A stretch of DNA of 36,373 nucleotides from an uncultured Alphaproteobacteria bacterium (lineage in GTDB: Bacteria > Pseudomonadota > Alphaproteobacteria > HIMB59 > GCA-002718135): assembly GCA_902580765.1 (NCBI GenBank), contig CACHLW010000010.1, positions 1 through 36,373 of the forward strand. Direction: 5' to 3'. The first letter of the stretch is position 1; each line of letters opens with the position of its first letter. The notes below the pieces were generated by a model, which did no database searches, was not told the origin of the DNA, and saw nothing but the letters and a program-made list of their open reading frames with translations. Below are positions 1 to 36,373 of this stretch, one piece after another. The translations under genes were made by a program, and so were the position numbers.

Positions 1-1
1 A

Positions 2-115
2 TGGAATGAAATGATGGCAGCCTCTCTTGTTGGGATTGCCCCTGTTTTAATAATTTTTCTTTTTCTACAGAAATATATTGTTGCTGGACTAACTTCTGGG
101 GCAGTAAAAAACTAG
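2..115 (+). CDS. Sugar ABC transporter permease, MalG type (C-terminal fragment)
   Basis: This is the last 37 codons of a gene that begins before the window; the frame opens at base 2. The fragment ends in a hydrophobic final membrane helix followed by QKYIVAGLTSGAVKN, the typical tail of CUT1 permeases of the MalG class (usual ending RYFVxGLTAGAVKG). It would form part of the inner-membrane channel of the transporter whose binding protein is encoded 75 bp downstream. The order permease then binding protein is less common than the reverse. The family call is firm but the substrate cannot be read from this piece. Confidence 0.85.
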   Translation, partial: WNEMMAASLVGIAPVLIIFLFLQKYIVAGLTSGAVKN

Positions 116-190
116 AGAAATATCCAAAAACTAACTTGCTTCATAGAGCCAGTTAATGTTATCTCTCTTATATATTTTAATGGAGGAATT

Positions 191-1402
191 ATGAATTTCA
201 AAAAACTATCTTCATTTCTTACAATAGCTATACTTTCACTAGTTGGTTTTAAAACTTATGCTGCTGAAGTACACGGAGTATTCTGTGGCGGTGAGCTTCG
301 TCCTAATTATGTTGAAATAGCTGATAAGTACATGGAAGACAATCCTGGGGTTACTGTAACTCTAGAGGCTGTTCCTTGGGGAACATGTCAGGATAAAGTA
401 ATCAATCTTGCTATTGCAGGTGATCCTGTTGCATTTTCATATGTTGGATCAAGAACTTTAAAAGGTCTTGCAGAAAACGGACATATTTTAGAAACAAATA
501 TTCCTGATTCTCAAAAAGCAATGTATCAACCAGGAATCCTAAACACAGTTACACACATGGGTAAAACTTGGGGTTTCCCTCATGCGTTTTCAACTAAAGC
601 ACTTTTCATGAATTGTGGTCTTTTAGAAAAAGCAGGTGTTGCATGTGAAGGTCCTCAAAGTTGGGATGAATTATATTCAATGGCTGAAGCTGTAACAAAA
701 AATGTTGATGGAGCTGCAGGAATTGGGCTAGCTGGTAAAGATTTTGATAATACTATGCACCAATTCTTAAACTACCTATACAGTAACGGGGGACAAGTTA
801 TTGATCCAATGACAAATGAAATAACTTTAAATTCATCTAATACTGTTGAAACATTAGAATTTTATGGAAAGTTAGCAAACGTTGCTCAGGAAGGTCCTTT
901 AGCTTGGGAGAGATCTCAGTTAACAGAACTATTTAATGACGAAAAAATTGCTATGTATATTAATGGACCTTGGGGTAGAGGTCAGCATAAGGAAGGTCTA
1001 GATGTTAAAACAGTTAGAATTCCAGCTGGACCACAAGGAAGCCAAGGTACGCTTTTAATCACTGATAGTGTTGCAGTTTTCTCAAACACAGGTGTTGAAA
1101 AAGAAGCAATGGAATTAGCTAGCATAATCACATCAGGTGATTCTCAATACAGTCTTGATACTGATTGGGGTCTAACACCAATTATGCAATATCCTCAAAT
1201 TGGAAATGAAGCTCCATACAATGAAGATTATTGGATGATGTTTATTGATTCTATTGGCGATGGTGGACCAGAGCCACTATTTGTAGACTACAAAGCTTTT
1301 CAAACTGTTATGAACTCTATGATCCAAGGTGCAATACTTGGTGAAGGAGATGCTGCGGATTTAGTTGCTGAAGCAGCTGAAGAGTTAGAAGAATACAAAT
1401 AA
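191..1402 (+). CDS. Extracellular sugar-binding protein, family 1 (CUT1 ABC transporter)
   Basis: A 403-aa periplasmic binding protein that delivers a sugar or oligosaccharide to the CUT1 permease whose tail lies just upstream. The N-terminus (residues 1-24) is a signal peptide: positive MNFKK, a hydrophobic stretch, and cleavage near TYA-AE. The mature part has the family 1 layout, with Trp, Gly and acidic residues typical of sugar sites (for example PWGTC near 63-67 and NGPWGRGQ near 257-264). Length is normal for the family. GGAGG at 182-186 sits just before the ATG and fixes the start. It is followed by a stable hairpin before the amino-sugar genes, so it may be expressed above them. The downstream nagA-like gene hints at an amino-sugar ligand, but this is only inference. 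Confidence 0.85.
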   Translation: MNFKKLSSFLTIAILSLVGFKTYAAEVHGVFCGGELRPNYVEIADKYMEDNPGVTVTLEAVPWGTCQDKVINLAIAGDPVAFSYVGSRTLKGLAENGHILETNIPDSQKAMYQPGILNTVTHMGKTWGFPHAFSTKALFMNCGLLEKAGVACEGPQSWDELYSMAEAVTKNVDGAAGIGLAGKDFDNTMHQFLNYLYSNGGQVIDPMTNEITLNSSNTVETLEFYGKLANVAQEGPLAWERSQLTELFNDEKIAMYINGPWGRGQHKEGLDVKTVRIPAGPQGSQGTLLITDSVAVFSNTGVEKEAMELASIITSGDSQYSLDTDWGLTPIMQYPQIGNEAPYNEDYWMMFIDSIGDGGPEPLFVDYKAFQTVMNSMIQGAILGEGDAADLVAEAAEELEEYK

Positions 1403-1413
1403 TTACATTATTG

Positions 1414-1438
1414 TGCTAGGGTAATATTTGCCCTAGCA
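1414..1438 (+). terminator. Intercistronic hairpin after the binding-protein gene
   Basis: An 8-bp perfect inverted repeat (TGCTAGGG / CCCTAGCA, 9-nt loop) lies 11 bases after the binding-protein stop. The downstream bases are not a clean T-run, so it is more likely a 3'-end stabiliser or partial terminator than a full stop. Confidence 0.6.
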
Positions 1439-1454
1439 TCATTATAAAATTCAA

Positions 1455-2183
1455 ATGAGTAAATTAACAAGATCCTATTCCTCAAAAATTAATTCAATTT
1501 TAAAGAAGATTTTAAAAGAAGAAGAAAAAAAATTCTTACAGTGTGCTAAATTAATTAGCAAATCATATAAAAAAGGTGGGCAGTTATATATTTTTGGAAC
1601 TGGACACTCTAGATTACTCGGAGAAGAGTCATTTCACAGAGCAGGAGGTTTTGCTGCCGCATGTCCAATAAGAGATGATGATCTCAGTTTTAAAAAAGGA
1701 GCAAGAAAAGCTACTGCTTTAGAAAGAACTCCTAATATTGCAAAAAAAGCTCTAGCTAAATATAAAATTACTAGCAAAGATATTTTGATGATTGTATCTA
1801 ATTCAGGTGTCAACCACGCACCAGTTGAAGCGGCTTTGATTGCTAAGAAAAAGAAAATAAAAACTATTTCAATAACATCTGTAAAATACTCAAAACAAGC
1901 TCCTCTTTCTAAATTGAATAAAAGATTATTTGAAATAACGGATATATTTATTGATAATAAGATACCGCCAGGTGATGCAATTATAAATATTAAAGATAAT
2001 ATGGTTGGACCAGCTTCAACAATTACAGGATCTTTTATTTTAAATTCAATTTTAATTGAAGTTGCAAATATCTTAAAAAATGAAAAATTATTTCCATTCT
2101 ATATCAGTGTAAATATGCCAAATGCTAAAAAAAATAATGATAAATTAGAGAAAAAATTTAGTAAGATTAACCCTCACTTATAA
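1455..2183 (+). CDS. SIS-domain sugar-phosphate protein, UPF0309 family
   Basis: A 242-aa cytosolic protein with one sugar isomerase (SIS) domain. An N-terminal helix (1-35) is followed by the UPF0309 signature IFGTGHSRLLGEESFHRAGG (46-65), a second phosphate-binding Ser motif IVSNSGVNHAPVEAA (about 113-127), a conserved IDNKIPPGDA and a closing VGPASTITGSF segment. The UPF0309 family is widespread next to sugar operons but its reaction is not established; SIS folds bind phosphorylated (often amino) sugars and catalyse isomerisation, etherase or deaminase chemistry. It is the first gene of a run with nagA and a NagB-II-like deaminase, so it probably acts on an amino-sugar phosphate. No clear Shine-Dalgarno site is seen. 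Family call strong, function open. Confidence 0.8.
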   Translation: MSKLTRSYSSKINSILKKILKEEEKKFLQCAKLISKSYKKGGQLYIFGTGHSRLLGEESFHRAGGFAAACPIRDDDLSFKKGARKATALERTPNIAKKALAKYKITSKDILMIVSNSGVNHAPVEAALIAKKKKIKTISITSVKYSKQAPLSKLNKRLFEITDIFIDNKIPPGDAIINIKDNMVGPASTITGSFILNSILIEVANILKNEKLFPFYISVNMPNAKKNNDKLEKKFSKINPHL

Positions 2184-2238
2184 ATTTCTTTAATTTTTTA
2201 AAAAATCAACAAATTACTATATAAGATATTAAATTTAG

Positions 2239-3330
2239 ATGACTGATCAAAATAAAGTTAGTGGAAAAATAATAAATCATAATTCTACCTATATTGGCGA
2301 TGTATATTTCAGTGAAAAAATTAATGAGTTAAAAATAAAGGACTCTGATGATTATAATAATATTATAATTCCTGGTTTTATTGATCTCCATTGTCATGGT
2401 GGTAATGGATTTGATGTAATGGAGGGATCTAAATCAATTATTGAAATGTCAAAATATCATCTGATGCATGGAACAACTTCAATTATGCCAACTACTTGGA
2501 CTAATACCCTAGAAAATACTATTTCAGCATTAAAAGGATTTAATGAAATAAAGAATGATAATCAAAATGTTCTTGGTATCCATTTGGAGGGGCCTTTTAT
2601 TAATCCTAATAAACTTGGCGCTCAACCAAATTTAACTGAGAAACCATCTTTAGATTTTATAAAAAAAATTCTCGAAATCTCTGATGTAAAAATTATTACT
2701 TTAGCTCCTGAAATTGATGGGATGCAAGAATTTATAAATGATTTAGTAAATCTAAATATTAAGGTTCAATTTGGACACACTTTAGCAGATTTTTCTTGCT
2801 GTGATAAAATTATGAAAGATTATGAAGTTGGTTTTACACATTTGTATAATGCTATGTCTGGTAATGATCATAGATCTCCAGGAGTTTTATCAGCTGCTCT
2901 TTCAAAAGGAAAATATGCTGAAATAATCTGTGATAATATTCATGTTAGTAAAGAAGCAATTAAAATTGCAAAAAAATGTATTCCCGGGCTGTATGCAATT
3001 ACAGATTCTATTAATGCTAGTGGACTCAATGATGGAGAATATATTTTTGCAAAAAATAATATAAAAAAAGAAAAAAATTCAGTAAAAATTAAATCTGATG
3101 GTACTTTAGCAGGAAGTATTATTACTATGGATCAAACTTTTAAAAATTTAATTTCAATGGACTTTTCATTAGAAGAAGCAGTTGCTTTAACAAGTTATAA
3201 TGCTTCTAAATATTTGAAACTAGATAATGTCGGTATAATCCAAAAAAATTTTTTAAGTAATTTTCTTATTTTAGATAAAGAATTTAATCTTAAGGAAGTT
3301 TATTTAAGAGGAAAAAAAATTAATGTCTAG
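2239..3330 (+). CDS. nagA: N-acetylglucosamine-6-phosphate deacetylase
   Basis: Hydrolyses N-acetylglucosamine 6-phosphate to glucosamine 6-phosphate and acetate in the cytosol. The amidohydrolase signatures are all present: DLHCHGG with the HxH pair H51/H53, HLEGPF with metal ligand E117, H180 in FGHT, THLYNAMS with H201, DNIHVS with H235 and the catalytic Asp D256 in ITDSINASG. Length (363 aa) is close to the usual 375-400. The 3' end overlaps the next gene by 8 bp, so the two are probably translationally coupled. Together with the SIS proteins on both sides it defines an amino-sugar catabolic operon. No NagK/NagE-type kinase is visible to supply the phosphorylated substrate. Close relatives acting on N-acetylgalactosamine 6-phosphate (AgaA) cannot be excluded. 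Confidence 0.92.
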   Translation: MTDQNKVSGKIINHNSTYIGDVYFSEKINELKIKDSDDYNNIIIPGFIDLHCHGGNGFDVMEGSKSIIEMSKYHLMHGTTSIMPTTWTNTLENTISALKGFNEIKNDNQNVLGIHLEGPFINPNKLGAQPNLTEKPSLDFIKKILEISDVKIITLAPEIDGMQEFINDLVNLNIKVQFGHTLADFSCCDKIMKDYEVGFTHLYNAMSGNDHRSPGVLSAALSKGKYAEIICDNIHVSKEAIKIAKKCIPGLYAITDSINASGLNDGEYIFAKNNIKKEKNSVKIKSDGTLAGSIITMDQTFKNLISMDFSLEEAVALTSYNASKYLKLDNVGIIQKNFLSNFLILDKEFNLKEVYLRGKKINV

Positions 3331-4345
3331 CTCTCAAGTTTTATCGGAAGCACTTTCAATTCCAAATAAAATTAATCATTTTAGCTTGAATGATAAAAAT
3401 AATTATCAGGAAATATCAAATTTAATATCAGAAAAAAAAATTGATTATGTTGTTACTGTTGCAAGAGGTACTTCAGATTGTGCTGCTCTTTATTTGTCTT
3501 ATATGTTTGCAAAATATCTTGGTTTACCAACATACAGCATGCCCCCATCTATAATAACTTTAGAAGAATCAAAATTTGATTTTTCGAGAGCATTAGTATT
3601 CATTATTTCTCAATCTGGAAAAAGTGAAGATTTGGTTGAATGTCATAAAATGGTAAAAAAAATGGGAGCAAGGACCATACTAATAAGTAATAACTTAAAT
3701 AGCCCCATAATAAAAAAATCCAATTATTTTTTTGATATAAATGCTGGAGAAGAAAAAAGTGTTGCAGCAACAAAAACTTTTGTTTTATCTTTACTAATAA
3801 TTTTAAAGCTTGTTTTTTGTACTCTTAATAAAAAAGATATTAATAAGCATATTGAAAAGCTAAGTGATCATTTAATTTTAGATAGTAAAAATCAATGGAA
3901 TCCTAATCTATTAGATAAAACCATAAGCAATGGTTATATAATTAGTAGGGGTGTTGGATATGCAATTTCTAATGAAATATCTTTAAAGTTTAAAGAGTTA
4001 TGTCAAGAAATGATAGAACCTTTTAGTAGTGCTGAAGTAATGCATGGACCAAAAAGCTTGATAGAAAACTCATTCAAGTTATTTACTATATCACTAAGAG
4101 ATAAAAGTGGGATGATAGTAGCAAAAGATTCTAATCAAATTATTTCACTAACTAATCTTCACTATGAAATTACCTATGATGAAAACTCAAATACAAAACT
4201 AAGATATAACACTAGTGAAATGATAGAATTAGATCCAATTATAGTACTATCAAAATTTTATCCATGGATAGTTAATTACTCTTTTGAAAAAGGATTAGAT
4301 CCAGACAATCCTAGATATTTAACTAAAGTAACACAAACATTCTAA
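3323..4345 (+). CDS. Tandem-SIS aminosugar-phosphate deaminase, NagB-II/AgaS type
   Basis: A 340-aa cytosolic protein with two SIS domains and no glutaminase domain, matching the GlmS-related NagB-II class that converts glucosamine 6-phosphate to fructose 6-phosphate and ammonia. Visible motifs are ARGTSDCAALY (47-57), the phosphate loop ISQSGKSEDL (95-104), AGEEKSVAATKTF (141-153), and in the second domain SRGVGYAISNEISLKFKEL followed by EPFSSAEVMHGP. It starts inside the 3' end of nagA, so it very likely does the next step of the same pathway. Lack of the N-terminal Cys glutaminase domain argues against GlmS synthase activity. AgaS-type activity on galactosamine 6-phosphate is the main alternative. 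Confidence 0.85.
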   Translation: MSSSQVLSEALSIPNKINHFSLNDKNNYQEISNLISEKKIDYVVTVARGTSDCAALYLSYMFAKYLGLPTYSMPPSIITLEESKFDFSRALVFIISQSGKSEDLVECHKMVKKMGARTILISNNLNSPIIKKSNYFFDINAGEEKSVAATKTFVLSLLIILKLVFCTLNKKDINKHIEKLSDHLILDSKNQWNPNLLDKTISNGYIISRGVGYAISNEISLKFKELCQEMIEPFSSAEVMHGPKSLIENSFKLFTISLRDKSGMIVAKDSNQIISLTNLHYEITYDENSNTKLRYNTSEMIELDPIIVLSKFYPWIVNYSFEKGLDPDNPRYLTKVTQTF

Positions 4346-4346
4346 T

Positions 4347-5960
4347 TTGAATAATATTGATATAGCAATTATTGGAGCAGGTTCTGCAGGAAGTATAATA
4401 GCAAATAAACTTCTGACTAAAACTAATTTTAATATAGCTCTTATTGAGGCTGGGCCTAAAGATAACAATCCTATCATTGACGTTCCTCTTGGTTATGGAA
4501 TGACATTTTATAATAAAAAAATTAATTGGAACTTCTACTCGGAAAAACAAGATAATTTATTCAATAGGCAAATATATTATCCGAGAGGTAAAGTTTTAGG
4601 TGGCTCTGGCTCAATAAATGCAATGGTCTATGCAAGAGGATTAGAAACAGATTATGAAAATTGGGGTAGCAATAAGGAATGGAGTTTTGAAAATATAAAA
4701 AAAGTATACAGTTCTATGGAGCAACAAATAAATCATGATAAAGAATTTCTTACAAAAGAAAAGATTCCAGTAAATAATGTAAGCAAGCATCATCATCCAA
4801 TTTTAGAATATTTTTTTAATGCTAGTAATGAAATTGGTATTAAAAAAAATACAAATTTAACTACATCAATCGAAAATCAAGTAGGTCATTATAATATTAA
4901 TACTTACAACGGTACTAGACATTCATCATCAAAAGTATTTTTAAAGCCTGTATTAAAAAATCCAAGACTAACAATATTAGACAATACTCAAGTTAAAAAT
5001 TTATTAATTAAAGATAAAAAAATTACTGGTATTAAAATTCAAAATAAATCAATAGAACAAATCATACACTTATCTCATGGAGCAATTTTATGCTCTGGTT
5101 CTATAATGACACCTTATTTGTTAATGCATTCTGGTATTGGTGATAAAGAACATTTAAAACAATTTGATAAACAAATAATAATTGATAATTCTAATGTTGG
5201 AAGAAATCTTCAGGATCATCTTGGGTTAGATTATTTATTTAAAACTCATCATCATTCACTAAATAAATCGTTAGGAACTTGGCCAGGCAGAATTACTTCT
5301 GTATTAAAATATATTTATAATAGGAAAGGACCATTATCACTAAGTATTAATCAGTCTGGAGGATATGTAAATTGGAATTCAAAACATCATTATCCCAACT
5401 TGCAGATATATTTCAATCCATTGACTTATTCTATCACTCATAAAAATAAAAGACCTCTTCTAAAAACTGACAAATTTAATGGTTTTATTATTGGTTATAA
5501 TTCTTGTCGACCAAAAAGTTTGGGTAAAGTTGCATTGAACTCTCCTAATTTTGAAGATGCTCCATTAATTGATCCAAATTTTCTATCACATGAAGAAGAT
5601 ATATATGATGTTAAATGCGCAATTAATTTTTCTCAAGTTTTGGCAAATACAAATAGTATAAAAAAAATAAGAAATGAAAGTGTTACGCATGATCTTTTAA
5701 ATGCTACTGAAGAAGAAATGATTGATCACTTTAAATCTAATGCAGTTTCTATATATCACCCTTGTGGTACTTGTAAAATGGATGAAGATCCTAAAAAAGG
5801 GGTGGTTTCTGAAAGATTAAAAGTTCATGGAATGGAGAATCTTTGGATTGCTGATGCATCTGTTTTTCCAAATATTACTTCTGGCAATATAAATGCCCCT
5901 GTAATGATGCTTGCTAATCTTGGAAGTAAATTTATTATTGAGGATTTAAATAAGATTTAA
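4347..5960 (+). CDS. GMC-family FAD oxidoreductase (choline dehydrogenase-like)
   Basis: A 537-aa FAD-dependent alcohol or sugar oxidoreductase. The dinucleotide motif IIGAGSAGS is at residues 8-16, the GMC signature RGKVLGGSGSINAMVYARG near 80-98, and a second GMC signature GAILCSGS...LLMHSGIG near 245-270. The active-site pair expected in the family appears at H471 (YHPCGTC) and N516 (GNINAP). The frame opens at a TTG one base after the preceding stop; the nucleotide-binding strand begins at residue 4, so no later start is possible. BetA-like enzymes oxidise choline, but within this operon a polyol, sugar or amino-sugar alcohol is more plausible. Fold certain, substrate unknown. Confidence 0.85.
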   Translation: MNNIDIAIIGAGSAGSIIANKLLTKTNFNIALIEAGPKDNNPIIDVPLGYGMTFYNKKINWNFYSEKQDNLFNRQIYYPRGKVLGGSGSINAMVYARGLETDYENWGSNKEWSFENIKKVYSSMEQQINHDKEFLTKEKIPVNNVSKHHHPILEYFFNASNEIGIKKNTNLTTSIENQVGHYNINTYNGTRHSSSKVFLKPVLKNPRLTILDNTQVKNLLIKDKKITGIKIQNKSIEQIIHLSHGAILCSGSIMTPYLLMHSGIGDKEHLKQFDKQIIIDNSNVGRNLQDHLGLDYLFKTHHHSLNKSLGTWPGRITSVLKYIYNRKGPLSLSINQSGGYVNWNSKHHYPNLQIYFNPLTYSITHKNKRPLLKTDKFNGFIIGYNSCRPKSLGKVALNSPNFEDAPLIDPNFLSHEEDIYDVKCAINFSQVLANTNSIKKIRNESVTHDLLNATEEEMIDHFKSNAVSIYHPCGTCKMDEDPKKGVVSERLKVHGMENLWIADASVFPNITSGNINAPVMMLANLGSKFIIEDLNKI

Positions 5961-5963
5961 TTT

Positions 5964-7064
5964 ATGAAAATAGTTAAACTTGAAACATTCACAAAACCAT
6001 ATGTAAGTTTTGTAAAAATAACAGTTGAGGATGGTTCAATCGGTTATGGTCAAATGTCAACTTATCATGCAGATATCACAGCTCAAATTTTTCACAAACA
6101 AGTAGCACCTTGGGTTTTAGGAAAAGAATATTTTGATTTCGATGATTTAGAAGATTTTGTCTTTGAAAGAGAGCATAAATTTCCAGGATCTTATCTTTTA
6201 CGTGCAATTGCTGGTTTAGATACAGCGTTGTGGGATTTGAAAGGTAAAATCGAAAGTAAACCTGTAGTCTCATTGATAGGAGGATCTCCAGGAAATTTAA
6301 GAATATATGGTTCATCAATGAAAAGAGATATTACACCAAATGATGAAGCAAATAGATTTAAAAAACTCTTTGATGAAAAGGGTGTTGATGCATTTAAATT
6401 TAGAGTTGGTTCCGAATGTGGAAGAGGGATCGATGAATGGGAAGGTAGAACGCCTAGTATAGTAAAAACAATAAATTCGACTCTAGATAAAAGTGTAATT
6501 AAGATGGTCGACGCAAACAGTTGTTATAATTCTGTTCAAGCAATAGAAATTGGAAAACTTTTAGAAGATAATAATGTTACTCATTTTGAAGAACCTTGTC
6601 CTTACTGGAAACCAGAAGAAACTAAAAAAGTTACTAATAGTTTGAAGATAGATGTTACTGGGGGAGAACAAGATTGTGATCTGCGAATATGGAGAGATAT
6701 GGTTAACAGAAAAATTGTAAATATTTTTCAGCCAGATGTTATGTACATGGGAGGATTAACAAAAGCTTTGAAGGTTGCTAAAATTATTGAAAAGGGTGGT
6801 TTTATATGTACTCCACATACAGCTAATTTATCTTTAGTAACAATTTGTACAATGCATTTTTTAAAAGCAATAAATAATTCAGGCCCCTATCTTGAATTTT
6901 CAATTGAAGGTAAAGATTATTATCCATGGCAGCAGAATTTATTTTTAGGTGATCCTTTTAAGATATCTAATGGAATGGTTAAAATTGAAGATACTCCTGG
7001 TTGGGGTATAGAGATTAATCCTGATTGGTTAGAGAAATCAGAATATAAAAAGACAGAAATATAA
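5964..7064 (+). CDS. Enolase-superfamily sugar-acid dehydratase/racemase (MR-MLE type)
   Basis: A 366-aa member of the mandelate racemase/muconate lactonising group of the enolase superfamily. These enzymes take a proton alpha to a carboxylate, usually to dehydrate or epimerise sugar acids. The three Mg ligands appear at D183 (MVDANS), E209 (FEEPCP) and E235 (GGEQD). The catalytic bases are K145-x-R147 on the second strand and a D258/H285 dyad (QPDVMYMGG, CTPHTAN), which places it with the MR subgroup rather than enolase or MLE. Start is 3 bp after the GMC gene. A GMC oxidoreductase followed by an acid-sugar dehydratase suggests oxidation of a sugar to an aldonate and then dehydration; the exact acid cannot be named. 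Confidence 0.82.
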   Translation: MKIVKLETFTKPYVSFVKITVEDGSIGYGQMSTYHADITAQIFHKQVAPWVLGKEYFDFDDLEDFVFEREHKFPGSYLLRAIAGLDTALWDLKGKIESKPVVSLIGGSPGNLRIYGSSMKRDITPNDEANRFKKLFDEKGVDAFKFRVGSECGRGIDEWEGRTPSIVKTINSTLDKSVIKMVDANSCYNSVQAIEIGKLLEDNNVTHFEEPCPYWKPEETKKVTNSLKIDVTGGEQDCDLRIWRDMVNRKIVNIFQPDVMYMGGLTKALKVAKIIEKGGFICTPHTANLSLVTICTMHFLKAINNSGPYLEFSIEGKDYYPWQQNLFLGDPFKISNGMVKIEDTPGWGIEINPDWLEKSEYKKTEI

Positions 7065-7068
7065 AATA

Positions 7069-7728
7069 ATGATTAAAAATATAATTTTTGATTTTGATGG
7101 AGTAATAGTTGATAGTGAGGTCTTAGCTTCTAAGGCATTTTCTAAATATTTTAGTAAATTTGATCAATCAATTAAAGAGGAGCAATTTTATAAATATGCT
7201 GGAAAAAAAACAGTCGAAGTAATAGATTTATTGTCTTCTAAATATAAGATTGAAAACAAAGAAAAATTTACAAACGAAATATTTGATATTGTATCAGAAG
7301 TTTATTCCAAGGATTTAAAATTAGTTGATGGAGCAAAAAATTACATAAGTAAATCAGATAGAAATCACTTTATTGGATCTAACAGTAATAAGGATAGAAT
7401 TCTTGATGGATTGAAGCTTGTTGAGTTAGATAAATTTTTTTTAAGTGATCAGGTTTATTCATTCGATATGGTAAAAAGACCAAAACCTGATCCAGATATA
7501 TACTTAAAGGTTTTAAATGATAATTCACTTATTAGAGAAGAGTCAGTTATTATTGAAGATAGTGGCGTAGGTGTTAAAGCAGCAACTGCAGCAGGAGTAA
7601 GGGTATTTGGTCTTACTGCTGGAAAACATTGGCATTCAGATAGAGATACAAATGAATTATTTGACAATGGTGCTTTGAATGTATTTAGTGATTATGAAAG
7701 TTTAGGTAAGGCAATAGAGGAGCTTTAA
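7069..7728 (+). CDS. HAD hydrolase, beta-phosphoglucomutase-like subfamily
   Basis: A 219-aa cytosolic HAD phosphatase or mutase. Motif I is DFDGVIVDS with nucleophile D8 and acid D10; motif II is IGSNSN with S104; motif III is KRPKPDP with K139; motif IV is IIEDSGVGVKAA with E163/D164. The helical cap between motifs I and II fits the PGMB-like subclass, whose members dephosphorylate or isomerise small sugar phosphates. It lies 4 bp after the dehydratase gene and its stop abuts the next start (TAAATG), so it is in the same operon. The substrate is probably a phosphorylated sugar intermediate of that pathway; the sequence does not settle phosphatase versus mutase. Confidence 0.8.
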   Translation: MIKNIIFDFDGVIVDSEVLASKAFSKYFSKFDQSIKEEQFYKYAGKKTVEVIDLLSSKYKIENKEKFTNEIFDIVSEVYSKDLKLVDGAKNYISKSDRNHFIGSNSNKDRILDGLKLVELDKFFLSDQVYSFDMVKRPKPDPDIYLKVLNDNSLIREESVIIEDSGVGVKAATAAGVRVFGLTAGKHWHSDRDTNELFDNGALNVFSDYESLGKAIEEL

Positions 7729-8187
7729 ATGGGGCCAGATGTAAAAGGAAATCCACTTTATATTTCAGTCTATCTTTTGATAGCCTCCTATATTTTAGGT
7801 GAATTTATTTTTCCTAAATATCCACTTCTATATATTCTTAATCTTTTTGGATTATTAATTATAATTTTAATGCCAATTGTATTTTTTTCCTCAAGAAATG
7901 CATTTAATGCACATGAAGAAAAATTACCTCCTCAAACTGAAACAAATAGAATTATAAAAACTGGAATTTATGCTTACTCTAGAAATCCAATTTATCTATG
8001 TTTTGTTTTATTTCATTTTGGTATGTTTCTTACTTTTGAAAACATTATGTATTTTATTTGTTCTATAGGATTATTTTTTTGGTTAAATAATTTTGTAATA
8101 TATGAAGAGGAGAAATATTTAAAAGATAAATTTGGTGATGAATTTGAAAGATATTGTAATTCGGTTAAAAGATGGATTTTTTTCTAG
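7729..8187 (+). CDS. ICMT/PEMT-family integral membrane methyltransferase-like protein
   Basis: A 152-aa membrane protein with about four hydrophobic segments (near 12-30, 35-53, 85-105 and 107-122). The signature of the isoprenylcysteine carboxyl methyltransferase/phospholipid N-methyltransferase group is clear: GIYAYSRNPIYL (84-95) and a C-terminal EEEKYLKDKFGDEFERYCNSVKRW, which in characterised relatives binds S-adenosylmethionine. Its ATG directly follows the preceding stop. Bacterial members have no prenylated protein targets known and probably methylate lipids or small hydrophobic molecules. Its presence at the end of a sugar operon is unexplained. The 3' end overlaps the convergent kinase gene by 4 bp. 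Confidence 0.78.
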   Translation: MGPDVKGNPLYISVYLLIASYILGEFIFPKYPLLYILNLFGLLIIILMPIVFFSSRNAFNAHEEKLPPQTETNRIIKTGIYAYSRNPIYLCFVLFHFGMFLTFENIMYFICSIGLFFWLNNFVIYEEEKYLKDKFGDEFERYCNSVKRWIFF

Positions 8188-9044
8188 TTAAAATTTATTG
8201 AAGAAATTTTATGATTTTTTTCAAATTTAATAACGATCTGAGCCTTTTTATTTAGATCCTTCATCATCCATTTAGTTATTTTCTCATAATGTTGAACAAA
8301 ATATTTAATTTCATTTGAAGTCATTCTTTTTGATTTTTTGTTTTTTGATTGATTAGTTTTTTCCTGCTTTAACCGCCATTTAAAAACATTATCAAAAGAG
8401 GATGTTTTCAAAAAAATAAGTTCATCAAATAATTTAAATAATTTTTTATATTCTAATTTTAATTTATTATTATAGAAATTTCTCCATTGATATTTTGGAT
8501 CTTTAATTTTTTCTAAATTATTTATATTTTTATGAAGAATTTTTTTTGGGATTTCTGAACTTCCACAACACCAACCTTCTAAGAAAAGAATATCACATTT
8601 AGATTTAGTTATTTTAGTTGATTTAGTAGTATCATCAATTAACTTATCAAATATAGGGGTTGTGATAGGGTATTTACTTTCATTGAATTGTTTTATATTT
8701 TTAAGTAATTTTTCAATATCATGTGTGCCAGGAACACCTCGAGTTATTAACAATTGATGTATTTTTTTTGATAATTGATATCTTTGTTTTCTTGATAAAT
8801 AATAATTATCTAAACTAAGCAAAAGTATTTTCTTATTATAAAATTTTTCAATAGCTTTAGAGATAATATTAATAAATGATGATTTTCCAATACCTTGAGA
8901 GCCTCCAAATAGGAATTTTTTTGATTTACTAGAGCAAACATAATTTATTATTGGAATTAATTTATCTTCTATATACTTCCTGGAATATTTTTTATTATAT
9001 GTTTTGTGTATTTCTATTTGAATATAGTCTATTAATGCACTCAT
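8184..9044 (-). CDS. P-loop kinase, D-glycerate 3-kinase-like (GLYK family)
   Basis: A 286-aa cytosolic kinase. The P-loop FGGSQGIGKSS lies at residues 46-56, the Asp-rich phosphoribulokinase-like segment LLSLDNYYLS near 75-84, the glycerate-kinase hallmark TRGVPGTHD at 101-109 and a Walker-B-like FLEGWCCG at 154-161. These match the plant/fungal-type glycerate kinase family (ATP + D-glycerate to 3-phosphoglycerate). The protein is lysine-rich and has a rather variable tail. It stands alone on the minus strand, 32 bp from a divergent HAD gene. A glycerate kinase would feed glycerate from a compatible solute or from C2 metabolism into glycolysis. Other P-loop small-molecule kinases of this fold are possible. 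Confidence 0.72.
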   Translation of the reverse strand: MSALIDYIQIEIHKTYNKKYSRKYIEDKLIPIINYVCSSKSKKFLFGGSQGIGKSSFINIISKAIEKFYNKKILLLSLDNYYLSRKQRYQLSKKIHQLLITRGVPGTHDIEKLLKNIKQFNESKYPITTPIFDKLIDDTTKSTKITKSKCDILFLEGWCCGSSEIPKKILHKNINNLEKIKDPKYQWRNFYNNKLKLEYKKLFKLFDELIFLKTSSFDNVFKWRLKQEKTNQSKNKKSKRMTSNEIKYFVQHYEKITKWMMKDLNKKAQIVIKFEKNHKISSINFN

Positions 9045-9076
9045 TTAATACTTATTTATAAACAAAATACTTATAC

Positions 9077-9667
9077 ATGAAATTTCTTTTTGATTTAGGG
9101 GGTGTTTTTTTTGATTGGGATCCTCATTATTTTTATAAAGATGTAATTAAAAACAAAGAAGAAAGAGACAATTTTCTTAATAATATTTGCAATGATGAAT
9201 GGAATATCCAACAAGATGCCGGAAGACTTATAAAAGATGCTGAAACTGATCTAATCAAAACTTATCCTGATTATGAAGATAAAATTAAATTATATTATAA
9301 AAATCATCATAAAATGTTCAGAAAAATCTTTCAGTATTCAGTAGATGTTTTAGATCATTTAAAAAATAAAAAATATGAGTGTTATGTTTTGTCAAATTGG
9401 TCTTGGGAAACATTTCAAGATATGGATAAAAAATATCCATTCTTAAATAAATTTGATGGCCTAATAATATCTGGAAAAGAAAAATTGGTTAAACCTAATG
9501 CTGAAATATATAAATTAGCTACAAGTCGTTTTAATCTAATTCCAGAGGAAACTGTATTTATTGATGATAAAAAAGAGAATATTGAGGCTGCAAAGAAACT
9601 TGGTTTTTTAACTATACATTTAACTGACCCTGAAATAATAAATCACGAAATTAATAGATTTATTTAA
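9077..9667 (+). CDS. HAD-family phosphatase, YihX-like
   Basis: A 196-aa HAD hydrolase. Motif I is FLFDLGGVFFDWDP with nucleophile D6; the usual second Asp is Gly here, as is normal for the YihX-like group. Motif II is VLSNWSWE, motif III is KLVKPNAEIY and motif IV is VFIDDKKENIEAAKKLG. E. coli YihX releases phosphate from glucose 1-phosphate, but relatives differ in substrate. It is only 7 bp upstream of the glpD-like gene, so the two are likely co-transcribed; glycerol 3-phosphate or a sugar phosphate is a reasonable guess for the substrate. The start ATG lies 32 bp from the divergent kinase start, so both promoters must be packed into that gap or the gene ends. Confidence 0.8.
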   Translation: MKFLFDLGGVFFDWDPHYFYKDVIKNKEERDNFLNNICNDEWNIQQDAGRLIKDAETDLIKTYPDYEDKIKLYYKNHHKMFRKIFQYSVDVLDHLKNKKYECYVLSNWSWETFQDMDKKYPFLNKFDGLIISGKEKLVKPNAEIYKLATSRFNLIPEETVFIDDKKENIEAAKKLGFLTIHLTDPEIINHEINRFI

Positions 9668-9674
9668 TTTAAGC

Positions 9675-10826
9675 ATGAATGAAACTTTTGATATTTTAGT
9701 AATTGGTGGAGGTATTAATGGTGCTGGAATTGTTAGAGATGCATCAGGCAGAAATTTAAAAGTTTGTTTAGTTGAAAAAAACACAGTTGGCTCCGCCACT
9801 TCATCTTGGTCTACAAAATTAATACATGGCGGATTAAGGTATCTTGAAAATTATGAATTTCGCCTTGTACGTGAATCTCTTAAGGAAAGAGAGGTAATTA
9901 AAAAAATTGCCAGTAATATAACAACACCAATACCTTTTATTATACCTTATCAAAAATCTTTAAGACCTAAATGGTTAATTAAATTAGGATTATTTTTATA
10001 CGATAATCTTGGTGGTAAAATGACTATACCAAAATCTTCAACTATAAATATTATAAAGGAAATGCCTAATATTTTAAAAGATCAATTTAAAATTGGTTTC
10101 CAATATTATGATTTACAAGTTGATGATAAAAAACTTGTTCAGTTAAATGTTGAAGATGCAAAGAAAAAAGGTGCTACGATTATTCAAAATAAAAAAGTAA
10201 TAGATGCAAAACGAAATAAAAATTTTTGGGATATAACTTTAGATGATAATACTATACTTAAATCTAAAATCCTTATAAATGCTGCCGGACCTTGGATAAA
10301 TAAAGTTTTAAGTAATGTTATTAAGTTAAATTCAAATAAATCAATTCGACTTGTAAAAGGTAGTCACATAATAACTAAGAGTCTTTACAGTCAGAAAAAA
10401 GCTTTCACTTTACAAAATGAAGATAACAGAATAATTTTTGTAATACCTTATAAAGATGAATATTCTCTTATTGGCACTACCGAAACAGAAGTTTTCTCAC
10501 CAGAAAATCCAAAAATTGATGAAAGTGAAATTGATTATTTATTAAATTCAGTAAATAAATATTTCATTAAACAAATATCGAGAGTTGATGTGGTAAGTTC
10601 TTATTCTGGAATTAGACCACTTATTGAAGATTTCAAAGAAGCTTCAAAAGTTACGAGAGATTATATATTTGACTTAAATGAGGACGACTCTCAAGCCCCA
10701 CTTCTAAATATTTATGGAGGAAAGCTCACGACATATAGAAAATTAGCTGAAAATGTTCTTTTAACTCTTAATAAACATATTCCAATAAATAAGGAAAGTT
10801 CTTGGACTGCTAAACAAAAACTATAA
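9675..10826 (+). CDS. glpD: FAD-dependent glycerol-3-phosphate dehydrogenase, lacking the C-terminal domain
   Basis: Oxidises glycerol 3-phosphate to dihydroxyacetone phosphate, passing electrons to quinone at the inner membrane. The FAD motif VIGGGINGAG is at 9-18, followed by the GlpD signature SSWSTKLIHGGLRYLE (about 43-58), GTTETE near 267 and YGGKLTTYRK at 347-356. The protein stops at residue 383, at WTAKQKL, exactly where other GlpD proteins (about 500 aa) continue with a PGG turn into the helical C-terminal DAO domain. I found no continuation in the other frames downstream. The FAD and substrate domain is complete, so it may still be active, or be a degrading gene. Co-transcribed with the HAD phosphatase upstream. 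Confidence 0.85.
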   Translation: MNETFDILVIGGGINGAGIVRDASGRNLKVCLVEKNTVGSATSSWSTKLIHGGLRYLENYEFRLVRESLKEREVIKKIASNITTPIPFIIPYQKSLRPKWLIKLGLFLYDNLGGKMTIPKSSTINIIKEMPNILKDQFKIGFQYYDLQVDDKKLVQLNVEDAKKKGATIIQNKKVIDAKRNKNFWDITLDDNTILKSKILINAAGPWINKVLSNVIKLNSNKSIRLVKGSHIITKSLYSQKKAFTLQNEDNRIIFVIPYKDEYSLIGTTETEVFSPENPKIDESEIDYLLNSVNKYFIKQISRVDVVSSYSGIRPLIEDFKEASKVTRDYIFDLNEDDSQAPLLNIYGGKLTTYRKLAENVLLTLNKHIPINKESSWTAKQKL

Positions 10827-10829
10827 TTG

Positions 10830-10942
10830 GTATCCCTCTTAAATAACTTTTCAAATCTGGCGGGCAGAAAAGTTTTATAAGAGGAATACTTCTTATAGGA
10901 GGAAATAATATGAACCCTCTGCCCATTATCATTTTAGTTTAA
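10830..10942 (+). ncRNA. Possible structured RNA element (long hairpin with competing hairpin before a strong RBS)
   Basis: Arms 10830-10852 and 10867-10889 pair at 20 of 23 positions around a 14-nt loop rich in G. Part of the 3' arm (TATAAGA, 10876-10882) can instead pair with TCTTATA at 10891-10897, directly beside an AGGAGG ribosome-binding site (10897-10902). The loop segment GGGCAG (10862-10867) is also complementary to CTGCCC (10919-10924), which would make a pseudoknot. Such alternative folds resemble a cis-regulatory RNA, but I do not recognise a known class and the downstream ORF is only 10 codons. It could instead be a bulky terminator of glpD. Confidence 0.35.
10910..10942 (+). CDS. 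Possible 10-codon leader peptide or gene remnant
   Basis: An ATG 7 bases after a perfect AGGAGG site opens MNPLPIIILV and stops. The ribosome-binding site is among the strongest in the window, yet nothing follows in frame. It may be a leader peptide, the preserved 5' end of a deleted gene, or chance. Confidence 0.2.
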   Translation: MNPLPIIILV

Positions 10943-10981
10943 ATTTTTGATATTTATTGAAAATTTTCAAAAAAGGGATGT

Positions 10982-11005
10982 ATTGCCCCTTATATTAGGG
11001 GCAAT
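10982..11005 (-). terminator. Intrinsic terminator of the aglEFGK operon
   Basis: A perfect 8-bp inverted repeat ATTGCCCC / GGGGCAAT with an 8-nt loop lies 17 bases past the ATPase stop. On the minus strand it is followed by ACATCCC and then a run of six T. The slightly delayed T-run lowers certainty. Confidence 0.65.
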
Positions 11006-11021
11006 AATCAAGACGATTCTA

Positions 11022-12101
11022 TTATTTAAATGCTTGTCCTGAACTGTCAAATAACTGGCATCTTCCAGCAGGAAAACCAACTTTTACAGTATCACCAACT
11101 TTAATTTCTGAATGTCCTTCAGTTTCAGCAACTAATGGCTCTCCATCTTTTTCAAGGTATAGGTAAGTAACGTCACCAAGTTTTTCGACAACAAATACTT
11201 TACTTTCCCAAGATCCATCTGAATCACCGTTTACTACTAAGTGTTCAGGTCTAATACCTAGAGTTACTGAATCACCTTCTGAGGAGGATGCTGACATTTT
11301 TGAAACTGATATTTTTGACATTCCCATAATATCAACTTCTGTAGCATCAGAACTTTTGCTTAATATCTTACTAGAAATAAAGTTCATTTTTGGTGATCCA
11401 ATAAATCCACCTACGAACATATTATTTGGTCTATCATAAAGTTCTAGAGGAGATCCTTTTTGTGAAACGATACCTGTATCAAGAACAACAATATCATCAG
11501 CAAGTGTCATTGCTTCTGTCTGATCGTGAGTAACGTAGATCATAGTAGCTTCTAATTCATTATGAAGTTTAGCTAATTCAACTCTCATTTGAACCCTTAA
11601 TGCAGCATCAAGGTTTGAAAGTGGTTCATCAAATAAGAAAACTTTTGGTTTTCTTGTAATTGCTCTTCCAATAGCAACACGTTGTCTTTGACCACCTGAA
11701 AGTTGTTTTGGCTTTCTTTGAAGATAATCTTCTATTTGAAGAATTCTTGCTGCCTCATTAACTCTTTCATTAATTTCATCTTTTGATCTTTTTTCTAATT
11801 TCAAACCAAAAGCCATGTTATCAAATACAGTCATGTGAGGGTATAAAGCATATGATTGAAACACCATTGCAATATTTCTTTGTTTTGGTGGTAAATCATT
11901 AACTACTTGACCATCAATTGAAATTGTACCTGAATTTATATCTTCAAGTCCTGCGATCATTCTTAACATAGTTGATTTTCCACAACCACTAGGTCCAACT
12001 AGAACTGTGAACGATTGACTTTTGATATCTAGAGATACGTCTTTAATTACGTGGACGTCTCCAAAATATTTATTAACAGTATTTATATTTATATCTGCCA
12101 C
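11022..12101 (-). CDS. aglK: ABC transporter ATP-binding protein, MalK/UgpC/AglK type
   Basis: The cytosolic ATPase that drives the alpha-glucoside transporter. From the chosen start it is 359 aa: Walker A GPSGCGKST (36-44), Q-loop Q82, ABC signature LSGGQ (134-138), Walker B VFLFDEP (154-160), H-loop H192, then a C-terminal TOBE-type beta domain (about 236-359) typical of CUT1 ATPases. The frame is open upstream for 30 more codons from an ATG at 12191, but a GTG at 12101 preceded by AAGGAGGA gives the normal MalK N-terminus, so I start there. Last gene of aglEFGK, about 100 bp after aglG. As the only CUT1 ATPase in the window it may also power the two other CUT1 systems. Confidence 0.9.
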   Translation of the reverse strand: MADININTVNKYFGDVHVIKDVSLDIKSQSFTVLVGPSGCGKSTMLRMIAGLEDINSGTISIDGQVVNDLPPKQRNIAMVFQSYALYPHMTVFDNMAFGLKLEKRSKDEINERVNEAARILQIEDYLQRKPKQLSGGQRQRVAIGRAITRKPKVFLFDEPLSNLDAALRVQMRVELAKLHNELEATMIYVTHDQTEAMTLADDIVVLDTGIVSQKGSPLELYDRPNNMFVGGFIGSPKMNFISSKILSKSSDATEVDIMGMSKISVSKMSASSSEGDSVTLGIRPEHLVVNGDSDGSWESKVFVVEKLGDVTYLYLEKDGEPLVAETEGHSEIKVGDTVKVGFPAGRCQLFDSSGQAFK

Positions 12102-12203
12102 TTCATCCTCCTTTGAGCGATCTTTCAAGTGTATGAATACATCATCATACAAATATGAATTTATTAAACGATAATTTAAAAGAAAAATCAATAGTTTTTA
12201 AAA

Positions 12204-13343
12204 CTATCCCTTAACTGATCCTGCTACTAATCCTCTTATAAAATATCTCTGTAGGGCAAAAAAGATAAATAAAGGTACTGTCATTGAAACAAACGCTCCA
12301 GTTGTCAGTATTTCCCAATTTTCTCCCCTTGATCCAAGTAATTCTTTTAGTTTAGCAGTTAAAATTATTTCACTTGGAACCTGGTCTAAGAACACTAGAC
12401 CTACCAATAAATCATTCCAGCACCATAAAAATTGCAATATAAATATTGAAGCAAATGCAGGTATTGATAAAGGAATAATTATACGTAAAAAAATATCATA
12501 ATGAGAAGCGCCATCAACTTTAGCAGCTTCCATCATTTCATTAGGCAAGCTTTTTAAGAAATTTCTCAATAAGAAAGTAGTCGAAGCTAATCCAAAACCA
12601 GTATGCGCCATCCATACTCCAGGATATGATTTTGCTGCTACGCCAAATAATGCACCAAAATCATTATAGATCGTTAGTATTGGTATTAAAGACATTTGAA
12701 GAGGAACAACAAGAGACGCAATTATTATCGCTAAAAGAGTGTCTCTTCCATAAAATCTCATCCAAGTTAAGGAATATGCAAAAAAGGAACATATTATTAA
12801 TGGTATCAACGTTGAAGGTAGAGCAACAGCCATTGTGTTAACAAATGCTCTTCCAATCCCTTCTTTGAATAAAACTTCTCTATAATTTTCAAAAGTAAAT
12901 GAAGGTGGGCTCAATGATGTAGTAAATAATCGTTTCCCTTTTTTCTTTTGAAATTCACTTTTTGATCTCCATTCATAATTTCCATTCTCATCTAGTATGA
13001 CTTCACTCTCATCTTTAAAAATAGCAATATCACCAATCTTGAATTCATTTATTTTTTTAGAATTTATACCAAAGCTTTCAATTTTTTTTCCTGAATTGTC
13101 TTCAAATAATGTTCCTTTAATTTTAAAATAACCATCTTCCTCAATTTGAGATTCCATTCCCGACATTCTGTATATTTCATTTATTTCAGTTGTAGTTAAA
13201 GCTGTCCACCAACCACTTATAGCTAGCAAATCTTTATCTCTTAAAGAACTTATAAAGAGTCCAAAAGTGGGAATGATCCATACAATCACAAAAAACAATA
13301 ACAATAATTGTGATAAGATTGACGATAATGAAATTTTCTTCAT
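12204..13343 (-). CDS. aglG: Alpha-glucoside ABC transporter permease, AglG-like
   Basis: A 379-aa inner-membrane channel subunit of the MalG class. TM1 spans about 11-33, then a soluble periplasmic insertion (about 38-145) precedes the remaining five helices. The EAA loop, which docks the ATPase, is EAAKVDGASHYDIF (272-285). The protein ends in the usual RYFIRGLVAGSVKG. The long first periplasmic loop and the length near 380 are hallmarks of rhizobial AglG, so the operon is named by gene order and these features. Its stop and the start of aglK are separated by about 100 bp on the transcript, and its ATG overlaps the stop base of aglF. Confidence 0.87.
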   Translation of the reverse strand: MKKISLSSILSQLLLLFFVIVWIIPTFGLFISSLRDKDLLAISGWWTALTTTEINEIYRMSGMESQIEEDGYFKIKGTLFEDNSGKKIESFGINSKKINEFKIGDIAIFKDESEVILDENGNYEWRSKSEFQKKKGKRLFTTSLSPPSFTFENYREVLFKEGIGRAFVNTMAVALPSTLIPLIICSFFAYSLTWMRFYGRDTLLAIIIASLVVPLQMSLIPILTIYNDFGALFGVAAKSYPGVWMAHTGFGLASTTFLLRNFLKSLPNEMMEAAKVDGASHYDIFLRIIIPLSIPAFASIFILQFLWCWNDLLVGLVFLDQVPSEIILTAKLKELLGSRGENWEILTTGAFVSMTVPLFIFFALQRYFIRGLVAGSVKG

Positions 13344-14326
13344 TATATTTTTTGCTCCTGTCTATGTTTGTATAAATTCCATGCTAGGATTGGTATTACT
13401 CCAATCATAATGACAATAGCTAAAACACTACCTCTTCCAGAATCTCCACCTCCTCTAAACATCCAATCGTACATTAAATTAGCTAATACTCCAGTTTGCC
13501 ATTCACCATTGGTCATAGCAAAAATAATATCAAAAATTCTGAGAACAATAATTGTAATTAGAGTCCAAATAACAAGAATTGTTTGTTCTAAATAAGGTAT
13601 AATAATTGAAAAAAATATTTTTAATTCACTTGCTCCATCAATTCTTGCAGCTTCCAGCATTTCTTTAGGTATGCTTCTTAAAGCAGCACTAAAAATTACA
13701 AGAGCTAGTCCAGTCTGTATCCAAATCATTATCGCCATTAAAAAAAAATTATTCCATATTGGAATTGTTAACCATGCCTGAGGTTCATAACCAAGTGAAA
13801 CTATTATTGCATTAAGTAAACCAATTTGCGTATTATCTGGTCCTCGATACTCATAAATAAATTTCCAGATTACTCCTGCCCCAACAAATGAAATTGCCAT
13901 AGGCATAAATATTATTGATTTTGCAATTGAGCCCCACCAAATTCTATCTGCTAGGTTTGCTATAACTAAACCAAAAAAAGTACTTAATGTTGGAACAACA
14001 AGCAACCAAACAAGATTATTTAAAATACTTCTTCTAAATTCAGGATCATTTACTGCCCATTTATAATTATATAGCCCAACAAATTCTCTTCCAAATTTAT
14101 CATAGAAACTTAGTCTAATAGTTTCAAAAACTGGATATAAAATAAAAATAAATAAAACAATAAATGCTGGAGCTATAAAAACGATTACTCTTATGGAGTT
14201 TTCAAAATTATATCTTTTTACACTGCTCCCTCCATAACTATCCAAAAGATAATTTGAGATATGAAAATAAGCGATAAAAAATAATATTCCTAAAAAAACG
14301 ATGAATAATAAATTCAGGATAGTCAT
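13343..14326 (-). CDS. aglF: Alpha-glucoside ABC transporter permease, AglF-like
   Basis: A 327-aa inner-membrane permease of the MalF class, partner of AglG. It has an extra N-terminal helix (about 4-24) before the conserved core beginning near residue 47. The EAA loop is EAARIDGASELKIFFSIIIP (about 226-245). Length agrees with AglF proteins (about 330-335 aa). It follows aglE after a strong hairpin with a T-run, so its expression depends on read-through of that attenuator. No good Shine-Dalgarno site is present at the ATG. Ligand specificity is set by AglE, so the assignment to alpha-glucosides is by family resemblance. Confidence 0.85.
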   Translation of the reverse strand: MTILNLLFIVFLGILFFIAYFHISNYLLDSYGGSSVKRYNFENSIRVIVFIAPAFIVLFIFILYPVFETIRLSFYDKFGREFVGLYNYKWAVNDPEFRRSILNNLVWLLVVPTLSTFFGLVIANLADRIWWGSIAKSIIFMPMAISFVGAGVIWKFIYEYRGPDNTQIGLLNAIIVSLGYEPQAWLTIPIWNNFFLMAIMIWIQTGLALVIFSAALRSIPKEMLEAARIDGASELKIFFSIIIPYLEQTILVIWTLITIIVLRIFDIIFAMTNGEWQTGVLANLMYDWMFRGGGDSGRGSVLAIVIMIGVIPILAWNLYKHRQEQKI

Positions 14327-14342
14327 TAATGATTAAATATAT

Positions 14343-14381
14343 AAAAAAAACAGGCGAACAAGTTAATTGTCCGCCTGTTTT
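14343..14381 (-). terminator. Attenuating terminator between aglE and aglF
   Basis: A 15-bp stem (AAAACAGGCGGACAA / TTGTTCGCCTGTTTT with one G-U pair, 5-nt loop) begins 10 bases after the aglE stop; the final stem U residues continue into a run of eight to twelve T on the minus strand. It has all marks of an intrinsic terminator and should let only part of transcription reach aglF. Confidence 0.85.
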
Positions 14382-14391
14382 AAGGAGGTAG

Positions 14392-15702
14392 TTATTTAAT
14401 TGCGTCCCAACTGTCTTGGATTGCATCAGCAACATCTTTTGCTGATTTTCCGTTGGTATAATCAACCATACCAGTCCAGAAAGTTCCAGCTCCAATAGCA
14501 CCTGGCATTAAATCAGAAGCATCAAATCTAAAAGTTGTTGCCCCAGTTAATATTTCTCCAAGTTTTCTAAAAGTATCACTAGCATATTTACTGCCATCAA
14601 CACCTTTGTGAGGAGTTAAGAAACCTCCCTTAGCCATCCAATATTCGTGTGGCTCAGGATGCATTAAGAATTTCATGAATTCTATAGTTGCAGCATTGTC
14701 ATTTGTAGCTGCCACCAATGTTCCTGCTCCTAAAACTGGAGTACCTAAATCTTTTCCAGCAAACGCAGGAAAGTAGAAAAAGTCATAATCTACACCAGCT
14801 TCAACACCTTCAGGAAAGAATGCAGGAATAAAACTTGCCTGACGATGCATCATACACTCAGCAGGAGAAGTAAATAAACCATTTGGAGCATCTCTGAAAT
14901 CAGTTGTAGCAACTGCTTTTGATCCACCATTAACATAACTATCGTTTAGAGCTATTGAACCAAAGAAATCCATTGCTTCAAGAACTCTTGGGTCATTGAA
15001 AGGCATTTCGTTTGACACCCACATGTCATAAACATCTGGAGAATGAGTTCTAAGCATTATGTCTTCCATCCAGTCAGTTGCAGGCCAACCTGTAGCTGCT
15101 CCAGACCCTAGACCAATACACCAAGGAGTATTTCCATCTGATGCCATCTGCTCAGTTAATGCCATAAGCTCTTCCATAGATGAAGGTACTTCATAACCAT
15201 TATCTTCAAAGTTATCTGGTGAATACCAAACTAAACTTTTTACATTAGTTCTAAAGAAGATTGCATTAAATTGCTCGTTACCATTTTCATCATCGTAAGT
15301 TGATAGATCAATCCATGATTGACCAGCAGCATAGTTATCTAAAACCATTTGCTTAATATCATCTCCGAGAGGAACTAATCCTCCCATAGCTGCAGCATTA
15401 GCAGCAAGACCTGGTTGTGGAAATACAACTAAGTCAGCAGCACTTCCTGCTTTTAAATCAATCATTACTTGTTGTTCAAAACTATCTGAACCACCATATT
15501 CAAAAGTAGCACCTGTGGCTTTTTCAAATATAGCACCAACTTCTCTCATTATTTCTTGCTCTGGTGATAACCAAGGACCAAACATTACTACTTTTTGTCC
15601 ACTAAGATCTGGACCAGTATATTTGTGACCTCCAGCATAAGCTGAAAAACTAAAAATCAAAGATGAGAAAATGATTAATAAAATTTTATATAATTTTTTC
15701 AT
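14392..15702 (-). CDS. aglE: Alpha-glucoside-binding periplasmic protein, AglE-like
   Basis: A 436-aa binding protein with a signal peptide (MKKLYK, hydrophobic 6-21, cleavage near AYA-GG at 22-24). The start of the mature protein, DLSGQKVVMFGPWLSPEQE, and the segment DLVVFPQPGLAANAAAMGGLVPL follow the AglE pattern known from rhizobia, where the system takes up sucrose, maltose, trehalose and other alpha-glucosides. GGAGG lies 6 bases before the ATG. It is the first gene of a four-gene operon under a LacI-type operator and is followed by an attenuator. Base use is less AT-rich than nearby regulators, as expected for a highly expressed protein. The natural substrate (for example glucosylglycerol) cannot be decided. 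Confidence 0.87.
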   Translation of the reverse strand: MKKLYKILLIIFSSLIFSFSAYAGGHKYTGPDLSGQKVVMFGPWLSPEQEIMREVGAIFEKATGATFEYGGSDSFEQQVMIDLKAGSAADLVVFPQPGLAANAAAMGGLVPLGDDIKQMVLDNYAAGQSWIDLSTYDDENGNEQFNAIFFRTNVKSLVWYSPDNFEDNGYEVPSSMEELMALTEQMASDGNTPWCIGLGSGAATGWPATDWMEDIMLRTHSPDVYDMWVSNEMPFNDPRVLEAMDFFGSIALNDSYVNGGSKAVATTDFRDAPNGLFTSPAECMMHRQASFIPAFFPEGVEAGVDYDFFYFPAFAGKDLGTPVLGAGTLVAATNDNAATIEFMKFLMHPEPHEYWMAKGGFLTPHKGVDGSKYASDTFRKLGEILTGATTFRFDASDLMPGAIGAGTFWTGMVDYTNGKSAKDVADAIQDSWDAIK

Positions 15703-15741
15703 TATTCCTCCATATTTTTAATAAGATAAAATATATTTTTG

Positions 15742-15770
15742 ATAATTTACCAAAACGTTTTGGTTGTCAA
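15742..15770 (-). promoter_or_regulatory. Promoter of aglEFGK
   Basis: On the minus strand a perfect TTGACA (15770-15765) and AATTAT (15747-15742) are 17 bases apart. Transcription would start about 33 bases before aglE. The spacer is almost exactly filled by the palindromic operator. Confidence 0.6.
15749..15764. promoter_or_regulatory. LacI-family operator
   Basis: A perfect 16-bp palindrome ACCAAAACGTTTTGGT with a central CG step, the typical form of LacI/GalR operators. It lies between aglE and the divergent lacI-type gene, inside the -35/-10 spacer of the agl promoter and just before the regulator's own start region, so repression of agl and autoregulation are both likely. Confidence 0.82.
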
Positions 15771-15799
15771 TTCATTATTTCTCAGTTATTCATAATTTT

Positions 15800-16819
15800 A
15801 TGAATATTAAAGGATTGGCAAAAAAATTAAATCTATCAATCACAACAGTTTCAAGAGCTCTTGGAGGATATTCAGATGTAAGCGAAAAAACTAGAGAAAG
15901 AGTAAAAAAATTTGCCGATAAATATAAATATAGACCTAACCCTTATGCTAGCACTTTAGCATCAGGTAATACAAAAACAGTTGGATATGTTCTTCCAATT
16001 TACGGAGAAAATACAAGTACTCTGAATCAGGGAAATTTTTTTCTTTTTATTTCAGGTATGTCAGAAGAATTACTTTCAGAGAGTATACAACTTCAGATTT
16101 TATTTGCAAAAAGTGAGAGAGAAGAATTAACAGCATATGAAAAACTAATAACTGAACATAAAATTAAGAATATTGTATTACAAAATATAAAGACAAATGA
16201 TAAACGCATAGAGATTCTTAATAACTACAATATAAATTTTGTAGCTTGGGGAAAAACAAAAGAAAAAAGAAACTATTCTTGGGTAGATTTAGATAATGAT
16301 AATGCAATAAAAATAATTATAAATTATTTAATCAAAAAAAATCATAGTCATATTGCTTATATCAATATTTCAGAAAAATATAATTTTGCAAATGAGCGTA
16401 AATCATCTTTTCTCAAAAATTTAAAATTAAATAATATAAAATTTAATCCAAATTACTATGCTTCAGTAAAACTGGAAGAACCTGAAAAAAGTTTTGAAGT
16501 AATAAAAAAAATGCTTAAAAAAAATAAAAATATCTCCGCAATAATTTGTTCGACAGAATTTTCAGCATTAAGTGCAATAAAAGCATGTAATCATTTAAAT
16601 TATAAAATTGGAAAGGATATATCAATTATTACTTTTGACGGTGCTCTAGTTAAAGATTTGAGCTCACCCCCAATAACTGCTGTATCTTTTCCAGTAAAAG
16701 AATTAGGTAAAAGAGCAATAAATATTTTGCTAAATAAAAGTAAAAGTAAAAATGTATCAGATAACTATTTAGCAAATACAGAAATCATTGAAAGAGGCTC
16801 AGTCCATATTGTAAGTTAA
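15800..16819 (+). CDS. LacI-family transcriptional regulator of the agl operon
   Basis: A 339-aa sugar-responsive repressor. The N-terminal helix-turn-helix is textbook: MNIKGLAKKLNLSITTVSRAL, then YRPNPYASTLASGNTKTVGYVLP linking through the hinge to a periplasmic-binding-protein-like effector domain (about 60-335). An in-frame TTG at 15764 would add 12 residues, but LacI proteins begin just before the HTH and the ATG at 15800 fits. No Shine-Dalgarno site precedes it. A TTGTCA and TATTCA pair 17 bp apart would start transcription at about the ATG, suggesting a leaderless message. It is divergent from aglE and flanked by the palindromic operator. The effector is presumably the imported glucoside or a product of it. 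Confidence 0.88.
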   Translation: MNIKGLAKKLNLSITTVSRALGGYSDVSEKTRERVKKFADKYKYRPNPYASTLASGNTKTVGYVLPIYGENTSTLNQGNFFLFISGMSEELLSESIQLQILFAKSEREELTAYEKLITEHKIKNIVLQNIKTNDKRIEILNNYNINFVAWGKTKEKRNYSWVDLDNDNAIKIIINYLIKKNHSHIAYINISEKYNFANERKSSFLKNLKLNNIKFNPNYYASVKLEEPEKSFEVIKKMLKKNKNISAIICSTEFSALSAIKACNHLNYKIGKDISIITFDGALVKDLSSPPITAVSFPVKELGKRAINILLNKSKSKNVSDNYLANTEIIERGSVHIVS

Positions 16820-16840
16820 AATAATTTTTTGTTATTTTAA
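16816..16840. terminator. Weak AT-only inverted repeat between convergent genes
   Basis: A 9-bp perfect repeat TTAAAATAA / TTATTTTAA with a T-rich 7-nt loop contains both stop codons of the regulator and the desaturase. It may act as a weak two-way terminator, but an all-AT stem in such AT-rich DNA could be chance. Confidence 0.35.
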
Positions 16841-17832
16841 GAAGCAATTTCTTTGCGAATGTAATAACTATTATCTTTATGTTGTTTTATTATGGCCGGT
16901 ATTATTTCTTTATAAGCATCAAATAAGCTAGTGTTAGCTTTAGGTAGCTGATCTTTTATTAACTTACTCAGTTTTGGTAAATTATAAGAGGGTACAGATG
17001 GAAACATATGATGCTCAACATGATATTCCATGTGCCAATATAAAAAACTAAATATCGGATTAAAGCGTACTGATCTTGTTGTGTATCTATGATCCTTTAC
17101 ATTTTCTGGAAGACCAATATGTTGTGTTTGATTGAAAAGTTCAATTATATTTCCCCAGTATCTTGGAAAGAAAATTAATAACGCAGGAAGTGGATTCATT
17201 AAATATAGAGAAATTGCAAAAGATGCTATCCATATTGCAACGTGAATCCTTGATATAAGTCTGCATTTCCAAATTTCATTTTGGGGTATGCAATCTCTCA
17301 TAACCGGGGTTGTAAGTCCCATAGCATGTTTAATTGTTTCAAATTTCCATGAGTTTTTAAATTTTATTAACTCAGCAAATGGCACAAAACTAAACAGAAA
17401 ACTTTGTAAGGTTGGATATTGATGGAATAATGCAGCTTCGTAATCATGAGGGTCTGCTACTGAAGCAGTGTTACTATGATGTCTGAAATGACTCCATGTC
17501 CATCTTGTAGGCTCAAAATCAGTCATAAAAGAACCTATTTGATAAAAAATTTCATTTAAATATTTTGATTTGAAAGCTGTTCTATGACCACATTCGTGCC
17601 AGATTGGATTACTTGCATAGAATAAAACTCCATACAACCATAACCATAGAACCGTCCACCATGTACCCCAAGTTGCGATAGACATGTATCCAAAGAAAAA
17701 TAGTAATAAGAAATATAAAGTAACATGTTGTAATCCCTTAAGATCACTTTTTTTTGATAATTGTTTTAAATCTTTCTTACTTATTTCAGCTCTAAACCAT
17801 TTATCATTTACATTATCGAGTTTCTCTTCCAT
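16837..17832 (-). CDS. Membrane di-iron fatty acid desaturase/hydroxylase family protein
   Basis: A 331-aa inner-membrane oxygen-using enzyme. The eight-His di-iron site is complete: box 1 HECGH (79-83), box 2 HFRHH (115-119) and box 3 HVEHH (271-275), plus the extra QTQHIG His (238). Hydrophobic segments lie near 37-75 and 195-225. The family contains acyl-lipid desaturases, alkane hydroxylases and carotenoid ketolases, so the product may be an unsaturated lipid or a hydroxylated small molecule. A paralogue with the same length and pattern lies at 29642-30652 on the same strand. It is divergent from a PhyH dioxygenase gene with 157 bp between them. Confidence 0.83.
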   Translation of the reverse strand: MEEKLDNVNDKWFRAEISKKDLKQLSKKSDLKGLQHVTLYFLLLFFFGYMSIATWGTWWTVLWLWLYGVLFYASNPIWHECGHRTAFKSKYLNEIFYQIGSFMTDFEPTRWTWSHFRHHSNTASVADPHDYEAALFHQYPTLQSFLFSFVPFAELIKFKNSWKFETIKHAMGLTTPVMRDCIPQNEIWKCRLISRIHVAIWIASFAISLYLMNPLPALLIFFPRYWGNIIELFNQTQHIGLPENVKDHRYTTRSVRFNPIFSFLYWHMEYHVEHHMFPSVPSYNLPKLSKLIKDQLPKANTSLFDAYKEIIPAIIKQHKDNSYYIRKEIAS

Positions 17833-17950
17833 GATTACTTATACTATTAATCTAGCAATATTTTAATACAAAATTAGCTATTTTTTGTCACAATGAAGAA
17901 ATTAAATGAAAAATAAAATTTTTAGATCTAAAATCAATTTTCCAAATTTA

Positions 17951-17978
17951 TTGATTTTTTTGTCTTTTTAGATACGAT
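17951..17978 (+). promoter_or_regulatory. Possible promoter of the phyH-panB-like operon
   Basis: TTGATT (17951-17956) and TACGAT (17973-17978) are 16 bp apart and would place the transcript start about 5 bases before the PhyH ATG. The rest of the 157-bp divergent spacer is plain AT-rich sequence. Tentative. Confidence 0.35.
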
Positions 17979-17989
17979 ATTTAAATAAC

Positions 17990-18715
17990 ATGATGAAAAT
18001 AGATAAAACATATTTTGAGCTAAATGGATATCTTGTTTTACCAAACATTGTTCCTAAGTCGACTTTAATTAAACTCAATAAAAATGCTGATCAAATGATA
18101 TATGATTTTAAAAAAGGTATTAACAGAAAACAATCAAATAATAATGATAGAAAAAAGCACGGTGATATTAGTAAAAATGGAAAGATATTTTTTGGTAACC
18201 AGTGTGAGTATTATCCACACATAAATGCATACGCAAAGGGAAATTTTATAAAAAATATCGTCTCAAAACTTTTGGGCAAAAAAATTTTTTTATTTAATGA
18301 ACAACTAGTAAATAAGAATCCAAATACACCAAGCTCTTTTAGTTGGCACCAAGACTCAGGTTATATTCATTTCAAACACAAACCTTATATATCTGTTTGG
18401 CTTGCTTTAACAGATACAAATGAAAAAAATGGAGCTTTGAGTATTATTCCTACAAATTTAAAAATAACAAAAAATGCAAAATCACATAAGTGGCAAAATA
18501 AATCAAAAGATTTAGGTATTAAAGTAAATGAAAAAAAAGCAATTCAGCTTTGTGTTAGTGCAGGAACTTTAATAATCTTTTCAAGCTTAACACCTCATTC
18601 ATCTAGTGCCAATATTACCAAGAAAAATCGTAAAGCATATTTATCTCAATACTCTTCTGAAAATATTATTGACCCTTTCAATGGTATTCAAAGAGGTAGA
18701 GCGTATTTAATGTAA
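17990..18715 (+). CDS. Phytanoyl-CoA dioxygenase (PhyH) family protein
   Basis: A 241-aa Fe(II)/2-oxoglutarate-dependent oxygenase. The metal triad is H120-x-D122 in SWHQDSGY and H203 in LTPHSSS, with R214 in the right place to hold 2-oxoglutarate. An N-terminal FELNGYLVLPNI (9-20) is the usual PhyH entry. Members hydroxylate very varied substrates (phytanoyl-CoA, ectoine, amino acids, halogenated or methylated compounds); nothing here points to a CoA substrate. It begins a plus-strand run with a PanB-like gene 2 bp downstream and a sugar-type ABC transporter. Its neighbour across the divergent gap is a di-iron oxygenase, so this locus has two different O2-using enzymes. Confidence 0.82.
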   Translation: MMKIDKTYFELNGYLVLPNIVPKSTLIKLNKNADQMIYDFKKGINRKQSNNNDRKKHGDISKNGKIFFGNQCEYYPHINAYAKGNFIKNIVSKLLGKKIFLFNEQLVNKNPNTPSSFSWHQDSGYIHFKHKPYISVWLALTDTNEKNGALSIIPTNLKITKNAKSHKWQNKSKDLGIKVNEKKAIQLCVSAGTLIIFSSLTPHSSSANITKKNRKAYLSQYSSENIIDPFNGIQRGRAYLM

Positions 18716-18717
18716 AT

Positions 18718-19542
18718 ATGAAAAAAATTTATAACTTTGCAGGGAATCTTAGTTATAGAAATTATACCATCAAAGATCTTTTTGACAATAAAGGTAAAAA
18801 AAAACTTTCTCAAATAAATGTAAAAAATGAAGAGGAGGCTAATATTGCTATTGATGCTAAAGTTGATTTATTAATTACAGGTCTTGCTGCTATTAAAAAA
18901 GTGAGATCAATTGCAAAAAATAATTTTATAACAGTCGCAATACCTTTCACTGAGTTTAAAACGAATGATGAGATTTTAAAGGCAGCTTTAGAAGCTCTTA
19001 ATAACGGTGCTGATGCAATCTACACTGCAAGATCACCAAGAGTAGTTGAATATTTGGCAAAAGAGTCAATTCCAGTAATGGCACATTTAGGCTTGGTACC
19101 AAGAAAATCAATTTGGATTGGAGGACTAAGAGGAGTAGGAAAAACTGCATCGGAGGCTTTAAAGTTATTTGAAGAATTTAAAACGATGGAAAGTGCTGGA
19201 GCATTTGCTGTTGAAGCAGAGGTGATTGCAGATCAAACACTAAAATTTATTTCTGCAAATGTGAATTTAATTACAGTATCTTTAGGATCGGGAAACTACG
19301 GTGATGTAAATTATTTGTTTATGGATGATATTTGTGGGGAGAATGAAGAAATACCAAGACACGCTTTTAGTTTGGCTAAAATTTATAAATTAAGAGACAA
19401 GATTTACAGAGATAAAGTTAAAGCTGTGCATAAATTTAATAAAAAAGCCAAAAAAACTAAATTTGTCACATCTCGAAATATAGTAAAGATAAATAATAGT
19501 GAGCTTCAAAAATTTAAAAAAAAGGCTAAATTACTTAATTAA
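18718..19542 (+). CDS. PanB-like (ketopantoate hydroxymethyltransferase fold) protein without the metal ligands
   Basis: A 274-aa TIM-barrel protein of the PEP mutase/isocitrate lyase superfamily, clearly aligning with PanB over 30-215: IPVMAHLGLVPRKSIWIGG (with PanB VPVCGHLGLTPQSV), the AGAFAVEAEV strand holding the catalytic-type Glu, and FMDDICG (PanB MHDAFG). The metal residues of E. coli PanB are changed: the VGDS Asp is Gly in LITGLA, the ADLPF Asp is lost in VAIPF, and KIEGG is YTARS. A true methylene-THF aldol step is therefore unlikely. It sits between a PhyH oxygenase and a sugar ABC transporter and may act on a keto acid or aldol formed there. The lysine-rich tail (240-274) is extra. 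Fold secure, reaction unknown. Confidence 0.7.
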   Translation: MKKIYNFAGNLSYRNYTIKDLFDNKGKKKLSQINVKNEEEANIAIDAKVDLLITGLAAIKKVRSIAKNNFITVAIPFTEFKTNDEILKAALEALNNGADAIYTARSPRVVEYLAKESIPVMAHLGLVPRKSIWIGGLRGVGKTASEALKLFEEFKTMESAGAFAVEAEVIADQTLKFISANVNLITVSLGSGNYGDVNYLFMDDICGENEEIPRHAFSLAKIYKLRDKIYRDKVKAVHKFNKKAKKTKFVTSRNIVKINNSELQKFKKKAKLLN

Positions 19543-19564
19543 TATAATTAAATATCCTTAAAAA

Positions 19565-19587
19565 TTAGTATTTTAATTTAGTATTTT
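19565..19587 (+). repeat. Direct repeat TTAGTATTTT upstream of the binding-protein gene
   Basis: TTAGTATTTT occurs at 19565-19574 and 19578-19587, 13 bp apart, in the only real gap (81 bp) of this plus-strand run. It could bind a regulator or be part of a promoter for the transporter; low-complexity AT sequence is the simpler explanation. Confidence 0.3.
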
Positions 19588-19623
19588 TTGTGATTAATTT
19601 TCCTTATTTTAGGAGGGTTAAGT

Positions 19624-20964
19624 ATGAAAAAAATACTATTTACTTTTATTTCTTCTATTTTGTTATTTTCTAATTCAGTTTTCAGTATGACACTATGGAC
19701 TACTGAAACACAACCAGGAAGAATGCAAATTCAAGAAGAGTTAATTGCAAGATTTACAGCAAAAACTGGAATTGAAGTTAAATTAGTTCCTCAGGAAGAA
19801 GACGAATTAATTGAAAAAGCTTCTGCTGCTTTTGCTGCAAATAGTTTACCTGATGTAATTTTTAATGCTGCGTGCGTTAATTTTTGTGCATGGGCTTATG
19901 ATGAAGGAGTATTCGATTCAGATGCTGCAACAGAAATTGTTAATTCATTAGGAATTGATACATATAGTGCAAAAGGTGTATTAGCTATGTCAGAGGTTGA
20001 GCCAGGAGTATATGCTTCTGTACCTTCAGGTGCATGGCCAAATGCTACTTACTATCGTATGAGCTATTACAATGATAATGGTTTAGCTACACCAACCAAT
20101 TATGCAAATATTTTAGCTGGAGCTAAAGCTCTTCATAATCCGCCAAATCGTTACGGGGCAATTGTTCCTACTGATGTTGCAGCTGGTTTTATGAGTCAAT
20201 GGATGGAAACTTTTGCTATTGCTAATGGATTACACCCAGTAAAAGAAGATGGATCAATTAACTTTGATAAGAAAAAAACTATCGAAATGTTAGAAACTTA
20301 TAAAGCTTTAGTTGAAATGTCACCTGAGGGTATTCATCACTGGCAAAATGGTAGAGACTTTTACGCAAGTGATGTTGTTCCATTAACTTTTTGGGCTTCT
20401 TATCTTTTAGATGATATTGCAGGAACAAGAGACAATGTTCCAATTATGGTAGATGACAATCCACAATCTCTAGCATTAGCACAAGATACTAATGTTATAG
20501 TAGGTATGGCTGGTCCTTCTAATCCAGATGGTGGAACATGGGTTGAAGTTCACAACTTTGGTGTAACTGTTGATGCTAATACTGATGAAGCAGCAGCATT
20601 CATTGAATATGTTATGAACGAAGAGTATGTTACTTGGTTAGGAATGGCTCCTGAAGGTAGTTTCCCTATTAGACCAGGACCAAATGCTGGTTCAAAAATT
20701 TTTATTGAAGAATGGGGTAATTTGCCAATTGGAGTAGATAGAAAAATTCCAATAAACCAAATCTATTCAGAAGAAATTATTGAATCGCTTATTAATGGAT
20801 TAGCTGTTGGTACAAGATGGGGTGCTAAAGAAGGCCAACTTCCTGTTGCGGCTAAGTTAGTAAATAGTGGATTAATGAATAGGCTGATGATGGAATATAT
20901 TAACGGCGATCGTTCTGCGGAAGATACTGTTGATATGCTAAATTCAGAAGCAGCAAAACTGTAA
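19624..20964 (+). CDS. Extracellular sugar-binding protein, family 1 (CUT1)
   Basis: A 446-aa periplasmic binding protein. Signal peptide at 1-21 (MKK, hydrophobic FISSILLFSN, cleavage near VFS). The mature start TLWTTETQPGRMQIQEELIARF and later DVIFNAACVNFCAWAYDEG fit the family 1 sugar-binding fold; two Cys close together there (N-terminal lobe, about 80-86) could form a disulfide. AGGAGGG lies 6 bases before the ATG. It opens a binding protein-permease-permease group without ATPase. The PhyH and PanB-like genes upstream and ThuA/Gfo-Idh genes opposite suggest a glycoside or modified sugar, but the ligand is not deducible. A strong hairpin follows 19 bases after the stop. Confidence 0.85.
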   Translation: MKKILFTFISSILLFSNSVFSMTLWTTETQPGRMQIQEELIARFTAKTGIEVKLVPQEEDELIEKASAAFAANSLPDVIFNAACVNFCAWAYDEGVFDSDAATEIVNSLGIDTYSAKGVLAMSEVEPGVYASVPSGAWPNATYYRMSYYNDNGLATPTNYANILAGAKALHNPPNRYGAIVPTDVAAGFMSQWMETFAIANGLHPVKEDGSINFDKKKTIEMLETYKALVEMSPEGIHHWQNGRDFYASDVVPLTFWASYLLDDIAGTRDNVPIMVDDNPQSLALAQDTNVIVGMAGPSNPDGGTWVEVHNFGVTVDANTDEAAAFIEYVMNEEYVTWLGMAPEGSFPIRPGPNAGSKIFIEEWGNLPIGVDRKIPINQIYSEEIIESLINGLAVGTRWGAKEGQLPVAAKLVNSGLMNRLMMEYINGDRSAEDTVDMLNSEAAKL

Positions 20965-20983
20965 TTTATATTAATTAATCTTA

Positions 20984-21021
20984 ATGGGCTCCAGTTCTTA
21001 TAAAAAAAGAATGGGGCCCAT
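20984..21021 (+). other. Hairpin covering the start codon of the first permease
   Basis: ATGGGCTCCAGTTCTT (20984-20999) pairs with 21007-21021 in 15 pairs with one bulge and one G-U, including about ten GC-rich consecutive pairs, rare in this AT-rich DNA. Both possible permease start codons (20984 and 21011) lie within it. It should limit permease translation relative to the binding protein. Confidence 0.65.
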
Positions 21022-22258
21022 TGAAAAACAAGGAGTAGTACAAGCCTATACAATGCTTGTCCCAACTGTGGCCATTGTTATGGCTATTGTATTATTTCCA
21101 CTTATTGCTAATTTTTGGATAAGTTTTAAGGATGTTACTGTATCTGATTTAAGAATAGCTGAAATAAAAGTAACCGAAAAATTTCAAAAAAAACCAAAAA
21201 CAAAAGGAGATATTTCTAAAGTAGAGTATCGATTTAATAATTTTTCAAAAAGTTCAAATATAAAAAATGTAAACTTCAAAGATATTTTACCTAAAGGTTT
21301 AGTAATTAAAGAATTACCTAATAACTGTTCTATCTCAGATAATATAATAAACTGTCAATTAGGTGATTTTAAACCAAAAGAAAAAAAGAAAATAAAATTT
21401 GAAACAATCGCAGAGAATGATTATTTTATTAGTCAGGAAAATCCAAAAGATACTTCACCAATTGTTAAAGGAAAATCAGAAAATAGATTATTAAACCTTG
21501 AATTAAAATTAAAAAATTTTGAAGAAATATTTACTTCACCAAACTTTTGGAAAACTATTAGAATAAGTTTTGCGTATTCTTTATTCTCTGCAATTGGATC
21601 GTTAACACTTGGTATTTTAGCTGCACAACTACTTATGACCACTTTTATTGGCAGAGGTATAATACGAGGTATTTTTTTATTTCCATATATTGCACCAATT
21701 ATAGCCGTTACTATTACTTGGAAAATTTTAACTGATCCTTTTTTTGGAACAATCAATGGAATTCTTACGCAATTACAAATTTTAAATGAACCTATTAGTT
21801 TCTTACAAGTAAGAGATATGACAATTAATTTCCTAGGTTTTGAATTTAGTTTCCCAGTTGCTTTATCATTTGTTATTTTATTTGAGTCTTGGAGATATTT
21901 TCCTTTAGCGATGATTTTTATCTTAGCAAGATTACAATCTGTTCCAAAAGAACTTTTTGAAGCTGCTGAAATTGATGGTGCTACACCTTTGCAAAAATTT
22001 AGAAGTATTACATGGCCCTTAATTCTAGGAGTGTTATTTGTTTTGTTTCTTCTAAGATTTATTTGGACATTTAATAAATTTGATGACATTTTTTTATTAA
22101 CTGGAGGTGCCGCTGGAACTAAAACTTTAACTGTAGATGTTTATGAAACAGGTTTTAATATTGGTAATTTAGGAACTGGAGCGGCGAATGCAGTATTAGT
22201 TTTCTTAATATTAGTTTTTGCTGCAATATTTATAATAAGATTTTCACCGAAAGAATAA
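20984..22258 (+). CDS. CUT1 sugar ABC permease (MalF type) with a DUF11-like domain in the first periplasmic loop
   Basis: A 424-aa inner-membrane permease. TM1 is about 24-46; residues 51-172 form a soluble insert; the remaining helices begin near 190, with the EAA loop EAAEIDGATPLQKF (326-339). Ordinary members are 290-330 aa. The core of the insert (77-143) reads like a DUF11 Ig-like repeat: NIKNVNFKDILPKGLVIKEL, then a Cys pair C115/C124 around SISDNIIN, then LGDFKPKEKKKIKFETIA, matching the DTLPxGL / C..C / LGxLxPGxxxxxxxxV pattern. E. coli MalF also has an Ig-like loop that touches maltose-binding protein, so a docking role is plausible. The start is ATG 20984 or ATG 21011, both inside a hairpin and without Shine-Dalgarno. 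Confidence 0.85.
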   Translation: MGSSSYKKRMGPIEKQGVVQAYTMLVPTVAIVMAIVLFPLIANFWISFKDVTVSDLRIAEIKVTEKFQKKPKTKGDISKVEYRFNNFSKSSNIKNVNFKDILPKGLVIKELPNNCSISDNIINCQLGDFKPKEKKKIKFETIAENDYFISQENPKDTSPIVKGKSENRLLNLELKLKNFEEIFTSPNFWKTIRISFAYSLFSAIGSLTLGILAAQLLMTTFIGRGIIRGIFLFPYIAPIIAVTITWKILTDPFFGTINGILTQLQILNEPISFLQVRDMTINFLGFEFSFPVALSFVILFESWRYFPLAMIFILARLQSVPKELFEAAEIDGATPLQKFRSITWPLILGVLFVLFLLRFIWTFNKFDDIFLLTGGAAGTKTLTVDVYETGFNIGNLGTGAANAVLVFLILVFAAIFIIRFSPKE

Positions 22259-22260
22259 GA

Positions 22261-23481
22261 ATGAACAATAGTCAAAAAATTTTAATTTCTTTAATAATTA
22301 GTTCATTTTGGGGGTTAATCAGTAATATTGTTTTAGGAGTATTTTTTATTCTTCTTATTGGTAGTACAATTCAATTTAATTATTTTTCTTACATTATTTC
22401 ATCTTCAATAATCACATTATTGATTGTTTTTTATGATAGAAAAAGCCTACAAATTTATATTAGTTTATTTATTTTAACTTTTATATTGATCTTGATTTTT
22501 ACAGGCCTTTCTCCTTATGGTTTAAATATAAATGAAAATAGTTTTTTGCAGATATTATTTTTATTAATCCAATCATTTATAATATTAATAGGCAATATTA
22601 TTTGTCTATCTGGAATCAATAAAATGTCTTTTAATAGATTATTTTTAGAAATTTTATTTCTTAGGGTTTTAAAAGGTTTTGGTTTTACTTTCTTCTTAAC
22701 AATTGTATTATTTCCATTTTATGTAATGATTTTGATGAGCTTAAAAACTCATCAGTTATTAATTCTTAATCCTCTTGATCTATCAATTGATATTACACGA
22801 GGATTAAATATGTTTAGAAGCTATATCGAACTATTTACTGATTGGGGATTTGGTTATTACTTACTCAATTCATTAATAGTTTCTTTGTCTTCAATTTTTA
22901 TTGCTTTAATTTTTGCAATACCGGGTGCTTATGCAGTTGCAAGATTTAATTTTCCAGGAAAATTATTAATGATTAACTCAATATTATTAATTTATTTAAT
23001 TCCTATGATTACATTGTTAATCCCTTTGTATTCATTTTTTACTTTTATAAACTTAAGAGATTCTTTATTTGGACTAATAATTGTTTATCCTGCTGTTACT
23101 ATTCCCGTGGCAATTTATATGTTACAGGGATATTTTCAAACAATACCACAAGAACTGGAAGAAGCTGGTTTAGTTGATGGGTTATCAAGAACTGGGGTTA
23201 TATTAAAAATTACTTTACCTTTATCACTTCCAGCAATAGCTTCAGTTTCTCTATTTATTTTTATGGTAGCGTGGAATGAATATTTATTTGCATATATGTT
23301 TTTAGATACTCCAGCTATATTTACACTTCCAAGAGGTTTAGAACAATTAGATGGAACAGAGGTGCCAAGACAGCATTTGATGGCTGGTTCAGTTATTGCA
23401 ACCGTACCTGTAATAGCAGTTTTTTTATGGGCTGAAAGATACTTAACTGGAGGCTTAACTGCAGGAGGAATTAAAGGATAG
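22261..23481 (+). CDS. CUT1 sugar ABC permease (MalG type) with four extra N-terminal helices
   Basis: A 406-aa inner-membrane permease, partner of the gene 2 bp upstream. The C-terminal 270 residues are a standard MalG-class core starting at about 137, with EAA-type loop EEAGLVDGLSRTGVILKITLP (about 300-320) and ending RYLTGGLTAGGIKG. The first 130 residues add about four hydrophobic helices (near 8-32, 40-60, 66-88 and 95-120) that most MalG proteins (about 280 aa) lack. Their role is unknown. No ATPase gene follows; the next gene is convergent and only 3 bp away, so the ATPase must come from elsewhere, most simply the AglK-type protein at 11022-12101. Confidence 0.85.
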   Translation: MNNSQKILISLIISSFWGLISNIVLGVFFILLIGSTIQFNYFSYIISSSIITLLIVFYDRKSLQIYISLFILTFILILIFTGLSPYGLNINENSFLQILFLLIQSFIILIGNIICLSGINKMSFNRLFLEILFLRVLKGFGFTFFLTIVLFPFYVMILMSLKTHQLLILNPLDLSIDITRGLNMFRSYIELFTDWGFGYYLLNSLIVSLSSIFIALIFAIPGAYAVARFNFPGKLLMINSILLIYLIPMITLLIPLYSFFTFINLRDSLFGLIIVYPAVTIPVAIYMLQGYFQTIPQELEEAGLVDGLSRTGVILKITLPLSLPAIASVSLFIFMVAWNEYLFAYMFLDTPAIFTLPRGLEQLDGTEVPRQHLMAGSVIATVPVIAVFLWAERYLTGGLTAGGIKG

Positions 23482-23484
23482 TAT

Positions 23485-24555
23485 TTAACTTAGATCTATC
23501 CATTCATTTTTTTCTGAACTTAAAAAACAACTATCTAAAATTTTTTGAATATCAGCACCTCTTTTGAAATCAGGTTGATCATTTTTACCAGAAATAATTG
23601 ACGTTATAAATCTTTCATAGTTAGAGGGAGTAGGGTTAGTTTTTACAATTTCCCAATCCAAACTTTTTTCATCATTAGGAGAGGTGGCATTTATATCAGT
23701 GCAAATTGAGTAGTAATTTCCCTGAGTTATAGGATCATCAAATTTCATAGCTACTGCACCTTTGTCACAATATATCTTTAACTCTAATCTATTAACATTA
23801 CCTGTTGCAAATCTAGTTGAATTTATTGTTCCTATGGCACCATTATCAAATTCTACCATTGAGATAAAAGAGTCATTAGCATCTAAAACATATTCATCAA
23901 TTTTTTCGCCCTTATCTTTAAAGGTTTTAAGTCGACAATTTATTTTTTTAATATTACCAACTGGATACGATGCAAAATCAAATATATGAACACCAAGATC
24001 TCCAAGAACTCCTTTACTGCCATGCTTTTCTGATAATCTCCATAACCATTTTTGTTCCTCTTTCCAATCACCCCAATACTTACATGTTAACCAAGATTGA
24101 TAATAACTAGCATCAACATGTCTGACTTTACCTAATTCATTATTATGCAAAACTTTACTTAAGTTTTGCCACCCAGAGGAATTTCTGTAACTCAGATTAA
24201 CCATATTAATACAGTTTGTATTTGCTGATGCTTTGTACATTTCCTCTGCATCTGGATAGTTTTCTGCTAAAGGTTTTTCTGAAAAAATGTGCATATTTTT
24301 ATTTAAAGATTTTAAAGCAATTTCTTTGTGAAATGAATCAGGGGTTACATTGCTTATTGCATCAAGTTCACACTTATCAAGCATTTCATCAAAAGATGTG
24401 AACGTTTTATCAATATTATATTCTTTAGCAAAATTTAAGACTCTTTCTTCAATGACATCACAAACCGCAACTATTTCTACATCTTGAATATTTTTAAATG
24501 CTGCCGCATGGGCATTGGCCATCCCTCCAGTACCAACAATTGCTAACTTAATCAT
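23485..24555 (-). CDS. Gfo/Idh/MocA-family NAD(P)-dependent sugar dehydrogenase
   Basis: A 356-aa cytosolic oxidoreductase. The Rossmann motif IVGTGGMANAH is at 6-16, the family signature SEKPLA at 92-97 (K94 usually catalytic), and a C-terminal alpha/beta domain from about 125 carries the substrate site, with HIFDFASYPVGN corresponding to the conserved GGGVLxDxGxH region. Members oxidise or reduce sugars, inositols and glycosides, often at C3. It overlaps thuA by 4 bp and is the last gene of a seven-gene minus-strand run. The ThuA plus Gfo/Idh pairing resembles rhizobial thuA-thuB, where trehalose, sucrose and related disaccharides are oxidised; a ThuB-like role is likely but not proved. Confidence 0.83.
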   Translation of the reverse strand: MIKLAIVGTGGMANAHAAAFKNIQDVEIVAVCDVIEERVLNFAKEYNIDKTFTSFDEMLDKCELDAISNVTPDSFHKEIALKSLNKNMHIFSEKPLAENYPDAEEMYKASANTNCINMVNLSYRNSSGWQNLSKVLHNNELGKVRHVDASYYQSWLTCKYWGDWKEEQKWLWRLSEKHGSKGVLGDLGVHIFDFASYPVGNIKKINCRLKTFKDKGEKIDEYVLDANDSFISMVEFDNGAIGTINSTRFATGNVNRLELKIYCDKGAVAMKFDDPITQGNYYSICTDINATSPNDEKSLDWEIVKTNPTPSNYERFITSIISGKNDQPDFKRGADIQKILDSCFLSSEKNEWIDLS

Positions 24556-25337
24556 TTTTTATAATTATGATCTACTTGATAGCCTTTTACTTCAATTGGT
24601 TGAACAGGATCTTTTCTTTCCATGTTATCAATACCTTTTGCTATTCTGTCTATCCACAAACCAGATGTTTTTTCAGGACAAACCCAATGAATAGAATTTT
24701 TAATTACTCTTTGAACATCTTTATTATAATAAACAGGATAAGATTCATGTCCTGGTCTGAAATAAAATATTTTTCCATTTCCTCTTTTGTAACAAAGGCC
24801 AGATCTAAATACCTCTCCTCCTTCAAACCAACTCACAAAAACTGTTTCATCTGGGGCAGGGACCTGAAAAGGCTCACCATACATTTCGGTCATCTCAATT
24901 TCAAAATATTCTCCTAAGCCCTCTGCAATAGGATGACCTGGATTACAAACCCAAACTCTTTCCATTTCACCTCTTTCAGCCCATCTAATATTTGCAGTTG
25001 TACCCATCATTCGTTTAAAAATTTTAGAATGATGTCCTGAATGTAAAACTAAAAGACCCATTCCTTCTAAAACTCTTTGCTGTACTCTATCGACAATTTT
25101 ATCTTCAACCAACTTATGCGCTTTATGACCCCACCAAATTAACACATCCGTTTTATCTAATAATTCTTCACTTAACCCATGATCTTTTTCTTCTAATGTT
25201 GCAGTTTTAATATTTAGACTTTTATCATCAGATAAAAATTCTTTAATACAACCATGAATTCCTTTTGGATAAATTGATTTTACGTGCTCATCTTCTTGTT
25301 CATGAACAAATTCATTCCATATAACAAGGTTTACCAT
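24552..25337 (-). CDS. thuA: ThuA-domain protein (trehalose utilisation family)
   Basis: A 261-aa protein with a full-length ThuA domain, a class I glutamine-amidotransferase-like fold. Visible elements are LVIWNEFVHEQED at the N-terminus, TDVLIWWGHKAH (about 63-74), GLLVLHSGHHSKIF (about 93-106) with the family's conserved SGH, a GHPIAEG segment and the C-terminal GNGKIFYFRPGHESYPVYYN. No signal peptide, so cytosolic. In Sinorhizobium thuAB is needed to use trehalose; the chemistry is linked to keto-sugar intermediates made by the partner dehydrogenase. It lies 2 bp after the transporter permease gene and overlaps the dehydrogenase gene, so import and first oxidation are coupled in one operon. 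Confidence 0.88.
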   Translation of the reverse strand: MVNLVIWNEFVHEQEDEHVKSIYPKGIHGCIKEFLSDDKSLNIKTATLEEKDHGLSEELLDKTDVLIWWGHKAHKLVEDKIVDRVQQRVLEGMGLLVLHSGHHSKIFKRMMGTTANIRWAERGEMERVWVCNPGHPIAEGLGEYFEIEMTEMYGEPFQVPAPDETVFVSWFEGGEVFRSGLCYKRGNGKIFYFRPGHESYPVYYNKDVQRVIKNSIHWVCPEKTSGLWIDRIAKGIDNMERKDPVQPIEVKGYQVDHNYKK

Positions 25338-25339
25338 TG

Positions 25340-26314
25340 CTACCTTACTCTTCCTCCATGAAATCTGTGACCAAGAATTGCTAGTATAATAATCAATCCA
25401 TTAAAAAATTGTCTCCATACTCCACTCATACCCATAGCTACAACACCAACTTCCATATATGCAATAACGCCAACTCCAAAAACAGCACCAACTATAGTTC
25501 CAACACCACCCCATGTAGGTGTGCCTCCAATAAATACTGCAGCCAGAGCAAGTAATAAGTAGCCAAATCCTTGTGTTGGCCACCAGGTAAAATTAATTAA
25601 ACATGAAAAAATTCCTGCAAGTGCCGCACCTAAACCAACATACATGAACGCACTAATTCTTACCCAGTTAACATTAATCCCCATTTGTGCAGCTGAGTCT
25701 GGATTATCTCCAACATGATGAATATGGATTCCAAACACATGTTTCCTATAAAGATAATAGGAAAATATTGTAAATAATGCTGCCCAGTAAACTTGCATTG
25801 GTACCCCAAAAAGTTTCCCAACTAACACATCGTAGATCCAGTGATCAGAAATTTCCATAAAAGAAATTGATTTACTATCACTAGCAACAAACAAAAATCC
25901 TCTTATAAAAAATAATGCTCCAAGAGAAGCAACCAACGATGAAAGGCGTCCGTAAACAACTAAACATCCCATAAGTATTCCAACCACTGCACCAGAGAGT
26001 ATTCCTATAAGAATACATAATAATGGATCAAGCCCTGCCTTTAATAAAAGAGCAAAAATGTATGCTGACAATCCAAAAGTAGAGGCAAAAGACAAGTCTA
26101 TTTCTCCAGCAGTAACTAAAAAAACAAGAGGGATAACCATAAACATAATTACTGGAAGCATTACAAAAACAGATTGATGTAAATTTGGTCTCATCATTAC
26201 TTCTGGAGCACCAATTAGGAAAACCAACATTAAAATTATAAAGTAACCTAAGCTTCCTAATGCTCTTCCATTTTTTCCAATTAAATTTTTAAATGTATTT
26301 TCTTTGGTACTCAT
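25340..26314 (-). CDS. CUT2 sugar ABC transporter permease, RbsC/FrcC type
   Basis: A 324-aa inner-membrane permease with eight to ten hydrophobic helices. The family signature is seen in GEIDLSFASTFGLSAYIFALLL (with the usual GGIDLSVG replaced by AGEIDLSFA, about 68-76), GRLSSLVASLGALFFIRG (about 121-138), and the C-terminal AAVFIGGTPTWGGVGTIVGAVFGVG. Works as a dimer with the ATPase encoded directly upstream (its ATG overlaps the ATPase stop). The operon has binding protein, ATPase and permease, a complete CUT2 system for a monosaccharide or small glycoside such as fructose, ribose or inositol; the ThuA and dehydrogenase genes downstream suggest the ligand is oxidised after entry. Confidence 0.88.
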   Translation of the reverse strand: MSTKENTFKNLIGKNGRALGSLGYFIILMLVFLIGAPEVMMRPNLHQSVFVMLPVIMFMVIPLVFLVTAGEIDLSFASTFGLSAYIFALLLKAGLDPLLCILIGILSGAVVGILMGCLVVYGRLSSLVASLGALFFIRGFLFVASDSKSISFMEISDHWIYDVLVGKLFGVPMQVYWAALFTIFSYYLYRKHVFGIHIHHVGDNPDSAAQMGINVNWVRISAFMYVGLGAALAGIFSCLINFTWWPTQGFGYLLLALAAVFIGGTPTWGGVGTIVGAVFGVGVIAYMEVGVVAMGMSGVWRQFFNGLIIILAILGHRFHGGRVR

Positions 26315-27060
26315 TAATGTTTACTCACTGCATCTTTCATAACTTTCATAAGTGCTTCAGGCCCTTCAATATCATTTTTATTCAATTGATGAACAACTTC
26401 ACCTCTGTCTAAAACAATAAATCTATCAGAGATATCATAGACATGATAAATATTATGACCAATAAATAAAACTGATCTTCCAGATTTTTTAACATTATCT
26501 ACGAAATCAAAAACTTTTTGAGTTTCAATGAGTGAAAGGGCTGTAGTTGGCTCATCCAATACAATTAACTCTGCATTATTATAAATTGCTCTTGCTATTG
26601 CTACTCCTTGTCTTTCACCGCCTGATAAATTACCAACAGGTGATTCAGCATCAATCAGTTTTGATGTAAATCCAATTTCTCTAATTAATTTGTTTGCTTC
26701 TCTTACTTGTTCCTTTTCCCTTATAAAACCAAATCTATGTTTTAATTCTTTACCCATAAAAATATTCCACACTATCGATTGCTGTGGACATAAAGCTCTG
26801 TCTTGAAAAACAGTTTCTATTCCAGCCTCTCTAGCTTTTGAGGCATTCCAATTTTTAACTTCATTTCCTCTAATCATAATTTGACCATCATCTGGAGCAT
26901 GAACACCAACTAACGTTTTAATTAAGGTAGATTTACCAGCTCCATTATCTCCAATTAGCCCAACAACTTCTCCAACATCAACTTTTATTGATGCTTTTTT
27001 TAAAGCTGTGATTCCGCCAAAACTTTTGGAAACATTTTTAAGTTCTATTATTGCGCTCAT
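26314..27060 (-). CDS. CUT2 sugar ABC transporter ATPase, single-domain FrcA type
   Basis: A 248-aa ATP-binding protein with Walker A GDNGAGKST (37-45), signature LSGGER (145-150), Walker B LIVLDEP (165-171) and H-loop H202. CUT2 ATPases such as RbsA are usually tandem (about 500 aa); this single-domain form matches the FrcA branch common in alphaproteobacteria and would function as a homodimer. It starts 7 bases after an 11-bp perfect hairpin that follows the binding-protein gene, and no Shine-Dalgarno site is visible, so its translation is probably kept low. Its stop overlaps the permease ATG. Confidence 0.88.
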   Translation of the reverse strand: MSAIIELKNVSKSFGGITALKKASIKVDVGEVVGLIGDNGAGKSTLIKTLVGVHAPDDGQIMIRGNEVKNWNASKAREAGIETVFQDRALCPQQSIVWNIFMGKELKHRFGFIREKEQVREANKLIREIGFTSKLIDAESPVGNLSGGERQGVAIARAIYNNAELIVLDEPTTALSLIETQKVFDFVDNVKKSGRSVLFIGHNIYHVYDISDRFIVLDRGEVVHQLNKNDIEGPEALMKVMKDAVSKH

Positions 27061-27066
27061 ATATGT

Positions 27067-27093
27067 AGCTGATCTACTTACAGTAGATCAGCT
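27067..27093 (-). terminator. Intercistronic hairpin between CUT2 binding-protein and ATPase genes
   Basis: A perfect 11-bp inverted repeat AGCTGATCTAC / GTAGATCAGCT with a 5-nt loop, 13 bases after the binding-protein stop and 6 before the ATPase ATG. There is no T-run, so it is better read as a 3'-end stabiliser that may also hinder ribosome access to the ATPase start. Confidence 0.7.
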
Positions 27094-27106
27094 CTGTTTG
27101 ATATCT

Positions 27107-28096
27107 TTATCTTAAACCTGCGTTAGCAAGTTCCATAACTGATTTGTAATTCTCAGTATGTACAAATCCTGCACCAGTATCTTGATTTAATGCCCCAGTT
27201 CCAAGAACTTTCATTTGACATAAAGCAAGTACAGGTAGGTAACCTTGTAAGAATGGTTGCTGATCAGAAGTTAAATGAACATAACCATTTTCAAAAGCCG
27301 TCATGATTTGTGGACTAGTATCAAAGCCGATTTGCAATAATTCTCCTGGACCATATCCAGCAGCTTTAGCATATGCTTCAGCATTTCCTAGTTTCTGACC
27401 ACCATCATGTACAATAATTTTTGTATCAGGATTTGCAGCTAGTGCAGCTGAAAATACAGGGATTGCAAGATTTGGATCAGTTGCTTGTTCTGGAGTACCA
27501 TCTAGAACTACAACGTTCATTCCATGTTCTTCAAAAATTATTCTAGCACCGTCTTCTCTTTGCGCTCTTGAATAATCTCCAATTGGAACCATTACAATAG
27601 CTGTATCACCAGCTTTAAGATCAAATCTTCTAATCGCTTCTCTTGCTAATTCTTTGCCTTGAGTTGCAAGATTTGCACCAACGTATCCACCCCCAAAAGC
27701 AGCTCTTACTGCAGGAACATCAACGTTTTGATACATCATTAAGATACCAGCTTCACTAGCCATTTTAGCTAGAGGCATAATTGCATCATCACCAGGGTGA
27801 CCCATCATACCGATACCATCAACGCCAGCACCAATTGCTTCTCTTAGTTGTTGAATCATTCTGTCTGACTGCCATTCTGAATAAAGAATTTCTGCATCAG
27901 CACCAGTATCTCTTATAGCATTTTCCGCACCAGTTTGAACTATTCCTGCGAAACCATCGCCTTCAGCTCCACCAGCAAAGAAGTGAATTCTTACATCACT
28001 ACACCATCCATCACCTAAGTTTTTATCAATAGCATAAACTGAACCACTGAAAGAAAAAACGAAGAGTGTTGATAATAAAATTTTTAATATTTTCAT
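27107..28096 (-). CDS. CUT2 periplasmic sugar-binding protein, RbsB/FrcB-like
   Basis: A 329-aa binding protein of the Peripla_BP_4 class. Signal peptide at 1-22 (MKILK, hydrophobic core, cleavage near VYA-ID). The mature protein begins with the RbsB-like strand VRIHFFAGGAEGDGFAGIVQTGAENAI (usual form FFxxxxxGAE), then REAIGAGVDGIGMMGHPGD and IVMVPIGDYSRAQREDGAR. GGGAGG lies 5 bases before the ATG. Lower AT content than the adjoining genes and a following hairpin point to high expression. A TTGACA box (28157-28152 on the minus strand) lies in the 62-bp gap before it but no matching -10 at normal distance is seen. The ligand is unknown; aldohexose, pentose or polyol. Confidence 0.87.
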   Translation of the reverse strand: MKILKILLSTLFVFSFSGSVYAIDKNLGDGWCSDVRIHFFAGGAEGDGFAGIVQTGAENAIRDTGADAEILYSEWQSDRMIQQLREAIGAGVDGIGMMGHPGDDAIMPLAKMASEAGILMMYQNVDVPAVRAAFGGGYVGANLATQGKELAREAIRRFDLKAGDTAIVMVPIGDYSRAQREDGARIIFEEHGMNVVVLDGTPEQATDPNLAIPVFSAALAANPDTKIIVHDGGQKLGNAEAYAKAAGYGPGELLQIGFDTSPQIMTAFENGYVHLTSDQQPFLQGYLPVLALCQMKVLGTGALNQDTGAGFVHTENYKSVMELANAGLR

Positions 28097-28158
28097 TATT
28101 CCTCCCTTGAATAAATATAATGTAAATGAACTTAAAAAATTAAATTAATAATGTCAAC

Positions 28159-29595
28159 CTAGTAGAGTCTTTTACTAATCCTTTTAGTCTGTCCGTGACT
28201 ATACACCCCATCTACGCCACCATCTCTTCCATAACCTGATCTTTTGTAACCACCACCTGGAAGATTATTTCCATCAACAAACCAATCGTTTTGCCAAATT
28301 ATTCCAGCCTGAATTCTATCAGCAGTCCATTTTGCTTTTTGATCATCTGAAGTAAATACTCCGGAAGCAAGACCGTATTTTGTTGAATTAGCTATACTTA
28401 TTGCCTCTTCTTCATCTTCAAAATCAAATATTGATGTTACAGGGCCAAATATTTCTTCCTGAGCAATTGTTGCATCAACTTTAACATTATCAAAAATAGT
28501 TGGTTGGTAAAAATTACCATCTTCTCTCTGAGCTTTATCCCCGCCTATTGTTAATGTAGCACCTGATTGTACACCAGATTTTACATAGTTTGAAACCCTT
28601 TGCATTTGATCAGTTGAGATTAAAGGTGTTACCTCTGTTCCATCTTCGTCGCCTGCACCTATTTTTAATTTTTGGGTTTTTGCAACAAGCTTTGTCATAT
28701 ACTCATCTTTAATTTTTGGATGAACAATAACTCTAGACATTGCTACACATATTTGACCTGCATTTGGTTTAAAAATTCCTTTAACTGTACTGTCTACAGC
28801 TTTATCAATGTCAGCATCGGGATAGATTATTGCTGCAGACTTTCCTCCTAATTCAAAATGAGTAGGAATAATTCTATCTGCTGTTTCTTTTAGAATTTCA
28901 GATGCAACTTCAGGCGATCCTGTAAAAACAATATAATCACTTCCAGAATGTTGAACCAGTTTTCTTCCAGTTGTTTCTCCATAACCGTGAAGAATATTTA
29001 TAATTCCTTTTGGAACACCAACATCCTCAAAAATTTGACCATAAAAATTAGACGATATAGGACAAAGTTCAGGAGGTTTTATAACTATGGTATTTCCCAC
29101 TATCCAATTCTGCGCAACCATTCCAGAAAATATAGAAACAGGATAATTCCAAGGTACAATTTGAAGCGCAACTCCAAAAGGTTCTAAAACAACATAGTTT
29201 AAAGTATCTTTACCAGATGGAATTAATTTATTTTCTATTTTATCTGTTAGCCCAGCATAAAAATCAAAAGTATCGGCAGCACCTTTAAATTCATCAATAC
29301 ATTGTTTAATCGTTTTGCCATTTTCTTGGCTAAGGAGTTTGCCTCCTTCTTCTTTGCGCTCTCTTAATTTTTGAGCAATAGCTCTCATCATATTCGATTT
29401 ATCTTTTGCATCCATGTCTACTAAAATTCTTTTGTCGAATGCTCTTTTTGCAGCCTGAAAAGCTAAATCTATTTCTTCATCCAAAGCCTCATCAATATTA
29501 CCAACAATTTTTTGATTAGCCGGATTTAATACAGGAATATTTTTCTTTGAGAGTGAATCAATGAATTTACCATCAATAAAATTTCTTAACTCCAT
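28159..29595 (-). CDS. NAD(P)-dependent aldehyde dehydrogenase
   Basis: A 478-aa soluble dehydrogenase. Catalytic residues are N150 (VPWNYP), E248 (FELGGKS) and C283 (GQICVAMSR); the NAD fold region has FTGSPEV (224-230) and the C-terminal EEIFGPV motif is near 391. Length is standard. It oxidises an aldehyde to an acid; in sugar operons such enzymes act on glycolaldehyde, lactaldehyde, alpha-ketoglutarate semialdehyde or betaine aldehyde, and the sequence does not choose between them. Second gene of the minus-strand run after the desaturase paralogue (46 bp) and before the CUT2 transporter (62 bp). Confidence 0.88.
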   Translation of the reverse strand: MELRNFIDGKFIDSLSKKNIPVLNPANQKIVGNIDEALDEEIDLAFQAAKRAFDKRILVDMDAKDKSNMMRAIAQKLRERKEEGGKLLSQENGKTIKQCIDEFKGAADTFDFYAGLTDKIENKLIPSGKDTLNYVVLEPFGVALQIVPWNYPVSIFSGMVAQNWIVGNTIVIKPPELCPISSNFYGQIFEDVGVPKGIINILHGYGETTGRKLVQHSGSDYIVFTGSPEVASEILKETADRIIPTHFELGGKSAAIIYPDADIDKAVDSTVKGIFKPNAGQICVAMSRVIVHPKIKDEYMTKLVAKTQKLKIGAGDEDGTEVTPLISTDQMQRVSNYVKSGVQSGATLTIGGDKAQREDGNFYQPTIFDNVKVDATIAQEEIFGPVTSIFDFEDEEEAISIANSTKYGLASGVFTSDDQKAKWTADRIQAGIIWQNDWFVDGNNLPGGGYKRSGYGRDGGVDGVYSHGQTKRISKRLY

Positions 29596-29641
29596 ATAAA
29601 GATATAGATAAAACTAAAGCTGAAGATGTGTCAAGTATAGT

Positions 29642-30652
29642 TTAATTATTCGGAACTTGAACAGGAATAAAATAGTCTGGATTTTTAGATTTTTTTATAA
29701 CAGCGGGTATTATTTCTTTATACGCAGAATACAGTGTTTGTGGTTCTGGCATTTGATCTTTTATTACTTCATATAATTTAGGAAGATTGTATGAAGGTAT
29801 CATAGGAAACATATGATGTTCAATATGGTATTCCATTTTCCAATATATAAAACTAAAGATCGGATTAAGTCTAACTGATCTTGTTGATAGTCGGTGATCT
29901 TTGGCGTTTTCTTTTAGACCCATATGTTGTGTTACACCCCAGATACCATTAATGCCAAAGAACTTTGGTATTAAAAATAAAAATATTGGCAAAAAGGTAG
30001 AAAAGTAAATTGAGACACCTATTATTGTAATCCATAGAAGAACAAAAATTCTAGAGCTATTTATACAATCATTAATTTTATCTTCTGGGATGCAATCTTC
30101 CATCACATCAGTCCTAATGCCTAAAGCATGTTTAATAATTTCTACATAAAGAGATTTATGAATTGTAAAAAAACCAATTCCAGGAATAAAATTTAAAATA
30201 AAACTTAAAAATGTATGTTTAGCAAAAATACTACCATCAACTTCGTAGTCATGAGGATCAACTGAAGCAGTATAGCTATGATGAAGAGAGTGACTCCACT
30301 TCCATCTAACAGGTTCAAAATTATTCATAAAACTAGCAATGTTATAAAAGAATTTATTTAATCTTCTATTTCTGAAAGCAGTTCCATGACCACACTCGTG
30401 CCAAATAGCATCAGCTCCACCCCACATCGTACAGTAGGCCAGGTACACAGGTAAAAACCATAAGCTATGCCATGTATATATCGATAATAAGCCTAGAGAT
30501 CCTAATGAAAGTGAAAAAATAATTATATGTTTCCAGCCCTCAAAATCTGATCTTTTAGAAAGTTTTTTTAGAGTTTTTCTATCTATATTAGCTCTAAACC
30601 ATTCGTCTGATATATTATTTATACCTGTTTGAATTTTTTTAGTTTCTGACAT
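29642..30652 (-). CDS. Membrane di-iron fatty acid desaturase/hydroxylase family protein (paralogue of 16837-17832)
   Basis: A 336-aa membrane oxygenase with box 1 HECGH (85-89), box 2 HSLHH (121-125) and box 3 HIEHH (276-280), and the accessory His in TQHMG (243). It shares long near-identical stretches with the protein at 16837-17832, such as RSVRxNPIFSFxYWxMEYHxEHHMFP and PSYNLPKL, so the two are recent paralogues. Here it heads the minus-strand run containing an aldehyde dehydrogenase and a CUT2 transporter. If it hydroxylates rather than desaturates, the aldehyde dehydrogenase could oxidise the product; this is speculation. Divergent from ugd with a 117-bp AT-rich gap. Confidence 0.83.
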   Translation of the reverse strand: MSETKKIQTGINNISDEWFRANIDRKTLKKLSKRSDFEGWKHIIIFSLSLGSLGLLSIYTWHSLWFLPVYLAYCTMWGGADAIWHECGHGTAFRNRRLNKFFYNIASFMNNFEPVRWKWSHSLHHSYTASVDPHDYEVDGSIFAKHTFLSFILNFIPGIGFFTIHKSLYVEIIKHALGIRTDVMEDCIPEDKINDCINSSRIFVLLWITIIGVSIYFSTFLPIFLFLIPKFFGINGIWGVTQHMGLKENAKDHRLSTRSVRLNPIFSFIYWKMEYHIEHHMFPMIPSYNLPKLYEVIKDQMPEPQTLYSAYKEIIPAVIKKSKNPDYFIPVQVPNN

Positions 30653-30769
30653 AATTACGATATAAATAATAAAAATTTGAGTTTTTTCCAGTAAAAATCT
30701 CTTATTTATTTTATAACAAATGATAAATATTTAGGTTATTGAGACAGAAATTTTAATAAATCCTGCAAT

Positions 30770-32068
30770 ATGATGAATCTTACAATCGTTGGTACTGGTT
30801 ACGTTGGTTTGGTAACTGGAGCATGTTTTGCTGAATTTGGTTACTCTGTAACATGTATCGATAAAGATAATAATCGTCTCGAGAAGCTTAAATCTGGAAA
30901 GTGCCCATTTTTTGAACCTGGAATGGATGAACTTTTAGACAAGCACATTAATAAAACAAAGTTATTATCCTTTGCTTCTAGTGTAAAAAGTAATTTAGAT
31001 AATACAGATATTATATTTATTACTGTTGGAACACCTACAAGAAGATTGGAGGATGAAGCTGATCTAAGTTTTGTATGGCAAGTTGCAGAAGAAATATCAG
31101 AAAACATAAAAAAATATTGTTTAGTTGTAACTAAATCCACAGTACCAGTTGGAACAACAAGAGAAGTAAAAAAAATTATTTCAAATAAAGTTAATCAAAA
31201 ATTTTTTGATGTTGTTTCTAATCCTGAATTTTTGCGTGAAGGATCTGCAATTGATGATTTCATTAGACCAGATAGAGTTGTGATAGGAACAGATAATCAA
31301 AAATCTGAAAATATAATGAAAGAACTTTATAGACCATTATTTCTCAAAGAAACTCCAATTGTCTCCACATCAATAGAAACTTCAGAAATAATTAAATATG
31401 CATCCAATAGTTTTTTAGCAACTAAAATAGCCTTTATCAATGAAGTTGCTGATTTATGTGAAGTAGTGGGAGCTGACGTTCAGCAAGTAGCAAATGCAAT
31501 GGGGATAGATAAACGTATTGGTTCTAAATTTTTAAATGCTGGACCGGGATTTGGAGGATCATGTTTTCCAAAAGATGTAAAAGCATTATATTCAACAGCT
31601 AAAAAGAAAAATATTGATTTAACTATAATTAATGCGGTGAATAAATCTAATCAAGATCGTATAATTAAAATTGCCAATAAAATTACTTCAAAAATAAAAA
31701 ATAATTCTACAATTACTTTTCTTGGTTTAAGTTTTAAACCTAATACAGATGATGTAAGAGATTCCACATCAATGAAAATTGCATCAAATCTTTTTGATCA
31801 AGGATTTAAAGTACAGTGTTATGACCCTGAAGCAATGGATAATGCAAAAAAAGAAAATACTAATCTCATTTTTTTTAATTCTGCCTACGAAGCTTGTGAA
31901 GGATCTTCTGCAATAATAATTGGAACAGAATGGAATGAATTCAGAGCTTTAAATTTTAAAAAAATATCAAATTTGTTACAAGAAAAAATAATTTTTGATT
32001 TAAGAAATATTTATATTCCAGAAGATTTAAAAGAAATGGGATTTGAATATTATGGAACAGGTAAATAA
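30770..32068 (+). CDS. ugd: UDP-glucose 6-dehydrogenase
   Basis: Oxidises UDP-glucose twice with NAD to UDP-glucuronate for surface polysaccharides. The Rossmann motif is VGTGYVGLVTGACFAEFG (7-24), the central motif VVSNPEFLREGSAIDDF (148-164) and the catalytic cysteine is C265 in GPGFGGSCFPKD; the C-terminal domain carries GLSFKPNTDDVRDS. Length 432 aa is standard. Two ATGs stand in tandem (30770 and 30773); neither has a clear Shine-Dalgarno site. A related UDP-sugar or GDP-mannose 6-dehydrogenase is possible but motif spacing favours UDP-glucose. It overlaps the phosphomannomutase gene by 17 bp, making a sugar-nucleotide pair. Confidence 0.92.
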   Translation: MMNLTIVGTGYVGLVTGACFAEFGYSVTCIDKDNNRLEKLKSGKCPFFEPGMDELLDKHINKTKLLSFASSVKSNLDNTDIIFITVGTPTRRLEDEADLSFVWQVAEEISENIKKYCLVVTKSTVPVGTTREVKKIISNKVNQKFFDVVSNPEFLREGSAIDDFIRPDRVVIGTDNQKSENIMKELYRPLFLKETPIVSTSIETSEIIKYASNSFLATKIAFINEVADLCEVVGADVQQVANAMGIDKRIGSKFLNAGPGFGGSCFPKDVKALYSTAKKKNIDLTIINAVNKSNQDRIIKIANKITSKIKNNSTITFLGLSFKPNTDDVRDSTSMKIASNLFDQGFKVQCYDPEAMDNAKKENTNLIFFNSAYEACEGSSAIIIGTEWNEFRALNFKKISNLLQEKIIFDLRNIYIPEDLKEMGFEYYGTGK

Positions 32069-33458
32069 GTTGGAAATTGAAAATTTTGATAAAGAGGTTT
32101 TGAGAGAGTATGATATCCGAGGAGTGGTCGGTAACAATATCAATCAAAATACCGCCTATACTATTGGAAGGACGTTTGCTTACACAGTAATTAATCGATT
32201 AAAATCTAATATAATTGCTACTGGTTTTGATGGAAGATTAACATCACCAGATTTACATTCAGCACTTTGTGAAGGCTTAAAAGACTCAGGTGCTAAAGTT
32301 ATTAATATTGGTATGGGTCCTACGCCAATGACTTACTTTGCTCATTACCATCTTAATGCAGACGCAGCTATAATGGTTACAGGCTCTCATAATCCTTCAG
32401 AATACAATGGCTTTAAAATGGTTTTAAATAAGCATTCTTTTTATGCTGAAGACATTCAAAGCCTTCAAAAACTAATTGATCAAAATGATTTAAAATTAAA
32501 AGATGGTGAGATCAGTAATAAAGATATTAAAAAAGATTATACCGAAAGATTATTACAGAATATTAATCTCAATAAAAAAATTAAAATTGCTTGGGATATT
32601 GGTAATGGTGCGATGGGAGCTGTCATTAAGGAAGTTACAAATAATTTAAATAATTCTGAAAACATATTAATTAATGAAGAAGTTGATGGTAATTTCCCTA
32701 ACCATCATCCAGACCCAACTGTTCCAAAAAATATGGAGCAATTGATAAAGTCAGTCAAAGATAACAGTTGTGATATAGGTCTGGCTTTTGATGGAGATGG
32801 AGATCGTTTAGGTGTTGTAGACAACTTAGGCAATTTAGTTTGGGCGGATCAGTACATGTTATTACTATGCACTGAAATTGCTAACTTATACGATAACCCA
32901 AAAATAATTATGGATGTTAAATGTAGTAAAGTTTTTTTTGATGAAGCAAAAAAACTTAACTGCGATCCTATTATGTCTAAAACTGGTCACTCTCCAATAA
33001 AAGAAAAAATGAAAGAATTAAAATCCCCTTTATCAGGAGAAATGAGCGGTCATGTATGTTATGCAGATGATTTTTATGGTTACGATGATGCAATGTATGT
33101 TGCGTTACGCCTATTACGAATATTATGTAATCAAGAAAAATCCTTGAATGAGTTAATTAATATATATCCAAAAACTTATTCAACCCCTGAAACAAGGTTT
33201 GATGTAGATGAAACAAAAAAATTTTTAATTATAGAAGAAATAAAAGAAAGAATAAAAAATACAGAAGGTAAAATAATAGATATTGACGGTATAAGAGTGG
33301 AAAATAATGATGGATGGTTTTTAATGCGAGCTAGTAATACCCAAAACCAACTAACTTGTAGAGCAGAGTCTACTTCTCAAGAAGGCCTTAAGTCTTTGAT
33401 AGAAATTATAGAAAATCAGTTATCTTTAAGCGGTGTAAATTATAAGTTTACAGCCTAA
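32052..33458 (+). CDS. manB: Phosphomannomutase/phosphoglucomutase
   Basis: Interconverts hexose 6- and 1-phosphates (mannose and probably glucose) to feed sugar-nucleotide synthesis. In the 468-aa form: phosphoserine loop TGSHNP with S112 (110-115), Mg loop FDGDGDRLG (246-254), sugar-binding GEMSGH near 335 and phosphate-binding RASNTQNQLTCRAES near 431. An in-frame TTG at 32043 would add three residues; I prefer the ATG at 32052, which lies inside the end of ugd. With ugd it can supply glucose 1-phosphate for UDP-glucuronate. The 3' end overlaps dacA by 11 bp on the opposite strand. AlgC-type dual specificity is likely, as in most bacterial members. Confidence 0.9.
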   Translation: MEQVNKLEIENFDKEVLREYDIRGVVGNNINQNTAYTIGRTFAYTVINRLKSNIIATGFDGRLTSPDLHSALCEGLKDSGAKVINIGMGPTPMTYFAHYHLNADAAIMVTGSHNPSEYNGFKMVLNKHSFYAEDIQSLQKLIDQNDLKLKDGEISNKDIKKDYTERLLQNINLNKKIKIAWDIGNGAMGAVIKEVTNNLNNSENILINEEVDGNFPNHHPDPTVPKNMEQLIKSVKDNSCDIGLAFDGDGDRLGVVDNLGNLVWADQYMLLLCTEIANLYDNPKIIMDVKCSKVFFDEAKKLNCDPIMSKTGHSPIKEKMKELKSPLSGEMSGHVCYADDFYGYDDAMYVALRLLRILCNQEKSLNELINIYPKTYSTPETRFDVDETKKFLIIEEIKERIKNTEGKIIDIDGIRVENNDGWFLMRASNTQNQLTCRAESTSQEGLKSLIEIIENQLSLSGVNYKFTA

Positions 33459-34560
33459 CAAAACAATCACGATTATATTTTTTTAGTCTTTTACAGGCTG
33501 TATACGCTTCTTTTTTAGAAAAATTTTCAAATCTAGATTCATAAAGTTGTTTACCGCTAACTTTTATCAGCACAACATTTGAAATTTTATCTTTAGTAGA
33601 AACTGGATATTTACTTTTAATTAATTTGATTTGTTTCTCTGCATTATTTCTATACTTAAATGTTCCAACAACAATGGAATAAGTATTTTTTTTCTTTTCA
33701 ATTTTTTTGTTTGGAATCTCATCTTTTTTAACTATTTTTTTATTACTACTTTTTGTCTTAATATTTAATTCAGCAAATTCTTTATCCATTATTATTTTTA
33801 AAGATTTGTTTCGTTGACTTCCTGTATCACCTCCAAAAATAATTCCTATTAACCTTTTATCATCTCTAACAGCTGAAAAAGCTAACTGAAAACCAGATGC
33901 TTTGATATATCCTGTTTTAATTCCATCAGCACCATCGTAGCTTAACATTAATTTATTATGTGTTTTGTACGTCTTTCCCTTATAAGTAAATTTTGTTTTA
34001 CTAAACAATTTATACTCTTCTGGAAAATTTAAAATTAGTGCATGTGAAAGTTTTGCTATATCTCTTGCAGTTGTTAATTGTCCTCTATTAGGCAGACCTG
34101 ACGCATTTTTAAATGTTGTATTATTCATACCTAAATTTTTTGCATAGCTTGTCATAAGTTTAGCAAATTCTTTTTCACTACCCGATATATTTTCAGAAAC
34201 TACAGTTGCTACATCATTTGCTGATTTAATTATAAGCGCATAAATTGCATCTCTAACTTTTATACTTGATCCCGCTTCTAAATAAAGTTTGCTTGGTGAT
34301 CTTGAAGCGGCAATATTTGAGACACTTAATTGACTATCATAACTAAGTTTTCCTTTTTTGATATAATCAAATACTATGTAGAGAGTCATTATTTTTGTTA
34401 AGGATGCTGGATAATTCCTCGTATCGGCGTTAACTTCGAATAGTACTTCTTCTGTGTCAAAATCAATAACGATTGCTGCTTTTTTAGCAAAAAGATTTGA
34501 TGAAAAACCTAATATTAAAAAGCTATTTAAAATTATGATTAATAATAAATTTTTTTTCAT
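33448..34560 (-). CDS. dacA: D-alanyl-D-alanine carboxypeptidase with C-terminal SPOR domain
   Basis: A 370-aa periplasmic penicillin-binding protein (peptidase S11) that trims the terminal D-Ala from peptidoglycan side chains. Signal peptide at 1-25, active-site S53-x-x-K56 (SLTK), S113-A-N115 and K215-T-G217 are all present. Instead of the usual PBP5 C-terminal anchor domain there is a basic linker (270-292) and a SPOR domain (about 293-370, YSIVVGTFKYRNNAEKQI to CFVRL) that binds denuded septal glycan; this arrangement is frequent in alphaproteobacteria. Three Cys lie in the SPOR region. Convergent with manB and divergent from clpS. Confidence 0.93.
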   Translation of the reverse strand: MKKNLLLIIILNSFLILGFSSNLFAKKAAIVIDFDTEEVLFEVNADTRNYPASLTKIMTLYIVFDYIKKGKLSYDSQLSVSNIAASRSPSKLYLEAGSSIKVRDAIYALIIKSANDVATVVSENISGSEKEFAKLMTSYAKNLGMNNTTFKNASGLPNRGQLTTARDIAKLSHALILNFPEEYKLFSKTKFTYKGKTYKTHNKLMLSYDGADGIKTGYIKASGFQLAFSAVRDDKRLIGIIFGGDTGSQRNKSLKIIMDKEFAELNIKTKSSNKKIVKKDEIPNKKIEKKKNTYSIVVGTFKYRNNAEKQIKLIKSKYPVSTKDKISNVVLIKVSGKQLYESRFENFSKKEAYTACKRLKKYNRDCFVRL

Positions 34561-34643
34561 TTTTTCTTGATTAACATAAGATTTTCGATGCTTTCAAACA
34601 GAAAAATACTTTAAAATATTCTAAAACATATTATTTAAGAAAT

Positions 34644-34979
34644 ATGGCAAATGAAGATCAAAATAATAACAATAATAAGGACGATTTTCAAAGGGGCCTT
34701 TTATTAGATACAAAGCCTAAGACAAAAAAACCATCCATGTATAATGTTCTACTTTTAAATGATGACTATACCCCTATGGAGTTTGTTGTTATGGTATTAG
34801 AAAAAATATTTAATAAAAAACAAGAGGAGGCTACACAAATCATGCTACATGTTCACAAAAATGGTATTGGTGTTTGTGGAACATTTACTTATGAAGTGGC
34901 TGAGTCTAAATGTAAATCAGTAATGGATATGGCAAAAAAAAATGAACATCCTTTACAATGCACAATGGAAAAAAGTTAA
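34644..34979 (+). CDS. clpS: ATP-dependent Clp protease adaptor ClpS
   Basis: A 111-aa adaptor that hands N-end-rule substrates to ClpA(P). After a disordered Asn-rich head (1-28), the domain shows [20 protein letters not shown] (the NDD pocket that reads the N-terminal residue), a helix ending in [14 protein letters not shown] with the pocket His, and the YEVAESK segment that faces ClpA. It sits directly before clpA, with its TAA overlapping the clpA ATG by one base, so the pair is coupled. Confidence 0.95.
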
Positions 34980-36373
34980 TGCTGTCACAAAATTTAGAAA
35001 AAACATTAAGAGAAGCGTATCAACTAGCGACTACTTATAAGCATGAGTATGTAACTCTAGAGCATTTATTATTTTCTCTTTTAGAAGACCAAGATGCAAT
35101 TAGTGTTCTTAAGGCGTGCGCAGTAGATATTTCAAATTTAAAAGAAAGTGTTGAGAAATTTATTATTAATGATTTAGAAAATCTTAAAGAGAACTTTACT
35201 GGAGAGCCAAAATTAACAAATGGTTTTCAAAGAGTTTTACAAAGAGCTGCTATTCACGTGCAATCGAGTGGGAGAGAGAGTGTTACAGGAGCTAACATGA
35301 TTGTAGCTTTATTTTCTGAGAAAGAAAGCCATGCAGTATACTTTCTTCATCAACAAAATATGAGCAGATTAGATGCTGTTCAATATATTTCACATGGTAT
35401 TTCTAAGAGTAATGAAAGTTTTGAAAATGAAGAATTTGTAGACAGTCAAACAAATGACAATAATGAACAACAAAAACCGAAAAGTGCTTTAGGTCAGTTT
35501 TGTATTAACTTAAATGAAAAATCAAAAGATGGTAAAATTGATAAGCTAATCGGGAGAAGCAAAGAGCTAGATAGAACAATTCAAATTTTATGCAGAAGAC
35601 AAAAAAATAATCCTTTATTTGTTGGAGACCCTGGTGTTGGAAAAACAGCTATTGCTGAAGGTTTAGCAAAAAGAATTACAGAAAAAAAAGTTCCTAAAAT
35701 TATGGAGGATGCAGTAATTTATTCTTTAGATATGGGCGCATTACTAGCAGGCACAAGATACAGAGGTGATTTTGAAGAAAGATTGAAAGCAGTTCTTAAA
35801 GAGTTACAAAAAAAAGACAAAGCTGTTTTATTTATAGATGAAATCCATACTGTTATTGGTGCAGGAGCTACCAGTGGAGGATCAATGGATGCTAGTAACT
35901 TATTAAAACCTTCTCTAGGCAACGGTACTCTTAAATGTATTGGGTCAACTACTTATAAGGAGTTTAAAAACTATTTTGAAAAAGATAGAGCTTTGGTCAG
36001 AAGATTCCAAAAAATTGATGTTAAGGAACCATCAAAAGATGAGACTGTTAAAATTCTTGAGGGTTTAAAAACTTACTATGAAGAACACCATAATATTAAA
36101 TATTCACCAGAAGCAATTATTAGCGCGGTTGAGTTATCTAATAAATATATAGGTGATAGAAAGCTTCCAGATAAAGCTATTGATGTTATCGATGAAGCAG
36201 GAGCATCTCAATATTTATTACCAGAAGAAAAGAGAAAAAAAATTATTCTTTCTAAAGATATTGAAGCAGTAGTTGCGTTAATGGCAAGAATTCCGACAAA
36301 ATCTGTTAATCAAAGCGATAAGAACAGTTTAAAAAATTTAGAGAGAGATTTGAAAAATTTCGTCTTTGGTCAA
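34979..36373 (+). CDS. clpA: ATP-dependent Clp protease ATP-binding subunit ClpA (5' part)
   Basis: The first 465 codons of the ClpA unfoldase, which threads proteins into ClpP; the gene runs past the window end. The N-terminal Clp repeat domain (1-140) starts [14 protein letters not shown] and binds ClpS. An acidic, Asn-rich linker follows (about 141-170). The first AAA+ module has Walker A GDPGVGKT (216-223), Walker B VLFIDEIH (283-290), pore loop GTRYRGDFE and arginine-finger region RRFQKID. The visible end, VFGQ, is the start of the second AAA+ module. Absence of the long coiled-coil M domain distinguishes it from ClpB. The ATG overlaps the clpS stop (TAATG). Confidence 0.95.
   Translation, partial: MLSQNLEKTLREAYQLATTYKHEYVTLEHLLFSLLEDQDAISVLKACAVDISNLKESVEKFIINDLENLKENFTGEPKLTNGFQRVLQRAAIHVQSSGRESVTGANMIVALFSEKESHAVYFLHQQNMSRLDAVQYISHGISKSNESFENEEFVDSQTNDNNEQQKPKSALGQFCINLNEKSKDGKIDKLIGRSKELDRTIQILCRRQKNNPLFVGDPGVGKTAIAEGLAKRITEKKVPKIMEDAVIYSLDMGALLAGTRYRGDFEERLKAVLKELQKKDKAVLFIDEIHTVIGAGATSGGSMDASNLLKPSLGNGTLKCIGSTTYKEFKNYFEKDRALVRRFQKIDVKEPSKDETVKILEGLKTYYEEHHNIKYSPEAIISAVELSNKYIGDRKLPDKAIDVIDEAGASQYLLPEEKRKKIILSKDIEAVVALMARIPTKSVNQSDKNSLKNLERDLKNFVFGQ

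Follow-up and report, generated by a model that had tools for sequence, protein, structure and literature searches.

A conserved candidate small RNA with an anti-Shine-Dalgarno seed behind a sugar ABC-transporter operon in HIMB59 Alphaproteobacteria

Described anti-Shine-Dalgarno RNAs and the HIMB59 locus

The closest described systems are two groups of small RNAs (sRNAs) that carry anti-Shine-Dalgarno (anti-SD) motifs. In the accessible portions of the papers describing it, NfeR1 (alpha-r14) of Sinorhizobium meliloti is an Hfq-independent, trans-acting sRNA that carries anti-SD motifs and has periplasmic ABC-transporter binding proteins as its validated targets (PMC8844928, PMC10746234), and it forms three hairpins, each with CCUCCUCCC (PMC10746234). 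AbcR1/AbcR2 (alpha-r15) are described in the accessible text as carrying two anti-SD motifs in single-stranded regions, with ABC binding proteins among their targets; this family binds Hfq and adjoins lsrB (PMC8844928). Conserved RNA motifs are also described for Candidatus Pelagibacter ubique, among the streamlined marine Alphaproteobacteria, and none of those in the available text was found to be an anti-SD sRNA (PMC2704228). The open-licence PubMed Central literature, as far as its text was available, yielded no such sRNA for HIMB59 or SAR11.

The window analysed here is a stretch of 36,373 nt from an uncultured alphaproteobacterium of the SAR11-like HIMB59 group (contig CACHLW010000010.1). 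An earlier note on this DNA had described, just after a glpD that it took for truncated, an orphan plus-strand regulatory RNA with competing hairpins in front of a ribosome-binding site and a 10-codon ORF. The locus comprises the following features.

9675-10826: glpD, 383 amino acids, Pfam DAO domain only
10862-10924, minus strand: conserved sRNA core (covariance-model E 1.5e-17 in its own genome; also 1.3e-14)
10981-11006, minus strand: terminator of the ABC operon, separating the operon from the sRNA gene
11022-12131, minus strand: ABC transporter ATPase of MalK/UgpC type (Pfam ABC_tran, TOBE_2, OB_MalK)
12204-15702, minus strand: two permeases and a sugar-type substrate-binding protein of the same operon (Pfam BPD_transp_1 twice, SBP_bac_8, SBP_bac_1)
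15750-15763: predicted LacI-type operator, palindrome CCAAAACGTTTTGG, 0 mismatches, between the LacI gene and the operon
15764-16819, plus strand: divergent LacI-family regulator (Pfam LacI, Peripla_BP_3)

As far as the available text on NfeR1 allows comparison, the element shows, in sequence, anti-SD complementarity to ABC binding-protein mRNAs and has one closing stem, with UUUCCUCC and AUUCCUC, in place of three hairpins; its neighbours are others, and a probable LacI operator (in other clades) stands against the nitrogen control of NfeR1. Two anti-SD motifs are present, the second lying partly in a hairpin (P2) or in the terminator stem; set against the accessible account of AbcR, the neighbours are an ABC ATPase and glpD instead of lsrB and, in contrast to the Hfq-binding AbcR family, no Hfq was found in the order (the window's own genome is 66 % complete). 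An Hfq profile matched 0 of 162 genomes of the order and 5 of 14 control genomes. The whole order may lack this RNA chaperone. Searching the window against Rfam 15 gave no match at gathering score, whilst of the 26 matches below that score (E up to 10) none was named for the alpha-r or AbcR families. If our reading holds, the sRNA would work like AbcR and NfeR1 and yet be a member of neither, given its different motif, architecture and neighbours.

Distribution, strand and structure of the element

A DNA search (E 1e-8 or better) found a single copy of the region in each of 44 genomes out of the 61 of the genus (G000-G060), with segment 10864-10925 kept where the flanks diverge. The core was then sought with a covariance model (R1) built from 15 distinct cores, which identified it in 89 of 162 genomes examined across the order: 82 in the window's genus and seven in four other genera of its family. 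Within the same 162 genomes, R1 had no match in family f2 and none in at least 20 genus genomes, many of them incomplete, which is perhaps the reason. Class-wide, a second model (R2), run under stricter filters that can lose weak matches, matched two of 385 genomes, both in the window's genus, and thus did not find the element outside its own family in the class as sampled. Contig CACKRG010000008.1 of the single-cell genome AG-916-I19 carries the element; a search for a phage origin returned 0 matches to the exact core pattern in viral contigs. The parts of the element and its predicted transcript are as follows.

10812-10924, minus strand: full-length transcript as predicted for the window's clade, about 110 nt and ending in an intrinsic terminator (folding at -33.7 kcal/mol, z -3.83)
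10862-10874, minus strand: 3' strand of stem P1, AACUUUUCUGCCC, covarying with the 5' strand
10876-10897, minus strand: hairpin P2, UAUAAGA...UCUUAUA, not conserved in all genera
10881-10889, minus strand: second anti-SD-like segment, GUAUUCCUC, kept in locus L106, where P2 is lost
10898-10912, minus strand: main anti-SD seed, CAUAUUAUUUCCUCC (complement GGAGGAAAUAAUAUG), without variation in the first 15 sequences
10913-10924, minus strand: 5' strand of stem P1, GGGCAGAGGGUU, covarying with 10862-10874
10924, minus strand: candidate 5' end, at the start of the conserved core
10931-10936, minus strand: -10 box TAAAAT, with at least five of six positions matching TATAAT in 46 of 54 sequences at this spacing

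Four observations together place the RNA on the minus strand. G.U cells in the core structure number 20 on the minus strand and one on the plus strand (284 pair cells), and in P1 alone, in a wider set, 11 and 0; the terminator stem adds a further 14 on the minus strand, though such cells do not count as independent events. Of 54 distinct upstream sequences, 46 have a -10-like box 5-10 nt ahead of the core, compared with 0-24 at other offsets, whilst the stretch separating the two is one of the most variable parts. In the window's clade and in a second group, a hairpin followed by a U-rich run marks the end of the minus strand, the stem of the predicted transcript closing with UUAUAG, then UUUUUGUUU. 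Lastly, the ATPase gene lies on the same strand, 96-116 nt upstream of the core, in 58 of 58 loci. The element thus most likely works on the minus strand, opposite to the earlier reading, and from these sequence features we infer that it is transcribed; that it is a real, conserved sRNA gene is very probable.

The folds described in the earlier note survive re-examination. Its pairing of GGGCAG (10862-10867) with CTGCCC (10919-10924) belongs to P1, the closing stem, and the covariance-model comparison of related genomes that it had proposed as a check gave a conserved core in which this long-range pair covaries (GGGCAG/CUGCCC, GAGCAG/CUGCUC). In 22 distinct sequences 95.8 % of P1 cells are paired, compared with 46-64 % when the partner is slid, and four pairs are changed on both sides. 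The long hairpin corresponds to the terminator form in the window's clade. Segment 10820-10905 folds at -26.4 kcal/mol (z -4.14), a value that none of 200 shuffles reached, and the wider segment 10820-10945 gives z -2.84, with one of 200 shuffles equalling or bettering it. Pairs of the terminator stem are kept in 95.9 % of cells; the changes seen are all one-sided, with no two-sided one found in this count, which left out the inner part, where the alignment is shifted and where a change from CUUUUC/GAAAAG to CUUCUC/GAGAAG is visible by eye. By inspection, the second arm of the hairpin is absent in L044, L045, L033 and L034. The alternative pairing of TATAAGA (10876-10882) with TCTTATA (10891-10897) is likewise real, and the resulting P2 is present in most sequences. 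Because P1 and the long hairpin share sequence, the two folds would be mutually exclusive in clades having both. The idea of a structured regulatory RNA with competing folds is supported; the suggestion that it could be a small RNA also gains support.

The seed CAUAUUAUUUCCUCC is nearly invariant in the wider alignment. Its mean unpaired probability is 0.9 in the window core and 0.61 in the longer form, and the finding that it is only 55-61 % unpaired in the longer form (L035, L002) counts against the reading that we prefer.

Candidate targets and alternative explanations

The 17-base complement, allowing at most two mismatches, was sought in 37 genomes of the genus and 24 of f2, 61 in all. 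Twenty near-complementary places outside the element were picked by hand from the resulting list; judged by sequence, ABC substrate-binding proteins begin at 17 of them, and the other three fall within ORFs. Eleven of the 17 starts are in genus genomes; the other six belong to f2, a family in which the sRNA was not detected. Four representatives were assigned by Pfam to SBP_bac_5 (L056), OpuAC (L061) and SBP_bac_1 (L071 and L046). The start region of the family-5 protein was recovered in 16 of 28 genomes searched, the window's own genome (G000, 66 % complete) having no match at threshold. With the window's seed it pairs at -20.4 to -26.5 kcal/mol in 14 of 15 sRNA-bearing genomes, at -18.9 in the fifteenth (G101) and at -17.2 in G061, which is without the sRNA. 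Seeds with shuffled flanks paired as low in 13, 22 and 294 of 2000 trials for three family-5 versions, 14 of 2000 for the OpuAC type and 57 of 2000 for L071; for the operon's own binding protein, which pairs at -13.6, they did so in 1213 of 2000. The comparison with shuffled flanks thus lends little support to one of the family-5 versions and none to the binding protein of the operon itself.

The G101 locus (L105) has the seed AUAAUUUCC in place of AUUAUUUCC, and the family-5 start of that genome reads GGAAAUUAU in place of GGAAAUAAU, differences that could represent a compensatory change; its own seed brings no gain in computed energy (-18.6 compared with -18.9). Of 50 places in G137 with the pattern AGGAGG-N4-8-ATG, 30 were covered; 12 of these open ORFs of at least 74 amino acids, and about four of the ORFs look like binding proteins. 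Binding-protein genes often have strong SD sites anyway, which limits the target case. Start regions of this kind also occur in family f2, without the sRNA, and include the best match of all: a perfect one of 24 bases, in a gene with orthologues in only two of the 20 f1 genomes tested. At L046:2001-2024 (f2, also in L047) the start of a sugar binding-protein gene matches the plus strand of the element over 24 bases, the gene lying downstream of an 83 %-identical copy of the window's ATPase and behind an SDR-like gene that points the opposite way; this may hint at the origin of the seed or be due to chance. A noisy ranking of 380 ORFs of G137 (at least 100 amino acids, from 400 kb) placed binding proteins, by look, at ranks 2, 12 and 13. 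The top-ranked pairing in that sample was with dnaA, which was rejected as a target, its pairing ranging from -6.6 to -24.8 kcal/mol among sRNA-bearing genomes and not being conserved.

In the mechanism that we propose, a minus-strand sRNA, ranging from about 65 nt for the core to 110 nt in the window's clade, would be made from its own promoter, just behind the terminator of the sugar ABC-transporter operon. Its 5' end would pair with a downstream segment to give the long closing stem P1, and the loop would expose the anti-SD seed together with GUAUUCCUC. These would pair across the ribosome-binding site and start codon in mRNAs that encode substrate-binding proteins of family-5 peptide, glycine-betaine and sugar types, blocking their translation in trans and without Hfq. 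Taken as a whole, an own-promoter sRNA repressing ABC binding-protein mRNAs without Hfq is a fairly likely reading of the locus; repression of these mRNAs, which we infer from complementarity, is taken singly also reasonably probable.

An unlikely explanation of the target matches is a general brake on translation, in which the anti-SD segment pairs with any strong SD and binding proteins appear for their strong SDs. This would account for the number of binding proteins among AGGAGG starts, also in genomes without the sRNA, but the conserved complementarity takes in the spacer and start codon as well as the SD, flank-shuffled seeds are beaten for several targets, and the operon's own binding protein pairs poorly. 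It is very unlikely that the element is simply the 3' UTR tail of the ABC operon mRNA, cis-acting or processed into an sRNA and with no separate gene. The constant position behind the ATPase on the same strand would fit, but a terminator stands in between and the -10 box keeps a constant spacing to the core; such a tail, too, would act as an anti-SD RNA. The hairpin and U-run of the minus strand are terminator-like and glpD is convergent in 48 of 58 loci (reversed in one, not detected in nine), as for a two-way transcription terminator between convergent genes and nothing more. That explanation is highly improbable, since conservation is higher in the seed than in the stems, the core is still present where both the second arm and a convergent glpD are absent (L044, L045, L105-L111) and the ABC operon has its own terminator.

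The plus-strand cis-regulator or leader peptide of the earlier note is now extremely improbable. The plus strand does fold, and AGGAGG (10897-10902), ATG (10910-10912) and the peptide MNPLPIIILV are all present as claimed, but G.U asymmetry, promoter spacing and terminator put the RNA on the opposite strand, the apparent ribosome-binding site is the mirror image of the minus-strand anti-SD segment, and the plus strand has no following gene. The ORF is not a conserved feature: indels frameshift it or it is absent in relatives, it is reduced to Met-stop in one locus of 58 (L034), and the ribosome-binding-site-to-ATG string GGAGGAAATAATATG is missing in four of the 58. Its peptide falls into 42 classes across the 58 loci, one class being the four loci without that string, and differs in nearly every clade; within the window's clade an ILV ending is partly kept, at the place occupied by the -10 box of the minus strand. 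The plus-strand leader and small-ORF readings were rejected on this test. GGA motifs occur on the plus strand, and CsrA was considered on that ground. The notion of a regulator left behind after a gene deletion does not fit a locus that is intact and syntenic behind the ATPase in all 58 loci. As for the supposedly truncated glpD, relatives match the same 383-residue form end to end; equal length rules it out as a deletion scar, and by this sequence comparison the gene is a short lineage form, not a local truncation.

LacI operators and a possible ranking of nutrients

Allowing two mismatches, 0.22 operator matches are expected by chance in the window. Outside the window's clade, 17 of 30 loci have an operator at the same threshold that ends 42-44 or 15 nt ahead of the sRNA (L034-L042, L044, L108-L110, L113, L114, L116 and L077); the 13 loci without one are L029-L033, L043, L045, L105-L107, L111, L112 and L115. 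Allowing one mismatch, G001, G034, G057, G145 and G146 each have one site at the sRNA and another about 6 kb off on the operon side, the latter being a pair in two of these genomes; four of the five have two sites elsewhere. In other clades the same LacI repressor thus probably controls both sRNA and transporter, judging by operator positions. In the window's clade no operator was found at the sRNA, G000 and G137 having the operon-side site only and G053 none. Locus L033 (G014) has a perfect CCAAAACGTTTTGG palindrome just downstream of the sRNA core, not upstream.

Regulation is generally considered sparse in the small genomes of marine oligotrophs, and binding proteins are usually among the most abundant proteins of such streamlined cells. 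In several other clades, LacI control of sRNA and transporter could let the uptake of one sugar turn down competing binding proteins; an Hfq-free sRNA under LacI control as part of such a ranking of nutrients is a tentative proposal. The locus illustrates that an antisense RNA can pass for a ribosome-binding site and small ORF on the wrong strand, and it offers a testable target set in ocean bacteria. If the proposal is true, anti-SD control of binding proteins would have arisen in a lineage without detectable Hfq, and the switching on of one sugar transporter would lead the RNA behind it to shut off synthesis of rival binding proteins, so that an RNA linked to a single transporter and complementary to several binding-protein starts would provide a compact ranking of nutrients.
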